Shown in pieces: positions 1 through 64,000 of a stretch of 64,000 nucleotides of DNA (positions within the stretch are counted from its first letter, which is position 1; each line of letters starts with the position of its first letter). The stretch is from positions 67,507 to 131,506 of the forward strand of contig NZ_JAKTNU010000001.1 of the NCBI RefSeq assembly GCF_022760955.1, in the 5' to 3' direction. The DNA comes from Thermus neutrinimicus (GTDB lineage Bacteria; Deinococcota; Deinococci; Deinococcales; Thermaceae). A program made the translations under genes and the position numbers. The notes below the pieces were generated by a model. The model saw nothing but the letters and a program-made list of their open reading frames with translations, was not told where the DNA came from and made no database searches.

Positions 1-2445
1 GTCAAAAAGCCGGTTGGCCTCCTCCTCGGGGACGCCCCGTTCCTTGGCCCCCCGCACGAAGCGCTCCCGGTGCCTTTGCATCTCCTCCACCTTCTTCTTG
101 CCCATGGCCCGGCGGAGGAGGTCCGCCTCCCCTAAGGAGTAGCCCGCCACCTGGGAGGCGATCTGCATGATCTGCTCCTGGTAAACGGGGATGCCGTAGG
201 TCTCCTCCAGGATGGGCCTTAGGTACTTCTCCGCATGGGGGAACTCCGCATAGCTCACGGGCTCCTGGCCATGGTGGCGGCGGATGTAGGTGGGGATGTG
301 CTCCATGGGCCCCGGGCGGTAGAGGGAGACCAAGGCGATGATGTCCTCGAGGCGCCGGGGCTTAAGCCCCCGCACCGTGGCCGTCATACCCCCCGACTCC
401 AGCTGGAACACCCCCTTGGTCTCCCCCCGCGCCAAGAGGGCGAAGGTCTTGGGATCGTCCAGGGGCAGGCGGTCGTAGTCCAGCTCTACCCCCTTGGACT
501 CCTTGACGATCTTCTTGGCCTCGTCCAGGAAGGTGAGGGTGCGCAGGCCCAAAAAGTCCATCTTCAAAAGCCCCAGGGCCTCCACCGCCCCCATGTCGTA
601 CTGGGTCACGGGCCGCCCCTCTTGGTCCCGCATGAGGGGGACCAGATCCGTAAGGGGCTCTTGGGCGATCACCACCCCCGCGGCGTGCACGGAGGCATGG
701 CGGTTTAGGCCCTCGAGGCGCATGGCCACCTCGATCACCTCCCGCACCCGGGGGTCCTTTTCCATCTCCGCCTTTAGCTCCGGCACCAGCTCTATGGCCT
801 CGGCCAAGGGCTTGGGCTTGCCGAACTGCACGGGAATCAGCTTGGCCAGCTCCTCCGCCTTCTTGTGGGGGATGCCGTAGACCCGGGCCACGTCCTTGAG
901 GGCCGCCTTGGAGGCCAGGCTGCCGAAGGTACCGATCTGGGCCACCTTGTCCTCCCCATACCGCCGGCGCACGTACTCGATCACCCGGTCCCGCTCCCGG
1001 TCGGAGAAGTCAGTGTCAATGTCCGGCATGGAAACCCGCTCGGGGTTCAGAAAGCGCTCAAAGAGGAGGCCGAAGCGCAAGGGGTCAATGTTGGTGATGC
1101 CCACGGCATAGGCCACCAGGCTCCCGGCGGCGCTTCCCCGGCCTGGCCCCACGGAAACCCCATGGTCCCGGGCCCAGTTGATGTAGTCCTGCACGATAAG
1201 GAAGTAGCCGGGAAAGCCCATGCGCTCGATCACAGAAAGCTCGTAAAGGGCCCGGTGCAAAATGGCCTCCGCCGTCCACTCCCTCACCCCTTCCAAAGGG
1301 GGCAACTGGGGCCGAAGGGCTTCCCACGCCCCCTCCTCCACCTGGGCCAGGGCCTCCGCCAAAGCCTCCCCGTCCCCGTGAGGGGGGATACGGCCCAGAA
1401 GGCGGAAAACCTCCCGGTAAAACCCCTCGGTGATCCGGTCCGGATACCGGGCAAGAAGCCCTTTGAAGGTGAGCTCCCGCAGGTACTGGGCCTCTTGCTT
1501 GCGCAAATCCGTTTGCCCTGCGGGCAAAGCACCGGTCCTGCCCTCGGGGAGGGGGAAGCGGGGGATGCGGTAGACCATCCTGTCCCCGATGGGGAGGTCC
1601 ACGTTGCACATGCGGGCGATCTCCACTGTGTTGTCAAAGGGCTCGTCCCCCCATTCCTCCTCGGGGAGCATGGCCCGCATCTCCTCCGGGGTTTTCACGT
1701 AGAACTCGTCGCAAGGAAAGCGCCAGCGTTCAGGGTCATCCAGGGTGCTCTTGGACTGGATGGCGAGAAGCACCTCGTGGGCCCGGGCATCCTCCTTGCG
1801 CACGTAGTGGCCGTCGTTGGTGGCCACCATGCCCAGGCCGTATTTCCGGGCAAACTCCTTCAGGACCTGGTTGACCTTCCTCTGCTCCGGAAGGCCATGG
1901 TTCTGGATCTCTATGAAGAAGCGGTCGCCGAAGATGGAGAGGTACTCGTTGAGCCGGGCCTCGGCCAGGTCCAGGCGGTCTTGGAGGATGAACTGGGGGA
2001 TCTCCGCCCCCAGGCACCCCGAGAGGGCGATCAGCCCCTCCGCATGCTCCCTTAGGATCTCGCGGTCGATGCGGGGTTTCTCGTAAAAGCCCTCCAGATA
2101 GGCCCGGCTGGCCAGGCGCACCAGGTTCTGGTAGCCCTTGAAATCCTTGGCAAGAAGGGTGAGGTGGAAGTAGCCCCCATCCAGGCCCTTACCCCTTTTG
2201 CGGTCAAAGCGGCTTTCCGCAGCCACATAGGCCTCGTAGCCGATGATGGGCTTGATCCCCATGGCGGTGGCCTTCCTGTAGAACTCCACCGCCCCGAAGA
2301 GGTTGCCGTGGTCGGTCATGGCCAAGGCAGGGTCCTCGGGGGATACCTCCTTGACCCACTTGAGGAGGTCAGAAAGTTTGGCCGCGCCGTCCAGGAGGGA
2401 GAACTGGGTGTGCTGGTGCAGGTGGGCGAACTTAAGGCGGCCCAT
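1..2445 (-). CDS. dnaE: DNA polymerase III alpha subunit, 3' part outside window
   Basis: Catalytic subunit of the replicative polymerase. The first 815 codons are present and the frame runs off the left edge; the Taq alpha subunit is about 1220 residues (from memory), so roughly the last third is missing. The N-terminus HLHQHTQFSLLDG begins the PHP domain, which in Thermus keeps metal ligands. The catalytic acidic motif PDIDTDF and the later MDFLGLRTL motif of family C polymerases are both inside the fragment, as is the GPGRGSAAGS loop. No intein interrupts this part, although some Thermus dnaE genes carry inteins. The start is ATG at 2445, placed 7 nt after a TAGACT -10 hexamer (2453-2458), which suggests a leaderless mRNA. 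Confidence 0.97.
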   Translation of the reverse strand, partial: MGRLKFAHLHQHTQFSLLDGAAKLSDLLKWVKEVSPEDPALAMTDHGNLFGAVEFYRKATAMGIKPIIGYEAYVAAESRFDRKRGKGLDGGYFHLTLLAKDFKGYQNLVRLASRAYLEGFYEKPRIDREILREHAEGLIALSGCLGAEIPQFILQDRLDLAEARLNEYLSIFGDRFFIEIQNHGLPEQRKVNQVLKEFARKYGLGMVATNDGHYVRKEDARAHEVLLAIQSKSTLDDPERWRFPCDEFYVKTPEEMRAMLPEEEWGDEPFDNTVEIARMCNVDLPIGDRMVYRIPRFPLPEGRTGALPAGQTDLRKQEAQYLRELTFKGLLARYPDRITEGFYREVFRLLGRIPPHGDGEALAEALAQVEEGAWEALRPQLPPLEGVREWTAEAILHRALYELSVIERMGFPGYFLIVQDYINWARDHGVSVGPGRGSAAGSLVAYAVGITNIDPLRFGLLFERFLNPERVSMPDIDTDFSDRERDRVIEYVRRRYGEDKVAQIGTFGSLASKAALKDVARVYGIPHKKAEELAKLIPVQFGKPKPLAEAIELVPELKAEMEKDPRVREVIEVAMRLEGLNRHASVHAAGVVIAQEPLTDLVPLMRDQEGRPVTQYDMGAVEALGLLKMDFLGLRTLTFLDEAKKIVKESKGVELDYDRLPLDDPKTFALLARGETKGVFQLESGGMTATVRGLKPRRLEDIIALVSLYRPGPMEHIPTYIRRHHGQEPVSYAEFPHAEKYLRPILEETYGIPVYQEQIMQIASQVAGYSLGEADLLRRAMGKKKVEEMQRHRERFVRGAKERGVPEEEANRLFD

Positions 2446-2458
2446 AGGGTCCAGTCTA
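2446..2458 (-). promoter_or_regulatory. dnaE -10 element, leaderless type
   Basis: TAGACT (minus strand, 2458-2453) is followed by 7 nt and then the dnaE ATG, so transcription would start at or next to the start codon. No convincing -35 is visible 17 bp upstream. A short hairpin (CCTGGC/GCCAGG, 2466-2485) lies just upstream; its role is unknown. Confidence 0.5.
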
Positions 2459-2500
2459 GCAAGCGCCTGGCATCCCTCCGCCAGGTACATTGCTTATGCC

Positions 2501-2590
2501 ATGATGGAGGACATGGGCGCCCCCATCGGCGCCACCGAGGCCCGGGTTCCCCTTGGAGGGCATTATGGTGCGCCCTTTAGAACCCCATGA
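2501..2590 (+). CDS. Possible 29-residue small ORF coupled to the next gene
   Basis: An ATG-ATG start is followed by 29 codons ending in TGA, and this TGA overlaps the ATG of the next gene as ATGA (2587-2590), the usual layout for translational coupling. The peptide begins MMEDMGAPIGATEA and is rich in Gly, Pro and Ala; I recognise no family. It fills most of the 141-bp gap between dnaE and the folate-type gene. It could be a leader peptide or chance; only the exact 4-nt overlap supports it. Confidence 0.25.
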   Translation: MMEDMGAPIGATEARVPLGGHYGAPFRTP

Positions 2591-3147
2591 CCCTAGGCCA
2601 ACTTAGGGAAGAAATCTGGAACACTCTGGCCCGCTACGACCTGGCCCTCCACCCCACACCTCCCCACGGCCACCACCCCAACTTCCTGGGGGCCAAGAAG
2701 GCGGCGGGCCTCCTCCTTCGCACCCCGGAGTTCCAAAGGGCCAGGCTCATCCTGGCGGGTATGGATGCGGTGCTGAAACCCTTGAGGGAGGAGGCCCTTA
2801 GGACGGGTAAGGCCCTGGTCCTCCCCCATCCCGACCGGCCGGGGGAGTTCGTGCTCCTCAAGGACCTGGACCCGAGGAAGCTCAAAAGGGTGCGGGAGGC
2901 CTACCGCTACGGGGTGAGGGTGGACCTAAAGGGCCAGCCCATAGACCTGGTCCTCATCGGGGCCGTGGCCGTGGACGAGGAAGGGGGCTGGGTGGGGAAG
3001 GGCTACGGTTTTCCCCAGGCCTGGCTTGCCGTGGAGGCCCCCTTCGCCACCTTAGCCCACGCCCTCATGGTCTACGCCAAGTTGCCTGTGGAACCCGAGC
3101 GCCGGGTGGACCTGATCGCCACCCCGGCGCGGCTCATCCGGCCCTAG
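2587..3147 (+). CDS. 5-formyltetrahydrofolate cyclo-ligase-like protein
   Basis: This 186-residue protein resembles the 5-formyl-THF cyclo-ligase superfamily, nearer to the MTHFSD/COG0212 branch than to classical FAU1/YgfA. The N-terminal PNFLGAKKAA, the central GKALVLPHPDR and the C-terminal GAVAVDEEGG followed by GKGYGF correspond to the substrate and ATP-binding blocks of the family. In classical enzymes the last block is GxGxGYYD; here it is GKGYGFPQ, so true cyclo-ligase activity is uncertain. The gene stands alone between dnaE (divergent) and korB (convergent). Its TAG stop shares the tetramer CTAG (3144-3147) with the korB stop. Confidence 0.7.
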   Translation: MTLGQLREEIWNTLARYDLALHPTPPHGHHPNFLGAKKAAGLLLRTPEFQRARLILAGMDAVLKPLREEALRTGKALVLPHPDRPGEFVLLKDLDPRKLKRVREAYRYGVRVDLKGQPIDLVLIGAVAVDEEGGWVGKGYGFPQAWLAVEAPFATLAHALMVYAKLPVEPERRVDLIATPARLIRP

Positions 3148-4058
3148 AGGGCGAACTCCTTGAGGAGGCCCTCGAGGTCCAAAGCCTCCCGCTGGCCCAA
3201 GGCGGGGTAGACCTCAGGGTAGCGGGGAAGGTAGGCCCTAAGGCGCTCCTCAAAGGTGGGGACCTCCGCCTTCCAGAAAACCCCCATGGGGATCCTTTCC
3301 CCCCATTCCCCGGCTTTTTCCTGGAACTGGGCCATCTTCCGATCCAGCTCCTCGGGGGGCAGGCCTTCGGGAACATGGGGGTCATACCCCTCATCCTGGA
3401 GCCTATAGAGCCTGGGGGCGAACCACTCCTTGGTGTGCAGGTCGTTGTAGGTGGGGCAGGGCTGGAGGACGTGGAGAAAGGCCAGGCCCTTGTGGTTAAG
3501 GCCCTCCTTGATGAGCTCCTTCAGGCCCTTCACGTCGTAGGCATAGCCCCGAGCGATCCAGGTGTAGCCCGAGGCGAAGGCCAGGAGCAGGGGGTTGATG
3601 CGCCCCTGGGGGTTGGGCTTGGGGAGGCTTTTGGTCTTCTCCCCAAGGCCCAGGGTGGGCCCCGCCTGCCCCTTGGTGAGGCCGTAGACCTCGTTGTCGT
3701 AGAGGATGTAGAGCATGTCCACGTTGCGGCGGCCTGCGGCCACGAAGTGCCCGGCCCCGATCCCCAGGCCATCCCCGTCCCCCCCCACCGCCACCACGGT
3801 GAGGTGGGGGTTGGCCAGCTTGGCCCCCTGGGCCACGGGGAGGACGCGGCCGTGAAGGGTGTGGACCCCGTAGACATTCAGGTAGTGGGGGGTCTTGGCC
3901 GAGCAGCCGATCCCCGAGAAGATGGCCGTCTGGGAGGGATCCCGCTTCAGCTCAAAAAGGGCCATCTGCAATGCGGAGAGGATGCCGTAGTCCCCGCAAC
4001 CCGGGCACCAGTCCGGTTGCTTCTCCGCCTTGTAATCCGCGAGCTTAAGCTCCAACAT
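3144..4058 (-). CDS. korB: 2-oxoacid:ferredoxin oxidoreductase, beta subunit
   Basis: The thiamine-diphosphate subunit of a two-subunit 2-oxoacid:ferredoxin oxidoreductase, which oxidatively decarboxylates 2-oxoacids to acyl-CoA while reducing ferredoxin. The N-terminal CPGCGDYG holds cysteines typical of the Fe-S/TPP fold. The segment GGDGDGLGIGAGH with a following DNEVYGLT is the TPP/Mg motif (GDG...N). At 304 residues it matches stand-alone beta subunits. It starts 2 nt after the alpha-subunit stop, so both are one transcript. Substrate choice (2-oxoglutarate, pyruvate or branched-chain acids) cannot be read from the sequence, so the kor name is provisional. Confidence 0.93.
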   Translation of the reverse strand: MLELKLADYKAEKQPDWCPGCGDYGILSALQMALFELKRDPSQTAIFSGIGCSAKTPHYLNVYGVHTLHGRVLPVAQGAKLANPHLTVVAVGGDGDGLGIGAGHFVAAGRRNVDMLYILYDNEVYGLTKGQAGPTLGLGEKTKSLPKPNPQGRINPLLLAFASGYTWIARGYAYDVKGLKELIKEGLNHKGLAFLHVLQPCPTYNDLHTKEWFAPRLYRLQDEGYDPHVPEGLPPEELDRKMAQFQEKAGEWGERIPMGVFWKAEVPTFEERLRAYLPRYPEVYPALGQREALDLEGLLKEFAL

Positions 4059-4060
4059 GG

Positions 4061-5914
4061 CTAGACTCCTTTCCTGAGCACCAGGCGCTCGGGGGCCCCG
4101 CCCGCCAGCACCTGTTCCAAGGCCTCCACCGCCTCATCCAGGGTGATGGGGCGGCCGTTGTACTTGACGATGCGGTGATGGACCCGCCTTAGGGTTTCCT
4201 GCTGCACCAGGTCCGCCAGCTGCCCTGAGTAGTTGTGTTCCACCGTGACCAGCCGCTTGCCCTCCAGGAGAGAACCGATCCTGGGGAAGGGCCAGAGGAG
4301 CCTGAGGTGCAGGTAGCCGACCCCAGGCAGGCGGTCCAGGGCCTCCAGAAGGGTGCCCTTCACCGTGCCCCAGCCCAGGACCAGCACCTCCCCGTCCCTA
4401 TAGAGGGTGTACTGGTCCTCGAGGGGGATCTCCTCGCGGGCGGCTTCCAGCTTGCGCATGCGCTTTTCCATCTGGTACTCCCGGAGGACGACGTCCTCGG
4501 TGATGTGGCCCACCAGGTCGTGCTCGTCCGAGGTCATCCAGTAAAAGCCCCCTGGGGTGCCGAGGGGGATAAAGGGGGAGATGCCGTCCTCCGAGGGAGC
4601 GTAGCGCTCATAGGGGCCAAACCCCTCCTTCCTGGGGACAAGGCGCTTTTCCCCATCCAGGGAGAGCACCCTGAAGGCCTCCTTGGGAAGGCTTTGGGCC
4701 ATGGAGGCCAGGAACTTGTCCAGGAGGTGCACCACCACCGTCTGGTAGCGCCAGGCCCAAGCCAGGGCCTTCTGGGCATCCAAAAAGGCATCCTCTATAT
4801 CCCCCGAGGCCAGGACGATCCGGGGGTACTCCCCGTGCCCACCCCGGATGGCGAACATGAGGTCGCCCTGCTCGGTGCGGGTGGGAAGGCCGGTGCTGGG
4901 CCCACCCCGCTGGTAGAGGGTCACCACCAAGGGCACCTCCAGCATGCCGGCAAAGCCCATGCCCTCGGCCATGAGGCTGAAACCGGGCCCGCTGGTGGCG
5001 GTGGCCGCCTTGGCCCCGGTGAGGGCCGCTCCCACCGCCATGGTCACCGCGGCGATCTCGTCTTCCGTCTGGACCACGGCCACATCGGCCCCGGTGAAGG
5101 CCGTGTGGGCCTCGAGGTAGGTGGATTCGTCCGTGGCCGGGCTTATGGGGTAGTAGGTCTGGAAGCGAAGCCCCCCAGCCAGTTTGCCCAAGGCCGCCGC
5201 CTGGGCCCCAGTGAGGTAAACCCGGCCCGGCTCATACCCGTTTAGGCGCAGCTGGAAGGAGAGCTTAGGCACCTCCTCCCGGTATACCGCCTCGGCCACC
5301 TTCTGGTTTAGCTCCAACACCTTGCCCCTAAACTGCAGGGCCAAGGCCTCCAGCAAGGGGTCCAGGGGAAAGCCCAGGAAGTGGAGGCTCGCCGCCACGG
5401 CGATGGTGTTCAGGGTACGCCGGGCCTGCAGGGAAGGTACGCCCAGCTCCACCCCGATCCGGTCCGCCACCTCCTCAAAGGGGTAGGGCAGGGGCTGGAC
5501 CCCGGCCTCCACGTAGGCCGCAAGGAGGTCCCCCAAGCTGGGATCCAGCTTGCCGAAGCGCTCGGAAAGGGCCTCCGCCACCCGGTGGTCCAGCATGGGG
5601 AGCTTGTGCACCGTGAGCTCCAAAACCCGGGGATCGTAAAGGACCACCCCTCCAGGCCCAATCTCGTCCAGGTGCCGGGCCAGGGTCTCCCCGTCCAGGG
5701 CCACCAACATGTCCACCTTTCCTCGGAAGGCCGCCACGGGTTTTCGCGAGAGGCGCACATCCAGGTAGGAGTGCCGCCCCATGATGTTGGAGTGGTACTC
5801 CCGCTTGGTGGCCACCCACCAACCCCCCTTGGCCACCGCCCGGGCGAAAAGGGTAGCCGCCGTCTCTATCCCGCCCCCTTGGGGGCCGCCCACGCGCCAG
5901 GTGAACTCTTCCAT
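4061..5914 (-). CDS. korA: 2-oxoacid:ferredoxin oxidoreductase, fused gamma-alpha subunit
   Basis: At 617 residues this is the fused gamma/alpha chain found in archaeal-type two-subunit 2-oxoacid:ferredoxin oxidoreductases. The N-terminal third (GGPQGGGIETAA) is the gamma domain, which binds CoA. Around residues 255-265 is YPISPATDES, the counterpart of the conserved YPITP motif for TPP-dependent catalysis, followed by QTEDEIAAVTMAVGAALTG. The C-terminal part carries the transketolase C-domain-like segment with VLGWGT and EHNYSGQL. korB follows directly. A role in low-potential electron supply is plausible, but no ferredoxin gene lies next to it. Confidence 0.93.
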   Translation of the reverse strand: MEEFTWRVGGPQGGGIETAATLFARAVAKGGWWVATKREYHSNIMGRHSYLDVRLSRKPVAAFRGKVDMLVALDGETLARHLDEIGPGGVVLYDPRVLELTVHKLPMLDHRVAEALSERFGKLDPSLGDLLAAYVEAGVQPLPYPFEEVADRIGVELGVPSLQARRTLNTIAVAASLHFLGFPLDPLLEALALQFRGKVLELNQKVAEAVYREEVPKLSFQLRLNGYEPGRVYLTGAQAAALGKLAGGLRFQTYYPISPATDESTYLEAHTAFTGADVAVVQTEDEIAAVTMAVGAALTGAKAATATSGPGFSLMAEGMGFAGMLEVPLVVTLYQRGGPSTGLPTRTEQGDLMFAIRGGHGEYPRIVLASGDIEDAFLDAQKALAWAWRYQTVVVHLLDKFLASMAQSLPKEAFRVLSLDGEKRLVPRKEGFGPYERYAPSEDGISPFIPLGTPGGFYWMTSDEHDLVGHITEDVVLREYQMEKRMRKLEAAREEIPLEDQYTLYRDGEVLVLGWGTVKGTLLEALDRLPGVGYLHLRLLWPFPRIGSLLEGKRLVTVEHNYSGQLADLVQQETLRRVHHRIVKYNGRPITLDEAVEALEQVLAGGAPERLVLRKGV

Positions 5915-5989
5915 AAGCCCTCCCTCGCTCCTTGATACCCTACTCCTTAAGGGTCCGGGTTGGCTAGGGGCATTTGCCCAAAAGGGGGC

Positions 5990-6496
5990 TCACTCCTCCT
6001 GGTCCGCCTGGTGAAGCCTTTTCCCCCAGAGGCTTTGAGGGCGGTGGTGCTCCAGGACCAAAGCCCGCACCTGGGGGTCCTGGATCCGCTCCGCGGCATA
6101 CAGGGGATGGTGGCGGCGCACCTGGAAGGCCCCAAAGAAGCCCTTTCGCAAGGGATAAGGGGGCACGGGAAGGGCGTAAAGCCCGGTGAGGATGCGCTCC
6201 AAGGGGCGGTAGGGCCTTAAGGCCTTGCCCGCATCGTGAAGAAGGGCAGCCCGGATGGCGAAGGCAGGGGCCTCCGGGTAGCTTTTCAGGAGCCTTCGGG
6301 CCACCCGCACCCCATGGGCTCGGTCCCTGGGGTCCATGGACAGGTAAAGGGCGCGTTCCTCCCCCTGCAAAAAGGCCAAGGCAAAGGCATCGTCCGGCTC
6401 CTCCCCTCCAGGGAAAAAGGCCCTAAAGAGGCGCCTAAGCCTCTTTGAGAACCTCCCGAACCCCTGTCCTAAGCCCTGGCTCCTGTGACCCGGCAA
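5990..6496 (-). CDS. HD-domain protein
   Basis: A 168-residue protein with an HD-type metal-binding signature: H near residue 61 in DRAHGVRVARRLL, the HD pair in LLHDAGKAL, and later histidines in RRHHPLYAAE and LEHHRPQS. These fit an HD phosphohydrolase, probably acting on a nucleotide or phosphate ester, but no substrate can be assigned. The first about 45 residues are basic and low in conservation, so the true start could lie downstream. It begins 4 nt after the CsoR-type gene stop and is probably co-transcribed with it. Confidence 0.75.
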   Translation of the reverse strand: MPGHRSQGLGQGFGRFSKRLRRLFRAFFPGGEEPDDAFALAFLQGEERALYLSMDPRDRAHGVRVARRLLKSYPEAPAFAIRAALLHDAGKALRPYRPLERILTGLYALPVPPYPLRKGFFGAFQVRRHHPLYAAERIQDPQVRALVLEHHRPQSLWGKRLHQADQEE

Positions 6497-6500
6497 GGGG

Positions 6501-6782
6501 CTAGATGAACTTCTTCAGCATGGTGGCGATCTCCTCAGGCTTCTTGGGGTCCACCTTGCCCTCGGAAACCTCGGCGGCGCAGATGTTGAGGAACTCCTCC
6601 AGGATCAAGGTGGCCGCCGCCTCCATGGCCTTTTTGGTGGCGGTCATCTGGGTGAGCACCTCGTCGCAGGGGCGCCCCTCCGCCACCATCTTCTGCAAAC
6701 CCCTCACTTGGCCTTCTATACGCCGTAGCCGCTTAAGGATGTTCTCCACGGTCTCTTGCCCCAGCTCGGTGGTCTTGGTCAT
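6501..6782 (-). CDS. CsoR/CstR family repressor with Cys-Phe-Cys site
   Basis: A 93-residue all-helical regulator of the DUF156 family (CsoR, RcnR, FrmR, CstR). RRIEGQVRGLQKM is the family N-terminal signature. Aligning C39 with the first Cu ligand of CsoR, the later ligand positions +25 and +29 are F64 and C68. The histidine required for Cu(I) binding in CsoR is therefore absent while both cysteines remain, which is the pattern of CstR persulfide sensors. Persulfide or other thiol sensing is thus more likely than copper sensing; this is inference. The gene has its own -10 (TATAAT) overlapping the dnaX stop codon. Confidence 0.85.
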   Translation of the reverse strand: MTKTTELGQETVENILKRLRRIEGQVRGLQKMVAEGRPCDEVLTQMTATKKAMEAAATLILEEFLNICAAEVSEGKVDPKKPEEIATMLKKFI

Positions 6783-6807
6783 GGGGGCATTATATACCAG
6801 TACCCCC
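6783..6807 (-). promoter_or_regulatory. Promoter and possible operator of the CsoR-type gene
   Basis: On the minus strand TATAAT (6794-6789) is followed by GCCCCC and the ATG at 6782, a leaderless arrangement. The -10 overlaps the dnaX TAA (6790-6792). The hexamer lies between two G/C tracts, GGGGG (6783-6787) and CCCCC (6803-6807) on the plus strand, 15 bp apart. CsoR-family operators commonly have G/C tracts flanking an A/T-rich core, so autoregulation here is plausible but unproven. Confidence 0.45.
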
Positions 6808-8658
6808 TATGTCGTCTTCGCTCACCGGTTCCTCGGCCTCAGGAAGCCTGGGCCTGCGCACCCATAGGAGCCGCGCCCCCAGGAGCCGGGTGATCTCCGC
6901 CAGGCGCCGGTTGGGATCCTCAGGAGGCTCAAGATACGGGCTTCGCCCGTGACCAAGGGCCTCCTCCGCCGGGGCCTCCTGGCCCAAAGCCTCCGCCCCC
7001 CCTAAGAAGGCCCCTGCGGCAGGCGGCCCTTCGGCCCGCCCGGGCAAGGCCTCCCACGGCTCCTCCACCCCTTCAGGCAAACCCGCGCCTCCCTGGACCT
7101 CCCCTTCGGATGGGGCGGGGGAAGGGGGCTCGGAGGCCTTGGGCTCCAGACGCCCGCGTTCTTCCCTGGGGAAACTGGGCCTAGGGCCTAGGCTTTTTTT
7201 TTCCAGGAGAAGGGCCACCTCCTCCACCCCGAAGTGGGCCCGCACCAGGGGAAGCAGGGTGGCCCTTTGCTCCTCGGCCCGCTTGTGGTGGAAGGCCTTG
7301 CTCTCGGGGAAGCGAAGCACGAGACGCCCCTCCTCCAGGAAGGGGCGGGCCTCCCTGAGGAAGGCCCTCAGGGTGGGCTTCAGGGCCTCGAGGAAGGCCC
7401 GCCACCTCCCGGCCAGGTCCCCCGGCATCTCCCCGGAAAGGCCTGCTTCCCTGGCGTCTGGCGGCGCCAGGGGCTTGGTGGGGTGGAAGTCGGGCAGGTC
7501 TTCCCGGGAAGCCCCTTGCCCACGCCAAGGGGTGGGCTCTTCAGGCAAAGCCTTCTCGGCCCGCGCCCTTTCCCCGGGGGGAGGGGTGGCCGTGGGCTGA
7601 GCCTCCCCCTTGCCCGCCTGGAGGGAGGAGGCCGCCGGGAAAACCCTTGCCGCCTGCAATAGGGCCGCCTCGAGGGCCAGGGGGTCCGAGCGCTTGGCAA
7701 GGCGCTCCATGGCCTCGTCCAAGGCGGTTAAGGCCCCCAGCAGGGCCTCGGGGGGGGCCTCCATCCCCGCCCCCGGCAGGCCATAGGCGGCGTACAGGGC
7801 CTCCCGGAGCACCTCCATGAGCCCCCCCACCAGGCTCCTTGGGGCGAAGCCCTGGGCGTAAAGCCCCCTGGCCTCCGTGAGCACCTCCTTGAGCTCCCCC
7901 CGGGCCAGGCCCCGGGCCAGGCGGGCAAGGGCTTCCCTTGGCGGAAGGCCCAGGGCCTCCTCCACCCGCTTCCGGGTCAGGGGGCCCTCCAGGAGGAGGA
8001 GGCGGTCCAGGAGGCTTTCCGCGTCCCTAAGCGCCCCGTCCGAAAGCCTTGCCACCAGGAGGAGGGCATCCTCCTCCGCCTCCCTCCCCATCCCCTTGAG
8101 GATGCGCCCGAGCTTAAGGGCGATCTCCTCCTCGGTAAGGCGGCGGAAGCGGTAGTGCTGGGTGCGGGAAAGGATGGTGGGGGGCATCCTCTCGGGCTCG
8201 GTGGTGGCGAAGATGAAAAGCACGTGGGGCGGGGGCTCCTCCAGGGTCTTGAGGAGGGCGTTAAAGGCGCTTTTGGAGAGCATGTGGGCCTCGTCCAGGA
8301 TGAAGACCTTCCTGGGGGCGGAAAGGGGGGCGAGGAGGATCCTTTCCCGAAGCTCCCGCACGTCCTCCACCGAGTTGTTGCTGGCGGCGTCGATCTCCAC
8401 CACATCGGGGTGGGCTCCCTTTTGCACCGCCTGGCAGTGGGCGCATACCCCGCAAGGGCGCTCCGCCCCCTGGCACCCCACGGCCATGGCCAGAAGCCGG
8501 GCGGTGGTGGTCTTCCCCACCCCCCGGGGGCCGGAAAAGAGGTAAGCCTGGGCCAGGCGCCCGTCCCGGATGGCCCGCACGAGGGGCTCCTTCACGTGCT
8601 CCTGGCCCACCAGCTCCTCAAAGGTAAGGGGGCGGACCCGGCGGTAAAGGGCGCTCAC
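6790..8658 (-). CDS. dnaX: DNA polymerase III subunits gamma and tau
   Basis: Clamp-loader ATPase. The N-terminal AAA+ core shows Walker A GPRGVGKTT, a zinc module (CQGAERPCGVCAHC), Walker B FILDEAH and sensor 1 ATTEPERMP. The 622-codon frame is the full-length tau; T. thermophilus tau is about 529 residues from memory, so this copy is long, the extra length being in a Pro/Glu-rich linker after residue 330. A run of nine A at codons 486-489 is the known Thermus slippage site; adding or losing one A leads to a stop after residue 492 or 489, giving gamma. The start is GTG at 8658, 7 nt after TATACT. Confidence 0.96.
   Translation of the reverse strand: MSALYRRVRPLTFEELVGQEHVKEPLVRAIRDGRLAQAYLFSGPRGVGKTTTARLLAMAVGCQGAERPCGVCAHCQAVQKGAHPDVVEIDAASNNSVEDVRELRERILLAPLSAPRKVFILDEAHMLSKSAFNALLKTLEEPPPHVLFIFATTEPERMPPTILSRTQHYRFRRLTEEEIALKLGRILKGMGREAEEDALLLVARLSDGALRDAESLLDRLLLLEGPLTRKRVEEALGLPPREALARLARGLARGELKEVLTEARGLYAQGFAPRSLVGGLMEVLREALYAAYGLPGAGMEAPPEALLGALTALDEAMERLAKRSDPLALEAALLQAARVFPAASSLQAGKGEAQPTATPPPGERARAEKALPEEPTPWRGQGASREDLPDFHPTKPLAPPDAREAGLSGEMPGDLAGRWRAFLEALKPTLRAFLREARPFLEEGRLVLRFPESKAFHHKRAEEQRATLLPLVRAHFGVEEVALLLEKKSLGPRPSFPREERGRLEPKASEPPSPAPSEGEVQGGAGLPEGVEEPWEALPGRAEGPPAAGAFLGGAEALGQEAPAEEALGHGRSPYLEPPEDPNRRLAEITRLLGARLLWVRRPRLPEAEEPVSEDDIGGTGI
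7194..7202 (-). promoter_or_regulatory. dnaX: dnaX A9 transcriptional slippage site
   Basis: Nine consecutive A on the coding strand (T on the plus strand) sit in the frame GAA AAA AAA AGC. With ten A the frame reads AAG CCT AGG CCC TAG; with eight A it reads GCC TAG. Both slipped frames close at once, which yields a gamma-sized product of 489-492 residues. Slippage by RNA polymerase at the A9 run of T. thermophilus dnaX is established; its use here is inferred from the identical layout. Confidence 0.9.
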
Positions 8659-8678
8659 AAGGGCTAGTATAGGGCTTG
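8659..8678. promoter_or_regulatory. Divergent overlapping -10 elements, dnaX / 8679 gene
   Basis: The divergent gap holds TAGTAT (plus, 8665-8670) and TATACT (minus, 8671-8666), sharing five base pairs. The minus element is 7 nt before the dnaX GTG; the plus element is 8 nt before GTG 8679 (5 nt before TTG 8676). Both transcripts would be essentially leaderless and compete for the same melted region. Confidence 0.6.
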
Positions 8679-9167
8679 GTGCGGAGTTTTCTCTCCCTCC
8701 ACGTGGAGGCCCCCCTGGAAAGGGTACGGGCCTGGGCCCGGGAAAGGACCCTGGGGGCCGGGGTCTACCTGGTCCCGGACCCCCCCTGGGTGAGCCTGTA
8801 CCCCGAGGCCCTCGAGGCCCAGGAGGACCCTCAGGCCATCCGGGCCTTTCTGGAGGAGCTTTCCCAACTGGGAAGGGCCCTGGCCTTCCTGGTCCTGGCG
8901 GAGGAGGAGCTTCTCTTCCTCCTGGCGGAAGGGGGAAAGGTCCTGGCGGAGCTGGCCCAGGGAACGGAGCTAGGGGAAAGGCTTATGGCCCCTTCGGAGC
9001 CCAAACCCCTGCTGGAGAAGGCCAGCCGCATGCCCCCCGTAAGCGCGGTCCAGGCCCTGGCGGCCCACTTCGGCCTACACCCCGACCACGCCGCCTTGGG
9101 CTTTTTGGACCTCCTGGAGGCCGAGGAGGAAGGAGACCTGCCCGAGGAGGTGATCTACCTTGAGTGA
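8679..9167 (+). CDS. Uncharacterised acidic protein upstream of argB
   Basis: I recognise no family. About 162 residues from GTG 8679 (TTG 8676 is also possible), rich in Leu, Glu and Ala, without signal peptide or membrane span. The N-terminal half has an alternating hydrophobic pattern (FLSLHVEAPLERVRAW, GVYLVPDPPWVSLYPEAL) suggestive of a small alpha/beta domain; the C-terminus is acidic (EAEEEGDLPEE). It overlaps argB by 8 nt, so the two are translationally linked. It shares a 20-bp divergent promoter region with dnaX. Confidence 0.7.
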   Translation: MRSFLSLHVEAPLERVRAWARERTLGAGVYLVPDPPWVSLYPEALEAQEDPQAIRAFLEELSQLGRALAFLVLAEEELLFLLAEGGKVLAELAQGTELGERLMAPSEPKPLLEKASRMPPVSAVQALAAHFGLHPDHAALGFLDLLEAEEEGDLPEEVIYLE

Positions 9168-9906
9168 ACCCTTGCTGGTGAAGGTGGGGGGAAGCCTAAG
9201 GGGTGCCGAAGCCCTGCTGGAGGAGCTCAGCGGCTACCCGGGCCCCCTGGTCCTGGTGCACGGGGGTGGGCCGGAGATCGGGGCCTGGCTCGCCCGCCTG
9301 GGTTGGGAAAGCCGGTTTGAGGGGGGCCTGCGGGTGACGCCTCCCGAGCACATGGAGGTGGTGGAGATGAGCCTGTGCCTCACGGGCAAGCGACTGGCAG
9401 AGGGGCTTTCCCAAAGGGGAAGAAGGGCCCTTTCCCTTTCCGGGCGGGACGCCCTTTGCCTAAGGGGGAGGGTCCTCCCCCACCTGGGCCGGGTGGGGGA
9501 GGTGGTGGGGGTGGAAGTGGGCCTCCTCCTGGACCTCCTGGAAAAGGGCTACACGCCCCTCCTCGCCCCCATCGCCCTGGACGAGGAAGGCCCCTTGAAC
9601 GTGAACGCCGACACCGCCGCCGGGGCGGTGGCCGGGGCCTTGGGATGGCCCGCCCTTTTCCTCACGGATGTGCCTGGGGTCCTAAGGGACCCCAAGGATC
9701 CCACCACCCGCTTCCCCCACCTCACGGCCGAGGAGGTGGAAGACCTGAAGGCCCAAGGGATCCTCCAAGGGGGCATGATCCCCAAGGTGGAGGCGGCCTT
9801 GGGCGCCCTGAGGGCGGGCGCCCCCTGGGCCGCCATCGCCCAAGGGGAAAGGGGGGTGGTGGCCGGGGTCTTGCAGGGGGAAAGGGGAACCCGGTTTACC
9901 CTTTAG
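9160..9906 (+). CDS. argB: Acetylglutamate kinase
   Basis: Amino-acid kinase family member of 248 residues that phosphorylates N-acetylglutamate in arginine synthesis. KVGGS at the N-terminus binds ATP phosphates, LVLVHGGGPEIG is the glycine-rich substrate loop, NVNADTAAGAVAGAL is the ArgB acetylglutamate/ATP segment, and GGMIPKVEAAL supplies the conserved lysine. The LysZ signature of the Thermus lysine pathway is not matched as well as ArgB, but specificity in this family is hard to call. It overlaps the upstream gene by 8 nt and the convergent DJ-1/PfpI gene by 11 nt. Confidence 0.85.
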   Translation: MSEPLLVKVGGSLRGAEALLEELSGYPGPLVLVHGGGPEIGAWLARLGWESRFEGGLRVTPPEHMEVVEMSLCLTGKRLAEGLSQRGRRALSLSGRDALCLRGRVLPHLGRVGEVVGVEVGLLLDLLEKGYTPLLAPIALDEEGPLNVNADTAAGAVAGALGWPALFLTDVPGVLRDPKDPTTRFPHLTAEEVEDLKAQGILQGGMIPKVEAALGALRAGAPWAAIAQGERGVVAGVLQGERGTRFTL

Positions 9907-10405
9907 CCAGAAGCTCCAAAAAGGCCAGGAGGAAGCCGGGCAGGTCCCTGGGGCCCTGGGCGGTCACCAGGTTGCCGTCCACCACCACCCCTGACTCCTG
10001 GTAAAGCCCCCCGGCGTTTTCCAGGTCGTCCCGGATGGAGGAAAACCCCGTGACCCGCCTGCCCCGCACCAGCCCAGCGCTGATGAGAACCCAGCCCGCG
10101 TGGCAGATGGCCCCGATGGGCTTTCCCTCTTCCCCCACCCGCCGCACCAGGGCCAGCACCTCCGGGCTCCTTCTCAGGTAATCGGGGGCAAAGCCCCCGG
10201 GGATGAGGAGGCCCGCCACCTCCATCCCCATGGCCTCCTTGGCCCCCATCTCCGCCTTCCAGGAAAAGCCGGATTTGGCCTTGTATTCCCGGGCCTCAGG
10301 ACCGATGACAATAGGGGTATACCCTGCCTCCTGCACCCGGTAGTACGGGTAGAGGAACTCCCGCTCATCAAAGAGGTCCGAAAGGAGAATCCCCACTGGC
10401 CTCAC
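9896..10405 (-). CDS. DJ-1/PfpI superfamily protein
   Basis: A 169-residue class I glutamine amidotransferase-like protein of the PfpI/YhbO group. The nucleophile elbow is AICHAGW with C101, and the acidic partner is probably in the SDLFDEREF segment near the N-terminus. Family members act as stress-related deglycases, glyoxalases or peptidases; none is proven here. Start is GTG 10405, which overlaps the end of the Nudix gene by 38 nt. It closes the long leftward run that begins at nosD, and its 3' end overlaps argB. Confidence 0.85.
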   Translation of the reverse strand: MRPVGILLSDLFDEREFLYPYYRVQEAGYTPIVIGPEAREYKAKSGFSWKAEMGAKEAMGMEVAGLLIPGGFAPDYLRRSPEVLALVRRVGEEGKPIGAICHAGWVLISAGLVRGRRVTGFSSIRDDLENAGGLYQESGVVVDGNLVTAQGPRDLPGFLLAFLELLAKG

Positions 10406-10958
10406 GCCACACCTCCAGGAACTCCTTAAGGATATTCCCCGTCACCCCCCAGATGTCCACCCCCCGCCAAGGGAAGTGCCAGACAGTGCGGCCATGGCGC
10501 AGCTCGCTCCAGGGGGTCACCTGGAGAAGCTCCTTTAAGGGGACCACGAAGACCTCGGCCACCTCGAGGGGATTGGGGTTTAAAGGGGGAAGGTCCTCCC
10601 GGAAGACCACCACCGGCTGCACCAGGAAACCCTGGGGGGAAAGCGCCGGGGCAAGGTACCCCAGGGGCTCCACCCCCAAAAGGCCCACCTCCTCCGCGGC
10701 CTCCCGCAGGGCGGCCTCCAAGGGGGTTTCCCCCGGTTCCACCACCCCTCCCGGAAAGCTGACCTGCCCGGCATGGGTGGGAAGGTGGGGGCTTCTTAGG
10801 GTGAAAAGGAGGCTTTCCCCAAGAAGGGGCACGGCCACCGCCGCCAGGCGGAAGCCCTCGGGAAGGGTTAGCCCTCCCGGCAGGCTCTCTGGGAGCGCCT
10901 TCTTAAGGCGGTCTCGGGGTCCAGGCCCCTTTTGGCGAAAAGCCCCACCAGGTTCCAA
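10368..10958 (-). CDS. Nudix hydrolase, CoA pyrophosphatase-like
   Basis: A Nudix hydrolase of up to 196 residues. HAGQVSFPGG precedes the Nudix box GGVVEPGETPLEAALREAAEEVG; the first motif is typical of the NudL/CoA diphosphatase group, so hydrolysis of CoA or related ADP-conjugates is likely. The only convenient start, ATG 10958, lies about 91 nt inside the mazG gene in another frame. Upstream conserved residues (RDRLKKALPESLP) argue that at least part of that overlap is truly translated. The 3' end overlaps the DJ-1-type gene. Confidence 0.85.
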   Translation of the reverse strand: MEPGGAFRQKGPGPRDRLKKALPESLPGGLTLPEGFRLAAVAVPLLGESLLFTLRSPHLPTHAGQVSFPGGVVEPGETPLEAALREAAEEVGLLGVEPLGYLAPALSPQGFLVQPVVVFREDLPPLNPNPLEVAEVFVVPLKELLQVTPWSELRHGRTVWHFPWRGVDIWGVTGNILKEFLEVWREASGDSPFGPL

Positions 10959-11464
10959 AGCGCCTCCTCGAGGTCCCCCTTCTCCAGGGCTGCCCTCAGG
11001 CCCTCCTCGCTACCCGGCTCCATCCCCTTCCGTTGGAGCTCATAGGCCCGAAGCAGGGTGGGAAGGTGCTTGGGAAGTTGGCAGGGCTCCTCCCCCTTCC
11101 CCTCCTCCGCCTTCAGCTCCTCCCACCGGGCCTTCACCTCCTCCGGGGTTTGGGCCACGCCCTCCCCGAACACATGGGGGTGGCGGCGGATGAGCTTTTC
11201 CACAATGCTTCTTTCCACATCCTCATAGGAAAACCGCCCCTCCTCTTCGGCGATGATGCTGTGAAAGGCCACCTGCAAAAGCACATCCCCAAGCTCTTCC
11301 GCCATCTCCTTGGAATCCCCACCCAAAAGGGCATCCGCCGCCTCGCTGGCCTCCTCCAAAAGGTAGGGGATGAGGCTCTCATGGGTCTGGGCCCGGTCCC
11401 AGGGGCAACCCCCAGGTCCCCTAAGGCGGCGCATCACCTCAAGAAGCCGCTCCATGCCCCCCAT
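10868..11464 (-). CDS. mazG: Nucleoside triphosphate pyrophosphohydrolase MazG
   Basis: Cleans the nucleotide pool by hydrolysing NTPs or dNTPs to monophosphates. LRGPGGCPWDRAQTHESL is the classical MazG start, followed by the metal-binding EEASEAADAL (EExxE) and EELGDVLLQVAFH (ExxxD). At 195-198 residues it is shorter than two-domain E. coli MazG (263) but has both halves of the fold. ATG 11455 (MERLL) may be the true start; ATG 11464 would overlap the upstream membrane protein by 26 nt. Its 3' end overlaps the Nudix gene. Confidence 0.9.
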   Translation of the reverse strand: MGGMERLLEVMRRLRGPGGCPWDRAQTHESLIPYLLEEASEAADALLGGDSKEMAEELGDVLLQVAFHSIIAEEEGRFSYEDVERSIVEKLIRRHPHVFGEGVAQTPEEVKARWEELKAEEGKGEEPCQLPKHLPTLLRAYELQRKGMEPGSEEGLRAALEKGDLEEALWNLVGLFAKRGLDPETALRRRSQRACREG

Positions 11465-11882
11465 TCTCCCTCAGGAGGAGGCTCCCTGCCAGGGAAAGAC
11501 CCACCAAGAGCAGGGATAGGGGGTCCACCGGGGCCCGCTCCAGCACCCACCCCCCAGGCCCTGGGGCGGGCAGGCCCGTGGTGCGGGTGAGGAGGAAAAG
11601 CCCCACCATCACCCCCACCAGGTACCGCCCCAGGCGCCGCCAGGCGGGGCCTATGGGCACCTCCAAAAGGGGCAGGAGGAGCAAGGAGAGGCCGTAGCCC
11701 AGCTGGAGGGCCAATAGGCCCATGAAGAGCAGGGCGTACCAGAACCCCGGGGTCTGGAAGGCTAGGCTGGGGTTTTGCGCCAGGAAAAGCTCCCCACAAA
11801 GCCCCCCGCCCAAGGGAGTCCTTCCGAAGCCCAAAAGCTGTAGGAAGAAGGGGAGGATGAAAAGGACCCCAGCCAGGCGCAT
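11439..11882 (-). CDS. Small membrane protein in the nos-type operon
   Basis: A 147-residue hydrophobic protein with about four predicted membrane segments: residues 3-20, about 45-75, about 80-100 and about 118-137. The first segment could be a signal anchor. I recognise no family. It follows the YbjQ-type gene by 2 nt and overlaps mazG, so it is co-transcribed with the copper-insertion genes, but this gives no proof of a copper role. Confidence 0.7.
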   Translation of the reverse strand: MRLAGVLFILPFFLQLLGFGRTPLGGGLCGELFLAQNPSLAFQTPGFWYALLFMGLLALQLGYGLSLLLLPLLEVPIGPAWRRLGRYLVGVMVGLFLLTRTTGLPAPGPGGWVLERAPVDPLSLLLVGLSLAGSLLLRENGGHGAAS

Positions 11883-11884
11883 GG

Positions 11885-12232
11885 CTAAGGGCGCTCCCTC
11901 AAGGGCTCCAACCGCACCACCGTGCCATAGGCCAGAATCTCCGCCGCCCCTTGGAACACGCTGACCGTGGCGTACCGCACCCCCAAGACGGCATGGGCCC
12001 CTAAGCGTTTAGCCTCTTCCAGCATCCTGCGTTCCGCCTCCTGGCGGGCCTCCTTCAGCATCTCCGTGTACTCGAGGATCTCCCCACCCAAAAGGCTACG
12101 CAAACCCGCCAAGAGATCCTTGCCCAGGTGCTTGGCCCGCACCGCGCTTCCCTTGACCACCCCCAGCACCTGAACGACCCGGTGGCCGGGCACCTCGTCC
12201 AGGGTGGCGAGCAAAATCTCCATGCCCCCCAT
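11885..12232 (-). CDS. YbjQ/UPF0145 family protein
   Basis: About 112-115 residues; ATG 12223 (MEILLAT) is the better start because homologues begin near there, while ATG 12232 adds MGG. The pattern VPGHRVVQVLGVVKGSAVRAK, a central helix EARQEAERRMLEEAKRLGAHAVLGVRY and the end strand AYGTVVRLEP fit the UPF0145 heavy-metal-binding domain family (YbjQ), whose members form pentamers. Function is unsettled in the family. It starts 1 nt after nosY, which makes a metal-linked role attractive. Confidence 0.8.
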   Translation of the reverse strand: MGGMEILLATLDEVPGHRVVQVLGVVKGSAVRAKHLGKDLLAGLRSLLGGEILEYTEMLKEARQEAERRMLEEAKRLGAHAVLGVRYATVSVFQGAAEILAYGTVVRLEPLRERP

Positions 12233-12233
12233 C

Positions 12234-12983
12234 CTACCGGTCCCGCCGGGCGAAGACCAGGGCCCCCAGGAGGGTTAGAAGAAGCCCGGAGAGGGCCAGG
12301 TAGCCAAACCCCAGCCAAGGCCCCACCTCTCCAAGCCGCTCCGCCACCAGGTAGCCTATGGGGCCGGTGAGCACCGGAGCCTTCAGGCCGGAAAGAAGCC
12401 CCACCCGGTGGATCTCCTGGGGGTTCAGGAGGAGGGCCAGGGCCAGGAAGCCCTCTAGGGGATACTCCCTAAGGCGCACCGCCAAGGCCACCACCAGGGG
12501 CCCATAGAGGACATTTAGAAGCCCATATAGGCCGAGGCTTAGGCCCAAGGCCCGTTTTTCCTCCAGGGTCAAGGCGGCGAGCAGGGCGGAAACCCCCATC
12601 CAGAAAGCCAAAAGGCCCACACCGGAAAGCCAAAGCCAAAAGGCGGCCTCCAGGGAGAGCCCCAAAAGCCCTGCCCCCAGGAAAAGACCCGGAAGAAGGG
12701 GGAATAGGAGGGCCAGGAAGATGCCCGCGACCCCTGCCACGAAGCCGCGAAAGGCCTCTTGGGGCAGGCCCAGGAGGAAGGCCCACTCCTCCCTCGAGGC
12801 CATAAGGGGCACCGCCAAGGCCACCACCAAGGGGGGTAGGAGGAGGAGAAGCCCCGAGTAAAGCCCCACCAGCCCCACCCCCTCCCCCCGGCCCAGGAAG
12901 CCCAAGGACAGCAGGGAAGGGAGAAGGAAGAGGCCGAAGGTCCAGGGGTTTCGGGTAACCTCCTTGAAAAAGAGAGGGCTCAT
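12234..12983 (-). CDS. nosY: ABC-2 type permease, NosY-like
   Basis: A 249-residue integral membrane protein with about six hydrophobic segments and an N-terminal amphipathic stretch (SPLFFKEVTRNPWTF), the layout of NosY and other ABC-2 permeases. It would pair with the NosF-type ATPase encoded two genes upstream, with NosD on the outside. In the known system NosDFY moves Cu from NosL to NosZ. It overlaps the second nosL-like gene by 4 nt. Assignment rests mainly on context plus topology, because sequence in this family is weakly conserved. Confidence 0.75.
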   Translation of the reverse strand: MSPLFFKEVTRNPWTFGLFLLPSLLSLGFLGRGEGVGLVGLYSGLLLLLPPLVVALAVPLMASREEWAFLLGLPQEAFRGFVAGVAGIFLALLFPLLPGLFLGAGLLGLSLEAAFWLWLSGVGLLAFWMGVSALLAALTLEEKRALGLSLGLYGLLNVLYGPLVVALAVRLREYPLEGFLALALLLNPQEIHRVGLLSGLKAPVLTGPIGYLVAERLGEVGPWLGFGYLALSGLLLTLLGALVFARRDR

Positions 12984-13486
12984 GGGGCCTTGGGAGGGGG
13001 AGGAAAGAGGTCAGCGGGCACCCAGGTGCGCTTCTCCCCTTCCTTAAGGGCCTGGGACCAGGTGAGCACCCGCCCCCCCGCCCGCTCGGGCCGCTCCTTA
13101 AGGTGCTTCTCGAGGGCCTCCCGGCTACCGAAGACCAAAAGCCCCGAACCCATGGGGGTGCGGATCCTGGGGTTGTGGTAGAGCACAGCCTTTTCCGCCG
13201 CCAGCCACCTGGGGGCAGTTCGGGTGCTTTCGGCAAAGTCCGCCAGGTACACCTCCTTAGGGGTAAGGCTAGGCCCACCCCAGCCGTTCAACTGGTCCAG
13301 AAGGCAGGCGGGGTCGTCGTAGAAGAAGGCCTTGCCCTGGGGGTTTACCGCCTGGGCCGCATACCGGGCATCCAGGATGGTCATGAAGCAGTAAGGGCAG
13401 GCCTCCACCCCTACCCGCAAGGACCGGGGCTCAGCCAGGGCCTTCAGGAAAAAGGGAAGGGTGTAGAGAAAAACGCGTCGGTTCAC
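12980..13486 (-). CDS. nosL: NosL-like copper protein, second copy
   Basis: A 168-residue exported protein with an N-terminal signal (MNRRVFLYTLPFFLKALA). The mature part opens with VEACPYCFMTI, matching the NosL CxxC-plus-Met Cu(I) site, and continues with the NosL-type segments AFFYDDPACLLDQL and GSREALEKHL. There is no lipobox, whereas many NosL proteins are lipoproteins. A second NosL-like gene lies 63 bp upstream. Two paralogues could hand copper to different sites or work in sequence. It overlaps nosY by 4 nt. Confidence 0.8.
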   Translation of the reverse strand: MNRRVFLYTLPFFLKALAEPRSLRVGVEACPYCFMTILDARYAAQAVNPQGKAFFYDDPACLLDQLNGWGGPSLTPKEVYLADFAESTRTAPRWLAAEKAVLYHNPRIRTPMGSGLLVFGSREALEKHLKERPERAGGRVLTWSQALKEGEKRTWVPADLFPPPPKAP

Positions 13487-13549
13487 GGCCTTGATGACCT
13501 CCTAACCCCAGTCTAGGCCAGGGCCCCAGGTTTCCCTGGGGCCCAAGGA

Positions 13550-14236
13550 CTAGTGGCCTGCCCCCTTCTCCCCCAAAAGCCCGGCATGCCGGGCCAAAAG
13601 GGCCACCAGGTTCATCTCCGGCAGGGGGGCCAGGTCGAGAAGGGTCTGGAAGCTGTAGAAGCGCTGGCGACCATGCTGGGCCTTGTTCCTCTCGGCGAAC
13701 TCCTGGGCCGCCTTGGCGCTGGCGAAGGCCAAAAGCTTGGCGTTCATCACCACCATCATCTTTTCCCCCCAGTAGTAGGTGGCCTGGCGGGCGGGGATGA
13801 GGCGCACCGACTCCTGGGGCCGGTTGGGGTCGTAAGCCCCCCGGTCGGTTACGTAGAAGGTGGCCCCCTCCCCGTCCTTAAGCCCGTGTACCCAGGCGTA
13901 GTTCACCATGCAGGCGATGCTTTCAAAGTGCAACGCCTCCACCACCTGCTTGGGATCGTGGGGGGCAGGCCTTGGCCTCTCAAAGGCGATCTGGCTATAG
14001 GTCTGCTCAAAAAACCCCTTGGGGAAGGTGCGGCCCCGCCAAGCGCCCTCTGGGGTCTTGATGGGCATCTCGCAAAAGGCGCACGTGCCCTCCTCCCAGG
14101 GGATGGGCTTAGGGGCAACCCGCATCCCACCCACGGGAGCGGGGCTTTCCGTCCCATGCCCCATGTGCTGGGCCAAGGCCGGCCCCGCCACCAGCAAACC
14201 ACCCAAAACCCTAAGTACCTCACGCCGGTTCCTCAT
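13550..14236 (-). CDS. nosL: NosL-like copper protein with Tat-type signal
   Basis: A 228-residue NosL-family protein. The N-terminus NRREVLRVLGGLL looks like a twin-arginine signal, so it may be exported folded. After a His/Met-containing linker (AQHMGHG) comes GTCAFCEMPI, the NosL CxxC-x-Met motif, then LHFESIACMVNYAW and ATYYWGEKMMVVMNAKLLAF. It is longer than the second copy and has more possible Cu ligands. It overlaps nosF by 17 nt. A periplasmic copper-donor role is inferred from family and context. Confidence 0.85.
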   Translation of the reverse strand: MRNRREVLRVLGGLLVAGPALAQHMGHGTESPAPVGGMRVAPKPIPWEEGTCAFCEMPIKTPEGAWRGRTFPKGFFEQTYSQIAFERPRPAPHDPKQVVEALHFESIACMVNYAWVHGLKDGEGATFYVTDRGAYDPNRPQESVRLIPARQATYYWGEKMMVVMNAKLLAFASAKAAQEFAERNKAQHGRQRFYSFQTLLDLAPLPEMNLVALLARHAGLLGEKGAGH

Positions 14237-14900
14237 AGAGCACCTCCATTAACCAAGGGAGGCGTTCCCCCCTTAGGCCCAAGACTTCCGCCGGGGAGCC
14301 CTCCTCCAGGACCCTCCCCCCTTTCAAGAGCACCAACCGGTCTGCCCGCTGGGCCTCCTCCACGTGGTGGAGGGCCACGAGAACCGCACCCCGTCCCTTA
14401 GCCCCCACCCAAGCCCAGAACCGCTCCCGGCCCTGGGGGTCCAAGGCGGCGGTGGGCTCGTCCAAAAGCCAGATGGGAGGGTCGCCCATGAGGCCTGCCG
14501 CCAGGGCTAGGCGTTGGCGCTGGCCCCCGGAAAGCTCCCCTACCCGCCTCCTTAGAAGCCTTTCCAACCCCATGCGTTCCAAGGCCTCCTCCAAGGCCCC
14601 CTTATCCAAACCCTTGACCTTGCGGGCGCCCTCGAGGACCTCCCAGGCCCGCAGGTGGGGAAAGAGCCTGGGGGCCTGGGGAAGGTAGGCCCTTAGGGGA
14701 AGGACCCGGGGGTCCCGGGGGGCGTGGGAGAGAAGGGCCGCCATACCCCCATCCGGCTTGAGCCGCCCTGCCAATAGGGCCAAAAGGGTGCTCTTCCCCG
14801 CCCCGTTGGGGCCCAGGAGCCCCACCACCCCCCCGGCCACCTGCAGGGTGACCCCCTGAAGCCTTCCCCTCTTGCTCAAGTTCTCCGCCGCCACCACCAC
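14220..14900 (-). CDS. nosF: ABC transporter ATPase, NosF-like
   Basis: A 226-residue ABC ATPase with Walker A GPNGAGKST, signature LSGGQRQRLALA, Walker B IWLLDEPT and the switch histidine in VALHHVEEA. It is short, as NosF and other ABC-2 ATPases are. It overlaps nosD upstream by 25 nt and the first nosL downstream by 17 nt, so expression is tightly coupled. It would energise the NosDFY complex; the alternative of an unrelated exporter is unlikely with NosD and NosL on both sides. Confidence 0.88.
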   Translation of the reverse strand: MVVAAENLSKRGRLQGVTLQVAGGVVGLLGPNGAGKSTLLALLAGRLKPDGGMAALLSHAPRDPRVLPLRAYLPQAPRLFPHLRAWEVLEGARKVKGLDKGALEEALERMGLERLLRRRVGELSGGQRQRLALAAGLMGDPPIWLLDEPTAALDPQGRERFWAWVGAKGRGAVLVALHHVEEAQRADRLVLLKGGRVLEEGSPAEVLGLRGERLPWLMEVLYEEPA

Positions 14901-16069
14901 AAAACACCTCCAAAAACCCCCAGGAAGATCCAGGGCCCCTGAAAGGCCACGGCCTTGGGCAAGGGAGCCGCTTGGGCATCGGCCAAGGCCACGAGCCTCA
15001 GCCCGGGCACCTGGGCCTCCGCCGCCTCCCAGAGGACAATCCCCGGGGAAAGGGCAAAAAGGGAAAGCTCCGGTTGCCGGGCGAGAAGGAGGGCAAAACT
15101 GCTGGTGGGGAGGTGGGGTACCGGAAGGCCCGAGGCCCGGTCGTACCCGTTCGCCACCACCTGGACCCTGGCCTCGGGATCGTCCACCAGGAGGTCATAG
15201 AGGTTGCCGAGGAAGCGGTTCCCCTTCACCTGGGCGGAGTTCCCACCCCGTTCGCGGGTGATGCGCAAGGCGGTGCCGTTTTCCTGGAAGCGGTTACCCT
15301 GCACCCGGGCCTCCGCGGCGTCCATCAGGACCAACCCCAGGGTGTTTTCCAGGAAAAGGTTGCCCTCGGCCACCGTACCCCTTTCGTCTTGCAGGAGAAG
15401 GCCGTAGGCTACGGGGCTTTTGTGGCCCTCCAGGCGGTTAATCCGGATCCGGTTTTGCGCCCCGTGCATCACCGCATTGCCGATGCCGTTTTTTATGGAC
15501 ACGTTCCCTTCTATGTCCACCTCCCAGGAAAACATCACGTGAAAGCCATAACGCCCATTTCCCTCCAAGAGGTTGTCCCGTATCCGCATCCCGGGGCTGT
15601 ATTCCACGTAAATCCCTTCCATAAACCCCCGAAGGTGGCTTCCCTCCACCCGGGCGTTGGGGCTGGAGTAGACCAAGACCCCCGGGGAAGCCCCTAGGCC
15701 CTGGGCCTTAAGCCCCCGCACGGCGGCCATGGGGGAGTCCTCCATCCGCACCGCGGTGGGAGCACCCTCCACCCGTATCCCCTCGAGGAGACACCCCCGG
15801 CAACCCCCAAGGTAGATGGCCGCATCCGGCTCAAAGAAGTCGTCCTCCGGCCCCGCCCCCACCACCGTGAGGCCCCTCACCCGTATGCCCGGGGCCAGGA
15901 GGCTTAGGGTGTGCCCCCTGTCCCCCCGCAGGACCGCTCCCTCCCCCTCCACCAAAAGGCCGGGGGTAGCCAGGACCAAGGGCCCCCTCACCTCCCCCCT
16001 TAGCTGGAGGACCGGCGCGGCGAGGGCCACGCCCAGGAAAAGGGGCCACCACCCCAAAGGGCGCATCAC
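14876..16069 (-). CDS. nosD: NosD-like periplasmic beta-helix protein
   Basis: A 397-residue protein with an N-terminal signal (WWPLFLGVALAAP), a body of short beta-helix repeats typical of NosD/CASH domains (for example GIYVEYSPGMRIRDNLLEG, NAVMHGAQNRIRINRLEGH, GLVLMDAAEARVQGNRF), and a C-terminal membrane anchor (WIFLGVFGGVLWWWRRRT). NosD forms the periplasmic part of the NosDFY copper-delivery machine. It is the first gene of the leftward run and faces the PCuAC gene across a 100-bp control region with a large inverted repeat. No nosZ is present in the window. Confidence 0.88.
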   Translation of the reverse strand: MMRPLGWWPLFLGVALAAPVLQLRGEVRGPLVLATPGLLVEGEGAVLRGDRGHTLSLLAPGIRVRGLTVVGAGPEDDFFEPDAAIYLGGCRGCLLEGIRVEGAPTAVRMEDSPMAAVRGLKAQGLGASPGVLVYSSPNARVEGSHLRGFMEGIYVEYSPGMRIRDNLLEGNGRYGFHVMFSWEVDIEGNVSIKNGIGNAVMHGAQNRIRINRLEGHKSPVAYGLLLQDERGTVAEGNLFLENTLGLVLMDAAEARVQGNRFQENGTALRITRERGGNSAQVKGNRFLGNLYDLLVDDPEARVQVVANGYDRASGLPVPHLPTSSFALLLARQPELSLFALSPGIVLWEAAEAQVPGLRLVALADAQAAPLPKAVAFQGPWIFLGVFGGVLWWWRRRT

Positions 16070-16093
16070 CCTAAGGGTAGGCCTGGGGGGTGG

Positions 16094-16143
16094 GACATTC
16101 GTACTCCCGTGAAATGTGCCCTAAATCACGGAGTACATTTGTC
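16094..16143. promoter_or_regulatory. 50-bp inverted repeat between nosD and PCuAC operons
   Basis: The left arm GACATTCGTACTCCCGTGA (16094-16112) pairs with the right arm TCACGGAGTACATTTGTC (16126-16143), with one extra C and a 3-base mismatch, around a 13-bp spacer. It fills half of the 100-bp divergent intergenic region, so it is probably an operator for a dimeric or tandem regulator controlling both copper operons. I do not recognise the site; the G/C tract pattern of CsoR sites is not obvious. A terminator is unlikely because both flanking genes read away from it. Confidence 0.65.
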
Positions 16144-16169
16144 CTCTTCCCGGTTGGTAAGGTGAACCC

Positions 16170-16583
16170 GTGAGGTGGCTTGTGATCCTCCTGGGAGGCC
16201 TGGCCCTGGCCCAGGCGGTGGCCACACCCGGCTGGGTCCGCCTGGTGCCCCCGGTGGTGAAGGACACCGCCGCCTACCTGACCCTGGAAAACCGGGGGAA
16301 GACCCCCTTGCGCCTGGTGGGGGGGGAAACGGAGGTGGCCGAGCGGGTTTCCATCCACGTGGACTACCGGGAAACCCGGGGAGGCCAGGTGGTCCTGGGC
16401 ATGCGCCCCCTGGCCTACCTGGACATCCCCCCGGGAGGCCGGGTGGAGTTTCGCCCCGGCAAGTACCACCTCATGCTGGAAGGGCTCAAACGCCCCCTAA
16501 AGGCGGGGGAGAAGGTGACCCTGGTGCTTAAGTTCCAAGACGGTGGTAGGCTCAAGGTAATCCTGCCGGTGGAGATGCGATGA
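16170..16583 (+). CDS. PCuAC-type periplasmic Cu(I) chaperone
   Basis: A 137-residue exported protein (signal MRWLVILLGGLALAQA) of the PCuAC/DUF461 family. Candidate Cu(I) ligands are H63, M78, H100 and M102; M78 and H100 are separated by 21 residues, as in the canonical HM-X10-M-X21-HXM motif, but the first Met is missing and the first spacing is longer. In T. thermophilus the PCuAC protein loads Cu into the CuA site of cytochrome ba3 subunit II (established). The start is GTG 16170 with AAGGTG upstream. It overlaps the SCO gene by 4 nt. Confidence 0.88.
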   Translation: MRWLVILLGGLALAQAVATPGWVRLVPPVVKDTAAYLTLENRGKTPLRLVGGETEVAERVSIHVDYRETRGGQVVLGMRPLAYLDIPPGGRVEFRPGKYHLMLEGLKRPLKAGEKVTLVLKFQDGGRLKVILPVEMR

Positions 16584-17170
16584 AAGGAAAACTCCTCTTG
16601 CCCGTCCTCCTGGTCCTCGGCCTGGTGGGGGTGGCGTACCTCCTCCTGCCCAAGGGCTCCCACAGCTTCTACGGCACCCGGCTTCTGAATCCCAAGCCCG
16701 TGGACTTTGCCCTCGAGGGGCCCCAGGGCTCGGTGCGGCTCTCCCAGTTCCGGGACAAGCTGGTCCTCATCTTCTTCGGCTACGTCCACTGCCCCGACGT
16801 CTGCCCCACCACCATGCTGGCCCTGAAGCGGGCCTACGAGAGGCTCTCCCCCAGGGAGCAGGAGGGGGTGCAGGTGATCTTCATCAGCGTGGACCCCGAG
16901 CGGGATACCCCACAGGTCTCCGACCAGTACGCCAAGAGTTTCCACCCCAGCTTCCTGGGCCTCACGGGTAGCCCTCAGACCATCCAGGAGGTGGCCCGGA
17001 CCTTCGGGGTCTACTACCAGAAGACCCAATACCGGGACCCCGGGGAGTACCTGGTGGACCACACCGCCACCACCTTCGTGGTGAAGGAGGGCAACCTGGT
17101 CCTTCTCTTCAGCCCGGACAAGGTGGAGGAAACGGAGAGGGTGGTGGCAGACCTCAAAGCCTTGTTGTAA
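16580..17170 (+). CDS. SCO1/SenC family thiol-disulfide/copper protein
   Basis: A 196-residue membrane-anchored thioredoxin-fold protein. An N-terminal segment (residues 5-23) anchors it facing the periplasm. C71 and C75 form the CxxxC motif in YVHCPDVCPTTM and H161 (DHTAT) is the third Cu ligand, so all key residues are present. SCO proteins reduce or metallate the CuA site of oxidases; in Thermus the reductase role is documented. It is coupled to the PCuAC gene by an ATGA overlap. Confidence 0.93.
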   Translation: MKGKLLLPVLLVLGLVGVAYLLLPKGSHSFYGTRLLNPKPVDFALEGPQGSVRLSQFRDKLVLIFFGYVHCPDVCPTTMLALKRAYERLSPREQEGVQVIFISVDPERDTPQVSDQYAKSFHPSFLGLTGSPQTIQEVARTFGVYYQKTQYRDPGEYLVDHTATTFVVKEGNLVLLFSPDKVEETERVVADLKALL

Positions 17171-17179
17171 ACTACCTCT

Positions 17180-17518
17180 ATGGAATTCCTCAGGGATTTG
17201 CTTCAAAGGATTTCCGAGAAGGCCCGTTTGGCCACCAGCGAGGTGGAGAAGCGTTTGCAGGAAATAAAGGAGAGGTTGGACCAGGACGGGGACGGCACGC
17301 CTGACCTGGTGGAAAAGGCCTTTCAGGAGGCTAGGGAGGCCCTCGAGGAGGCCAAGGCCCGCCTGGCAGAACTGGACCAGGATGGGGACGGGATTCCCGA
17401 CAAGCTGAAAGGGCTTGCCGAAAAAGCCGCCCAGGCCGCCGAAACCGCCAAGGCCAAGGCGGAGGAAGCCGCCCGGCTCCTTAAGGAACGCCTGGGCAAG
17501 GGGGATTCCCAAGCCTAG
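17180..17518 (+). CDS. Small coiled-coil protein with two EF-hand/TSP3-like loops
   Basis: A 112-residue charged, mostly helical protein without signal peptide. Two units of about 32 residues repeat: an Ala/Glu/Lys coiled-coil helix and a loop DQDGDGTPD (residues 34-42) or DQDGDGIPD (66-74). The loops match the DxDxDG calcium pattern of EF-hands and thrombospondin type 3 repeats; the first keeps a Glu at EF position 12 (E45), the second has Lys (K77). Calcium binding is likely. I know no such family by name. It lies 9 bp after SCO, probably in the same transcript. Confidence 0.75.
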   Translation: MEFLRDLLQRISEKARLATSEVEKRLQEIKERLDQDGDGTPDLVEKAFQEAREALEEAKARLAELDQDGDGIPDKLKGLAEKAAQAAETAKAKAEEAARLLKERLGKGDSQA

Positions 17519-17525
17519 AAAGGGA

Positions 17526-18323
17526 TCAACCCAGGGCCACGTCCAGGGCCATCATGAGGGCAAAGCCCGTCATCACCCCGAAGGTGGAGATATCCCCGTG
17601 GCCCTCCGCCTGGCTTTCCGGGATAACCTCCTCCACGATCACGAAAACCATGGCCCCCGCCGCCAGGGCCATGAGGTAGGGCAATAGGGCAAACATGTGG
17701 GCCACCAAAAGCGCCCCCAAGAGGGCGCCAACGGGTTCCACGATGGCGGAAAGCTGCCCGTAAAACCAGGCCTTTCCCGCCCCGATTCCCGCCCGCCTCA
17801 AGGGCCAGGCCACCGCCAGGCCCTCGGGTAGGTTTTGCAGGCCGATGCCCACCGCCAAGGCCATGGCCCCGCCCAGGGTGGCCGCCCCCGTGGGGTCCAG
17901 CCCCGCGGCCCCAAAGGCCACCCCCACCGCTAGGCCCTCGGGAAAGTTGTGGAGGGTGATGGCCAGGATCAGCAAGGTGGTGCGCCGCCACAGGGTGCGA
18001 ATCCCCTCCTCCTGCGCCCCTGGCCCCAGGTGCACATGGGGAAGGAAGCGGTCCAGGAGGCGCAACAAAGCCCCACCCAGAAGGAAGCCCACCACCGCAG
18101 GCACCCAGGGAACCATCCCCTGAGCCTCAGCCATCTCCATGCCTGGAAGGAGAAGGGAAAAGACGCTGGCCGCCAGCATCACCCCAGCGGCGAAGCCCAG
18201 CATCCCATCCAGAAGCTTGCGGCTGGGCTCCTGCGCCAGGAACACGCTGGCGGCCCCCACCGCGGTGAGCCCCCAGGTGAAGAGCCCTCCCAAGAGGGCG
18301 TAGAGGTAAATCGGAGCTTCCAT
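17526..18323 (-). CDS. ZIP family metal transporter, GufA type
   Basis: A 265-residue polytopic membrane protein with about eight segments. HNFPEGLAVG and QNLPEGLAVA are the paired ZIP motifs of helices 4 and 5, with a His-containing loop (PHVHLGPG) before them. Likely imports Zn, Mn or Fe. ATG 18323 (MEAPIYLY) is chosen over upstream ATGs because those would lie within or beyond the promoter and palindrome. It is expected to be repressed by a metal-dependent regulator through that palindrome. Confidence 0.9.
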   Translation of the reverse strand: MEAPIYLYALLGGLFTWGLTAVGAASVFLAQEPSRKLLDGMLGFAAGVMLAASVFSLLLPGMEMAEAQGMVPWVPAVVGFLLGGALLRLLDRFLPHVHLGPGAQEEGIRTLWRRTTLLILAITLHNFPEGLAVGVAFGAAGLDPTGAATLGGAMALAVGIGLQNLPEGLAVAWPLRRAGIGAGKAWFYGQLSAIVEPVGALLGALLVAHMFALLPYLMALAAGAMVFVIVEEVIPESQAEGHGDISTFGVMTGFALMMALDVALG

Positions 18324-18359
18324 GACCTGCATTTTAGGTATACCTAAAACCCGGGTCAA
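18324..18359 (-). promoter_or_regulatory. ZIP promoter with 18-bp perfect palindrome
   Basis: On the minus strand: -35 TTGACC (18359-18354), 17-bp spacer, -10 TAAAAT (18336-18331), 7 nt, then ATG at 18323. The perfect palindrome TTTTAGGTATACCTAAAA (18332-18349) covers most of the spacer and the -10. Its TTAGG/CCTAA half-sites resemble DtxR/IdeR-family operators. Binding there would block polymerase, so metal-dependent repression is the simple reading. Confidence 0.75.
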
Positions 18360-18388
18360 GCCTTGGTTGGGGTATCCTGAAGTAAGGT

Positions 18389-19453
18389 ATGCTGGATAAG
18401 CTTGCGCGCCTAGAAGAGGAATACCGGGAGCTGGAAGCGCTCCTTGCCGACCCGGAGGTCCTTAAGAACCAGAAGCGCTACCAGGCCCTCTCCCGGCGGT
18501 ATGCGGAGATGGGGGAGGTGATCGCCCTCATCCGGGAGTACCAGAAGGTGCTGGAGCACCTGGAGGGGGTGGAGGGCCTCCTCGAGGATCCCGAGCTAAA
18601 GGAGGAGGCCAAGGCGGAAAAGGAAGCCCTTCTCGTCCGCAAGGCGGAACTGGAACGGGAGCTGGAGCGCCACCTTTTGCCCAAAGACCCCATGGACGAG
18701 CGGGACGCCATCGTGGAGATCCGCGCCGGCACCGGGGGCGAGGAGGCCGCCCTTTTTGCCCGGGACCTTTTGCAGATGTACCTGCGCTTCGCCGAGGAGA
18801 TGGGGTTTGAAACGGAGGTCCTGGACTCCCATCCCACGGATCTGGGAGGCTTCTCCAAGGTGGTCTTCGAGGTGCGGGGGCCCGGGGCCTACGGTACCTT
18901 CAAGTACGAAAGCGGGGTCCACCGGGTGCAGCGGGTACCGGCCACGGAAACCCAGGGGCGGATCCACACCTCCACGGCCACGGTGGCCGTCTTGCCCAAG
19001 GCGGAGGAGTCCGATTTCCAGCTCAACATGGAGGAGATCCGCATCGACGTGATGCGGGCCTCGGGGCCCGGGGGCCAGGGGGTGAACACCACGGACAGCG
19101 CCGTGCGGGTGGTCCACCTGCCCACGGGGATCATGGTCACCTGCCAGGACTCCCGCAGCCAGATCAAGAACCGGGAAAAGGCCCTCATGATCCTGCGAAG
19201 CCGCCTCCTGGAGATGAAGCGGGCCGAGGAGGCGGAGAGGCTCCGAAAGACCCGCCTGGCCCAGATCGGCACCGGGGAGCGTTCGGAGAAGATCCGCACC
19301 TACAACTTTCCCCAGTCCCGGGTCACGGACCACCGTATCGGCTTCACCACCCATGACCTCGAGGGCGTTCTCTCGGGGCACCTCCAGCCCCTCCTGGAGG
19401 CCCTCAAACGGGCCGACCAGGAACGGCAGCTGGAGGCCTTGACGGAAGCGTGA
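18389..19453 (+). CDS. prfA: Peptide chain release factor 1
   Basis: A 354-residue class I release factor for UAA/UAG. The GGQ motif is in ASGPGGQGVNTTDSAVR, and the upstream helical hairpin and domain 2 are complete. The stop-codon recognition (PxT) tripeptide appears as PAT in RVPATETQGR. The start ATG 18389 has AAGTAAGG nearby. The Nudix gene follows with a 4-nt overlap. Confidence 0.96.
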   Translation: MLDKLARLEEEYRELEALLADPEVLKNQKRYQALSRRYAEMGEVIALIREYQKVLEHLEGVEGLLEDPELKEEAKAEKEALLVRKAELERELERHLLPKDPMDERDAIVEIRAGTGGEEAALFARDLLQMYLRFAEEMGFETEVLDSHPTDLGGFSKVVFEVRGPGAYGTFKYESGVHRVQRVPATETQGRIHTSTATVAVLPKAEESDFQLNMEEIRIDVMRASGPGGQGVNTTDSAVRVVHLPTGIMVTCQDSRSQIKNREKALMILRSRLLEMKRAEEAERLRKTRLAQIGTGERSEKIRTYNFPQSRVTDHRIGFTTHDLEGVLSGHLQPLLEALKRADQERQLEALTEA

Positions 19454-19920
19454 TGCGCCGCGAGATCCTGGTGGTGGCGGCCATCCTGTTGGACCGCCAG
19501 GGCCGGGTCCTTCTGGTGGGGAACGATTGGGGCAGGCGGGGCCAGGTGCGCTACACCCTCCCCGGCGGCACCGTGGAACCCGGGGAAACCGTCCTGGAAG
19601 CCCTGGTGCGGGAGGTGCGGGAGGAGACCGGCCTAAAGGTGAAGGCCATTGAACACCTGGCCTACGCCATCCAGGTGGAGGACCGCCGCAAGAACGAGCG
19701 CACCCTGGCCATGGCCTTCCGAGCCAGCTACGAGGGGCTTTTGAACCCCAGGGATCCCGACGGCCACATCGTGGAAGCCCGCTTCTTCGCCCCGGAGGAG
19801 GTGGCGGTCAAACTTGCCGGCCACCGCCCCCTTCTGGAACCCCTGCTGGACTACCTTGGGGGGGAGCGGGGCCGGTTTTACGCCTACACCGGCTGGAGCC
19901 AGCCGGGAACGCGGGTATAA
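19450..19920 (+). CDS. Nudix hydrolase
   Basis: A 156-residue Nudix protein. The box GGTVEPGETVLEALVREVREETG is complete (residues about 37-59). The rest is a plain Nudix fold with no extra domain, so substrate cannot be predicted; nucleotide-derivative hydrolysis is the family default. It is translationally coupled to prfA by a 4-nt overlap. Confidence 0.88.
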   Translation: MMRREILVVAAILLDRQGRVLLVGNDWGRRGQVRYTLPGGTVEPGETVLEALVREVREETGLKVKAIEHLAYAIQVEDRRKNERTLAMAFRASYEGLLNPRDPDGHIVEARFFAPEEVAVKLAGHRPLLEPLLDYLGGERGRFYAYTGWSQPGTRV

Positions 19921-19927
19921 CCCAGGA

Positions 19928-20614
19928 TCAAGGGCCCAGTTTCCGCTTTAGGTAGGCGGCGAGCTCCTCTATGGCCCTTCTCAGGGCCCGCTGCTCCTCC
20001 ACTAGGGCCTCGAGGGGGTCCTTGGCCTCCTGTGCGGAAAGGGTCTTGAAGAGGAGGGTGGGGTTACCGCACCGGGGGCAAACGAGGCCGGCGGGGCGGA
20101 CCGAGGGAGCGTAGAAGATGCGGGTGCGGCACCGGGGGCATAAGAGGTACTTCACCCCCGAGGCCTCCCCTTTGCGCACCGCCTCTTCCAGCTCCAAGGC
20201 CTCCTCCCGGGGGAAGCCTAAGAAGAAATCCTCCCCCACCTGAACCGAGCCGGGATCCTCCCGGGTGGGCTTCAGCTCCCCCTGTCCCCCCTCGGGGGTC
20301 TCCCAGGTAAACCCGTTCCAGCGGAAGTGGCGGAGGTGCTTTCTCCCTTCCCGATCCTCAATCTCCACGATGAGCTGAAGGACGGGATCCTTGGGATAGT
20401 AGTACAGGCGCACCGCTTGCACCCCGGAAAGGCTCTTGCTGCGAGGCAGGGTGTAGGCCAAGGGACCCTCCCCCTTGGCGGGGTATCCCACCAGGCGTTC
20501 CAGGTCGTAGAGGGTGAGGCCGGGGCGTTCCATATCCCCGAAGAGGAGGCCTTCCACATACCGGAAGGCTTCCTCCAGATCAGAGCCTTGCCCCTTACCC
20601 AGGCCGGGGTCCAT
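19928..20614 (-). CDS. Uncharacterised zinc-ribbon protein
   Basis: A 228-residue cytosolic protein that I do not recognise. The N-terminal 150 residues look like an alpha/beta domain ([26 protein letters not shown]). Residues about 160-190 hold [10 protein letters not shown] and CPRCGNP, two CxxC knuckles forming a zinc ribbon. The C-terminus is a charged helix ([24 protein letters not shown]), perhaps for oligomerisation. It has its own leaderless-type promoter (TAAACT 20626-20621, 6 nt before ATG). Confidence 0.7.
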
Positions 20615-20626
20615 AGGACCAGTTTA
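20615..20626 (-). promoter_or_regulatory. -10 element of zinc-ribbon gene, leaderless type
   Basis: TAAACT on the minus strand is followed by GGTCCT and the ATG at 20614. The remaining 91 bp up to the old yellow enzyme start contain no other feature that I can support except the enzyme's own -10. Confidence 0.5.
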
Positions 20627-20705
20627 TACAAAAGGAGGGCAGGGGCAAACCCGGCCGCCACAGGGGTGGCCCCCCCATTGCCAGGAGCCACCGCCAAGGG
20701 CGCTT

Positions 20706-20717
20706 CATAATGGAGGC
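20706..20717 (+). promoter_or_regulatory. -10 and SD-like spacer before the old yellow enzyme
   Basis: CATAAT (20706-20711) is followed by GGAGGC and ATG 20718. The spacing fits a leaderless start, but GGAGG would also serve as a Shine-Dalgarno sequence for a transcript beginning further upstream; the two readings cannot be separated here. Confidence 0.5.
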
Positions 20718-21767
20718 ATGGCCTTGCTCTTCACCCCCTTGGAACTCGGCGGCCTCCGGCTGAAAAACCGCCTGGCCATGTCCCCCATGTGCCAGTACTC
20801 CGCCACCCAGGAAGGACACGTGACGGACTGGCATCTCCTCCACTACCCCACCAGAGCCCTTGGGGGCGTGGGGCTCATCCTGGTGGAGGCCACCGCCGTG
20901 GAGCCTTTGGGCCGCATCAGCCCCCATGACCTCGGCATCTGGTCGGAGGACCACCTTCCAGGCCTGAAGGAGCTGGCCCGGAGGATCCGGAAAGCGGGAG
21001 CGGTGCCGGGGATCCAGCTGGCCCACGCCGGGCGCAAGGCGGGGACCGCCAGGCCCTGGGAAGGGGGTAAGCCCCTGGGCTGGCGGGTGGTGGGGCCAAG
21101 CCCCATCCCTTTTGACCAGGGCTACCCAGTACCCGAACCCCTGGACGAGGCGGGAATGGAACGCATCCTCCAGGCCTTCGTGGAAGGAGCCAGGCGGGCC
21201 CTTCGGGCGGGCTTTCAGGTGATCGAGCTCCACATGGCCCACGGCTACCTCCTTTCCTCCTTCCTCTCCCCCCTTTCCAACCAGCGCACGGACGCCTATG
21301 GAGGTACCCTGGAAAACCGCATGCGCTTTCCCCTTAGGGTGGCCCAAGCAGTGCGGGAGGTGGTGCCAAGGGAACTTCCCCTTTTCGTGCGGGTATCCGC
21401 CACGGACTGGGGGGAGGGAGGATGGGGCCTCGAGGACACCTTAGCCTTCGCCCGGGGGCTTAAGGAGCTAGGGATAGACCTCCTGGACTGCTCCTCGGGC
21501 GGGGTGGTACCCAGGGTACGGATCCCCTTGGCCCCGGGCTTCCAGGTTCCCTTCGCCGACGCCGTGCGCAAGGGGGTGGGCCTGAGGACGGGGGCTGTGG
21601 GCCTCATCACCACCCCCGAGCAGGCGGAAACCCTTCTGCAAGCGGGAAGCGCCGATCTGGTGCTCTTGGGCCGGATCCTCCTCAGGGACCCCTACTTCCC
21701 CCTAAGGGCCGCCAAGGCCCTGGGGGTGGCCCCGGAGGTGCCGCCCCAGTACCAAAGGGGGTTTTAG
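20718..21767 (+). CDS. Old yellow enzyme family NAD(P)H:flavin oxidoreductase
   Basis: A 349-residue FMN ene-reductase of the thermophilic-like (YqjM) class. MSPMCQYSA carries the class-specific Cys near the flavin, HAGRKA and [19 protein letters not shown] the substrate and FMN residues, and RTDAYGG the conserved loop. From memory it is almost identical to the T. scotoductus chromate reductase CrS, which reduces alkenes and Cr(VI). ATG 20718 ([13 protein letters not shown]) is chosen by homology; an in-frame upstream extension would cross the promoter. The stop overlaps the convergent HEPN gene by 4 nt. Confidence 0.95.
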
Positions 21768-22200
21768 GAAAGGCCCAGGGGAGAAGGGGCGGGATGCGCA
21801 AAGAGCCAGCGCATCTCCCGCCTCAGGGTCTCGGCCAAGCGGGGGCCCTGCTGGGGTAGGGCCTGCCCCTCCGCCAGGGTGTAGACCAAAGCCTCTGCGG
21901 GCACAGGAAGCTCCTGCAAGGGAGGGCGTCGGGATAGCGGGTAGGAATATAGAGCCCATCCAGATAGCGGGCCTTTTCCACCAGATCTTGGGGCACCTCC
22001 AAAGGGAGCTCCTTGAGAAGCCGGGCCACCACGTGCCCCCACGCCTCCTGGCCCAAGTGGAGGTGAAGGGCTTTCACCGCCTTCTGTGCGGCCTGTTGTG
22101 CGGCGAGGCAAGCCCATTCGTGCCGCCCAGCATTCCGGGCTACCCAGGCCATCTCCAGGTCCTTTTCCGCCTGGGAAAACCCGTCCTTGGCCCGGTTCAC
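21764..22200 (-). pseudogene. HEPN-domain protein gene, frameshifted
   Basis: Starting at GTG 22200, codons encode a HEPN domain (FSQAEKDLEMAW, WACLAAQQAAQKAVKALHLH, ARYLDGLYIPTRYPDALP). Near 21921 the frame is lost in a run of C/T on the coding strand. One extra base there would continue into LQELPVPAEALVYTLAEGQ and stop at 21764, restoring a normal HEPN length of about 145 residues. Either the gene is decayed or the sequence lacks one base. No nucleotidyltransferase partner, as in HEPN-MNT toxin-antitoxin pairs, is adjacent. Confidence 0.6.
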
Positions 22201-22229
22201 CCCTTCAGTTTACCGGTAGACTCTTCCCC
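22201..22229. promoter_or_regulatory. Divergent promoters HEPN / qor
   Basis: In 29 bp there are two -10 elements: TAAACT (minus, 22212-22207), 6 nt before GTG 22200, and TAGACT (plus, 22217-22222), 7 nt before ATG 22230. They are 4 bp apart and point away from each other, so both genes would have leaderless mRNAs. Confidence 0.55.
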
Positions 22230-23189
22230 ATGAAGGCCGTACGGGTACACCAGACAGGCGGGCCAGAGGTTTTGACCCTCGAGGACCTGCCCACCCCCGA
22301 GCCGGGGCCGGGAGAGGTTTTGGTGAAGCTTTTGGCCATCGGGGTCAACTACATCGACACCTACAAGCGCAAGGGCCTTTACCCCATGCCCCTTCCCTTT
22401 ACCTTAGGGGAGGAAGGAGCCGGGGTGGTGGAGAAGGTGGGGGAAGGCGTGGTAGGGGTGCGCCCTGGGGACCGGGTGGCCTTCGCCAACGTCCAGGGGG
22501 CCTACGCCCAGTACCAGGCGGTGCCCGCGGAGAGGCTCGTACCCGTGCCCCAGGGGCTTGATCCCAAGCTGGCGGCGGCAAGCCTCCTCCAGGGCATGAC
22601 CGCCCACTACCTCCTGAAGAGCACCTACCCCGTCCGCCCCGGGGACCAGGTGCTGGTGCATGCGGGAGCCGGGGGGGTGGGGCTCCTTCTCATCCAGTGG
22701 GCCAAGCGGCTGGGGGCCACGGTTTACGCCACCGCCAGCACCGAGGAGAAGCGGGCCCTTTGCCTTCAGGCCGGGGCGGACTACGCCCTGCCCTACGAGG
22801 GCTTTGCCCAGGCGGTGAAGGCCCTCTCGGGAGGTGGGGTGGACGTGGTCTATGACGGGGTGGGGCAGAGCACCTTTGAGGGGAGCCTCGAGGCCCTAAG
22901 GCCCCGGGGCTTCATGGTCCTCTTCGGCCAGTCCTCAGGGCCCGTGCCCCCCTTTGACCCCCAGGTCCTGAACCGGAAGGGAAGCCTCTTCCTCACCCGC
23001 CCCACCCTCCACCATTACACCGCCACCCGCAAAGAGCTCCTCCTTCGGGCGGGGGAGGTCTTCGAGGCCGTCCGCGAGGGGTGGCTCAAGGTGCGCATCG
23101 GGGCGGAGTTCCCCTTGGAAAAGGCCAAGGAGGCCCATGAGGCCCTAGAGGGGCGGAAGACCTCGGGCAAGGTGCTCCTCATCCCCTAG
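22230..23189 (+). CDS. qor: Quinone oxidoreductase, zeta-crystallin type
   Basis: A 319-residue zinc-free MDR-family oxidoreductase. The N-terminal catalytic domain (MKAVRVHQTGGPEVLTLED, GVNYIDTYKRKGLYP) and the NADPH-binding fold (HAGAGGVGLLLIQWAKRLGA, VVYDGVG) match Thermus QOR. It would reduce quinones or alpha,beta-unsaturated carbonyls with NADPH. ATG 22230 is set by homology and by the -10 just upstream. The 3' end overlaps the convergent sugar kinase by 45 nt. Confidence 0.93.
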   Translation: MKAVRVHQTGGPEVLTLEDLPTPEPGPGEVLVKLLAIGVNYIDTYKRKGLYPMPLPFTLGEEGAGVVEKVGEGVVGVRPGDRVAFANVQGAYAQYQAVPAERLVPVPQGLDPKLAAASLLQGMTAHYLLKSTYPVRPGDQVLVHAGAGGVGLLLIQWAKRLGATVYATASTEEKRALCLQAGADYALPYEGFAQAVKALSGGGVDVVYDGVGQSTFEGSLEALRPRGFMVLFGQSSGPVPPFDPQVLNRKGSLFLTRPTLHHYTATRKELLLRAGEVFEAVREGWLKVRIGAEFPLEKAKEAHEALEGRKTSGKVLLIP

Positions 23190-24086
23190 GTATCGGGCCT
23201 GCCAGGACCTAAGCCCCCTTTCCGGAAGGTAGGCTCCCCGCACGGTGCAGGCCAAGGCGGAAAGGGCAATGGCCCCTTCCAGGAGGGCCTCGAGGTCCCC
23301 CCGGGATAGGCGGGAGAGGTTTTCTTTCCCATAACCCCCCTTGAGCAGCAGGGCAAGAAGCCCCGCGGTGAAGCTATCCCCCGCCCCCACGGTGTCCTTC
23401 ACCCTCACCGCCTTCCCGGGGAGGCGCACCGCCTCCTCCCCAAGGAAGGCCACCGCCCCTTCCCGGCCCAGGGTGAGGACCTTTAGGGGCACCTCCAGGG
23501 CCTTCACCGCCCCCACGGGGTCCTCAGGGAAAAGAAGCTTGGCATCTTCCAGGGAAAGCTTTAGGAGGTCTGCCCGGGCCAGCCAGGCCTCTATTCGCCG
23601 CCTCTCCTCCGGGTTTGGAGCCTGCCGGAGGTTGGGATCGTAGGATACCAAGGCCCCCTCCTCCTCCGCCTCCCGCAAAAGGAGGTTTAAGCCTTCCTCC
23701 ACGCGATCCTCGAGGGCAAGGAGGGAGCCATAGTGGAACACCTTAGCCCCCCGGAGGCTATCGGGTCCTGGGCGGTAGGGCCAGTGGAAGGGGCGGTGGA
23801 AGCTATACTCCCCGTTTCCCTCCGCATCCAGCCGCACCAGGGCCAAGGGCATGGGGGCCGGATGGCGAGACAGCCTGAGCTCGAGGCCCCGCCTCTTCAT
23901 CTCCTCCTCGCTCCAGGCGGAAACCCAGTCCTCCCCCACCTCGGAAAGGAAGCGCACGGGAAACCCCAGCCGGGCCAGGGTGGTGGCGGTGTTCAGGGCC
24001 GAGCCCCCCAGGACCCCCCTGAGGCGCAAGGGGTGTGGGCTTTCCTCAATGAGGTCCACCAGGACCTCTCCCAAAAGGGCCAGCAT
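23145..24086 (-). CDS. PfkB family carbohydrate kinase
   Basis: A 313-residue ribokinase-fold kinase. LGEVLVDLIEE opens the fold, GGSALNTATTLARLG is the substrate signature, and DTVGAGDSFTAGLLALL is the PfkB motif with the catalytic Asp and anion hole. Fructokinase or 2-keto-3-deoxygluconate kinase activity is possible; no sugar pathway genes lie nearby to decide. ATG 24086 is chosen because upstream codons are non-conserved and cross the CATAAT -10 (24099-24094). The gene's last 15 codons overlap qor on the other strand. Confidence 0.88.
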   Translation of the reverse strand: MLALLGEVLVDLIEESPHPLRLRGVLGGSALNTATTLARLGFPVRFLSEVGEDWVSAWSEEEMKRRGLELRLSRHPAPMPLALVRLDAEGNGEYSFHRPFHWPYRPGPDSLRGAKVFHYGSLLALEDRVEEGLNLLLREAEEEGALVSYDPNLRQAPNPEERRRIEAWLARADLLKLSLEDAKLLFPEDPVGAVKALEVPLKVLTLGREGAVAFLGEEAVRLPGKAVRVKDTVGAGDSFTAGLLALLLKGGYGKENLSRLSRGDLEALLEGAIALSALACTVRGAYLPERGLRSWQARYLGDEEHLARGLPPL

Positions 24087-24093
24087 GGCCCCA

Positions 24094-24142
24094 TTATGCC
24101 TGTCACCCCCTTTACATTCCCCCAGGGTTTGCGTGGTATAAT
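24094..24142. promoter_or_regulatory. Divergent promoter region, sugar kinase / AOR
   Basis: Within the 132-bp gap a consensus TATAAT lies on the plus strand at 24137-24142, giving aor a leader of about 70 nt ending in GAGGTGAAGG. On the minus strand CATAAT (24099-24094) is 7 nt before the sugar kinase ATG. The -35 for aor is poor (TTTACA at 24111 is 20 bp away), so an activator may be needed. Confidence 0.5.
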
Positions 24143-24218
24143 CCCCCCGAACCTGGGCAGCGGTCTGTGGTCTTCCCGGCAATGGGCGCTCTCCCTTTGG
24201 CCCAAGAGGAGGTGAAGG

Positions 24219-26045
24219 ATGCTCGGTGGATATGCCCATAGGCTCGCCCGTATCAACCTCTCAACAGGCCAGGTGGAGTATTTCGCCCCCGACCCCAAGG
24301 ACCTGGAGATGTACGTGGGGGGCCGGGGCCTGGGGGTCAAGTACGTGTTTGAAAATGGACCCAAGGTGGACCCCCTGGGCCCCGAAAACCTCCTTTGCAT
24401 CATGAATGGCCCCCTTTCCGGCACCCGGGCCAAGATGTCGGGCCGCCTGGCGGTGGTCACCAAAAGCCCCCTCACGGGCACGGTCACGGACAGCCACATG
24501 GGGGGCTGGACCGCGGCTAAGCTGAAATGGGCGGGGTTTGACGGGCTCCTCATCAAGGGGGCCGCGGAGAAACCCGTTTACCTGTTGGTGAAGGACGGGG
24601 AGGTCTCCATCCACGACGCCTCGGACCTCTGGGGCAAGACCACCCACGAGACCCACCGCATCCTGAAGGAGCGCCACGGGGAGGATGCCGACGTGATGGC
24701 CATCGGCCCCGCCGGGGAGAACCTGGTGCGCTTCGCCAACTGGATCAACAACGACGAGCGGGCCGCGGGCCGGGGGGGCACCGGGGCGGTGGCGGGGAGC
24801 AAGAAGCTCAAGGCCATCGTGGTGGTGGGCAAGCAGGAGAAGATGCCCCAGCCCAAGGACCCCGAGCTCTGGCGGGAGGCGGACCAGCAGGCCTCGGCCA
24901 CCATCAACGATCCCAAGAACGTGACCGCCCCCAAGAAGGGAGGGCTTTCCCTCTATGGCACTAACGTGCTCATGAACATCACCAACGTGATGGGGGCCCT
25001 CCCCACCTTCAATGGTCTACACACCTGCATTGAAGGGGTGGAGACCATCTCCGGGGAGTACATCCGCGAGCACCGCCTCATCAAGGACAACACCTGCCAC
25101 GCCTGCCCCGTGGCCTGCAAGAAGATGGTGGAGGTCCACATCGACGGCAAGGCCATCCGCTTTGAATCCTACGAGTACGAGTCCGCCTGGGCCTTGGGGG
25201 CGCACCCCGGCCACACCGACACCGACTGGACGGGGTACGCCATCTACCTCTGCAACGCCTACGGCATGGACACCATCGAGACGGGCAACGCCATTGCCGT
25301 CCTTATGGAGGCCACGGAGAAGGGCTACTACCAGGGGCCTGACGGCCTTCGCTTTGGTGACAAGGAGGGGGAGGTTCGCCTCATTGAGGCCATCGCCTAC
25401 CGCCAGGGCGTGGGGAACGACCTGGCGGAGGGGCCAGCCCGCTTTGCCAAGGCCATCGGCCACCCCGAGCTTTCCCTCGAGGTCAAGGGGCAGTCCATCC
25501 CCGCCTATGACCCCCGGGGCCTCAAGGGCATGGGCATCGCCTACGCCACCTCCAACCGGGGGGCTTGCCACCTTCGGGCCTACACCCCCGCCTCGGAGAT
25601 CCTGGGCGTGCCCTACAAGACCGACCCCCTGGCCTGGGAGGGGAAGGGCAAGCTCACCAAGCTCCTCCAGGACCTGTCCGCCTTCACCGACTCCTTGGAC
25701 CTTTGCAAGTTCAGCCAGTTCGCCGAGGGCCTCGAGGAGTACGCCAAGCAGCTTTCCGCCTACTGGGGCCGGCCCGTGACCCCCGAGGAGATCCTCCTCA
25801 TCGGGGAGCGCATCTACAACCTGGAACGCTACTACAATAACCTGGTGGGCTTTGGGGAGGGCTCCGACTACCTGCCCGAGCGCTTCCTCAAGGAACCCTC
25901 CGACTGCGCGGGGTCCAAGGGCCAGGTCACGGAGCTGGACCTGATGCTTAAGGAATACTACCAGGAGCGGGGTTGGGATAACGGGGTGGTGCCCCCGAAC
26001 AAGCTCCAGGCCCTGGGCATCCTGTCCGCCGCCGCGGACGACTAG
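24219..26045 (+). CDS. aor: Aldehyde:ferredoxin oxidoreductase, tungsten type
   Basis: A 608-residue tungstopterin enzyme that oxidises aldehydes to acids with ferredoxin. The 4Fe-4S cysteines are C293, C296, C300 (CHACPVACKK) and C496 (LDLCKFSQF), matching the 288/291/295/494 pattern of Pyrococcus AOR. GGRGLGVKYVFENG near the N-terminus and DNGVVPPNKL at the C-terminus belong to the family. It is followed by a MoaD-like gene and the convergent TupABC tungstate transporter, which supports W over Mo. It may link to the ferredoxin pool used by KorAB; that is inference. Confidence 0.95.
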   Translation: MLGGYAHRLARINLSTGQVEYFAPDPKDLEMYVGGRGLGVKYVFENGPKVDPLGPENLLCIMNGPLSGTRAKMSGRLAVVTKSPLTGTVTDSHMGGWTAAKLKWAGFDGLLIKGAAEKPVYLLVKDGEVSIHDASDLWGKTTHETHRILKERHGEDADVMAIGPAGENLVRFANWINNDERAAGRGGTGAVAGSKKLKAIVVVGKQEKMPQPKDPELWREADQQASATINDPKNVTAPKKGGLSLYGTNVLMNITNVMGALPTFNGLHTCIEGVETISGEYIREHRLIKDNTCHACPVACKKMVEVHIDGKAIRFESYEYESAWALGAHPGHTDTDWTGYAIYLCNAYGMDTIETGNAIAVLMEATEKGYYQGPDGLRFGDKEGEVRLIEAIAYRQGVGNDLAEGPARFAKAIGHPELSLEVKGQSIPAYDPRGLKGMGIAYATSNRGACHLRAYTPASEILGVPYKTDPLAWEGKGKLTKLLQDLSAFTDSLDLCKFSQFAEGLEEYAKQLSAYWGRPVTPEEILLIGERIYNLERYYNNLVGFGEGSDYLPERFLKEPSDCAGSKGQVTELDLMLKEYYQERGWDNGVVPPNKLQALGILSAAADD

Positions 26046-26060
26046 GGAGCACCCCCAGGG

Positions 26061-26081
26061 GACCCGGGCCCCCCCCGGGTC
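26061..26081 (+). terminator. Hairpin after aor
   Basis: GACCCGGG and CCCGGGTC form a perfect 8-bp stem with a CCCCC loop, followed by TCCCTTACACTT, a weak T-containing tail. It lies 15 bp after the aor stop and could terminate or attenuate transcription into the MoaD-like gene, which has its own possible -10 (TACACT, 26087-26092). Confidence 0.55.
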
Positions 26082-26100
26082 TCCCTTACACTTCTCCTAT

Positions 26101-26610
26101 ATGCCTAAGGTGAACCTGTACGCCACCTTCCGGGACCTGGTGGGCAAGGGCCAGGTCCAGGTGGAGGGAAGGACGGTGGGGGAGGTTTTGGAAGCCCTGA
26201 TCCAGGCCCATCCCGCCCTAAGGGAGGAGCTCTTTGAGGGCCAGGACCTGGCCGAACGGGTCTCGGTTTTCCTGGAGGGCCGGGACGTGCGTTACCTGAA
26301 CGGGCTTGCCACCCCCCTGACGGAGGAGGCCACCTTGGACCTTTTCCCTCCGGTGGCGGGCGGAACCTTTGCCCAGCGCTTTGGGGCCTTGCCCCCCTGG
26401 CTTTTGGAGAGGTATCTCCTGGAGTGGGGTGGAACAAAGCTGAAAGAAGGGGCCTATGCCCTCCCTGGGGCCACTGTGCGCTTCCAAGAGGAGACCCCCC
26501 TTCGGGTGGGAAGCCTTTCCATCAGCCAGCTTTGGGTGGAGGTGGAGGGCGAGGAAGCCGAGGCTTGGTTCCAAAGGATCCAGCTGGCGGCATCCCGGGG
26601 AGGCGGTTAA
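26101..26610 (+). CDS. MoaD-like protein with C-terminal extension
   Basis: A 169-residue protein. Residues 1-88 are a ubiquitin-fold MoaD/ThiS domain ending in FPPVAGG (G87, G88), which carries sulfur to molybdopterin in normal MoaD. Here the chain continues with an 80-residue domain (TFAQRFGALPPWLLERYLLEWGG to the end) and finishes in GGG. T. thermophilus has a MoaD-related protein of this size with a solved structure (from memory, 1V8C, C-terminal DUF1952), so the architecture is real. Thiocarboxylate would need cleavage after G88 or use of the new GGG end. It serves pterin synthesis for AOR by context. Confidence 0.88.
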   Translation: MPKVNLYATFRDLVGKGQVQVEGRTVGEVLEALIQAHPALREELFEGQDLAERVSVFLEGRDVRYLNGLATPLTEEATLDLFPPVAGGTFAQRFGALPPWLLERYLLEWGGTKLKEGAYALPGATVRFQEETPLRVGSLSISQLWVEVEGEEAEAWFQRIQLAASRGGG

Positions 26611-27287
26611 GGAAGCAACCGCCCCTCCAAGAAGGCCCGGCTCCTCGAGTCCTTTGGGCTTTGGAAAAACTGACCCACGGGGGCCTCCTCCACCATCTGG
26701 CCCTGGAAGAGGAAGACCACCCTATGGGCCAGCCTGCGCACCTGGAAGAGGTCGTGGGTGGCCAGAACCACCCCCCGGCCTCCCCTGGTCACCTCCTGGA
26801 GCAAGGCCTCCACCTTAAGGGTGTTGGCGGGGTCCAGGCTAGCGGTAGGCTCGTCCAACAGCAGGGTTGCGGGCTCCACCAGAAGCGTCCTGGCCAGGGC
26901 TAGGCGTACCGCCTCCCCCCCGGAGAGGAGGTGGGCGGGTTGCCGGGCCTTGCCCTCCAAACCCACCCGCTCCAGGAGCCTGGCGGCCCGGGCCAGGGCC
27001 TGGCGCCGGGGAACCCCCCGGAGCAACAGGCCAAAGGCAGCGTTTTCCAGAACGCTACGCCGCAGAAGGGGCGGGGTCTGGGGCAGATAAGCGCGGAACC
27101 CCCCTTCTACCCAGCCCTCCTCGGGGGACAGGAGGCCGGCGAGAAGGCGAAGGAGGGTGGTCTTACCACTTCCTGAGGGCCCCAAGACCGCCAGGACCTC
27201 CCCCGGGTGTACCTCGAGGTGGGGAACCTCGAGGCGAAAATCCCCGTAGCAGTAGACCAAGCCTTCGGCCTGCAAAACCGGGCTCAT
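26607..27287 (-). CDS. tupC: Tungstate ABC transporter ATPase
   Basis: A 226-residue ABC ATPase: Walker A GPSGSGKTT, signature LLSGGEAVRLALA, Walker B TLLLDEPTASLD, switch histidine ATHDLFQ. ATG 27287 (MSPVLQAEGLVY) is chosen because it overlaps the permease stop by 4 nt; a longer upstream frame is only a shadow of the permease. Substrate is inferred from TupA and from the adjacent tungsten enzyme. Its stop interlocks with that of the MoaD-like gene in TTAA. Confidence 0.88.
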   Translation of the reverse strand: MSPVLQAEGLVYCYGDFRLEVPHLEVHPGEVLAVLGPSGSGKTTLLRLLAGLLSPEEGWVEGGFRAYLPQTPPLLRRSVLENAAFGLLLRGVPRRQALARAARLLERVGLEGKARQPAHLLSGGEAVRLALARTLLVEPATLLLDEPTASLDPANTLKVEALLQEVTRGGRGVVLATHDLFQVRRLAHRVVFLFQGQMVEEAPVGQFFQSPKDSRSRAFLEGRLLP

Positions 27288-27919
27288 TCCCGCTCCAGGA
27301 TAACTAGAAGGGCGGTGACCAAAAGGGCCACCCCAAGAAGGACCATGCCCAAGGCCAAAGCGCTTTCCAGCTCCCCCTTTCGGGTTTCCACCACGATGGC
27401 CGTGGTGAGAACCCGTGTGTGGTGGCGGATATCCCCACCTACCAAGGTGGCCGCCCCCACCTCGCTGATGGCTCCGCCAAAACCCGCGGCCAAGGCGGCG
27501 ACCAGGGTGCGGCGGCTTTCCCAAAACAGGGTGGGAAGCACCTGGCCCTCCTGGCCCCCCAGGCTCCTCACCAAAAGCCGCACCTCCTCCACCCTTCCCC
27601 TGGCCCCCGAAAGCACGAAGGCGGCGATGAGGGGAAAGGCCAAGACGGCCTCCGCCAACACCATGGCATAGGGGGTGTAGAGGAGGCCCAAGGATCCCAA
27701 AGGCCCCGAGCGGGAAAGGAGGAGATAAAAGAAAAGACCCACCACCACGGAGGGGAGGGCTAGGCCGGCGTAGAGGAGAATCCGCCCGAAAATCCCCCCG
27801 CTCCCAATCGAGGCCAGCCAAAGCCCTAAGGGCACCGCGGGAAGAGCCGCCACCAAGGTGGCAAACCCCGCTACCCAGAGGCTGCGCAAGGAGATTTCTA
27901 CAAGCTCAGCGGCCTCCAC
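27284..27919 (-). CDS. tupB: Tungstate ABC transporter permease
   Basis: A 211-residue permease with about five to six membrane helices. The cytoplasmic coupling loop is seen in LGGQEGQVLPTLFWESRRTLVAALAAGFGGAISEVGAATLVGG, of the molybdate/tungstate permease type. It overlaps tupA by 14 nt and tupC by 4 nt. TupB, ModB and WtpB are close; the TupA partner points to the Tup system. Confidence 0.88.
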   Translation of the reverse strand: MEAAELVEISLRSLWVAGFATLVAALPAVPLGLWLASIGSGGIFGRILLYAGLALPSVVVGLFFYLLLSRSGPLGSLGLLYTPYAMVLAEAVLAFPLIAAFVLSGARGRVEEVRLLVRSLGGQEGQVLPTLFWESRRTLVAALAAGFGGAISEVGAATLVGGDIRHHTRVLTTAIVVETRKGELESALALGMVLLGVALLVTALLVILERE

Positions 27920-28712
27920 CCCTGGGGATGATACACCGCCCCCTCAAGGGCATAAAGAGCGGGATCCCCTCCACCCGCAAACCCTCCACCAACCGGGCTG
28001 CCTCCTCCCTGGCCAGGAAGCGGCGGAGGGCTTCCGCCTCCTCGGCCTTCGCCCCCCGGGGCACCAGGTAGTAGGTGTACTGGTTTAGCAGAAGGGGGTC
28101 TTCCCGCCGATAAAGGGCCTCCAGGCCCCGTTTGCGGCCCACGGTGAGGTAGGTGGCCAGGTCGGAGAGGGTATAGGCCCCCTTCTCCGCCGCCAGAACC
28201 AGGGTCTGGCCCATGCCCGCCCCCGACTCCAGGTAAAAGCCCCCTTGGGGGGTGAGGCCTGCCTTCCGCCAGAGCTCCAGCTCCTTCAAGTGGGTGCCCG
28301 AGCGATCCCCCCGGGACACGAAGGGCGCCCGGGCCCGAGCGATCCGCCGCAAGGCCTCCCGCACATCCCCTGCCTCCCGGACCCGGGCAGGATCCCTTTT
28401 GGGCCCCACCAGGAGGAAGCTATTCTGGGCCAGGCAGAGGGGCTGGGCGATGAGGCCGCGCTTCAAGGCTTCCCCCTCGAGGTCCGGGGCATGGACCAAG
28501 ACGGCATCCACATCCTTGCGCTCGGCCAGCCGCAAGGCCTGCCCAGTGCCCACAGCCAGGACCTCCACTCGAACCCCCATGGCCCCCTCAAAGGCCGGCA
28601 AAAGCCGGTCCAAAAGCCCCGAGTCGTACACGCTGGTGGTGGTGGCCAGCCTAAGCCCCAGGGCCGGAAGGGAAGCCAGGGCAAGTAGCAAAGGACCCAG
28701 GGCGAAGCGCAT
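27906..28712 (-). CDS. tupA: Tungstate-binding periplasmic protein
   Basis: A 268-residue exported binding protein with signal MRFALGPLLLALASLPALG. The mature N-terminus RLATTTSVYDSGLLD carries the TTTS oxyanion-binding motif of TupA; VLAVGTGQALRLAE, DVDAVLVHAP and FVSRGDRSGTHLKELELW are also typical. TupA binds tungstate far more tightly than molybdate in characterised cases. It heads the tup operon with a leaderless-type promoter shared with the DUF309 gene. Confidence 0.92.
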   Translation of the reverse strand: MRFALGPLLLALASLPALGLRLATTTSVYDSGLLDRLLPAFEGAMGVRVEVLAVGTGQALRLAERKDVDAVLVHAPDLEGEALKRGLIAQPLCLAQNSFLLVGPKRDPARVREAGDVREALRRIARARAPFVSRGDRSGTHLKELELWRKAGLTPQGGFYLESGAGMGQTLVLAAEKGAYTLSDLATYLTVGRKRGLEALYRREDPLLLNQYTYYLVPRGAKAEEAEALRRFLAREEAARLVEGLRVEGIPLFMPLRGRCIIPRGGGR

Positions 28713-28734
28713 GGCCCCAGTTTAGCCTTAAGGC
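28713..28734. promoter_or_regulatory. Divergent overlapping -10 elements, tupA / DUF309
   Basis: The 22-bp gap contains TAAACT (minus, 28724-28719), 6 nt before the tupA ATG, and TAGCCT (plus, 28723-28728), 6 nt before GTG 28735. The two hexamers overlap by two bases. Confidence 0.5.
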
Positions 28735-29016
28735 GTGGAAGCCTTGGGGGAGGCCTGGCATCTTTTCCAAGAGGGCCGCTTCTTTGAAGCCCACGAGGTC
28801 CTGGAGGAGGCCTGGCGGGAGGCGCAAGGGGAGAAGCGGCGCTTTTTGCAGGGGCTCATCCTCCTGGCGGCGGCCTTGCACCAGGCCCAGGCCGGGCGGG
28901 GAGGCCGGAGGAACCTAAAAAAGGCGGAAGGGAAACTCCTGGGCTTCCCCTCCCCTTACCTCGGCCTAGACTGGCAACCCCTTCTGGAGGAAGCCCGGCG
29001 TAGACTTGGGACGTGA
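28735..29016 (+). CDS. DUF309 family protein
   Basis: A 93-residue helical protein with the DUF309 signature: GRFFEAHEVLEEAWREAQG, then FLQGLILLAAALHQAQAG and a Trp-containing end. The conserved HEVLE...W pattern is present. No biochemical role is established for the family. It starts at GTG 28735 and overlaps the asparaginase gene by 4 nt. Confidence 0.85.
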   Translation: MEALGEAWHLFQEGRFFEAHEVLEEAWREAQGEKRRFLQGLILLAAALHQAQAGRGGRRNLKKAEGKLLGFPSPYLGLDWQPLLEEARRRLGT

Positions 29017-29993
29017 ACGCTTGGGTCTACGTCTACCGCGGCCAAGAGGTGGAAAATCGGCACCGGGTTTCCCTGGCCATCCATGGGCAGGAAGGCCTCG
29101 TGGCCTATGCGGGAAACCCCGGGTTATGGGCCTACATGCGCTCCTCCGCCAAGCCCTTCCAGGTCCTGGCCCTCTTCCTCACGGGGGCGGTGGAGCGGTT
29201 TGGCCTCACCCAGGAAGAGGTGGCCCTGGCCACCGCCAGCCACGACGGCACCCCCCGCCATGTGGCGGTGGCTTCTGGCTTCTTGGCCAAGTTGGGCCTT
29301 GGCCCCGAGGCCCTGGTCTGCGGGGTCCACCCTCCCTTTTCCAAGGAGGCCCGGAAGGCGCTGGAGGAAGCCGGGCAAAGCCCTACCCCCCTCCACCACA
29401 ACTGCTCGGGAAAGCATGCGGGCATGCTGGCCGCGAGCCTGGCCCTGGGGGCTAGCCTCGAGGGCTACGAGAACCCCGACCACCCGGTCCAGGTCCTGAA
29501 CCGGAAGACCCTGCGGGAGCTTTCCGGGGTGGAACCCCGCCTGGCCACGGACGGGTGTAGCGTCCCCACCTTTTCCCTGCCCCTCTCCCGGGCTGCCCGG
29601 GCCTTTTTCCTTCTGGCGGCCCCGGAACGGGCCCTCGAGGCCTACCGGGAACCCCTTCACCGGGTGCAGCAAACCATGCGCCGCCACCCCGAGCTGGTGG
29701 CCGGACCCGGGAGCATAGACACCCTCCTGATGGAGCGCCTGCCGGTGGTGGCCAAACGGGGAGCCGATGGCTACTACGGCCTGGCCCTTCTGGAAAGCCC
29801 CCGCGGGCCCCTGGGCATCGCCTTGAAGGTGGAGGACGGCTCGGCCCAGGCCCGGGAGGTGGCGGTGGTGGCCCTCCTCCGGCTTCTGGGCTGGGATCCG
29901 GGGCCCACCCCCTGGGACCAGCCCGAACGCAGGAACTACCGGGGGCTACCGGTGGGCCATCTGCAGGCCCACCTGGAACTCGCCTGGGTCTAG
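29013..29993 (+). CDS. L-asparaginase, thermolabile-type (AnsA/COG4448) family
   Basis: A 326-residue protein of the Rhizobium-type asparaginase family, unrelated to the E. coli AnsA/AnsB fold. YMRSSAKPFQ provides the SxxK pair, TASHDGTPRHV and LHHNCSGKHAGML are the catalytic and metal-proximal motifs, and DGCSVPTF the conserved Cys. It hydrolyses asparagine to aspartate. The start is GTG 29013, coupled to the DUF309 gene by a 4-nt overlap. Confidence 0.9.
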   Translation: MNAWVYVYRGQEVENRHRVSLAIHGQEGLVAYAGNPGLWAYMRSSAKPFQVLALFLTGAVERFGLTQEEVALATASHDGTPRHVAVASGFLAKLGLGPEALVCGVHPPFSKEARKALEEAGQSPTPLHHNCSGKHAGMLAASLALGASLEGYENPDHPVQVLNRKTLRELSGVEPRLATDGCSVPTFSLPLSRAARAFFLLAAPERALEAYREPLHRVQQTMRRHPELVAGPGSIDTLLMERLPVVAKRGADGYYGLALLESPRGPLGIALKVEDGSAQAREVAVVALLRLLGWDPGPTPWDQPERRNYRGLPVGHLQAHLELAWV

Positions 29994-30007
29994 ACCCTCC
30001 TCTCGCC

Positions 30008-30337
30008 TCAGCCAGCCCGCAGGCCCAGGATCAAGCCCCCCACGAAGCTGGCCCCAAAGGGCAGGTTGTAGGTGAGGGTGGCGAGGAGCCTCTCCCACAG
30101 GCTCTGCAAACCCGGCTGCTTCAGGAGAGGCTCCACATCCCTTTGGATGCGGGTCCAGTCCACCTGGATGTAGCCCGCCTGGGCCAAAAGTTGCACGGCG
30201 ATGAAAAGAAGGCCTAGGGCGATGGCCAGAAACCTTCCCACCTTCTTCAGGGCGTAGCCCACCGCATACCCTGCCAGGCCGCCGAAGGTCACCTGTCCCA
30301 GGTAAGGGCTTAGGTCGGGTAGCTCCACGCCCTTCAC
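30008..30337 (-). CDS. FUN14 family small membrane protein
   Basis: A 109-residue protein with about three hydrophobic segments. The pattern GGLAGYAVGYALKKVGRFLAIALG, QLLAQAGYIQVDW and the end GASFVGGLILGLRAG matches prokaryotic FUN14-domain proteins. Function in bacteria is unknown. It is 28 bp downstream of the HD protein gene on the same strand. Confidence 0.75.
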   Translation of the reverse strand: MKGVELPDLSPYLGQVTFGGLAGYAVGYALKKVGRFLAIALGLLFIAVQLLAQAGYIQVDWTRIQRDVEPLLKQPGLQSLWERLLATLTYNLPFGASFVGGLILGLRAG

Positions 30338-30365
30338 CCTAGCGGAACATGGGGGACGGAAGCAA

Positions 30366-30917
30366 CTACTTAAGGCCCAAAAGCTCCGCTTCCCCCTTCA
30401 TGGCCTCGAGGACGAAGGCCATGTGCTCATCCAGGGAAAGGCCCAGGTCCGAAGCTCCCATCCGGATCTCCTCCCGGTTCACCCCTTTGGCGAAGGCCTT
30501 GTCCTTAAACTTTTTCTTCAGGCTCTGAAGCTCCAGGCCCAGGATGGAACGGCCCGGGCGCACATAGACCGCGGCGGTGATCAAACCCGTAAGCTCGTCC
30601 ACCGCGAAGAGGGCCTTGGCCATCGGGGTCCTTCGGGGTACCCCCGTGTAGGAGGCGTGGCCCAGGATGGCCTCCAAAACCTCCTCCGGGTAGCCCAAGC
30701 GCCTCAGCTCCTCCACCCCCCGATACGGGTGCTCATCGGGGTACTTCTCGTAGTCCATATCGTGCAGGACCCCGGCCATGGCCCAAAGCTCCTCGTCCTC
30801 CCCAAAGCGGCGGGCATAGGCCCGCATGGCCACCTCCACCGCCCGCATGTGCCGCCTTAAGGACTCGCTTTCCGTCCAAGCTTCCATGAGGGCTAAGGCT
30901 TCCGCAAAGCTCGGCAT
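30366..30917 (-). CDS. HD-domain hydrolase
   Basis: A 183-residue HD-superfamily protein. Ligand candidates are H23 in RRHMRAVEVAMR, HD in VLHDMDYEKYPDEHPYRG, and H in LGHASYTG; the later VDELTG segment is common in this subgroup, which is often annotated as phosphohydrolase. The start ATG 30917 is 7 nt after TATACT. It shares a 16-bp divergent promoter region with ispF. Confidence 0.85.
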   Translation of the reverse strand: MPSFAEALALMEAWTESESLRRHMRAVEVAMRAYARRFGEDEELWAMAGVLHDMDYEKYPDEHPYRGVEELRRLGYPEEVLEAILGHASYTGVPRRTPMAKALFAVDELTGLITAAVYVRPGRSILGLELQSLKKKFKDKAFAKGVNREEIRMGASDLGLSLDEHMAFVLEAMKGEAELLGLK

Positions 30918-30933
30918 GCCCTAAAGTATAGCC
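30918..30933. promoter_or_regulatory. Divergent overlapping -10 elements, HD gene / ispF
   Basis: Only 16 bp separate the two ATG codons. TAAAGT (plus, 30922-30927) lies 6 nt before the ispF ATG, and TATACT (minus, 30930-30925) lies 7 nt before the HD-gene ATG. The hexamers share three base pairs. Both mRNAs would start at the A of ATG. Confidence 0.6.
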
Positions 30934-31392
30934 ATGCGCCTAGGCTACGGGGAGGACAGCCATCGCCTTATAGAGGGGAAACCCCTCTATCTTTGCGGCC
31001 TCTTGATTCCAAGCCCCCACGGGGCCCTGGCCCACTCGGATGGGGACGCTGCCCTGCACGCCCTCACCGACGCCTTACTCTCTGCCTTTGGCCTTGGGGA
31101 CATCGGCCTCCTCTTCCCCGACACCGACCCCAAGTGGCGGGGAGCCCGCAGCGAGGTCTTTCTAAAGGAGGCTCTTCGCCTTGTGGAGGAAAGGGGGGGA
31201 AAGCTGATCCAGGTAAGCCTGGCCATCATCCTGGACCAGCCCAAGCTCTTCCCCCACCGGCAGGACCTTCAGGAAAACCTCTCCCGGCTCCTGGGCCTGC
31301 CCCTGGACCGGATCGGCCTCACCTTCAAGACCTCGGAGGGCCTGGCGCCAGGGCACGTGCAGGCTCGAGCCCTGGCGCTTTTGGACGGTTGA
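30934..31392 (+). CDS. ispF: 2-C-methyl-D-erythritol 2,4-cyclodiphosphate synthase
   Basis: A 152-residue trimeric enzyme of the MEP isoprenoid pathway. The metal ligands are in GYGEDSHRL (D8, H10) and AHSDGDAALHALTDALL (H42); GDIGLLFPDTDPKWRGA and FKTSEGLAPGH are substrate loops. The same pathway's first enzyme, dxs, is at 40358. Confidence 0.96.
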   Translation: MRLGYGEDSHRLIEGKPLYLCGLLIPSPHGALAHSDGDAALHALTDALLSAFGLGDIGLLFPDTDPKWRGARSEVFLKEALRLVEERGGKLIQVSLAIILDQPKLFPHRQDLQENLSRLLGLPLDRIGLTFKTSEGLAPGHVQARALALLDG

Positions 31393-31638
31393 GGCCCTGG
31401 TCTGGCCCGGCACCCTCCCCCAACGGCCCTGCACCACGAGCCATGGGGAACGTGGTCCTCCCGGGGCTTCTCGCCTTCCGCCTCCACCCAGGGTAGATGT
31501 CCTGGAGCGGCTCACCTACCACCCGGATACCCTGGGCCTGCCGTGTTTTTGCGCATCTTCGGTGGGCGGCTTGGCCTTGGGCTTCCCACCCCCAGGGAAA
31601 AGGAGGCCGGGCACGCCGGCCCCATGGACTCCCTGGAC
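31393..31638. other. 246-bp gap without a supported gene
   Basis: Between ispF and the TPR protein no frame has convincing coding character. Several short open frames exist on both strands, but none resembles a family. The stretch is GC-rich and may be the remnant of a lost gene or the shared 3' region of two convergent transcripts. I see no clear terminator hairpin with a T-tract. Confidence 0.4.
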
Positions 31639-32349
31639 CTACCTCAGTTTGGCAAGCTCCTGCCGGGCCCTCTCCTGATCGTAGCGGTCGGCGGCGGTTT
31701 TGGCGGGAAGGGAGAGGGCGGTTTCCAGCTGTTTTATGGCCTCCCCCTTCTTGCCCCAGGCGGCAAGGACCTTGGCGTACTCCACCCGATGAATAATGAC
31801 CTCGGGCTCCAGCTCTATGGCCTTCTGCATGAGGGGCTCCACCCTGGAGCCCTCCGCCCCCTGGGTGGCCGCCACCAGCCAGCCCTTCTGCACCAGCTCA
31901 AAGTGCCAAAGGGCCAGGGCCACCATGGCCCCGGCGTGGTCGGGCTTGAGCTTCAAGGCCTTCTCCAGATCGTTTCGGATCCTGGGGGCCAAGCCCTCCG
32001 CCAGGGCCTCGAGGATCCCCTTGAACTGGGAAAGCCGCCCTAAGGCCCGGGCCCGCTCAAAGTAACCCTCGGGAAACTCGGGAGCCTTGGCGATGGCCTG
32101 GGAGGCCGCCTTCTCCGCCTTTTCAAACCAGGTGCGCTTCTCCTCGGGCTTGGCCTGGTAAAGGGCGTAGAAGCTGGCTCCCTTGGCGGCTAAGGCCAGG
32201 GCCTCGGGGGTGCCCTGCTTCAGGCCAAGCTCATAGGCCTCTTGAAACCGCCCCGCATCCAGCAAGGCCGCCACCTGCGGCGCCTGGGCCAGGCCCAAGG
32301 CCAGGGCCGCCACCAAAAGAAAGGGTATCCAGTGTCTCACGGGTCTCAC
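31639..32349 (-). CDS. Exported TPR-repeat protein
   Basis: About 236 residues from GTG 32349, or 233 from GTG 32340. A signal peptide (HWIPFLLVAALALGLAQA) is followed by degenerate tetratricopeptide helices: LLDAGRFQEAYELGLKQG, FEKAEKAASQAIAKAPEFPEGYFERARALG, DLEKALKLKPDHAGAMVALALWHFELV, AYAKVLAAWGKKGEAIKQLETALSL-like. It probably acts as a periplasmic scaffold. It is divergent from another TPR protein across 50 bp. Confidence 0.8.
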   Translation of the reverse strand: MRPVRHWIPFLLVAALALGLAQAPQVAALLDAGRFQEAYELGLKQGTPEALALAAKGASFYALYQAKPEEKRTWFEKAEKAASQAIAKAPEFPEGYFERARALGRLSQFKGILEALAEGLAPRIRNDLEKALKLKPDHAGAMVALALWHFELVQKGWLVAATQGAEGSRVEPLMQKAIELEPEVIIHRVEYAKVLAAWGKKGEAIKQLETALSLPAKTAADRYDQERARQELAKLR

Positions 32350-32399
32350 CCGCTGGGATTATACCGGGTCTAAAGCCTGCCCGGCGTAAACTGGAAGGC
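32350..32399. promoter_or_regulatory. Divergent promoters of two TPR genes
   Basis: TATAAT (minus, 32363-32358) lies 8 nt before GTG 32349. TAAACT (plus, 32387-32392) lies 7 nt before ATG 32400. Unlike the tighter pairs, the two -10 elements do not overlap. Confidence 0.5.
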
Positions 32400-33851
32400 A
32401 TGAGGCTTATCCTGGGATTGTTGCTCCTGGGCCTCCCCGCATGGGCCCAGGGAGCCGAGGATTATTTCACCCGTTGCCAGCGGCTTTTCCAACAAGGAGC
32501 CCTGGAAAGCGCCCAGGCCACCTGCGAACTGGCCCTCACCAGCGACCCGGAGCACCGGCCAAGCCTTCTCCTCCTGGCCCGCATCCACCTGGAAAGGGGG
32601 GATCTGGCCCAGGCGGAAAGCTACCTGGCACAGCTGGGAGACGAGCCGGAGGCCCAGCTCCTTCGCGCCCGCTTGCTACTGCAAAAAGGCCAAGCCGCTG
32701 AGGTGCTAAGGCTCTCCCTCCCCCCAGGGCCCGAGGCCAACCTCCTGCGGGCCATGGCCCTGGAGGCTCTCCACCAGTACGAGGAAGCCCTTAGGCTGGC
32801 CCAAGGCCTTCCCTCCACCCCGGAAGCCCGCCTTTTGCTGTCCCGGCTCCATCTGGCCCTGGGAAGACCCCAGGAGGGCCTGGCCTTTCTGGGCTCCACC
32901 CTTAGGGAAAGGCTGGAACGAGGCCGCCTCCTCTTCCTTTCGGGCAGGCCCCAGGAGGCCATCCCCCTTCTGGAGGGGCTTTTGCCGGAGCTTTCGGCCC
33001 AGCCCGGACTGCAAAGCCAAGCCCTTTCGCTCCTAGCCCTGGCTTACTTTGGACAGGGGCAGCTTGCCCAGGGGCAGGCGGCCTTGAGGCAGCTTTCTGC
33101 CCTGGAGAACCTCCCGGCCCGCCTCCTGGCCCAGGCCTGGCCTTGGCTTATCGTCCTCTTGGCCTTTCTGCTCCTAGTCCTCCTGGGGGAAAGCCGGATT
33201 GAGCTGTTGCGCGCCCTGGAGGTGGTGGAGGACCCCTTGCCGGGGCCGGGAAGCCTTTACCTCACCCTCCTGGGTAGCCTCCTCCTCTCCCTTTTGTTGG
33301 CCGCCTTGCTGGGAAAGGCCCTGTTCGCCAACGCCCTAGCCCTTTTCACCCCCTACCAGAAGGACCTCCTCCTCCCCAACCTTTACCTCATCTATGGCCT
33401 TCTCCTCTTCGCCAGCGTTTTGCTGGCAAGGGGGTTCCGCAAGCGCCTCCCTAACCTGCTCGGTTCCTGGTCCACCTGGATTGAAGGGTTCTGGGTGGGG
33501 CCGGCTTTGGTCCTTCTCCTCTTCCTCTACGGCTGGATCAGGGAAGCCCTGGGGCTTGGCACCCTGCCCCTAAACCTCTTGGCCTTCCTGGGCCTGGCCC
33601 TCATGGAGCCCTTTTTCCGAGGCCTCGTTCCCCTGGTCCTCAAGGAGCGGTATAAGGACCTCCACCCCTATCTGGCAGCCCTTCTCTTCGCCCTGGCCGT
33701 GCCCGGGCCCACCTTCCTCCTCCTTCTCCTGGGGGCTGGGCTCCTTTGGGCCAAGGAGCGGGCAGAGGGCACCCTGGGCCTGGCCTTGGGCTGGGTGGTG
33801 GCGGGGGTGATCCTGGCCCTTCTCCCCACCACCTGGCTCCGGAGCTTCTGA
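32400..33851 (+). CDS. TPR domain fused to CPBP-like intramembrane domain
   Basis: A 483-residue protein. A signal peptide precedes an exported TPR half to about residue 245 (for example GALESAQATCELALTSDPEHRPSLLLLARIHLERGDLAQAE). Then come about eight membrane segments. The last resembles the CPBP (CAAX protease/bacteriocin-processing) fold: LMEPFFRG at 402-408 aligns with EExxxRG, followed by a hydrophobic HxxxxLLFALAV-like stretch. The first catalytic Glu is Met (M402) while E403 and R407 remain, so protease activity is doubtful. The gene may sit with its TPR neighbour in an envelope function. Confidence 0.75.
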   Translation: MRLILGLLLLGLPAWAQGAEDYFTRCQRLFQQGALESAQATCELALTSDPEHRPSLLLLARIHLERGDLAQAESYLAQLGDEPEAQLLRARLLLQKGQAAEVLRLSLPPGPEANLLRAMALEALHQYEEALRLAQGLPSTPEARLLLSRLHLALGRPQEGLAFLGSTLRERLERGRLLFLSGRPQEAIPLLEGLLPELSAQPGLQSQALSLLALAYFGQGQLAQGQAALRQLSALENLPARLLAQAWPWLIVLLAFLLLVLLGESRIELLRALEVVEDPLPGPGSLYLTLLGSLLLSLLLAALLGKALFANALALFTPYQKDLLLPNLYLIYGLLLFASVLLARGFRKRLPNLLGSWSTWIEGFWVGPALVLLLFLYGWIREALGLGTLPLNLLAFLGLALMEPFFRGLVPLVLKERYKDLHPYLAALLFALAVPGPTFLLLLLGAGLLWAKERAEGTLGLALGWVVAGVILALLPTTWLRSF

Positions 33852-33906
33852 TACCGCCCCATCCCGGCTTGGCCAGGGTAGGGGTCCGCCGTAGGCTGAG
33901 GGGAGG

Positions 33907-34725
33907 ATGCGCCCCATCTTCTTCCTCTCCGATTTTGGCCTCGAGGACCCCTACGCGGGCGTGGTCAAGGCCGTGCTCTGGGAAAGGGCCCCCGGAGTAC
34001 CCCTCCTGGACCTGGCCCACGCCCTACCCCCCCAGGACCTGCGCCGGGCAGCCTACGCCCTTTTTGAGGCCCTTCCCTACCTGCCGGAGGAGGCGGTGGT
34101 CCTGGCGGTGGTGGACCCGGGGGTGGGCACAAGGAGGCGGGCCATCGTGGCCCGGGGAAGGCGCCTCTATGTGGGTCCCGACAACGGCCTTTTCACCCTG
34201 GCCTGGCTCCTGGACCCACCCACCCGAGCCCACGAGATCACCCGCATCTCTCCTCCAAGCCCCACGGGCATCCTCCCCCTGCCAGGCTGGGCCCCGGGGG
34301 GCCACACCTTCCACGGCCGCGACCTCTTCGCCCCCGCCGCGGCCCATCTGGCCCTGGGGCGGGCCCCGGAGGAGCTGGGGCCGGAGGTGTCCCTTGGGGA
34401 CCTGGTACGCCTTCCCCTGGCCCTCACCCCGGGGCCAGAGGGGGAGATCCTCACCTTTGACCGCTTCGGCAACGCCATCACCACCCTCCTCGAGGCTCCC
34501 CAAGGCGGCCTGGTGGAGGTGACGGGAAAGCGCATCCCCATCCGCAACACCTTCGGCGAGGTGGAGGTGGGGGAGGCCGTGGCCTACCTGGGAAGCGCAG
34601 GCCTCTTGGAGATCGCCCTCCACCGGGGAAACGCCCGGGAGACCCTGGGGCTAAGGGAGGGGATGCCGGTGGTCATAATTCCTCCACCCACCGGGCTACC
34701 TCACCTAGCAGATCCGCTGCGGTGA
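33907..34725 (+). CDS. SAM hydroxide adenosyltransferase (DUF62)
   Basis: A 272-residue member of the fluorinase/chlorinase superfamily. FFLSDFGLEDPYAGVVKAVL, VVDPGVGTRRRAIVAR and YVGPDNGLFT are its SAM-binding blocks, and FHGRDLFAPAAAHLA supplies the Asp-Arg-His type residues of the water-using subgroup, which splits SAM to adenosine and methionine. Halogenase activity is unlikely in this context. Its last 53 nt overlap the convergent surE gene. Confidence 0.92.
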   Translation: MRPIFFLSDFGLEDPYAGVVKAVLWERAPGVPLLDLAHALPPQDLRRAAYALFEALPYLPEEAVVLAVVDPGVGTRRRAIVARGRRLYVGPDNGLFTLAWLLDPPTRAHEITRISPPSPTGILPLPGWAPGGHTFHGRDLFAPAAAHLALGRAPEELGPEVSLGDLVRLPLALTPGPEGEILTFDRFGNAITTLLEAPQGGLVEVTGKRIPIRNTFGEVEVGEAVAYLGSAGLLEIALHRGNARETLGLREGMPVVIIPPPTGLPHLADPLR

Positions 34726-35422
34726 AGTCCAGGCTCACGGGGGTGATGGAGATGTACCCGTGGCGCACCGCGTAGAGGTCGGTACCCTCTTCCTCCTCCC
34801 CTACAGGGGTGCCGGCGATCCAGTAGTAGGGCCTCCCCTCAGGGTCTAGGCGCTCCACCACCGTGTCCTCCCAGTGGTGGGTGGAAAGCCGGGTAACCAT
34901 GATCCCTTTGGGCACCCCCGGCGGGAAGTTCACGTTGAGGAGAACCCCCTTGGGAAGCCCCTTTTCCCCCACCAGGCGGGCGATCCTCACCGCCCACTTT
35001 GCCGCCAGGGTGAAGTCAAGCTCCTCCCCCGAGGTATCCAGGCTGAAGGCGATGGAGGGTATGCCCAAGGAGGTGCCCTCCAAAGCCGCGGCCACCGTGC
35101 CCGAGTGGGTGAGGTCCAAGCCCAGGTTGACCCCGATGTTGATGCCCGAGACCACCAGGTCGGGCCGGCCCAAAAGGTGAACGCCCAGAACCACGCAGTC
35201 CGCGGGGGTGCCGTCCACCCGGTAGGCGGGGATCTCCCCGAATCCCGCGCTGGCGGTGTGTTTGAACCGTAGGGGTCGCCTCACGGTGATCCCGTGTCCC
35301 ACCGCGGACTGTTCCACATCCGGGGCCACCACATAAACCTCCCCCAGATCCCGCATGGCCAGGCCCAGGGCCTTGATCCCGGGGGAGAAGATGCCGTCGT
35401 CGTTGGAAACCAGGATGCGCAT
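34673..35422 (-). CDS. surE: 5'/3'-nucleotidase SurE
   Basis: A 249-residue survival protein E. MRILVSNDDGIFSPGIKAL carries the ND/D metal motif, and SGINIGVNLGLDLTHSGTVAAALEG the conserved SGxNxG...SGTVxAA segment. It dephosphorylates nucleoside monophosphates. It overlaps the DUF62 gene at its 3' end by 53 nt; both act around nucleosides and SAM turnover, but a functional link is only speculation. Confidence 0.95.
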   Translation of the reverse strand: MRILVSNDDGIFSPGIKALGLAMRDLGEVYVVAPDVEQSAVGHGITVRRPLRFKHTASAGFGEIPAYRVDGTPADCVVLGVHLLGRPDLVVSGINIGVNLGLDLTHSGTVAAALEGTSLGIPSIAFSLDTSGEELDFTLAAKWAVRIARLVGEKGLPKGVLLNVNFPPGVPKGIMVTRLSTHHWEDTVVERLDPEGRPYYWIAGTPVGEEEEGTDLYAVRHGYISITPVSLDFTAADLLGEVARWVEEL

Positions 35423-35435
35423 ACCCCAAGCCTAA

Positions 35436-35462
35436 AGCAAAAAGGCCCCCGAAGGGGCCTTT
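35436..35462 (-). terminator. Rho-independent terminator of csp
   Basis: On the minus strand AAAGGCCCC-TTCG-GGGGCCTTT forms a 9-bp stem closed by a stable TTCG tetraloop, followed by TTGCTTT. It starts 14 bp after the csp stop and ends 14 bp before the surE ATG, so it insulates surE from csp read-through. Confidence 0.9.
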
Positions 35463-35476
35463 GGGGGGAAGATCCT

Positions 35477-35683
35477 TTAGAGGCGGCGGACCTTCTTGGC
35501 CTGGGGGCCCTTGCCACCCCGGCCAGCCTCCACCTCAAACTCCACCCGGTCACCCTCGTTCAGGGTGCGAAACCCCTCGGCCTCGATGGCCGTGAAGTGC
35601 ACAAACACATCCGGACCCTCTTCCTGCTGGATGAACCCGTAGCCTTTTTCCGCGTTGAACCACTTGACGGTACCCTTCTTCAT
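35477..35683 (-). CDS. csp: Cold shock domain protein
   Basis: A 68-residue single cold-shock domain. [17 protein letters not shown] contains RNP1 (KGYGFI) and DVFVHF is RNP2. It binds single-stranded RNA/DNA and melts mRNA structure. It is monocistronic with its own strong promoter, a 5' hairpin and a terminator; GAAGGAG precedes the ATG. Confidence 0.97.
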
Positions 35684-35708
35684 GCTTCTCCTTCATCCCG
35701 AAAACCCA

Positions 35709-35722
35709 CCTGGTTTTCCAGG
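35709..35722 (-). promoter_or_regulatory. Hairpin at the 5' end of the csp mRNA
   Basis: CCTGG-AAAA-CCAGG (minus strand) forms a 5-bp stem. The predicted transcription start (about 35724) is 2 nt upstream, so the hairpin would be the very 5' end of the about 40-nt leader. It may stabilise the mRNA or respond to temperature. Confidence 0.5.
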
Positions 35723-35730
35723 GACTCCTC

Positions 35731-35759
35731 ACTATCCCACGGTTTGGCCAAAAAGTCAA
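35731..35759 (-). promoter_or_regulatory. csp promoter
   Basis: Minus-strand -35 TTGACT (35759-35754), exact 17-bp spacer, -10 GATAGT (35736-35731). Start would be near 35724, giving a leader of about 41 nt, so this gene is one of the minority here that is not leaderless. Confidence 0.75.
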
Positions 35760-35805
35760 GCCCCAAAGCGCCAGGGGCCTTGGGGCCTGAGGGAGGGCTT
35801 TGGGC

Positions 35806-36273
35806 TTAGTGGTGGTGCCCGCCCTCGTGCACGTGGCCGTGGAGGATCTCCTCGGGGGTGGCCTCCCGCACCTTCACCACCTCCACCTCAAAGTCCAGGT
35901 CCTTGCCCGCCAGGGGGTGGTTGAAGTCAATGGTCACCTCTTCCCCCTGGACCTCCACCACGGTGAGGGGCATGGGGTTCCCCTCCATGTCCTGGGCGTA
36001 GAACTGGGCCCCGGGCACCACCTCCGCATCCTCGGGGAAGGCGGAGAGGGGCACCACCTGGACCCCCTCGGGATCCCGGGGTCCATAGGCCTTGTCCGCG
36101 GGCACACGGGCCTGGAAGCTCTCCCCTTCCATGCGGCCCTCCAGTTCCTCCTCGAGGCCCCGGATCAGGTTGCCGTGCCCGTGCAAGTAGGAAAGCTCCC
36201 CCTGGTCCAAGACCTCCCCCTCCACCTGGAGGGTGTAACGGATGGTCACTACCTTGTCTTGTTCCACCTTCAT
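35806..36273 (-). CDS. slyD: FKBP-type peptidyl-prolyl isomerase SlyD
   Basis: A 155-residue SlyD. VTIRYTLQVEGEVLDQ starts the FKBP domain, LSYLHGHGNLIRGLEEEL and the insert-in-flap region (YGPRDPEGVQVVPLSAF) follow, then VTIDFNHPLAGKDLDFEVEVV closes it. The His-rich tail (HGHVHEGGHHH) should bind Ni or Zn. ATG 36273 (MKVEQDKVV) is chosen by homology; frames starting further upstream are unlikely. It combines chaperone and prolyl isomerase activity. Confidence 0.95.
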   Translation of the reverse strand: MKVEQDKVVTIRYTLQVEGEVLDQGELSYLHGHGNLIRGLEEELEGRMEGESFQARVPADKAYGPRDPEGVQVVPLSAFPEDAEVVPGAQFYAQDMEGNPMPLTVVEVQGEEVTIDFNHPLAGKDLDFEVEVVKVREATPEEILHGHVHEGGHHH

Positions 36274-36389
36274 GGTCACCCTTCCGCAAGCCAGGCTTGC
36301 TCCCCTTAGCCTAGCAGACCCGCCCCTTGGTGGGAAGGTGGTGGAGGCTTTCCCCGTATCCAAGCCCCTTCCCCTCCCCTTACAGGCCC

Positions 36390-36401
36390 TATAGTAGGGG
36401 T
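36390..36401 (+). promoter_or_regulatory. -10 of cysteine synthase gene, leaderless type
   Basis: TATAGT (36390-36395) is followed by AGGGGT and ATG 36402. No clear -35 is visible. Start codon choice for the gene follows from this element and from homology. Confidence 0.55.
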
Positions 36402-37316
36402 ATGCGGGTGGAAAGGATCGTCGGCAAGACCCCGGCGGTGCGCCTTTTCAAGGTGGTGGAGCCCGACATGGCCGAGGTGTGGGTAAAGCTGGAGGGCCTC
36501 AATCCCGGCGGGTCCATCAAGGACCGGCCCGCCTGGTACATGATCCAGGACGCCGAGGAAAAGGGCCTCCTCCGACCCGGCTCCGGCCAGGTTATCGTGG
36601 AGCCCACCAGCGGCAACACCGGGATCGGCCTGGCCATGATCGCCGCAAGCCGCGGCTACCGCCTCATCCTCACCATGCCCGCCCAGATGTCCGAGGAGAG
36701 GAAGCGGGTGCTGAAGGCCTTCGGCGCCGAGCTGGTCCTCACCGACCCGGCAAGGCGGATGCTGGCCGCCAGGGAGGAGGCCCTGCGCCTCAAGGAGGAG
36801 CTTGGGGCCTTCATGCCCGACCAGTTCGCCAACCCCGCCAACGTGCGCGCCCACTACGAGACCACGGGGCCAGAGCTCTTTGAGGCCCTAGAGGGAAGGA
36901 TCGACGCCTTCGTCTACGGCTCGGGCACCGGGGGGACCATCACCGGGGTGGGGCGGTACCTGAAGGAACGGATCCCCGGGGTGAAGGTGATCGCCGTGGA
37001 GCCCGCCCGCTCCAACGTCCTCTCCGGGGGAAAGATGGGGCAGCACCAGTTCCAGGGCATGGGACCCGGCTTCATCCCCGAGAACCTGGACCTTTCCCTC
37101 CTGGATGGGGTCATCCAGGTGTGGGAGGAGGACGCCTTCCCCTTGGCCCGGCGCCTGGCCAAGGAGGAAGGGCTTTTCCTGGGGATGAGCTCAGGGGGGA
37201 TTCTCTGGGCAGCCTTGCAGGTGGCCCGGGAGCTGGGCCCCGGCAAGAGGGTGGCCTGCATCAGCCCCGACGGCGGCTGGAAGTACCTCACCACCCCCCT
37301 CTACGCCGAACCCTAG
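36402..37316 (+). CDS. cysK: Cysteine synthase (O-acetylserine sulfhydrylase)
   Basis: A 304-residue PLP fold-type II enzyme. NPGGSIKDRPAW includes the Schiff-base lysine, EPTSGNTGIGLAMIAASRGY the substrate loop, GSGTGGTITGVGRYLKE the phosphate cradle, and GMSSGG near the C-terminus the PLP nitrogen contact. It makes cysteine from O-acetylserine and sulfide; a cystathionine beta-synthase role cannot be excluded. The stop shares CTAG with the convergent gene. Confidence 0.93.
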   Translation: MRVERIVGKTPAVRLFKVVEPDMAEVWVKLEGLNPGGSIKDRPAWYMIQDAEEKGLLRPGSGQVIVEPTSGNTGIGLAMIAASRGYRLILTMPAQMSEERKRVLKAFGAELVLTDPARRMLAAREEALRLKEELGAFMPDQFANPANVRAHYETTGPELFEALEGRIDAFVYGSGTGGTITGVGRYLKERIPGVKVIAVEPARSNVLSGGKMGQHQFQGMGPGFIPENLDLSLLDGVIQVWEEDAFPLARRLAKEEGLFLGMSSGGILWAALQVARELGPGKRVACISPDGGWKYLTTPLYAEP

Positions 37317-37966
37317 CGCCGCACCACCTGGGCGTCCTTGGGGTAGCGCTTCAGGTCCTGGGGGCGCAAGGAGGCCTTCTTGAACTCCACCACCCTAAGG
37401 TCGGCCAAAACCTTCCCCCCCTCGTCCCGGAACACGAAGCGCACGGGCCTGGGATCGGCCTTCAGGATGTAGAGCTCCAAGGCGGCGAAGCCCTGGCCCT
37501 CCTGCGCCCGGCCCCAAAGCTTCCAGGCCACCCCCTCTGGCAGGCGCTCCTCTCCCAGAAGGCGAAGGCTCACCCGCTGGGAAAGCCCCTTAAGGTCTCC
37601 AAGGCCCTGGGGGCTAAACCCCAGGGCCTGCACCTGGGCCTTTTCCTTGGGGCTCACCACCAGCTGGTTCGTGAGGTAGAGGTAGTTCCAGACCTCCCTT
37701 TCCGTGATCACGGTGAAGTTCCCCTCCAGGGAACCTGGCTTCTGAAACTCTATGCGGAAGAGGTTTTCCTTGGGAATGGCCAGCACCCGGGCTTTAAGCT
37801 CCTCCGGCCCCCCGGGTCCTTGGATCTGGCCCTCCACCACCGCCTGCCAGGGGTCTTGCAGGTTCCTCTCCACCCGGTCCAGGATCTCGGAGACGCTTTG
37901 CGCCAGAGCCACACCCAGGGCTAGGAGCAGAACACCCCAAGCTTTTTCCAGAGATCCCTTTCTCAT
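37313..37966 (-). CDS. LolA/RseB-like periplasmic protein
   Basis: A 217-residue exported protein (signal KAWGVLLLALGVALAQS). VSEILDRVERNLQDPWQAVVEG and later REVWNYLYLTNQLVVSPKE and RFVFRDEGGKVLADLRVVEFKK fit the LolA-type open beta-barrel fold that carries lipids or lipoproteins. ATG 37966 is chosen because it overlaps the upstream gene by 4 nt (ATGA). It probably works with that beta-rich exported protein in outer-membrane biogenesis. Confidence 0.75.
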   Translation of the reverse strand: MRKGSLEKAWGVLLLALGVALAQSVSEILDRVERNLQDPWQAVVEGQIQGPGGPEELKARVLAIPKENLFRIEFQKPGSLEGNFTVITEREVWNYLYLTNQLVVSPKEKAQVQALGFSPQGLGDLKGLSQRVSLRLLGEERLPEGVAWKLWGRAQEGQGFAALELYILKADPRPVRFVFRDEGGKVLADLRVVEFKKASLRPQDLKRYPKDAQVVRR

Positions 37967-38718
37967 GGCCACCTCCAGGCGTACCGGACCCAGGCGTAGG
38001 GAACCTTCCTGTATCCCCCCTCGAGGCCCAGGTCCCCAAGCCACACCCCGAGGCTACCCGCAAAGGGATAGGAAAGGGTGAGGAAAAGGCTAGCCTCCCC
38101 TAAGTAAAGCCCCGCCTCCAGGCGGTTTAGCCCCCCTAGGCGCAAGGAGAGGTCCAAAACCTCCATCCCCTCCCCCACCTCTCCCTTCCAGCCCAGAACC
38201 AGATAGGGCAGGCCGGAAAAACCCGCCCCCAGGGTGTAGGTGGCTTCCTCCCTCCGGGCGTAGCTCACCTCGGCCCGCACCCCCTCCCCCCTTTCCCAGA
38301 GGAGGCCCACCACCTCCTTGGGCACCAGGCGGTAGCGCAGGGAAAGCCCACCGAACAACCCCTCCTCAGGGAACAGGGGGAAAACCCCCTTGGGGCGGTA
38401 GCCGAGCCGGGCCGCCAGGGCCAAGGGGCCAGCACCCCCTTCGGCAAAGGCCATCCCCCCAAACCCCCCCACCCCCGCCTCGGCCTGCAGGCCATAGGCC
38501 AGGTACCCCAAGGGCCCCAGGGCCAGGCTGGAGGAAAGCCCCAAGGCCCCCCGGCTTTCCTGCCCCAACTGGAGCCTCCCGTAGACCTCCCCCAGCTCCA
38601 AGGTGAACCCCACCTCCAGGGTGGAGGCCAGGCTTCCCGCACCGTAGACCCCGGCCTCGAGGCGCCCCTGGGCTAAGGCCAAGCCCAGCACCAGCAGCCC
38701 TGCCCACCACCGCCTCAT
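37963..38718 (-). CDS. Exported beta-rich (outer-membrane-like) protein
   Basis: About 251 residues after ATG 38718. A signal peptide (WWAGLLVLGLALAQG) precedes a series of alternating Gly- and aromatic-rich amphipathic strands (GVYGAGSLASTLEVGFTLEL, RLGYRPKGVFPLF, LRYRLVPKEVVGLLWERG) ending in YAWVRYAWRWP with a C-terminal aromatic pattern. This looks like a transmembrane beta-barrel. No family name is recognised. It is translationally coupled to the LolA-like gene. Confidence 0.65.
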   Translation of the reverse strand: MRRWWAGLLVLGLALAQGRLEAGVYGAGSLASTLEVGFTLELGEVYGRLQLGQESRGALGLSSSLALGPLGYLAYGLQAEAGVGGFGGMAFAEGGAGPLALAARLGYRPKGVFPLFPEEGLFGGLSLRYRLVPKEVVGLLWERGEGVRAEVSYARREEATYTLGAGFSGLPYLVLGWKGEVGEGMEVLDLSLRLGGLNRLEAGLYLGEASLFLTLSYPFAGSLGVWLGDLGLEGGYRKVPYAWVRYAWRWP

Positions 38719-38957
38719 GCCACCCCCCGCCTTTTTCGGCCAGGAAGAGAAGGGGGGCAAAACGGCATCCCACGGACCCCCAGGCACACCTGGTCCCAGA
38801 CCCTGGGACTAGCGGGGCCCCCCGTGGCCTCCCCTGCCCACGCCATACCTGCCCCTAGATACCTTCGCAAGTCCATCACCCCAACGAGGAAACCCTACCC
38901 CCTTTTCCCATCCCGGTCAAAGGTGGGTGTGGCATACTCAACCTAGGAGGAAGGGCC
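38719..38957. other. 239-bp divergent intergenic region
   Basis: Between the beta-rich protein and pspA. It holds a 7-bp hairpin GTCCCAG-ACC-CTGGGAC (38793-38809) and, for pspA, CATACT (38933-38938) with AGGAGG before the ATG. I see no gene. In PspA systems elsewhere this space carries envelope-stress control sites; nothing specific is recognised here. Confidence 0.4.
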
Positions 38958-39620
38958 ATGACCCTACTGGACCGCCTAAGCCGTCTCATCCGGGCCAACC
39001 TGAGCGACCTATTGCGCCGGGCCGAGGACCCGGAGAAGATCATGGACCAGGCCCTGGAGGACATGAAAGAGGCCCTAAGGGAAGCCCGGGAAGGGGTGGC
39101 GGCCGCCATGGCCGAGGGCAAGCGCCTGGAAAGGGAGGTGGAAAGCCACCTGAAGGAGGCCGCCCTCTGGGAGGAGAAGGCCAAGGAGGCCCTGAAGGCA
39201 GGACGGGAGGACCTGGCCAAGGAGGCCTTGAGGCGGAGGAAGCGGGCCCTGGACCTGGCCGAGGGCTTCAAGGAGCAGGCGGAGGAGCAAAAGGCCCTCA
39301 TAGACCGCCTCCTGACCCAGCTCAAGGCCCTCGAGGCCAAGATCGACGAGGCCGAGGCCCGGAAGAAGCTCCTTCTCGCCCGCAAGAAGGGGGTGGAGGC
39401 CTCCGAGGCGGTGCGGCGAATGGAATCCAAGCTGGACGCCCACCCGGCCCTCGAGGCCTTTGAGGAGATGGAAGCCCGCATCCTCTCCATGGAGGATCGG
39501 CACGAGGCCCTGAAGGAGCTGGACGGCCAGGACCTGGAAAAGGAGCTCGCCCTTTTGTCCACGGAAAAGGAGCTGGAGGAGGAACTCGCCCGCCTCAAGA
39601 GGGAGCTTGGCCAGACCTGA
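38958..39620 (+). CDS. pspA: Phage shock protein A (PspA/IM30 family)
   Basis: A 220-residue, almost wholly helical protein. LIRANLSDLLRRAEDPEKIMDQALEDMKEALREAREGVAAAMAEGK is the typical PspA/Vipp1 start, and the rest is coiled coil with Lys/Glu/Ala heptads. These proteins form ESCRT-III-like rings on damaged membranes. No pspBC or pspF is adjacent, so control differs from enterobacteria. Confidence 0.93.
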   Translation: MTLLDRLSRLIRANLSDLLRRAEDPEKIMDQALEDMKEALREAREGVAAAMAEGKRLEREVESHLKEAALWEEKAKEALKAGREDLAKEALRRRKRALDLAEGFKEQAEEQKALIDRLLTQLKALEAKIDEAEARKKLLLARKKGVEASEAVRRMESKLDAHPALEAFEEMEARILSMEDRHEALKELDGQDLEKELALLSTEKELEEELARLKRELGQT

Positions 39621-39693
39621 TCCAGGCCCTTCGCCGGCACGAAGGGACCAGGGCCTTGCGGCCAGTGTGGGCTGGCCCACGGGAGCTAAGGGG

Positions 39694-39706
39694 TAAACTC
39701 CGTACC
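39694..39706 (+). promoter_or_regulatory. -10 of lipoprotein gene, leaderless type
   Basis: TAAACT (39694-39699) is followed by CCGTACC and ATG 39707. This supports that start over an upstream in-frame start at 39656. Confidence 0.5.
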
Positions 39707-40348
39707 ATGAGGCGGTACCTTATGGCCCTCACCCTCTCCCTCGCCGCCTGTGCCCCCCAGGCCACCCAGGCCCCCGAGGCCCGGCCCTTTCTCCAGGAAA
39801 CCGCCTTCTACCCCGCCACCACCGGGTTGGAGTGGGTCTACGTGCCCGAGGGGGAAGCCCTTTCCTCCCCTCCCTACCGGGTGCGGGTGGAGGGGCCGGC
39901 CCTTTACGAGGGACAGGAGGCGGTGCGCTTCCGTAGCTTCGGCCGGGGGGAGGACAGGGTCTACTACCGGCAGGTGGGGGCCTTTGGCGTGCGGCTTTTG
40001 GGCTTCCAGGACCCCTCCGCCCGGGTGGTCTTCACCCCTCCCATCCTGGAGTACCCTCCGGAGGCCCTCTTGGCCCCGGGACACCGCTGGGGGGGGAAGG
40101 TGACGGTGCGGGTGGAGCTCCTCACCCCTGGGGGACGGGAGCCCTTGGCCCAGGGGAACCTGAACTATGCCATGGAGGTCTTGGAGGAGCGGGAGGTGCG
40201 CCTGCCCGCCGGGGTCTTCCAGGTGTACCGGATCCGCCAAACCTACCAGGACGAGCGCGGCCAGGATGTGCGGGAGGTTTGGTTTGTCCCGAAGGTGGGA
40301 GAGGTGCGCACCCGGGAAGGGCGCGTTCTGGTGGAGAAGAACTTCTAG
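39707..40348 (+). CDS. Lipoprotein of unknown function
   Basis: A 213-residue protein with a lipobox, LSLAAC at residues 9-14. The mature part starts with an Ala/Pro/Gln linker (PQATQAPEARPF) and then a beta-rich domain: FYPATTGLEWVYVPEGEAL, YYRQVGAFGVRLLGFQDP, GVFQVYRIRQTYQD, VWFVPKVGEVRTREG. The last part resembles the end of DUF3108-type domains. It lies 9 bp before dxs and may share its transcript. Confidence 0.75.
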   Translation: MRRYLMALTLSLAACAPQATQAPEARPFLQETAFYPATTGLEWVYVPEGEALSSPPYRVRVEGPALYEGQEAVRFRSFGRGEDRVYYRQVGAFGVRLLGFQDPSARVVFTPPILEYPPEALLAPGHRWGGKVTVRVELLTPGGREPLAQGNLNYAMEVLEEREVRLPAGVFQVYRIRQTYQDERGQDVREVWFVPKVGEVRTREGRVLVEKNF

Positions 40349-40357
40349 GGGGGAAAG

Positions 40358-42205
40358 ATGGTGCTGGACAAGGTGAATAGCCCGGACGACCTGAAGGGCC
40401 TGACCCTCGAGGAGCTCCTGGAACTGGCCGAGGAGATCCGAAGCGAGATCATCCGGGTCACGGCGCAAAACGGGGGCCATCTGGCAAGCTCCCTAGGAGC
40501 GGTGGAACTCATCCTGGCCCTGCACAGGGTCTTCCAGTCCCCCAAAGACCGCATCCTCTTTGACGTGGGCCACCAGGCCTACGCCCACAAGCTCGTCACC
40601 GGGCGCAAGGACCGCTTCCACACCCTAAGGCAGGAAGGGGGGCTTTCCGGCTTCACCAAGGTCTCCGAGTCGGAACACGACGCCATCACCGCCGGCCACG
40701 CCAGCACCTCCTTGGCCCATGCCCTGGGCATGGCCATCGCCCGGGACCTGGCGAAGGAGGACTACCACGTGGTGGCGGTCATCGGGGACGGGGCCCTCAC
40801 CGGGGGGATGGCCCTGGCCGCCCTCAACAAGATCGGGGAGTTGGGCAAGAGGATGCTCATCATCCTGAACGACAACGAGATGAGCATCTCGGAAAACGTG
40901 GGGGCCCTCAACAAGTACTTCAAAGAGCTTCAGATAAGAAAGTGGGTCCAGGACGCCGAGAAGCTGGGCCGGAGCATCCTGGAACACATCTCCCCCAAGC
41001 TCTTCGGCCTGGTGGACCGGGCCAAGGAGGCGGCCAAGCTCATCCTCCATCAGGAAAACCCCTTCTACGCCTGGGGGATCCGCTACGTGGGCCCCGTGGA
41101 CGGCCACGACCTCAAGGGGCTCATCCACATCCTGGAGCACCTCAAGGAGCTGGACGGCCCCACCCTGCTCCACGTGGTCACCCAAAAGGGCAAGGGCTAC
41201 AAGGTGGCCGAGGCCGACCCCATCTACTGGCACGGGCCCTCGGGCTTTGACCCCCTCAGGCCGGAGAAGGTTTCCAAGGGCTACACCTGGAGCCAGGCCT
41301 TTGGGGACGCCGTCACGGAGCTGGCCCATCTGGAACCCCGCCTCTATGTCCTCACCCCGGCCATGCGGGAGGGCTCGGGCCTGGTGCGCTACTCCCTGGA
41401 GCACCCCGACCGCTACCTGGACGTGGGCATCTGTGAGGACGTGGCGGTGACGGTGGCGGCGGGGATGGCCCTAAGGGGCCTTAAGCCCATCGTGGCCATC
41501 TACTCCACCTTTTTGCAACGGGCCTACGACCAGGTGGTCCACGACGTGGCCATAGAGGCCTTGCCCGTGATCTTCGCCATAGACCGGGCGGGGGTGGTGG
41601 GGGCCGACGGGGCCACCCACCACGGGGTTTTTGACCTCGCCTACCTGCGCGCCATCCCTAACCTCCAGATCGCCGCCCCCAAGGATGCCCTGGAGCTAAG
41701 GGCCATGCTGAAAAAGGCCCTGGAGATCGGGGGGCCCATCGCCATCCGCTACCCCCGGGACAACGTGGAAAGGGCCCCGGAGGGCGCCTGGCCCGAGATC
41801 CCCTGGGGCCGGTGGGAGGTGCTCAAGGAGGGCACCGAGGCCTACATCCTGGCCTTCGGCAAGACCTTGAGGTATGCCCTCGAGGCCGCCTCGGACGACC
41901 CCAGGATCGGGGTGGTGAACGCCCGCTTCCTCAAGCCCCTGGACCGGGAGATGCTCAGGGCGCTCGCCCGCTACCGGCTCCTCACCGTGGAGGACCACCA
42001 GCGGATGGGGGGGTTTGGGAGCGCGGTCCTCGAGGCCTTGAACGATATGGGCCTGAAGCCCCAGGTGAGGGTCCTGGGCCTGCCCGACCGTTTCCTGGAG
42101 CACGGGCCCATCCCCAGCCTCCACCGCCAGGCCGGGATCGACGCCGAGGGCATCCGCAAGGCCCTGGCGGAGATGGGCGTCCCTCCCACCTATGAGAGGG
42201 CCTGA
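40358..42205 (+). CDS. dxs: 1-deoxy-D-xylulose-5-phosphate synthase
   Basis: A 615-residue TPP enzyme that starts the MEP pathway from pyruvate and glyceraldehyde 3-phosphate. [20 protein letters not shown] with NDNEMSIS is the TPP/Mg motif, [24 protein letters not shown] the substrate loop, and [23 protein letters not shown] the pyrimidine-domain signature. The downstream metallo-beta-lactamase gene overlaps it by 14 nt. Confidence 0.97.
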
Positions 42206-42806
42206 GGCCCTCCCCTTCGCCGCCAACCTTTACAAGGTTCCCGTGGCGGAAGGGTACTTCCTGGTGGATGCCGGGCTTCCCTGGGAAGCGGGAAGGCTTT
42301 TAAGGCTCCTCAGGGAGCCCCCCAGGCTCCTCTTCCTCACCCACCACCACACGGACCATAGCGGCGGGGCCCGGGCCCTTTGGGAAAGGTTTGGTCTTCC
42401 CATCCTGGCCCATCCCAGGGAGTGGCCCTACCTGACCAAGGAAAAGCCCCGCCCTCCCCTGCCCATCCCCCTCCTGGGCCCCTGGCTCGCCAACCTGGCC
42501 CCACCCCTTCCCCGGGAGGCCTTAAGGCCGGCGGAGGAAGGGGAAGAGGTCCTGGGATGGCGGGTGGTGGAGCTTCCCGGCCACACCCTGGGGCAGGTGG
42601 GGCTTTTCCGGGAAGGCCTCCTGATCGCCGGGGATGCCCTAAGGGGCAGGGGCCTTCCCCCCAGGTTCATCAACGAGGACCCAGGGCTTGCCCAGAAGAC
42701 GGTGCGCAAGATCCTGAGCCTGGGAGCGGAAACCATTTACCTGGGCCACGGAGGGCCCCTCTCCCGCCAGGAAGTGGAGGCCCTAGCCCTTAAACTGGGG
42801 GTATGA
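42192..42806 (+). CDS. Metallo-beta-lactamase fold hydrolase
   Basis: A 204-residue protein. [15 protein letters not shown] is the HxHxDH site, [11 protein letters not shown] and AGDALRG provide the third His and bridging Asp, and YLGHGGPLS the last His. Zinc-dependent hydrolysis (for example thioester or lactone) is likely; no substrate is evident. It overlaps dxs by 14 nt and the next gene by 4 nt. Confidence 0.88.
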
Positions 42807-43813
42807 GAAAACTCCAAGCAGGCCTCCTGGCCCTCCTCTGGGGCCTGGGCATCCTTGCCTGGGCCCAGGAGGTGGTGGTCTACCCTGGCTTCGCCGAGGT
42901 CAAGGAGCCCGTGGTCCTGCCCCCTTCCGCCTGGGTCTATCTGGCGGGGGAAAGGCTTTCCCGGATAGCCCCTGGGTCCTTGCGGCTCCTTGGGGTGGAG
43001 GAACGGGAAAGGGTCTTCCAGGGCACCACGGTCCTCTTCCGCTACCGGGGGGAAGGCCTCGCCACCCTGCGCTACCTGTACACCGGGCTTTCCGGAGAGG
43101 TCTTTTACACCCTGGAGGAGGGGAGGCTTACCCTATGGGCCCGGCTCCGGCTGGAGGGAGGGACCCTGGAAGCCCAGAAGCTCACCCTGATCGCCGGGGA
43201 AGCCCCCCTTCTCGGGATGGCCGAGGCCAAAGGCCTTCCCATGCGGGCCCTGGCCGAGGCCCCTTCGGGGGAAAGCCCCTTCGGCCTCTTCCGCTACCCG
43301 CTGCCCCCGGGCCGGCTGGAGCCCGGCACCACGGAGCTTCCCGTCCTCAAGGCCCAGGTATACCCAAACCGGCTTCTTCGCCACCAAGGCCCCTTCCGCA
43401 CGGACAGGTTTTTGGCCCTGGAGCGGGGCTACCGCTTTAAGGCCCCCTTCCCCCTGGCCCCGGGGAGCCTCGAGGCGGTGGAGGAAGGTCTCTTCCTGGG
43501 CCAAGCCCTGCTTCCCGCTACCCCCGAGGGGGAGGTGGCGGAGGTGTGGCTGGGGCGGGACCTGGAGGGCCGGCTGGAGCGGTCGGTGAGCCTCTTCCAC
43601 CAAAGCGAAAAGGAGGCCACCTACCGTGTGGAAACCCGCTTCAAGAACCCTTACCCCTACCCCATCGTCCTCCTCCTTTCGGAGACCTTCCCCCAACCCT
43701 TCCGCCTGGACTTCCCCGAGGCCACCCACCTGCCCCAGGGCTACCGCATGGAAGTCTCCCTCAAACCCGAGGAGTCCCTTACCCTGGTCTACCGGCTCAC
43801 CCTTCCCCGCTAG
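42803..43813 (+). CDS. Exported protein, DUF4139-like
   Basis: A 336-residue exported protein with signal LQAGLLALLWGLGILAWAQ. It is mostly beta: VVVYPGFAEVKEPVVLPPSAWVYLAG, LRYLYTGLSGEVFYTLEEGRLTLWARLRLEG, then YRVETRFKNPYPYPIVLLLSETFPQPF and a last YRMEVSLKPEESLTLVYRLTLPR. The final portion is like the DUF4139 / alpha-macroglobulin-like region of uncharacterised bacterial proteins. Function unknown. It overlaps the preceding hydrolase gene by 4 nt. Confidence 0.65.
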   Translation: MRKLQAGLLALLWGLGILAWAQEVVVYPGFAEVKEPVVLPPSAWVYLAGERLSRIAPGSLRLLGVEERERVFQGTTVLFRYRGEGLATLRYLYTGLSGEVFYTLEEGRLTLWARLRLEGGTLEAQKLTLIAGEAPLLGMAEAKGLPMRALAEAPSGESPFGLFRYPLPPGRLEPGTTELPVLKAQVYPNRLLRHQGPFRTDRFLALERGYRFKAPFPLAPGSLEAVEEGLFLGQALLPATPEGEVAEVWLGRDLEGRLERSVSLFHQSEKEATYRVETRFKNPYPYPIVLLLSETFPQPFRLDFPEATHLPQGYRMEVSLKPEESLTLVYRLTLPR

Positions 43814-43851
43814 GGACATCCGCCCCCACCTCCAGGGAGCATCCTAGAGGC

Positions 43852-44922
43852 ATGAAGCCCGACCTTCACCGCTTTCCCCTCCTGGTGGCCTGGGAGATGA
43901 CCCGGGCCTGCCTGCTCGCCTGCCAGCACTGCCGGGCCTCGGCGGTGCCCGACCCCTTACCCGGGGAACTCACCACCGAGGAAGGCTTAAGGCTCTTGGA
44001 GGAGCTCGCCACCTACACCCCCAAGCCCATCCTCCTGCCCACGGGGGGAGACCCCCTGGCCCGGCCCGACCTCTTCCTCCTCCTGGAGGAGGCCAAACGC
44101 CTGGGCCTCAAGGTGGGGATCACCCCCGCCGTCACCCCTCGGCTCACCCGGGAGGTGGTGGAGCGCTTCAAGGAGCTCTCCGTGCACCAGATGGCCATCT
44201 CCCTGGACGGGGCGAGCCCCGAAAGCCACGACGGCTTCCGCGGAGTCCCGGGCACCTTCGCCCTGGCCCTCCAGGCCCTGGAATGGGCCCGGGAGGTGGG
44301 CCTCATGACCCAGGTGAACACCACCGTGACCCGAAAGACCAAGGGAGAGCTTGCCGGCATCGCCGAGATCCTGGCAGCAAAAGGGGTGGCCACCTGGGAG
44401 GTCTTCTTCCTAGTACCTGTGGGCCGGGGAGCGCTTTTGGAGCAACTTTCCCCTGAGGAATACGAGGAGGTGATGCACCTTCTTTACAATCTTTCCCGGC
44501 TCTACCCCTTCAAGGTGCGCACCACGGAAGGCCCCATGTTCCGCCGGGTAGCCCTGGAGCGCCGGAGGCGGGAAGGGGGGGAGGACGGGGCCCTGGTGGG
44601 AGAAGGCCGGGGGGTACACCTCTCCGATGGCTTTGGCTTCGCCTTCGTTTCCTCCACGGGGGAGGTGTATCCTTCAGGATTTCTTCCCCTCTCCGCTGGG
44701 AACATTCGGGAGAAACCCCTTCTGGAGATCTACCGGAATAGCCCGCTTTTCCTCGAGCTCCGCAACAAGGCCCTTCTAAAGGGGAAGTGTGGGGTCTGCG
44801 AGTACCGGGACCTTTGCGGGGGAAGCCGGGCCCGGGCCTGGGCGGAAACCGGGGACCACCTGGCCGCCGACCCCCGTTGCGCCCACGTCCCTAAAGGCCT
44901 AGGACAAATGCCCCTGGCCTAA
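43852..44922 (+). CDS. Radical SAM/SPASM protein, NirJ/AhbC-like
   Basis: A 356-residue radical SAM enzyme. C20, C24 and C27 (ACLLACQHCRAS) bind the SAM cluster; LPTGGDPLARPDL is the GGE-like SAM motif (here GGD); the C-terminal CGVCEYRDLCGGSRARA with a later Cys (DPRCAHV) is a SPASM cluster. The overall layout is that of enzymes editing heme side chains (NirJ for heme d1, AhbC/AhbD) and of related uncharacterised proteins. A cytochrome c gene follows 27 bp downstream. ATG 43852 is chosen because family members start about 20 residues before the cluster. Confidence 0.85.
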   Translation: MKPDLHRFPLLVAWEMTRACLLACQHCRASAVPDPLPGELTTEEGLRLLEELATYTPKPILLPTGGDPLARPDLFLLLEEAKRLGLKVGITPAVTPRLTREVVERFKELSVHQMAISLDGASPESHDGFRGVPGTFALALQALEWAREVGLMTQVNTTVTRKTKGELAGIAEILAAKGVATWEVFFLVPVGRGALLEQLSPEEYEEVMHLLYNLSRLYPFKVRTTEGPMFRRVALERRRREGGEDGALVGEGRGVHLSDGFGFAFVSSTGEVYPSGFLPLSAGNIREKPLLEIYRNSPLFLELRNKALLKGKCGVCEYRDLCGGSRARAWAETGDHLAADPRCAHVPKGLGQMPLA

Positions 44923-44937
44923 GGAGAGGGGGTTCCC

Positions 44938-44949
44938 CATAATGGAGCC
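44938..44949 (+). promoter_or_regulatory. -10 of cytochrome c gene, leaderless type
   Basis: CATAAT (44938-44943) is followed by GGAGCC and ATG 44950. The layout is the same as before the old yellow enzyme at 20706. Confidence 0.5.
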
Positions 44950-45378
44950 ATGAAGCGCCTCTTGCCCGCCTTGCTCTTCCTGGGGCTCCTGGCCCTTGGT
45001 CAAAGCCCGGGGGCCAAGCTCTACTCCGCCAACTGCCAAAGCTGCCACCAGGCCACGGGCCAGGGAGTTCCTGGAGCCTTCCCGCCCCTCACCCACCTGG
45101 ACAAGGTGGTCCAGGCCAAGGGGGGTCGGGAGTACCTGATCCGGGTGGTCCTCTATGGCCTTCAGGGAAGCCTTACCGTGGAGGGCAAGACCTACAACGG
45201 GGTCATGCCCCCCTTCCGCCAGCTCAAGGACCAGGAGGTGGCTGATCTCCTGAACCACATCCTCACCACCCTCGCCAAGTCCAAGGCCAAGCCCATAAGC
45301 GCCCAGGAGGTGAAGGCGCAGAGGGCCAGGGCCCTCTCCCCCCAGGAGGTCCTCAAGTCCCGTCCCCCGGTCAAGTAG
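44950..45378 (+). CDS. Cytochrome c, c552-like
   Basis: A 142-residue exported class I cytochrome c. After the signal (LLPALLFLGLLALGQ) the heme motif is CQSCH (C29, C32, H33) and the distal ligand is M86 in YNGVMPPF. The sequence around GQGVPGAFPPL, GGREYLIRVVLYGLQG and the long C-terminal extension (LSPQEVLKS) parallel T. thermophilus cytochrome c552, the electron donor to ba3 oxidase. It is either the orthologue or a close paralogue. A terminator follows. Confidence 0.93.
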   Translation: MKRLLPALLFLGLLALGQSPGAKLYSANCQSCHQATGQGVPGAFPPLTHLDKVVQAKGGREYLIRVVLYGLQGSLTVEGKTYNGVMPPFRQLKDQEVADLLNHILTTLAKSKAKPISAQEVKAQRARALSPQEVLKSRPPVK

Positions 45379-45396
45379 ACCGGCGTACTCCCTCCC

Positions 45397-45428
45397 CCCG
45401 GGGCCCAAAGGCCCCGGGTACCTTTTCC
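45397..45428 (+). terminator. Terminator after cytochrome c gene
   Basis: CCCGGGGCC (45397-45405) and GGCCCCGGG (45410-45418) make a 9-bp stem with a CAAA loop, followed by TACCTTTTCCC. This fits a Rho-independent terminator with a short T-tract. Confidence 0.75.
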
Positions 45429-45459
45429 CTGGGCCCTGGCGGGGGATAATGGTCTTGCC

Positions 45460-46401
45460 GTGGAGCCCGGGTTCCACCTTCTCTACGCAAGGCGCCTGGC
45501 CTGGCGCCACCGGCTCCTCTTGGCCATTCCCTTGGCGCTTTTGGGCTTCCTCCATCCCTTCTTCGCCCTGGCCTCCCTCCTGCCCCTTTTGCTTCCCGCC
45601 CGGCTTTGGGAAGGGCGGGCGCTACGGGAGATCGCCCGGACCAGCCTGGCCTACCCCACCGCCTTGGCCTATGGGGAGGAGCGGCTTTGGCAAGAGGCCC
45701 GCAAGCTGGAGATCCCTCTCCCTCCCTTCCCCTTGGGCCTTTTGGCCCTCTACCTGCTCCTCATGGCCTTGGCCCTGGGCTCGTGGACGGGGCCTCCCCC
45801 TAGGGAAACCCGTCCCTTCTGGTCCTTCCCTGGGGCCGAGCGCCCCGCAACCCCCCAAGGCTCCCCCAATGGGGGGAAGCCAGGGGAAGCCCCAGGGTCT
45901 TCGCCTGGGGAAACCGCCCAAACCCCAGCTTCCCCAGGGGGCGCGCAAGAGGCGGAACCTGGCCAGAGCCACCCCAGCCCAACCCCCCAGGAAGGGAAGG
46001 CCCTAAAGCCTAGCCCCCAGGAACCCCCTCCCCCTTCCCCCCAGGCTCCGGGGCAGGGGACCCAAGCGCCGAGGGACGGGGAAGGAGAACCCCGAGCCGC
46101 CAAGGGAGTCCCCGGCCAGGAACCGGGCGAGCCCAAGGGGGCAGGCGCCCCCACCCCAGGTACCTCAGGGCCCTCCCCGACCCTGGAGGCTCCCGCCGCC
46201 TTGCCCCTGCCGGAGCCCACAGGACCCGAAGAGGAGCTCCTCGAGCCCGGCCGGGAAGGAAAGGGCCAAGGCCTACCTTCCCCCTGGCGGGAAGGAAGCC
46301 CTCCGGAGGAGGTGCGCCGGGGAGTGGAGGTCTACCTGGAGCGCACCCCCCTTTCCCCTGAAGCCAAGGAGCTTCTAAGGCGCTACTTCAGCGGGCCCTG
46401 A
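45460..46401 (+). CDS. Membrane protein with long Pro/Gly-rich domain
   Basis: A 313-residue protein of unknown function. Residues 18-47 and 90-107 are membrane segments; between them is a charged loop. Residues about 108-280 are a low-complexity stretch of Pro, Gly, Glu, Ser and Ala, surely disordered. The end (PEEVRRGVEVYLERTPLSPEAKELLRRYF) is a short conserved-looking helical module. Start is GTG 45460, 9 nt after GATAAT (45445-45450). The gene overlaps the convergent NifX-type gene by 14 nt. Confidence 0.65.
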   Translation: MEPGFHLLYARRLAWRHRLLLAIPLALLGFLHPFFALASLLPLLLPARLWEGRALREIARTSLAYPTALAYGEERLWQEARKLEIPLPPFPLGLLALYLLLMALALGSWTGPPPRETRPFWSFPGAERPATPQGSPNGGKPGEAPGSSPGETAQTPASPGGAQEAEPGQSHPSPTPQEGKALKPSPQEPPPPSPQAPGQGTQAPRDGEGEPRAAKGVPGQEPGEPKGAGAPTPGTSGPSPTLEAPAALPLPEPTGPEEELLEPGREGKGQGLPSPWREGSPPEEVRRGVEVYLERTPLSPEAKELLRRYFSGP

Positions 46402-46708
46402 CCCTCTCCAAAGCCTCGGCCACGCTCACCGGCCCCACCTCGAGGCGCTCGGCCATGGGGAAAGCCCCCATGGAACCCCCGTGGCCGAAGCGGGCCCCCA
46501 CCCGCAGGTCCACGTCCTTGAGAAGCTCCCGCATGAGCTCGTGCTTCCTCCCGCCCTCCATGGCGGCGTAGGGGTTCTCCCGCACCTCGAGGAGGCGCAC
46601 CTTCCCCTCCCCTTCCACCTCGTAGATGGCGAAGCGGGGCGCGTGCCCAAAAGGGCCCGGGTAAACCTTCTGGTCATCGTTTTTGGATAGGGCAACGGCG
46701 ATGCGCAT
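46388..46708 (-). CDS. Dinitrogenase iron-molybdenum cofactor family protein (NifX/NafY-like)
   Basis: A 106-residue RNaseH-like domain protein: MRIAVALSKNDDQKVYPGPFGHAPRFAIYEVEG, then ENPYAA, HELMRELLKDVDLRVGARFGHGGS. Such small proteins are common in organisms without nitrogenase and may handle metal clusters or cofactor precursors. ATG 46708 is 6 nt after TATCCT (46720-46715). moaC lies 25 bp upstream on the same strand, a hint of cofactor metabolism. Confidence 0.8.
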   Translation of the reverse strand: MRIAVALSKNDDQKVYPGPFGHAPRFAIYEVEGEGKVRLLEVRENPYAAMEGGRKHELMRELLKDVDLRVGARFGHGGSMGAFPMAERLEVGPVSVAEALERVRAR

Positions 46709-46720
46709 AGCCCTAGGATA
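46709..46720 (-). promoter_or_regulatory. -10 of NifX-like gene, leaderless type
   Basis: Minus-strand TATCCT (46720-46715), AGGGCT, then ATG 46708. It gives the gene its own promoter within the 25-bp gap after moaC. Confidence 0.45.
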
Positions 46721-46733
46721 CACTCCAGGGGTA

Positions 46734-47213
46734 TCAAGGATCGGGGGTGCGCCGCCACTCCCCGCTCTTCCCCCCCGCCTTGTGCAAAAGCTGCACCCGG
46801 GAGATCACCAGGCCCTTGGAAGCGGCCTTCAACATGTCGTAGACGGTGAGGGCCGCCACGGCGCAGGCGGTTAGGGCCTCCATCTCCACCCCGGTTTCCG
46901 CCTTGGTGCGCACCGTGGCCTGGATGCGCACCCGCCTGGCCTCCCTTTCCAGCTCCACCCTCACCTCCACCCCGGTGAGGGGCAGAGGGTGGCAAAGGGG
47001 GATGAGCTCCGCGGTCTTCTTGGCCCCCATGATGCCCGCAAGCTGGGCCACCATCAGGGGGTCCCCCTTCCCCACACCCCCCTTTTCCAGGGCGACCAAG
47101 GCTTCTTCCGTGAGCTCCACATACGCCTCGGCGGTGGCGGTACGGAAGGTGGCGGACTTTTCCGTCACGTCCACCATGTGGGGCCTGCCGTCCTTAAAGT
47201 GGGTGAGGTCCAT
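46734..47213 (-). CDS. moaC: Cyclic pyranopterin monophosphate synthase MoaC
   Basis: A 159-residue molybdopterin (tungstopterin) biosynthesis enzyme. [37 protein letters not shown] and [27 protein letters not shown] are its hallmark blocks, with the active-site Lys and His. It supplies the pterin needed by AOR at 24219 and other Mo/W enzymes. TAGACT (47225-47220) lies 6 nt before the ATG, with GGAGGT between. Confidence 0.96.
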
Positions 47214-47229
47214 ACCTCCAGTCTAGGGC

Positions 47230-48729
47230 CTATCCCCCAGAACCCACCCCGCTCACAAAGCGCAGGATGGGGTCCCGAAAGAAATAGACGAAGAGCAAAA
47301 CCAAAAGCTGTAACCCGATGAAGGGGATTCCGCCCAGGTAGATATCTGCGGTCCTCACCTCCTTGGGGGCCACGTTTCGCAGGTAGAAGAGGGCAAAGCC
47401 AAAGGGCGGGGTGAGGAAGGAGGTCTGCAGGTTCACCCCCACCAAAAGGCCAAACCAGAGCTTGTCAATATTCAAGGCCTCCGCCCCGATGGCCAAAAGG
47501 GGCAGAGCGATGAAGGCGATCTCAAAGAAGTCGATGAAGAAGCCCAGGAGGAAGACCAAAACCATCACGAAGAGGATGAAGCCCACCTCACCGCCCGGAA
47601 GACCCGTGAGGAAGCCCTCCACCCAAAGGTCCCCATCTACCCCGCGGAAGACCAGGCTGAAGAGGGTGGAGCCGATCAGGATGAAGATGACGAAGGCGGT
47701 GAGCTTGGCCGTGCCCTCCATGGCCCCGTAGAGGACCTTGAAGGAAAGCCTGCGGTTCAAGGCCGCCAGGACCAGGGCCCCCACCACCCCCATGGCCCCT
47801 GCCTCCGTGGGGGTAGCCAGGCCGATGAGCACGGTGCCCAGCACCAGGAAGATGAGGACCAGGGGGGGCACCATGGAAAGGAGGGCCCTTTTGAGAAGGG
47901 GGTTTTTACGGATCCAGGGAAGGAGCACCAGGGTCCAAACCCCCAAGGCCAGGAGCACCTCCAGCCACTCCGCCCAGGCAGGCAAAAAGCGCCCCACGGC
48001 ATACGCCCCCACCCCCACGAGGAGGTAGGAAAGCAGGGCAAAGGCCGCCTGGGCCTCCTTGCCCGCATCAGGCCGGGCCTCTGGAGGAAGGGCGGGAACC
48101 CACTTTGGGCGGAAAAGGGCCACGTAGATCACGTAAAGGAAGTAAAGGCCCACGGTGAGGGCAGAGGGTATCAGGGCAGCCTTGTACATATCCCCCACGG
48201 AAACCCCAAGCTGGTCCGACAAGACGATGAGGACCACACTGGGGGGGATGATCTGGGCCAGGGTGGCCGAGCCCAGGATCACCCCGCTGGCCAAGCGGGG
48301 GTTATAGCCGTACTTCAGCATGATGGGCAGGGAGATAAGGCCCATGGCCATCACGCTGGCGGCCACCACCCCGGTGGTGGCCGCCAAAATGGCCCCCACG
48401 AAGACCACGCTTAAGGCCAAGCCCCCCCTTAGGGGCCCAAAGAGCTTCCCCATGGTGTCCAGGAGGTCCTCTGCCAGGCCGCTTTTCTCCAGGATGATGC
48501 CCATGAAGGTGAAGAAGGGAATGGCCAGGAGAAGCTGGTTGGACATGATGCCAAAGATGCGGTCGGGCATGGCCTTAAGGAGGGGTGCGGGGAAGATATC
48601 CAGGGCTATGCCCAAAAAGCCAAAGACGATCCCCACCGCCCCCAAGGAGAAGGCCACGGGGTAGCCGGAAAGCAAAAAGACCACCAGGGCCAAAAACATG
48701 AGGGGAGGCATGAGGCTTTCCAGGTTCAT
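47230..48729 (-). CDS. dctM: TRAP transporter large permease (DctM type)
   Basis: A 499-residue membrane protein with about 12-13 segments. LAIPFFTFMGIILEKSGLAEDLLDTMGKLFGPLRGGLALSVV and VAASVMAMGLISLPIMLKYGYNPRLASGVILGSATLAQIIPPS are characteristic of DctM. It drives uptake of organic acids or similar solutes with Na or H gradients. The start ATG 48729 overlaps the dctQ stop by 4 nt. No periplasmic binding protein gene is adjacent. Confidence 0.92.
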   Translation of the reverse strand: MNLESLMPPLMFLALVVFLLSGYPVAFSLGAVGIVFGFLGIALDIFPAPLLKAMPDRIFGIMSNQLLLAIPFFTFMGIILEKSGLAEDLLDTMGKLFGPLRGGLALSVVFVGAILAATTGVVAASVMAMGLISLPIMLKYGYNPRLASGVILGSATLAQIIPPSVVLIVLSDQLGVSVGDMYKAALIPSALTVGLYFLYVIYVALFRPKWVPALPPEARPDAGKEAQAAFALLSYLLVGVGAYAVGRFLPAWAEWLEVLLALGVWTLVLLPWIRKNPLLKRALLSMVPPLVLIFLVLGTVLIGLATPTEAGAMGVVGALVLAALNRRLSFKVLYGAMEGTAKLTAFVIFILIGSTLFSLVFRGVDGDLWVEGFLTGLPGGEVGFILFVMVLVFLLGFFIDFFEIAFIALPLLAIGAEALNIDKLWFGLLVGVNLQTSFLTPPFGFALFYLRNVAPKEVRTADIYLGGIPFIGLQLLVLLFVYFFRDPILRFVSGVGSGG

Positions 48730-49265
48730 TCCAACACCTCCCGTTCCTCCTCCGCCGGTTGCAGGTGCCCCGCGAGGTAGGCGATGCGCTTGATGAGCTC
48801 GGAAATCCCCTGAAGGGTCAAAAGGGCAAAGCCCAGGGGCAGGGCCAGCTTGATGGGCCAGCGGGGAAGCCCCCCCACGTCGGGGGACATCTCCTTCCCC
48901 AGGAAGGAGGTCATGGCCCAAGGCCAGGAGAGGTAGATGACCCCCACCGCCATGGGCAGAAGGAAGAGGACCGTCCCCACCACGTCGATCCAGGCCTGGG
49001 TGCGTTTGGAAAAGCGGCCGGCAATGAGGTCAATGCGCACGTGGGCGTTGTGCTTCAAGGCGTAGGCCCCGCCCAGGAGGAAGATGAGGCTGAACATGTA
49101 CCACTGGGCCTCGAGGTAGGCGTTGGAGCTATAGCTGAAGCCGTAACGCATGACGGCGTTGCCCGCGGAAAGCAGGGCCACCAAAAGCACCAGCCACACG
49201 GTGACTTTGCCCACCGCCTCGGTTAAGGCATCTATGGCTCGCGAAAGACCCAGGAGAAGGCGCAT
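48726..49265 (-). CDS. dctQ: TRAP transporter small permease (DctQ type)
   Basis: A 179-residue four-helix membrane protein. LSAGNAVMRYGFSYSSNAYLEAQWYMFSLIFLLGGAYALKHNAHVRIDL is the DctQ signature. It starts at ATG 49265 behind a consensus promoter and pairs with DctM. The binding component (DctP or TAXI type) must be encoded elsewhere. Confidence 0.9.
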   Translation of the reverse strand: MRLLLGLSRAIDALTEAVGKVTVWLVLLVALLSAGNAVMRYGFSYSSNAYLEAQWYMFSLIFLLGGAYALKHNAHVRIDLIAGRFSKRTQAWIDVVGTVLFLLPMAVGVIYLSWPWAMTSFLGKEMSPDVGGLPRWPIKLALPLGFALLTLQGISELIKRIAYLAGHLQPAEEEREVLE

Positions 49266-49290
49266 TCCCAACCCCCTTGAAACCCGCCCC

Positions 49291-49319
49291 ATCCTACCCA
49301 GGGCAACCGGGGATGTCAA
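49291..49319 (-). promoter_or_regulatory. dctQM promoter
   Basis: Minus-strand -35 TTGACA (49319-49314), exact 17-bp spacer, -10 TAGGAT (49296-49291). The leader is about 19 nt with a G-rich Shine-Dalgarno region before the ATG at 49265. This is the best sigma-70-type match in the window. Confidence 0.8.
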
Positions 49320-49371
49320 TGCAAGGACGCGTCCAGAAGGGGTTTTTCCGTCTCTTTTCCATGCCAAGGCC

Positions 49372-50580
49372 TCAACGGGCTCGGCGGATCGGGGCCACCA
49401 GGAAGGCCCCCAGGAGAAAAAAGGCCCCGGCCAGCAGGAAGAGCACCAGGTACCCCAGGCCCTCCTCCCGGGCGTTCAGGAGATCCAAGGGGCGGCCAAA
49501 GGCCCCCGCCAGCACCTGGGGCACCACGATGGCGGTCTGCCACAGGCCCATGTCCGTGGCATGGGCCTTGGGATCCCTCAGCACATCCGCCACCAGGGCC
49601 CAGTCCACCGCCAGGTAGATCCCGTAGAAAAGGCCGAAGAAAAGGGCCAAGAACAGCATGGCGTCATACCGGGGGAGAAGCAGGATGAAGGGCATGAGCA
49701 ACCCCAGGCCCGCCCCTGAAAGGTAGATGAGGGGCTTGCGGCCCAGCCGGTCCGAGGCCTTCCCTGCGGGGACGCTGGCCAAGGCGGCCCCCAGGGAGAT
49801 GAGGAGGCCCAAAAGGGCCACCGCCTGGAAGGGTTCCTGGGTAAGGGCCCGACCAAAGGCCTGGAAGATCCGCACCACGTCCGCCAGGTAGTACTGTAGG
49901 TAGGTCTGGGCCAGGTAAAAGCCCAGCATCACCAAAAAGCGGGTCAAATAGACCAAAAGGAAATCCCGATCCCGCCAGGGCGCCGCCATGGCGGCGAGGA
50001 AGGGACGGGGATTAGCCCCTAAGGGCCGGTCTGGGATTATCCGGAGGCTAAGCCCGGCCCCCAGGAGGTTTAAAAAAGCCGCCAGATAGGCTTGGAAAGC
50101 CAAAGGGAAAAGAAATCCCACCGCGCCCCCCAGGATCTGGCCGGAAACCTGCAGAACCCCCATGTATCCCGAGGCGGTGCCCCTTTCCCTTCGGGGCACC
50201 AGGTCGGGGATGAGGGCGGAGTAGGGCCCGGTGGCCAGATCGTCCGCCACCTGCAGGAGGAGGTAGGCCACCAGGAGCCAGAGGTAGCTGGGGGCATGGA
50301 CCAAAAGGAGAAGGGCTATGGCGGTGAGGAGGCTACCCGCGAGGAGAAAGGGCTTTCGCCTGCCCATGTGGTCCGAGAGGTAGCCCATGACGGGGGGGCC
50401 CAGGATGGCCATCACCGCCCCCAGGCCGAAGAGGAAGCCCAGGCGGCTCGCCTTCTCCTCGAGGGGGGAAAGCTCCGCCACCTTGGCGGGCAGGATCACC
50501 AGAAGGACCAGGAACCACTTGAGGCTGGTGGCGAACCAGTAGGCGGAAAGGGAAAGGTACCAGCCGGGCCCGTGGCGCAT
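49372..50580 (-). CDS. Major facilitator superfamily transporter
   Basis: A 402-residue, 12-helix transporter. GYLSDHMGRRKPFLLAG is the loop 2-3 motif of MFS proteins and its repeat is GKASDRLGRKPLIYLSG after helix 8. The N-terminal layout (WYLSLSAYWFATSLKWFLVLLVILPAKV) is like sugar transporters of the SLC45/maltose group, but substrate is unknown. ATG 50580 is preferred; longer upstream frames run into the Usp gene. Confidence 0.88.
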   Translation of the reverse strand: MRHGPGWYLSLSAYWFATSLKWFLVLLVILPAKVAELSPLEEKASRLGFLFGLGAVMAILGPPVMGYLSDHMGRRKPFLLAGSLLTAIALLLLVHAPSYLWLLVAYLLLQVADDLATGPYSALIPDLVPRRERGTASGYMGVLQVSGQILGGAVGFLFPLAFQAYLAAFLNLLGAGLSLRIIPDRPLGANPRPFLAAMAAPWRDRDFLLVYLTRFLVMLGFYLAQTYLQYYLADVVRIFQAFGRALTQEPFQAVALLGLLISLGAALASVPAGKASDRLGRKPLIYLSGAGLGLLMPFILLLPRYDAMLFLALFFGLFYGIYLAVDWALVADVLRDPKAHATDMGLWQTAIVVPQVLAGAFGRPLDLLNAREEGLGYLVLFLLAGAFFLLGAFLVAPIRRAR

Positions 50581-50590
50581 GGGCCCCACC

Positions 50591-51424
50591 TTACCAGACC
50601 GTGGCCTCGGGAACCACCAGGAGGGGCAAGGAGCTCTGGTGGGAAAGCACCTCCACCATGCGCCCAAGCCGGTGGCGCCAGGTGCTCTTGGCCTTGGAAC
50701 CCAAGACCAGGAGGTCCGCCTCCCGGGCCTTGGCCCAGCGCAAAAGGTCCAGCTCCTCCTCCCCCTTGGTAACCTCCACCACCCCGGTGGCCTTGAGGAG
50801 GCCCTCCAGGTGGGCTTTGGCCCGGGCCAGAACATCCGCAAGCCCCAGGGCTTGCGGATCCAAGTAGGTGGGGAAGCAGCACCCTCCCTGCCCGCTCACC
50901 AGGTGCAGGCCGAAGACCTCAGCCCCCAAGGCTCTTCCCCAAGCCTCAGCCACCCGGAAGGCGCTTAGGCTTGCGGGGCTATCGTCAAGCCCCACGGCGA
51001 TGCGGCGCACTCCCCCAAGGGTCCTAGGGAGGAGCAAGACCGGCACCTCCCCCCGGTGCAACAGGTAGCGGACGAGCCCGCCCCGGGCCAGGACCTCGAG
51101 GGCATCCGTTCCCCGCTGGCCCAAAAGGACCAGGCGGCTTTTCAACGCCTCCCCGGCCACCACCTGGGCGGGAAACCCCCGGAGCACCTTGGCCCTAAGC
51201 CCCGTATCCGCCAGGGTTTTCTCCACCTCCTTCTCCACCCGGCTAAGGGCTTCCTCCAGCCCCGGCCTGAGATGGGGAAAGCGGCGTCCGAGGGCCTCAA
51301 AGTACGGGGTAGGAAGCACGTGAAGGAGCTCCGCGGGGATGTTGAACCCCTCCTGAAGAAAGCGGGCGCTTTCCACCACCGGCTCCAAACTCTCCCCCAG
51401 GTCCACAGCAGCCAACAGGCGCAT
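50591..51424 (-). CDS. Tandem universal stress protein
   Basis: A 277-residue protein of two Usp domains, residues 1-135 and 140-277. The first ends in LGQRGTDALEVLARGGLVRYLLHRGEVPVLLLP and the second in LGSKAKSTWRHRLGRMVEVLSHQSSLPLLVVP; the GxxG-type ATP-loop is only partial in both. Such tandem forms bind nucleotides and respond to stress. The MFS gene follows 10 bp downstream. It shares a divergent promoter region with folP. Confidence 0.85.
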   Translation of the reverse strand: MRLLAAVDLGESLEPVVESARFLQEGFNIPAELLHVLPTPYFEALGRRFPHLRPGLEEALSRVEKEVEKTLADTGLRAKVLRGFPAQVVAGEALKSRLVLLGQRGTDALEVLARGGLVRYLLHRGEVPVLLLPRTLGGVRRIAVGLDDSPASLSAFRVAEAWGRALGAEVFGLHLVSGQGGCCFPTYLDPQALGLADVLARAKAHLEGLLKATGVVEVTKGEEELDLLRWAKAREADLLVLGSKAKSTWRHRLGRMVEVLSHQSSLPLLVVPEATVW

Positions 51425-51456
51425 GGTTCACCCCCTGGTTCCACTATAATCCTTGC
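51425..51456. promoter_or_regulatory. Divergent promoters Usp / folP with overlapping -10 elements
   Basis: TATAAT (plus, 51445-51450) lies 6 nt before the folP GTG, a leaderless start. TATAGT (minus, 51448-51443) shares four bases with it and gives Usp a leader of about 12 nt containing GGGGGTG. Confidence 0.6.
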
Positions 51457-52275
51457 GTGCTCTGGCTTCGCGACCGCAGCCTGGACCTCTCCCGCCCCCG
51501 GATCATGGGCATCCTTAACCTCACCCCCGATTCCTTTTCCGATGGTGGCCTCTACCTGGACCCGGAGCGGGCCCTGGAAAGGGCCAGGACCCTGGTGGCC
51601 GAGGGGGCAGACCTTTTGGACCTGGGGGCGGAATCGACCCGCCCCGGGGCAAAGCCCGTGTCCGTGGAGGAGGAAAAAAGGCGGCTTCTTCCGGTTTTGG
51701 AGGCGGTCCTCGAGCTGGGGGTGCCGGTGAGCGTGGACACCCGCAAACCCGAGGTGGCGGCGGAGGCCTTGAAGCTGGGAGCACACCTCATCAACGACGT
51801 GACGGGCCTTCGGGATGAGCGCATGATGGCCCTTTGTGCCCGGTTTGGGGTGGCGGCGGTGATCATGCACATGCCCGTGCCCGATCCCCAAACCATGATG
51901 GCCCACGCCCGCTACGGGGATGTGGTGGCCGAGGTGAGGGAGTTCCTAAGGGCCCAGGCGGAGAGCGCCCTGAAGGCCGGGGTACCCCAGGTGGTCCTGG
52001 ACCCGGGGTTCGGCTTCGGGAAACTTCTGGAACACAACCTGGCCCTCCTCAGGCGCCTGGAAGAGATCGTGGCCCTGGGCCACCCGGTTTTGGTGGGGCT
52101 TTCCCGGAAGCGCTCCATCGGGGAGCTCACCGGGGTGGAGGAACCCGCCAAAAGAACCCTTGGCTCCGTGGCCGCCCACCTCTTTGCCGCCATGAAGGGG
52201 GCCAGGATCCTTCGCGTCCACGACGTGGCCGCCCACCGGGAGGCCCTGGCGGTGTGGAACGCCCTTTGGGGATAG
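51457..52275 (+). CDS. folP: Dihydropteroate synthase
   Basis: A 272-residue TIM-barrel enzyme joining p-aminobenzoate to the pterin. MGILNLTPDSFSDGG, DLGAESTRPGA and DPGFGFGK are the conserved pterin and diphosphate loops. Start GTG 51457. folB follows 2 bp downstream, so the pair makes consecutive folate intermediates. Confidence 0.96.
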   Translation: MLWLRDRSLDLSRPRIMGILNLTPDSFSDGGLYLDPERALERARTLVAEGADLLDLGAESTRPGAKPVSVEEEKRRLLPVLEAVLELGVPVSVDTRKPEVAAEALKLGAHLINDVTGLRDERMMALCARFGVAAVIMHMPVPDPQTMMAHARYGDVVAEVREFLRAQAESALKAGVPQVVLDPGFGFGKLLEHNLALLRRLEEIVALGHPVLVGLSRKRSIGELTGVEEPAKRTLGSVAAHLFAAMKGARILRVHDVAAHREALAVWNALWG

Positions 52276-52277
52276 AT

Positions 52278-52634
52278 ATGGGGGAGATCGCCCTTTTGGG
52301 CCTAGAGTTCTACGGCCGCCACGGGGTTAGGCCCGAGGAAGGCCGGCTTGGGGCCCGGTTTGTGGTGGACCTCTGGCTCAAGGTGCCCTTTGAGGGCAGG
52401 GGGGACCGGCTGGAGGAAACCGTGGACTACGCCGCCGTCTACGCCCTGGTGGAAGAGGTGGTGCGCCACCGCCGCTTCTACCTGATCGAGGCCCTGGCAG
52501 ACCACCTGGCGGAAGCCCTCCTGCAGGCCTTTCCCCGCCTCGAGGGGGTACGGGTGCGGGTGCACAAACCCCACGCCCCCATCCCCGGGGTCTTTCGCGA
52601 CGTGTACGCGGAAACGGAGAAAGTTCGCTCCTAG
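52278..52634 (+). CDS. folB: Dihydroneopterin aldolase
   Basis: A 118-residue enzyme that splits dihydroneopterin to hydroxymethyl-dihydropterin. LLGLEFYGRHGVRPEEGRLG contains the catalytic Tyr and the GVxPEE motif; YLIEALADHLAEAL and VHKPHAPIPG include the conserved Glu and Lys. ATG 52278 is 2 bp after the folP stop. Confidence 0.95.
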   Translation: MGEIALLGLEFYGRHGVRPEEGRLGARFVVDLWLKVPFEGRGDRLEETVDYAAVYALVEEVVRHRRFYLIEALADHLAEALLQAFPRLEGVRVRVHKPHAPIPGVFRDVYAETEKVRS

Positions 52635-52811
52635 AGCCTATTTCCGGTCCTCATCTTGCGCTCATGGGAAAACCGTGGTAGGATACGCCCGCCCAAAAAG
52701 GGCTACGCCAATATCCCGTATGCCTCCCCCACCGCTCACGGAGCGGTGGGCTATAAACTTTCTCACCCGCCTGGGCTAAACTGGAGGAGCCCGGAAAGGG
52801 GCGGGTCTATT
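52635..52811 (+). promoter_or_regulatory. Leader region of the NYN gene: promoter and hairpin
   Basis: The 177-bp gap holds a promoter TTGCGC (52657-52662), 17 bp, TAGGAT (52680-52685), and a perfect 10-bp hairpin CCCACCGCTC-ACG-GAGCGGTGGG (52728-52750). A second -10-like TAAACT (52777-52782) lies nearer the gene. The first promoter would give a leader of about 120 nt. The hairpin has no T-tract, so it is not a plain terminator. A regulatory leader, a small RNA, or the subterminal palindrome of a lost IS200/IS605 element are all possible. Confidence 0.5.
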
Positions 52812-53357
52812 ATGGAAAGGGTAGCGATATTCATCGACGGCTCCAACCTGTACAAGGGGTTGGTGCAGCATCTGGGGCCGGATTATCGGCTGAACTTTGT
52901 GGAGTTTATCAGCCTTCTCACCGCCGGGCGTAGGCTCTTGCGCGCCTACTACTACAACGCCCCCCTACCCCCGGAAGACCCCGCCGCCAAGGCCCACCAG
53001 AGCTTCCTCAACTACCTGAAGCGGGTGCCCTACGTGGCCGTGCGCTTGGGCAGGCTGGAAAGGCGGGCGGATGGCTTTGTGGAAAAGGGGGTGGATATCC
53101 AGATCGCCATAGATATCCTGCGCCTGGCCTATGCCGACGCCTACGACGTGGCGGTTCTGGTATCCGGGGACGGGGATTTCGCCGAGGTGGTCAGGGTGGT
53201 CCAGGACATGGGCAAGCAGGTGGAAAACACCACCTTCCACGCCCTTTCCTCCCACCGCTTAGCCCAGCAGGCGGACCGCTTCTATCCCCTGGACGACTTC
53301 CCTTGGGAACGCCTCCGGGCGCAAAGCCTGCCCCAGGCCCCCGAAAGCGACGAGTAG
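52812..53357 (+). CDS. NYN-domain (LabA/DUF88) protein
   Basis: A 181-residue PIN-like nuclease fold protein. MERVAIFIDGSNLYKGLV holds the first Asp of the acidic pocket, EKGVDIQIAIDILRLAYADAYDVAVLVSGDGDFAEVV the others. The family includes RNases and the LabA cyanobacterial protein; activity here is unproven. ATG 52812 is supported by homology and by the leader upstream. Confidence 0.88.
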   Translation: MERVAIFIDGSNLYKGLVQHLGPDYRLNFVEFISLLTAGRRLLRAYYYNAPLPPEDPAAKAHQSFLNYLKRVPYVAVRLGRLERRADGFVEKGVDIQIAIDILRLAYADAYDVAVLVSGDGDFAEVVRVVQDMGKQVENTTFHALSSHRLAQQADRFYPLDDFPWERLRAQSLPQAPESDE

Positions 53358-53365
53358 GCCCTGGC

Positions 53366-53779
53366 CTAGAGGAGCTCTTCCGAGCGGAAGAAAAGGGCGA
53401 TCTCCCGCTTTGCGTCCTCGAGGCTCGCGGAACCGTGGATCACGTTCTCGTCGATGGTGGTGGCGAAATCCCCCCGGATGGTGCCGGGGAGGGCGTCCTT
53501 AGGATGGGTGGCCCCCATCATCTTCCGCACCTCGGCCACCGCGTTCGGCCCCTCCAGCACCATGGCCACCACGGGACCCGAGGTGATGAAGCTCACCAGG
53601 CCGGGGAAGAAGGGTTTATCCCGGTGCTCGGCGTAATGCCTTTCTGCCAGCTCCTGGGTGATCTGTAAAAGCTTAAGCCCCGCGATACGGAAACCCTTCC
53701 GCTCAAAACGGGAAAGGATCTCCCCCACCAGACCCCTTCGCACGCCGTCGGGTTTCACCATGACAAAGGTGCGCTCCAT
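53366..53779 (-). CDS. ndk: Nucleoside diphosphate kinase
   Basis: A 137-residue enzyme that equilibrates NTP pools. [29 protein letters not shown] is the family start and [20 protein letters not shown] carries the phosphorylated His. Length fits the family. It starts 21 bp after the PP2C gene stop on the same strand. Confidence 0.97.
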
Positions 53780-53800
53780 ACCCCTAGGAGTTTAGCAGGT

Positions 53801-54733
53801 CTAGGGCCTTTTGAAGTAGCCCAGGAGGATGTAGGCCACCACCACCACCCAAAGGAGCACCAAAAGGGCATCCCGCCAGTTCAGGCGTACCCGCGAGCGC
53901 CTGGGCTCCAAGACCTGGGTGGGCAGTTCCTCGGGCTCCTCCCCCAGCTTGAGGCGCACCGGGGCTCCCGCCGCCGCCTCGAGGGGCAAGGCATAAGGAC
54001 GACCCCCCTGGGGAAGCTCTTCAGGAACCCGCACCACGATGGCGCTTATGTTATCCGGCCCCCCCCATTCGTTGGCCAAGGCCACCAGGCGCTTGGCCGC
54101 CTCTTCGGGAGGAAAGCTCTTTAGAACTTCTCCGAGGGTGCGGTCCTCCAAAACTCCCGAAAGGCCGTCACTACACAACAAAAACACGTCCCCGGGCTCA
54201 AGCTTAAGCCCCATGAGGTCTACCCGGGCCTGGGGGAAGGAGCCTAGGGCATTGGTGATCACGTTGCGCCAGCGGTGGGTCTTGGCCTCCTCGGGGCTTA
54301 AAAGGCCCTGGCGCACCCTTTCCGCCACCCAGGAGTGGTCCTCGGTGAGGAGGGTAAGCTCCCCCTTCCTGAGGAGGTAGGCCCTCGAGTCCCCCACGTG
54401 GGCGATCAGGGCATAGGGCAGATCCAGAAGGAGGCAGGTGGCGGTGGTGCCCATGCCCCGGTTCTCAGGGCGTTGCGCCTCCTGATAGATGCGCTCGTTG
54501 GCCCTTTCAAAGGCTTGAAGCAGGGCTCTGGGGCTGGGGTCCCCCTGGCTCAGGTGCTCCAGAATCCCCTCCACGGCCAGCCTGGCCGCCACCTCCCCCG
54601 TACGGTGCCCCCCCATCCCGTCCGCCACCACGAAGACCCCACCCCAAGGGGTGAGGGCGTGGCCCACGGCGTCCTCGTTCTTGGGCCGCTTGAGACCAGG
54701 GTGGGTTTCCAGGGCAAAGGCCAAGCCGGACAC
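53801..54733 (-). CDS. PP2C-type serine/threonine phosphatase, membrane-anchored
   Basis: A 310-residue protein. Residues 1-235 are a PP2C domain: RPKNEDAV, VVADGMGGH, HVGDSRAYL, LCSDGLSG and GGPDNISAIVV supply the metal-binding Asp residues. After a linker the C-terminus (WRDALLVLLWVVVVAYILLGYF) is a membrane anchor, leaving the phosphatase in the cytoplasm. A partner Hanks-type kinase is not in the window. Start is GTG 54733, 6 nt after TAAAAT. Confidence 0.92.
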   Translation of the reverse strand: MSGLAFALETHPGLKRPKNEDAVGHALTPWGGVFVVADGMGGHRTGEVAARLAVEGILEHLSQGDPSPRALLQAFERANERIYQEAQRPENRGMGTTATCLLLDLPYALIAHVGDSRAYLLRKGELTLLTEDHSWVAERVRQGLLSPEEAKTHRWRNVITNALGSFPQARVDLMGLKLEPGDVFLLCSDGLSGVLEDRTLGEVLKSFPPEEAAKRLVALANEWGGPDNISAIVVRVPEELPQGGRPYALPLEAAAGAPVRLKLGEEPEELPTQVLEPRRSRVRLNWRDALLVLLWVVVVAYILLGYFKRP

Positions 54734-54793
54734 GGGGGGATTTTACCGCAAGGCTGTTTCCCCCTTTAACATCCGAGGGAAAGGTGCTATTCT
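54734..54793. promoter_or_regulatory. Divergent promoters, PP2C / lipoprotein
   Basis: Minus strand: TAAAAT (54745-54740), CCCCCC, GTG 54733, leaderless. Plus strand: TTAACA (54766-54771), 16 bp, TATTCT (54788-54793), then an about 15-nt leader with AAAGGAGGTGA, a near-perfect Shine-Dalgarno sequence, before ATG 54815. Confidence 0.6.
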
Positions 54794-54814
54794 GTGAGAA
54801 AAAAGGAGGTGACC

Positions 54815-55573
54815 ATGACACGGAACCGGTTTCTTTTGGTAGGCCTTGCCGTAGCCCTTTTGGGGGCGTGCGCTCCCAGGCTGGTGCTGGAACCCACGGT
54901 ACCCTTACCGCTCCCCCAGGTAGGCGTTCCCCAATGGGTGCTCCCAGGAAACCCCTTGCCCCATGTGGATGACTTCGAGTCCTACCCTCTAGGCGCAGTC
55001 CTGACCACGGTGGCTCCCAAACGATATGGCCTACTTGGAACAAACGAGGCCCGCTTCACCGTCACGGAAGCCCTGAACCCCCAAAATGCCATAACCCGGG
55101 CGGTCCGCCTAGAGCGTTTCGGTGGAGCCCTGCTCACAACGGGCGCAGGGGATTGGACCAACTACCTGGCCCGCCTAGAAGTGAAGTCCTTAGGGGGTTG
55201 CTATTGGTGTTCTCTCCTTCTTCGGGTATTCCTGGACCCCACGGGCACCCGGGCCTTGGAGTTCCGATTCGGTGGAGACGGTGTAGAACTCACCAAGGTT
55301 CTCGGGGAACAGCGGCAGGTGGTGGCGAAGAGGCCCGAGCTGAAGGAAGCTGGACAGCGGTTCGTAGAAGATAAGCAATGGCACCGCTTTGCCATCCTTG
55401 CCAAGGATACAGGCGAGGTCCGGTTCAGCATGGACGGGGGAGAGCTTCTTTCCTGGAAAGACCCCGACTTCCGCCAAGGAGGGTTGGGCTTCGGGGTTCA
55501 CGAGGCGGGCCTGGTGCTTTACCTGGACAACCTGGAGGTTACCCCCCTTTCCGAACCCCCCAAGGCTCCTTAG
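54815..55573 (+). CDS. Lipoprotein with concanavalin/DUF1080-like domain
   Basis: A 252-residue protein with lipobox LLGAC near residue 19. The mature part has VDDFESYPLGA, then a long beta domain ending in FAILAKDTGEVRFSMDGGELLSWKDPDF and GLGFGVHEAGLVLYLDNLEV, typical of jelly-roll LamG/DUF1080 domains that bind sugars. Base composition appears lower in G+C than neighbours, and the strong Shine-Dalgarno is unlike most genes here; both hint at separate history. A carbohydrate role is only inferred. Confidence 0.7.
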   Translation: MTRNRFLLVGLAVALLGACAPRLVLEPTVPLPLPQVGVPQWVLPGNPLPHVDDFESYPLGAVLTTVAPKRYGLLGTNEARFTVTEALNPQNAITRAVRLERFGGALLTTGAGDWTNYLARLEVKSLGGCYWCSLLLRVFLDPTGTRALEFRFGGDGVELTKVLGEQRQVVAKRPELKEAGQRFVEDKQWHRFAILAKDTGEVRFSMDGGELLSWKDPDFRQGGLGFGVHEAGLVLYLDNLEVTPLSEPPKAP

Positions 55574-55588
55574 GCCTGCTGCATAGGC

Positions 55589-55617
55589 TTGACGCATACC
55601 GCATACCGCGGTAACTT
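55589..55617 (+). promoter_or_regulatory. rtcB promoter with tandem GCATACC
   Basis: TTGACG (55589-55594), 17-bp spacer, TAACTT (55612-55617). The spacer contains GCATACC twice in tandem followed by GCGG, together forming the small palindrome ACCGCGGT at its end. A regulator site is possible. Confidence 0.6.
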
Positions 55618-55627
55618 AAGGACAAGC

Positions 55628-55656
55628 CCGGGCACCAAAGCCCGGCCTTTTGCTTT
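55628..55656 (+). promoter_or_regulatory. Leader hairpin of rtcB, possible attenuator
   Basis: CCGGGC (55628-55633) pairs with GCCCGG (55640-55645) across an ACCAAA loop, and CCTTTTGCTTT follows. It lies in the about 45-nt leader between the promoter and ATG 55668, so it could terminate transcripts early. It could also be the terminator of the lipoprotein gene. Confidence 0.4.
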
Positions 55657-55667
55657 GGGAGGGCGCC

Positions 55668-58544
55668 ATGCGCTTTGAGAAAATCGCCCCCTACACCTAC
55701 CGCATCCCCCGCCAGGGAAAAATGCGGGTGGACGCGGTTTTCTTCGCCTCGGAGGAGATTCTTAAGGACCTCGAGGGGGAAAACTACGCCTCCTTGCAGC
55801 AACTCATGAACGTGGCCACCCTGCCAGGGATCGTGGAGCCCGCTTTGGCCATGCCCGACATCCACTGGGGCTACGGCTTCCCCATCGGGGGGGTGGCGGC
55901 CTTCGACCCCGAGGAAGGGGGGGTGGTGAGCCCGGGAGGGGTGGGGTTTGATATCAACTGCCTGCCTGCCGGCACCCGCGTACTCTTTCATGACCGCTAC
56001 ACCCGCCCTATAGAGGAGGTGGCGAGGGAAGGAGAACCCCTCCTCACCGTATGGCGGCTTGGGGAAAAACCTGAGGCAGGCAAAGCCCTCCTCCTCCTCT
56101 CCCGGGAAGCGGAAACCCTGGTGCGCCTCCGCACCGAAGGTGGGTTCATCCTGGAGGCCACCCCGGATCATCCCGTCTACACCCCCTCGGGGATGCGCCC
56201 CATAGGCACCCTGAAAAAGGGAGACCTGGTGGCCATCCACCCCTTCCAAGGCTTTCCCCACGAACCCCCTCCGTCCCTCACCCTTCTTAGCGAAGAAAGG
56301 GCCCAAGCCCTAGGCCTTGCCCTGGGGTTCCCCCAGGCAGCAGACGTGTTGAAAACGAAGGGGCTCCTTCCCCTGCGGACAGACCACCCTCGCCTACCCG
56401 CTATCCTCCGCCTTTTGGGCTACGCCTTGGGGGATGGAACCCTTTACCGGTCCCAAGGCAGGGGGTACCTGGTGCTCTATGGGGAGGAAGGAGGACTCCT
56501 GGAAGCCAAGGAGGACCTCAAGGGTCTGGGCTTCCAGGCCGGGGGCCCTTACGCTCGGGTACGAAACCACAGCTTCCGAGCACGGACCTTCACCTACCGG
56601 GAGGCTAGCCTTAAGATTTCTTCCCGGGCTTTGTTCCTCCTTCTCCACGCCTTAGGCCTTCCCGAAGGCCCAAAGGCGCAAACCGCTTTTGCCTTACCCG
56701 ATTGGCTCTTCTCCCTTCCCGCTTGGCTTAAAGCCAACTTTCTAGCAGGACTGTTTGGAGCTGAGCTCTCCGCTCCAAGGTGGGTAAGCGGACATGGGTA
56801 CAACCTCGCCTCTCCTGTGCTTTCCCAGTCCAAGCGGAAAAGCCTGTTGGAAAGTGGCCGAACCTTCATGGAAGCCCTGGCCTGCTTAATGGAAAGCTTG
56901 GGCCTGGAAGTCCAGTCCCTACGTGAGGAAGTGGATTGGGAGGAACCGGCTGATCCTTCCCACCGCTTCAAACTGATCCTCCGTAGTACACCCCAAAACC
57001 TCAGCCTTCTCTACGAGAGGGTGGGCTATGCGTACGCTCCCCAAAAGGCCTGGCTAGCCCAGGTTGCCGCCTTCTACCTACGCCTAAAAAGGGCCCACCT
57101 AGAAGCTCGGAAAAGCCAGGCCGAGGACGTCTTAGCCCTACGACAGGCAGGCCTAGGGCCAAAGGGTATTGCCGCCACCCTAGGCCTCCCGCAACGCTTC
57201 GTGGAGCGTACCCTGTACGAGAAGCGAGGCAACTTCCGCCCCTGGGGATTTCCCACCTTCCCTGAGTTCCTCCAAAGGGCCGGCCCCATGCTTTTTGACA
57301 GGATAGTGGCCATGGAAACCGTTCCCCATGGGGGAAGGGTTTACGACCTCTCCATGGCTCATGAGGGACACAACTTCGTCGCCGAAGGGTTTGTGGTCTC
57401 CAACTGCGGGGTACGCCTCCTGGCCTCCACCCTCACCCTGGAAGACCTCCTCCCCCGCCAAAGGGAACTGGCGGATGCCCTCTACCGCCTCATCCCCTCG
57501 GGGGTGGGAAGCCAGCGCAAGGACGTGCGCTTCAGCAAGAAGGAGCTTAAGGAAATCCTCAAGGAGGGGGCGGGCTGGCTCATCCGCAGGGGCTTCGGCT
57601 ACCCGGAGGACTCCCACTTCATCGAGTCGGAGGGCCGCCTCCCTTGGGCCAACCCCGACAAGGTTTCGGACAGGGCCTTTGAACGGGGAGCTCCCCAGAT
57701 CGGCACCCTAGGAAGCGGGAACCATTTCCTCGAGGTGCAGTACGTGGACCAGATCTACGACGAGGAAGCCGCCGAAGCCTTTGGCCTCTTCCCCAACCAG
57801 ATCACCGTCCTCATCCACACGGGAAGCCGGGGCCTCGGCCACCAGGTCTGCCAGGACTATGTGGAAAGATTCCTCAAGGTAGCCCCCCGCTACGGCATCG
57901 AGCTGGTGGACAAACAGCTGGCGGCAGCCCCCATCAAGAGCCCGGAGGGCCAGGACTACCTCCAGGCCATGGCCGCCGCCGCCAACTTCGCCTTCGCCAA
58001 CCGGCAGCTCATCGCCCACTTCGTGCGGGAGGCCTTCGAGGTGGTGGGCTTCCCGCCCAGGGAGCACGGCCTAAGGGTCCTCTATGACCTGGCCCACAAC
58101 AACGCCAAGTTTGAGGAGCACGGAGGAAAACGGGTTCTGGTGCACCGCAAAGGGGCCACCCGGGCCTTTGGCCCAGGGAATCCCGAGATCCCCCCGGAGT
58201 ATCGGCATGTGGGCCAGCCCGTGCTGGTACCCGGGGATATGGGCCGCTACTCTTACGTGCTTTCGGGAACGGAGAAGGCCATGGCGGTATCCTTCGGCTC
58301 CAGTTGCCACGGGGCTGGGCGCAAGATGAGCCGCCACCAGGCCAAGCGGGTGGCCCGGGAGCGCAACCTGATCAAGGAGCTTGCGGAAAGGGGCATCCTG
58401 GTGCGGGCGGCCACCAAGGCTACGGTGGACGAGGAACTGCCTGAGGCCTACAAGGATGTTTCCGTGGTGGTGGAGGCGGTCCAGGGAGCCGGGATCGGCA
58501 AGAAGGTGGCCCGCTTAAGGCCCCTCATCGTGGTAAAGGGCTGA
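55668..58544 (+). CDS. rtcB: RNA ligase RtcB, interrupted by an intein
   Basis: The precursor is 958 residues; the exteins together are 476, the normal size. RtcB joins 3'-phosphate or cyclic-phosphate ends to 5'-OH ends with GTP and Mn. The N-extein (1-97) ends SPGGVGFDIN; the C-extein starts at C580 with CGVRLL, so spliced RtcB has the Mn-ligand Cys at position 98 as in Pyrococcus. GSGNHFLEVQ and SSCHGAGR (the guanylated His) are intact. ATG 55668 (MRFEKIAPY) is chosen over a start 18 nt upstream. Without splicing the enzyme would be inactive. Confidence 0.95.
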   Translation: MRFEKIAPYTYRIPRQGKMRVDAVFFASEEILKDLEGENYASLQQLMNVATLPGIVEPALAMPDIHWGYGFPIGGVAAFDPEEGGVVSPGGVGFDINCLPAGTRVLFHDRYTRPIEEVAREGEPLLTVWRLGEKPEAGKALLLLSREAETLVRLRTEGGFILEATPDHPVYTPSGMRPIGTLKKGDLVAIHPFQGFPHEPPPSLTLLSEERAQALGLALGFPQAADVLKTKGLLPLRTDHPRLPAILRLLGYALGDGTLYRSQGRGYLVLYGEEGGLLEAKEDLKGLGFQAGGPYARVRNHSFRARTFTYREASLKISSRALFLLLHALGLPEGPKAQTAFALPDWLFSLPAWLKANFLAGLFGAELSAPRWVSGHGYNLASPVLSQSKRKSLLESGRTFMEALACLMESLGLEVQSLREEVDWEEPADPSHRFKLILRSTPQNLSLLYERVGYAYAPQKAWLAQVAAFYLRLKRAHLEARKSQAEDVLALRQAGLGPKGIAATLGLPQRFVERTLYEKRGNFRPWGFPTFPEFLQRAGPMLFDRIVAMETVPHGGRVYDLSMAHEGHNFVAEGFVVSNCGVRLLASTLTLEDLLPRQRELADALYRLIPSGVGSQRKDVRFSKKELKEILKEGAGWLIRRGFGYPEDSHFIESEGRLPWANPDKVSDRAFERGAPQIGTLGSGNHFLEVQYVDQIYDEEAAEAFGLFPNQITVLIHTGSRGLGHQVCQDYVERFLKVAPRYGIELVDKQLAAAPIKSPEGQDYLQAMAAAANFAFANRQLIAHFVREAFEVVGFPPREHGLRVLYDLAHNNAKFEEHGGKRVLVHRKGATRAFGPGNPEIPPEYRHVGQPVLVPGDMGRYSYVLSGTEKAMAVSFGSSCHGAGRKMSRHQAKRVARERNLIKELAERGILVRAATKATVDEELPEAYKDVSVVVEAVQGAGIGKKVARLRPLIVVKG
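55959..57404 (+). mobile_element. RtcB intein with LAGLIDADG homing endonuclease
   Basis: Intein of 482 residues (precursor 98-579) inserted directly before the RtcB catalytic Cys. It starts CLPAGTRVLF (Cys1); block B is TPDHPVY (T165, H168). The endonuclease motifs are LLGYALGDG (249-257, D256) and LAGLFGAE (359-366, E366). A helix-turn-helix-like segment (GPKGIAATLGLPQRFVERTLY) follows. The C-terminal block is HNFVAEGFVVSN: the usual penultimate His is Ser578, then Asn579, then Cys+1. G+C is about 50% in the 60 bases at 56701 and 72% in those at 58021, pointing to transfer. Confidence 0.93.
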
Positions 58545-58643
58545 TCCAAGCCCCGCGGGCCCAGCTAAGGGAGCCCCCATCCGTGCGAGGATCTCTGCGC
58601 CCCTTTTAAGGTTTCTCTAACCCCCATATGCTCCCATGAGGGG

Positions 58644-60113
58644 ATGAGGTTGGTCGCCCTCCTCTTGCTCCTTCCCTGGGCCCTGGCCCAGACCCTGCTT
58701 CCCGCCGACACATTTGGCCTTTCCTTCCGGGAGGAGGCCGGAGCCTGGATTTACGAGGGGGAGGGGGTGCGTTTGGTCCACGTACCGGGGGTGGGCTGGG
58801 TGGAGCCCTTGGACCCCTCCCTGCCCCCGCCCGATGGGGAAAGGATTCCCCTCGAGGCCCTGAAGGCCCTGGGCTACTTCCGCACCCCGGAGGCCGGGGT
58901 ACGCCACGGCACCCAGGGACGGGCCCTCCGCATAGTCCTGGACCTCCCCGGGCCCGAACCCGCACCTAAGCCACCCTCGGAGGGCCAAGCCCCAGGAACC
59001 CTTTCCCTCCTTCTCCCCTACCTGGCCCCGGGCATAACCCAGGTCCCCTGGCCCAAGGGCGTGGGGGCCAGGGTGCGCCTATTGCCAGGGGGCACGGAGC
59101 TCAGCCTAAGCTTTCCGGGAAAGCTCCTGCGCTACCGCCTCTTTCCCCTGAAGGACCCCGACCGCCTGGTCCTGGACCTCTATGTCCTCGAGGCCGAGGT
59201 GGAGGAACCCTTGGCCCCAGGGGTTCGCTACCGGGAGGTCTGGGCCTTTGCCCCAGAACCCCTAAGGCTCTACCTGGTGGAGGCGGAAAAGGGCAGGCTT
59301 GTTCCCGTGGGAAGGCCTGGGGTCCGGGCCCTGCCCAAGGACCTGGCCAAAGACGCCCTAGCGGTGTTGAACGGCGGGTACTTTGACCCCAAAACCGCCA
59401 CCCCCCTTGGCCTATGGGTCCAGGACGGGGTCACGGTCTCCTATCCCTTTGGCCGGGTGGCGCTCATGTGGGATAGCTTCGGTTTCTTTATGGGTTTCCC
59501 TAGATTTGAAGCGGTGGTCCAGGGACCGCGGGGCGAACGGGTGCGGGTGGGGATTAACGCCTCCCGAGCCCGCTACACCGCCCACACGGTCCCAGGACCC
59601 GTGGGAAAGGAGGGGGAGGAGGTGGCCTTGGTGGTGGGAGAGCGGGTGCAGGCCATCCTCCCTGCCCCCCAGGAACTTCCCGCCGGAGCCTGGGCCCTTA
59701 CCTTTCCCAAGGGGTCCCCCCCTTTCCCCTTGGAGCCAGGGGACCCCCTAAGCCTTTACGGCCGCCTGGATCCACCCGTCCGTTACGCCTTAGAGGGGGG
59801 CCCCCTCTTGGTTAGGGAAGGCCAATACGCCTTTGACCCAAGCCGGGAGAACTTCCGCGACCCCAGGCCCCTTCAGGCCATGGCCCCCCAGGCGGCCGTG
59901 GCCTGGACCCGGGAGGGGAGGCTTTGGCTTTTGGTCTCCGAACCCACCACCCCAGGGGTCCTGGCCCGGGCCCTCCTGGCCTTAGGGGCCTGGAACGCCC
60001 TGCGGATGGACGGAGGGGGCTCAGCGCAACTTTGGGTCAAGGGTAGGCTACGAAACCCTTACCAGGGCTCTCCCAGGCCCGTGGTGAGTGCCTTGGCCCT
60101 ATATGTCCCCTAA
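58644..60113 (+). CDS. Phosphodiester glycosidase (NAGPA/DUF2233) family protein
   Basis: A 489-residue exported protein (signal LVALLLLLPWALAQ). The C-terminal 270 residues form the NAGPA domain: VLNGGYFDPKT, GINASRARYTAHT, FRDPRPLQAMAPQ and RMDGGGSAQLWV are its active-site motifs. The N-terminal half is an unknown domain with Pro-rich linker (EPAPKPPSEGQAPG). Related enzymes cleave N-acetylglucosamine-1-phosphodiesters in cell-wall or exopolysaccharide. Start ATG 58644. Confidence 0.88.
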   Translation: MRLVALLLLLPWALAQTLLPADTFGLSFREEAGAWIYEGEGVRLVHVPGVGWVEPLDPSLPPPDGERIPLEALKALGYFRTPEAGVRHGTQGRALRIVLDLPGPEPAPKPPSEGQAPGTLSLLLPYLAPGITQVPWPKGVGARVRLLPGGTELSLSFPGKLLRYRLFPLKDPDRLVLDLYVLEAEVEEPLAPGVRYREVWAFAPEPLRLYLVEAEKGRLVPVGRPGVRALPKDLAKDALAVLNGGYFDPKTATPLGLWVQDGVTVSYPFGRVALMWDSFGFFMGFPRFEAVVQGPRGERVRVGINASRARYTAHTVPGPVGKEGEEVALVVGERVQAILPAPQELPAGAWALTFPKGSPPFPLEPGDPLSLYGRLDPPVRYALEGGPLLVREGQYAFDPSRENFRDPRPLQAMAPQAAVAWTREGRLWLLVSEPTTPGVLARALLALGAWNALRMDGGGSAQLWVKGRLRNPYQGSPRPVVSALALYVP

Positions 60114-60140
60114 AGGGCGCCTCCTCCCCCGGGAGGGCTT

Positions 60141-60204
60141 AGGCCGAGATCGGCCTTGCAAAAGGGCTTTACCGGGGCCCCACCCTGGCAGGGCCAGGGT
60201 GGGG
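60141..60204. terminator. Two hairpins between convergent NAGPA gene and pyk
   Basis: AGGCCG-AGAT-CGGCCT (60141-60156) and the very strong CCCCACCCTGGC-AGG-GCCAGGGTGGGG (60178-60204, 12 bp) lie in the 96-bp convergent gap. Neither has a clean T-tract directly after it. The larger one sits 5 bp beyond the pyk stop and could end pyk transcription or stabilise its 3' end. Confidence 0.6.
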
Positions 60205-60209
60205 TGGTA

Positions 60210-62940
<2,731 letters not shown>

Positions 62941-64000
62941 TTACACCCGCAGGGGCACCACCACCGCCTGGTACCCCTCCCCTGCCTCCGCCGGGGAAGC
63001 CTCCCCTGGACGCACCAGGCTAGGGCTTGCAGGACCGGAAAGCAACAACACCGCCTGGCCGGAGAGGGGGGAAAGGGCCTCGAGGAGATAGCGGGCGTTG
63101 TAGGCCACCGCCAGGGGCGTGCCCTGGAGGCGCACGGGAACCACCTCCTGTCCCTTGCCGTAGTCCCCCTCCGCCGAGAGCAGCGCCCGCCCCTCCTCGA
63201 AGAGGAGGTCCACCCTGTGGTTTTGCCGGTCAGAAAGGACACTCACCCGGCGCAGGGCCTCGCGGAAGGCCTCCACTTCAAAAGCCGCCTTCAGGGGGAA
63301 CTCCTTGGGGATCACCCGCTCATAATCGGGAAACTCCCCTTCCATGAGCCGGACGGCCATGCGCAGTTGCCCCTTATCAATGGGGGCGGGGCCCTGCGAA
63401 CCCCTGGTGGACAGGCCCAGAACCCCCGGTCCCAGGGCCAGGGCTACCTCCCCTTCGCCCATGCCCTTCAAGACCCTCACCATCTCGTCCACGCTGCGGG
63501 CAGGCACCACCACCTTTTTGGCAAAGGGCTGGGGTCTGGCAAGCCTGTAAAGGGCCAGGCGGTACCCATCGGAGGCCACGGAACGCAGTCCACCCTCGGA
63601 AAACTCCAACTGGACGCCCCGAAAAATCGCCCGGTATTCCTCGTTGCTGGCCGCATAGCGCACGTGGGAAAGGGCTTTGAGGAGTTCCTCCACCGGTAAA
63701 AGGCTGTGCAGGGAATAGGGCTCCGCGGGGCCTTCCAGGCTGGGGAAGAAAAGCTCGGGGTAGCCTTCATCGGGAGCAAGGCTTAGCCGGGTGCTGAAGG
63801 AACCCGAGGAGAGGGAAAGCTCCGCGCCAAAGGAGAGCTCCACCTGATCCCCAGGAAGGCTGCGCACCAGCTGAAAGAAAGGCTGGGCAGGAACCAAAAA
63901 ATGTCCCTCTCCCTCCGTGGGAAGCTCCAGGCGCACCTCCAGGTCCACCTCACCGTTGGTGCCGAACAACACCAGGGCCTCCCGCGTAAGGGCTAGGCCT
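62941..64000 (-). CDS. dnaN: DNA polymerase III beta clamp, 5' end outside window
   Basis: About 353 codons are present; T. thermophilus beta is about 375 residues (from memory), so the first 20-25 are missing. An internal GTG (63972) is not the true start because the frame continues open to the edge with conserved residues (ALTREALVLFGTNGEVDLEVRLEL). Typical features include FLVPAQPFFQLVRSLP, LSHVRYAASNEEYRAIFRGVQLEF and VASDGYRLALYR (subunit contacts). It encircles DNA and tethers DnaE. Its place beside eno-pyk matches the oriC-side order in HB8. Confidence 0.96.
   Translation of the reverse strand, partial: GLALTREALVLFGTNGEVDLEVRLELPTEGEGHFLVPAQPFFQLVRSLPGDQVELSFGAELSLSSGSFSTRLSLAPDEGYPELFFPSLEGPAEPYSLHSLLPVEELLKALSHVRYAASNEEYRAIFRGVQLEFSEGGLRSVASDGYRLALYRLARPQPFAKKVVVPARSVDEMVRVLKGMGEGEVALALGPGVLGLSTRGSQGPAPIDKGQLRMAVRLMEGEFPDYERVIPKEFPLKAAFEVEAFREALRRVSVLSDRQNHRVDLLFEEGRALLSAEGDYGKGQEVVPVRLQGTPLAVAYNARYLLEALSPLSGQAVLLLSGPASPSLVRPGEASPAEAGEGYQAVVVPLRV

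What the first reader, a model, noticed from the sequence alone, without database searches (positions are those of the whole stretch)
55959..57404. RtcB intein with Ser-Asn instead of His-Asn at its C-terminus
Seen: a 482-residue intein at the active-site Cys98 of RtcB, with block B TxxH and Cys+1 intact, but the penultimate residue is Ser578, not His. The penultimate His normally assists Asn cyclisation; some inteins tolerate its loss through compensating residues. The precursor cannot act until spliced, so slow or conditional splicing would control RNA repair.
Basis: partly seen in the sequence, partly recalled or inferred. Interest (0 to 1): 0.68.

Follow-up and report, generated by a model that had tools for sequence, protein, structure and literature searches.

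The report
Ordinary RtcB intein ending in Ser-Asn
A self-removing protein insert (intein) sits at the active-site cysteine of this Thermus bacterium's RNA-repair ligase RtcB; its unusual second-to-last residue (serine instead of histidine) is real but is the normal state in most of its relatives across bacteria and archaea and occurs in the fast-splicing Npu DnaE intein, so it gives no sign of slow or regulated splicing.

Summary
The rtcB gene (55668-58544 +) carries a 482-aa intein (55959-57404) at Cys98, ending Ser481-Asn482|Cys+1, with block A Cys1, block B T68-P-D-H71, block F Asp463 and His471, and two LAGLIDADG motifs intact. The interpretation does not hold. Ser at the penultimate position (G:6) is not a recent loss. 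Of 68 inteins read at the same RtcB site, 56 have Ser, 11 His, 1 Lys. All 15 in the window's genus, 28/28 in Halobacteria and 5/5 in Chloroflexota have Ser; only a DPANN set is mixed (5 Ser, 10 His). Ser is kept in copies whose endonuclease has decayed. Ser-Asn is also the end of the Npu DnaE intein, which splices with a half-life of about a minute, and Ser is the G:6 residue of class 2 KlbA inteins; about 5% of functional inteins lack the penultimate His. The RtcB Cys98 site is documented from Pyrococcus, and NCBI has a family model for intein-containing RtcB. It is most likely a normally splicing class 1 intein with a homing endonuclease. Nothing here supports conditional control of RNA repair. 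Low interest.

The parts
55668..58544 (+). rtcB precursor gene (958 aa before splicing, 476 aa after)
   Evidence: Pfam PF01139 on both sides
55668..55958 (+). N-extein (97 aa, ends GFDIN)
   Evidence: PF01139 positions 1-55
55959..57404 (+). intein, 482 aa, Cys1 to Asn482
   Evidence: AlphaFold model pLDDT 93.3 matching solved intein-endonucleases
55959..55961 (+). block A nucleophile Cys1 (precursor Cys98)
   Evidence: invariant in alignment
56160..56171 (+). block B T68-P-D-H71
   Evidence: His71 invariant in 60 same-site inteins
56412..56438 (+). first LAGLIDADG motif (LLGYALGDG, acidic D159 present)
56742..56768 (+). second LAGLIDADG motif (LAGLFGAEL, acidic E269 present)
57195..57209 (+). 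R413-F-V-E416-R motif; R413 is present in all 52 Ser-type and in none of the 8 His-type inteins of the aligned set
   Evidence: not separable from ancestry
57339..57377 (+). block F VYDLSMAHEGHNF with Asp463 (F:4) and His471 (F:13)
   Evidence: both invariant
57399..57404 (+). block G Ser481-Asn482
57405..58544 (+). C-extein starting with Cys+1 (becomes the mature active-site Cys98), with stop codon
   Evidence: site equals Pyrococcus RtcB Cys98 splice junction (PMC4150793)

Best explanation
This is an ordinary class 1 (Cys1) intein with a LAGLIDADG homing endonuclease, living at the known Cys98 site of RtcB. It is expected to splice by the standard four steps. The Asn-cyclisation step works with His471 in block F and a native, long-fixed Ser at the penultimate position, as in Npu DnaE. 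The precursor is inactive only until it splices, which is probably prompt at the growth temperature of the host. Shown: the motifs, the site, conservation of Ser, and patchy intein presence in otherwise intact rtcB genes. Inferred: splicing rate, endonuclease activity, and the lack of regulation.
For: Motifs and coordinates. Ser-Asn in 15/15 inteins of the genus, 28/28 Halobacteria, 5/5 Chloroflexota, 5/15 DPANN. Ser lies on both sides of the deepest split of the intein tree, minimum 3 changes of state. Ser codons TCC and TCA both occur with Ser kept. Ser-Asn is kept in a 401-aa copy with a shrunken endonuclease and in a copy that lost both acidic catalytic residues (L022, L017). dN/dS is about 0.14-0.15 in the splicing and endonuclease parts, 0.10 in the C-extein. 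AlphaFold model with pLDDT 93.3 matches solved intein-endonucleases TliVMA, PI-PfuI and PI-SceI. Npu DnaE ends GFIASN in PDB 4lx3, 2keq, 4kl5. Review: about 5% of functional inteins have another G:6 residue, class 2 inteins all have Ser there, and Npu DnaE half-life is 1 min or less (PMC4031507).
Against: No splicing was measured; some other inteins lacking the His splice better when it is put back (PMC4031507). The Arg at B:11 that assists Asn cyclisation in Ssp DnaE is absent here (B:11 is Pro). dS values are near saturation.
Confidence: 0.9

Rival explanations
1. The Ser slows Asn cyclisation so that RtcB maturation is conditional (temperature, metal or redox) and the intein acts as a switch on RNA repair.
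For: The intein interrupts the active-site Cys (PMC4150793), so splicing is required for activity; in some inteins lacking the His, splicing improves when it is put back (PMC4031507).
Against: Ser is shared by inteins of thermophilic Thermus, halophilic archaea and Chloroflexota, whose conditions differ widely; about 40% of the same genus lacks the intein in an intact rtcB, so any switch is dispensable; Npu DnaE has Ser and is ultrafast.
Confidence: 0.06
2. The intein is degenerating: loss of the penultimate His is a step towards a dead or cleavage-only element.
For: Deviation from the His-Asn consensus; one genome (G060) has a stop or frameshift inside the intein.
Against: Ser is old and conserved; all other splicing residues and both endonuclease acidic residues are intact in the window copy; dN/dS about 0.15.
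Confidence: 0.03
3. Sequencing or assembly error at the Ser codon.
For: None.
Against: Independent genomes of the genus all carry TCC-AAC there.
Confidence: 0.005

Closest known systems
RtcB (PH1602) intein of Pyrococcus horikoshii
   Same: Inserted at RtcB Cys98; mature RtcB is a product of protein splicing with Cys98 as the junction (PMC4150793; PDB 1uc2).
   Different: Its intein sequence and penultimate residue were not retrieved here.
NCBIfam NF038162, intein-containing RtcB family protein; Natrinema intein-containing RtcB (QCC61297.1)
   Same: Full-length match 2-958 with 1037 bits; same site, Ser-Asn end in the Natrinema protein.
   Different: Below the model's curated cut-off of 1150 bits; intein about 33% identical to the Natrinema one.
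Npu DnaE split intein
   Same: Ends in Ser-Asn, with block F Asp and His.
   Different: Split, no endonuclease, different host gene.
Class 2 inteins (Mja KlbA)
   Same: Ser at the penultimate position (PMC4031507).
   Different: They start with Ala1 and skip the first acyl shift; this intein has Cys1 and is class 1.

Membership tests
Class 1 intein | Cys or Ser at position 1 | tested here: met
   Cys1, TGC 55959-55961; invariant
Class 1 intein | Block B TxxH | tested here: met
   T68-P-D-H71
Class 1 intein | C-terminal Asn followed by Cys/Ser/Thr +1 | tested here: met
   Asn482-Cys+1
Class 1 intein | Penultimate His (common, not universal, so not an excluding feature) | tested here: not met
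   Ser481; about 5% of functional inteins differ here (PMC4031507)
Class 1 intein | Hint fold | tested here: met
   AlphaFold pLDDT 93.3; Foldseek to Mtu RecA intein splicing domain rmsd 1.9 over 96 columns and to TliVMA intein E 2.3e-17
Class 1 intein | Actually splices | not testable with these tools
   Needs an expression experiment
LAGLIDADG (DOD) homing endonuclease intein | Two LAGLIDADG motifs with acidic residues | tested here: met
   LLGYALGDG and LAGLFGAEL
RtcB Cys98-site intein family (NF038162-like) | Same insertion site and homologous intein | tested here: met
   Alignment of 60 same-site inteins, 28-93% identity to the window
RtcB Cys98-site intein family (NF038162-like) | Score over the curated cut-off of NF038162 | tested here: not met
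   1037 bits against a cut-off of 1150; so it is a relative of that model's proteins, not a formal hit
Class 2 intein | Ala at position 1 | tested here: not met
   Position 1 is Cys

The most novel reading that the evidence does not exclude
The RtcB-site inteins form an old, inter-domain class 1 subfamily in which Ser at G:6 is functionally maintained, with a compensation of its own (for instance the R413/E416 motif or the +3 extein Val) that tunes Asn cyclisation to RtcB, possibly making maturation of the ligase conditional.
Probability: 0.08. Interest if true: 0.5.

Novelty: new member of a known kind. Interest (0 to 1): 0.15.

Why it matters
Mostly as a correction: a missing penultimate His should not be read as defective or regulated splicing without looking at relatives. 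A minor positive is that the RtcB-site family offers natural Ser-, His- and Lys-ending versions of one intein in one host protein, a clean set for measuring how the penultimate residue affects Asn cyclisation.

Tried and rejected
Looked for a phage or plasmid source: none in viral contigs or phages; only one hit in the plasmid collection, a Natrinema replicon of 987 kb. Looked for residues that go with Ser versus His: R413, E416 and the +3 extein residue separate the two groups, but only 2 independent contrasts on supported branches exist, so this cannot be told from shared ancestry. Considered class 2 membership (Ser G:6) and rejected it because Cys1 is present. Looked for an Arg at B:11 as in Ssp DnaE: it is Pro here. 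The paper searches found no study of a Thermus RtcB intein; the library holds open-licence papers only.

Full report
What is there. The rtcB gene runs from ATG 55668 to 58544 on the + strand and encodes 958 residues. Pfam RtcB matches on both sides of an insert that starts at Cys98 (55959) and ends at Asn579 (57404). The insert is 482 aa and begins CLPAGTRV, has TPDH in block B, VYDLSMAHEGHNF in block F, and ends GFVVSN, followed by CGVR. Intein-free relatives have the same sequence without the insert, GFDINCGVR, so the joined product is an ordinary RtcB of 476 aa.

It is an intein with a homing endonuclease. NCBIfam's N- and C-terminal intein models match, and its model of intein-containing RtcB matches over the full length, though below its curated cut-off. 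A structure predicted from 59 same-site sequences has mean pLDDT 93.3, and its best matches among solved structures are the endonuclease-bearing inteins TliVMA, PI-PfuI and PI-SceI, with the splicing part matching the Mtu RecA mini-intein. Both LAGLIDADG motifs keep their acidic residue.

Distribution. In the window's genus 15 of 27 genomes carry this intein in rtcB and 11 have an uninterrupted rtcB; one further genome is fragmentary. Named records identify the genus as Thermus. The patchy presence at one site is what a homing element gives (established knowledge of inteins). The same site is occupied in Halobacteria (27 of 242 genomes sampled, plus a Natrinema plasmid), Chloroflexota (5 of 301) and a DPANN phylum (matches in 20 of 156 genomes, not all with a readable junction).

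The penultimate residue. Of 68 same-site inteins whose C-terminal junction I could read, leaving out repeats of one locus, 56 have Ser, 11 His and 1 Lys. By group: the window's genus 15 Ser of 15; other members of its class 3 Ser, 1 Lys, 1 His (the His one sits in a different RtcB, with CGNA after the junction); Halobacteria 28 Ser of 28; Chloroflexota 5 of 5; DPANN 5 Ser and 10 His. The sample leans towards relatives of the Thermus intein, because the profile was built from them. On a tree of 60 distinct inteins, built without the last two residues, Ser occurs on both sides of the deepest split and at least 3 changes of state are needed (midpoint root, so the direction of change is not fixed). 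So Ser is old here. It is not a recent loss in this genome.

Is the Ser harmless? Block F Asp463 and His471 and block B His71 are invariant across the set. Two copies whose endonuclease has decayed, a 401-aa copy (L022) and one with Gly in place of both acidic residues (L017), keep the splicing motifs and Ser-Asn. Rough dN/dS is 0.14-0.15 for the splicing and endonuclease parts and 0.10 for the C-extein; dS is near saturation, so these are approximate. Ser-Asn is the natural end of the Npu DnaE intein, as solved structures show, and that intein has a half-life of 1 min or less (PMC4031507). The same review states that about 5% of functional inteins have another residue at this position, that class 2 inteins all have Ser there, and that putting His back helps some inteins and harms others. 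The same genome's DnaE intein, just outside the window, ends in the usual His-Asn.

The site is known. Mature Pyrococcus horikoshii RtcB is a product of protein splicing with Cys98 as the splice junction (PMC4150793), and its structures are in the PDB along with that of the close Thermus homologue TTHA1785 (that TTHA is Thermus thermophilus is from my own knowledge).

Verdict. The precursor should be inactive until spliced, but nothing suggests that splicing is slow. What remains open is the actual splicing rate and what compensates for the missing His. R413 and E416 and the +3 extein Val go with Ser, but only two independent contrasts exist, too few to tell from ancestry.

Noticed in passing
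L132 (G000:C1:63000-70500, minus strand, just left of the window): The same genome has another intein in DnaE (1674-aa open frame), ending His-Asn before Ser+1, with the usual penultimate His.
   Followed up: partly
L022:1282-2484 (-): A same-site rtcB intein in a sister genus shrunk to 401 aa, with the LAGLIDADG motifs damaged and the splicing motifs intact: an intein on the way to a mini-intein.
   Followed up: partly
L021 / L072 (G060, Thermus parvatiensis RL): The rtcB intein reads in two frames with a stop or frameshift inside the endonuclease part; either a sequencing error or a broken rtcB.
   Followed up: no
L114: A DPANN-phylum RtcB intein lies inside the haloarchaeal clade on the intein tree, suggesting transfer between a haloarchaeon and a small-genome archaeon.
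   Followed up: no
L020:1501-2946 (-): A Thermaceae metagenome genome has Lys-Asn at the C-terminus of the same-site intein, an unusual penultimate residue.
   Followed up: no
window:57195-57209: RF(V/I/L)ER motif in a predicted helix between the endonuclease and block F: R413 is present in all 52 Ser-type inteins and absent in all 8 His-type of the aligned set.
   Followed up: partly
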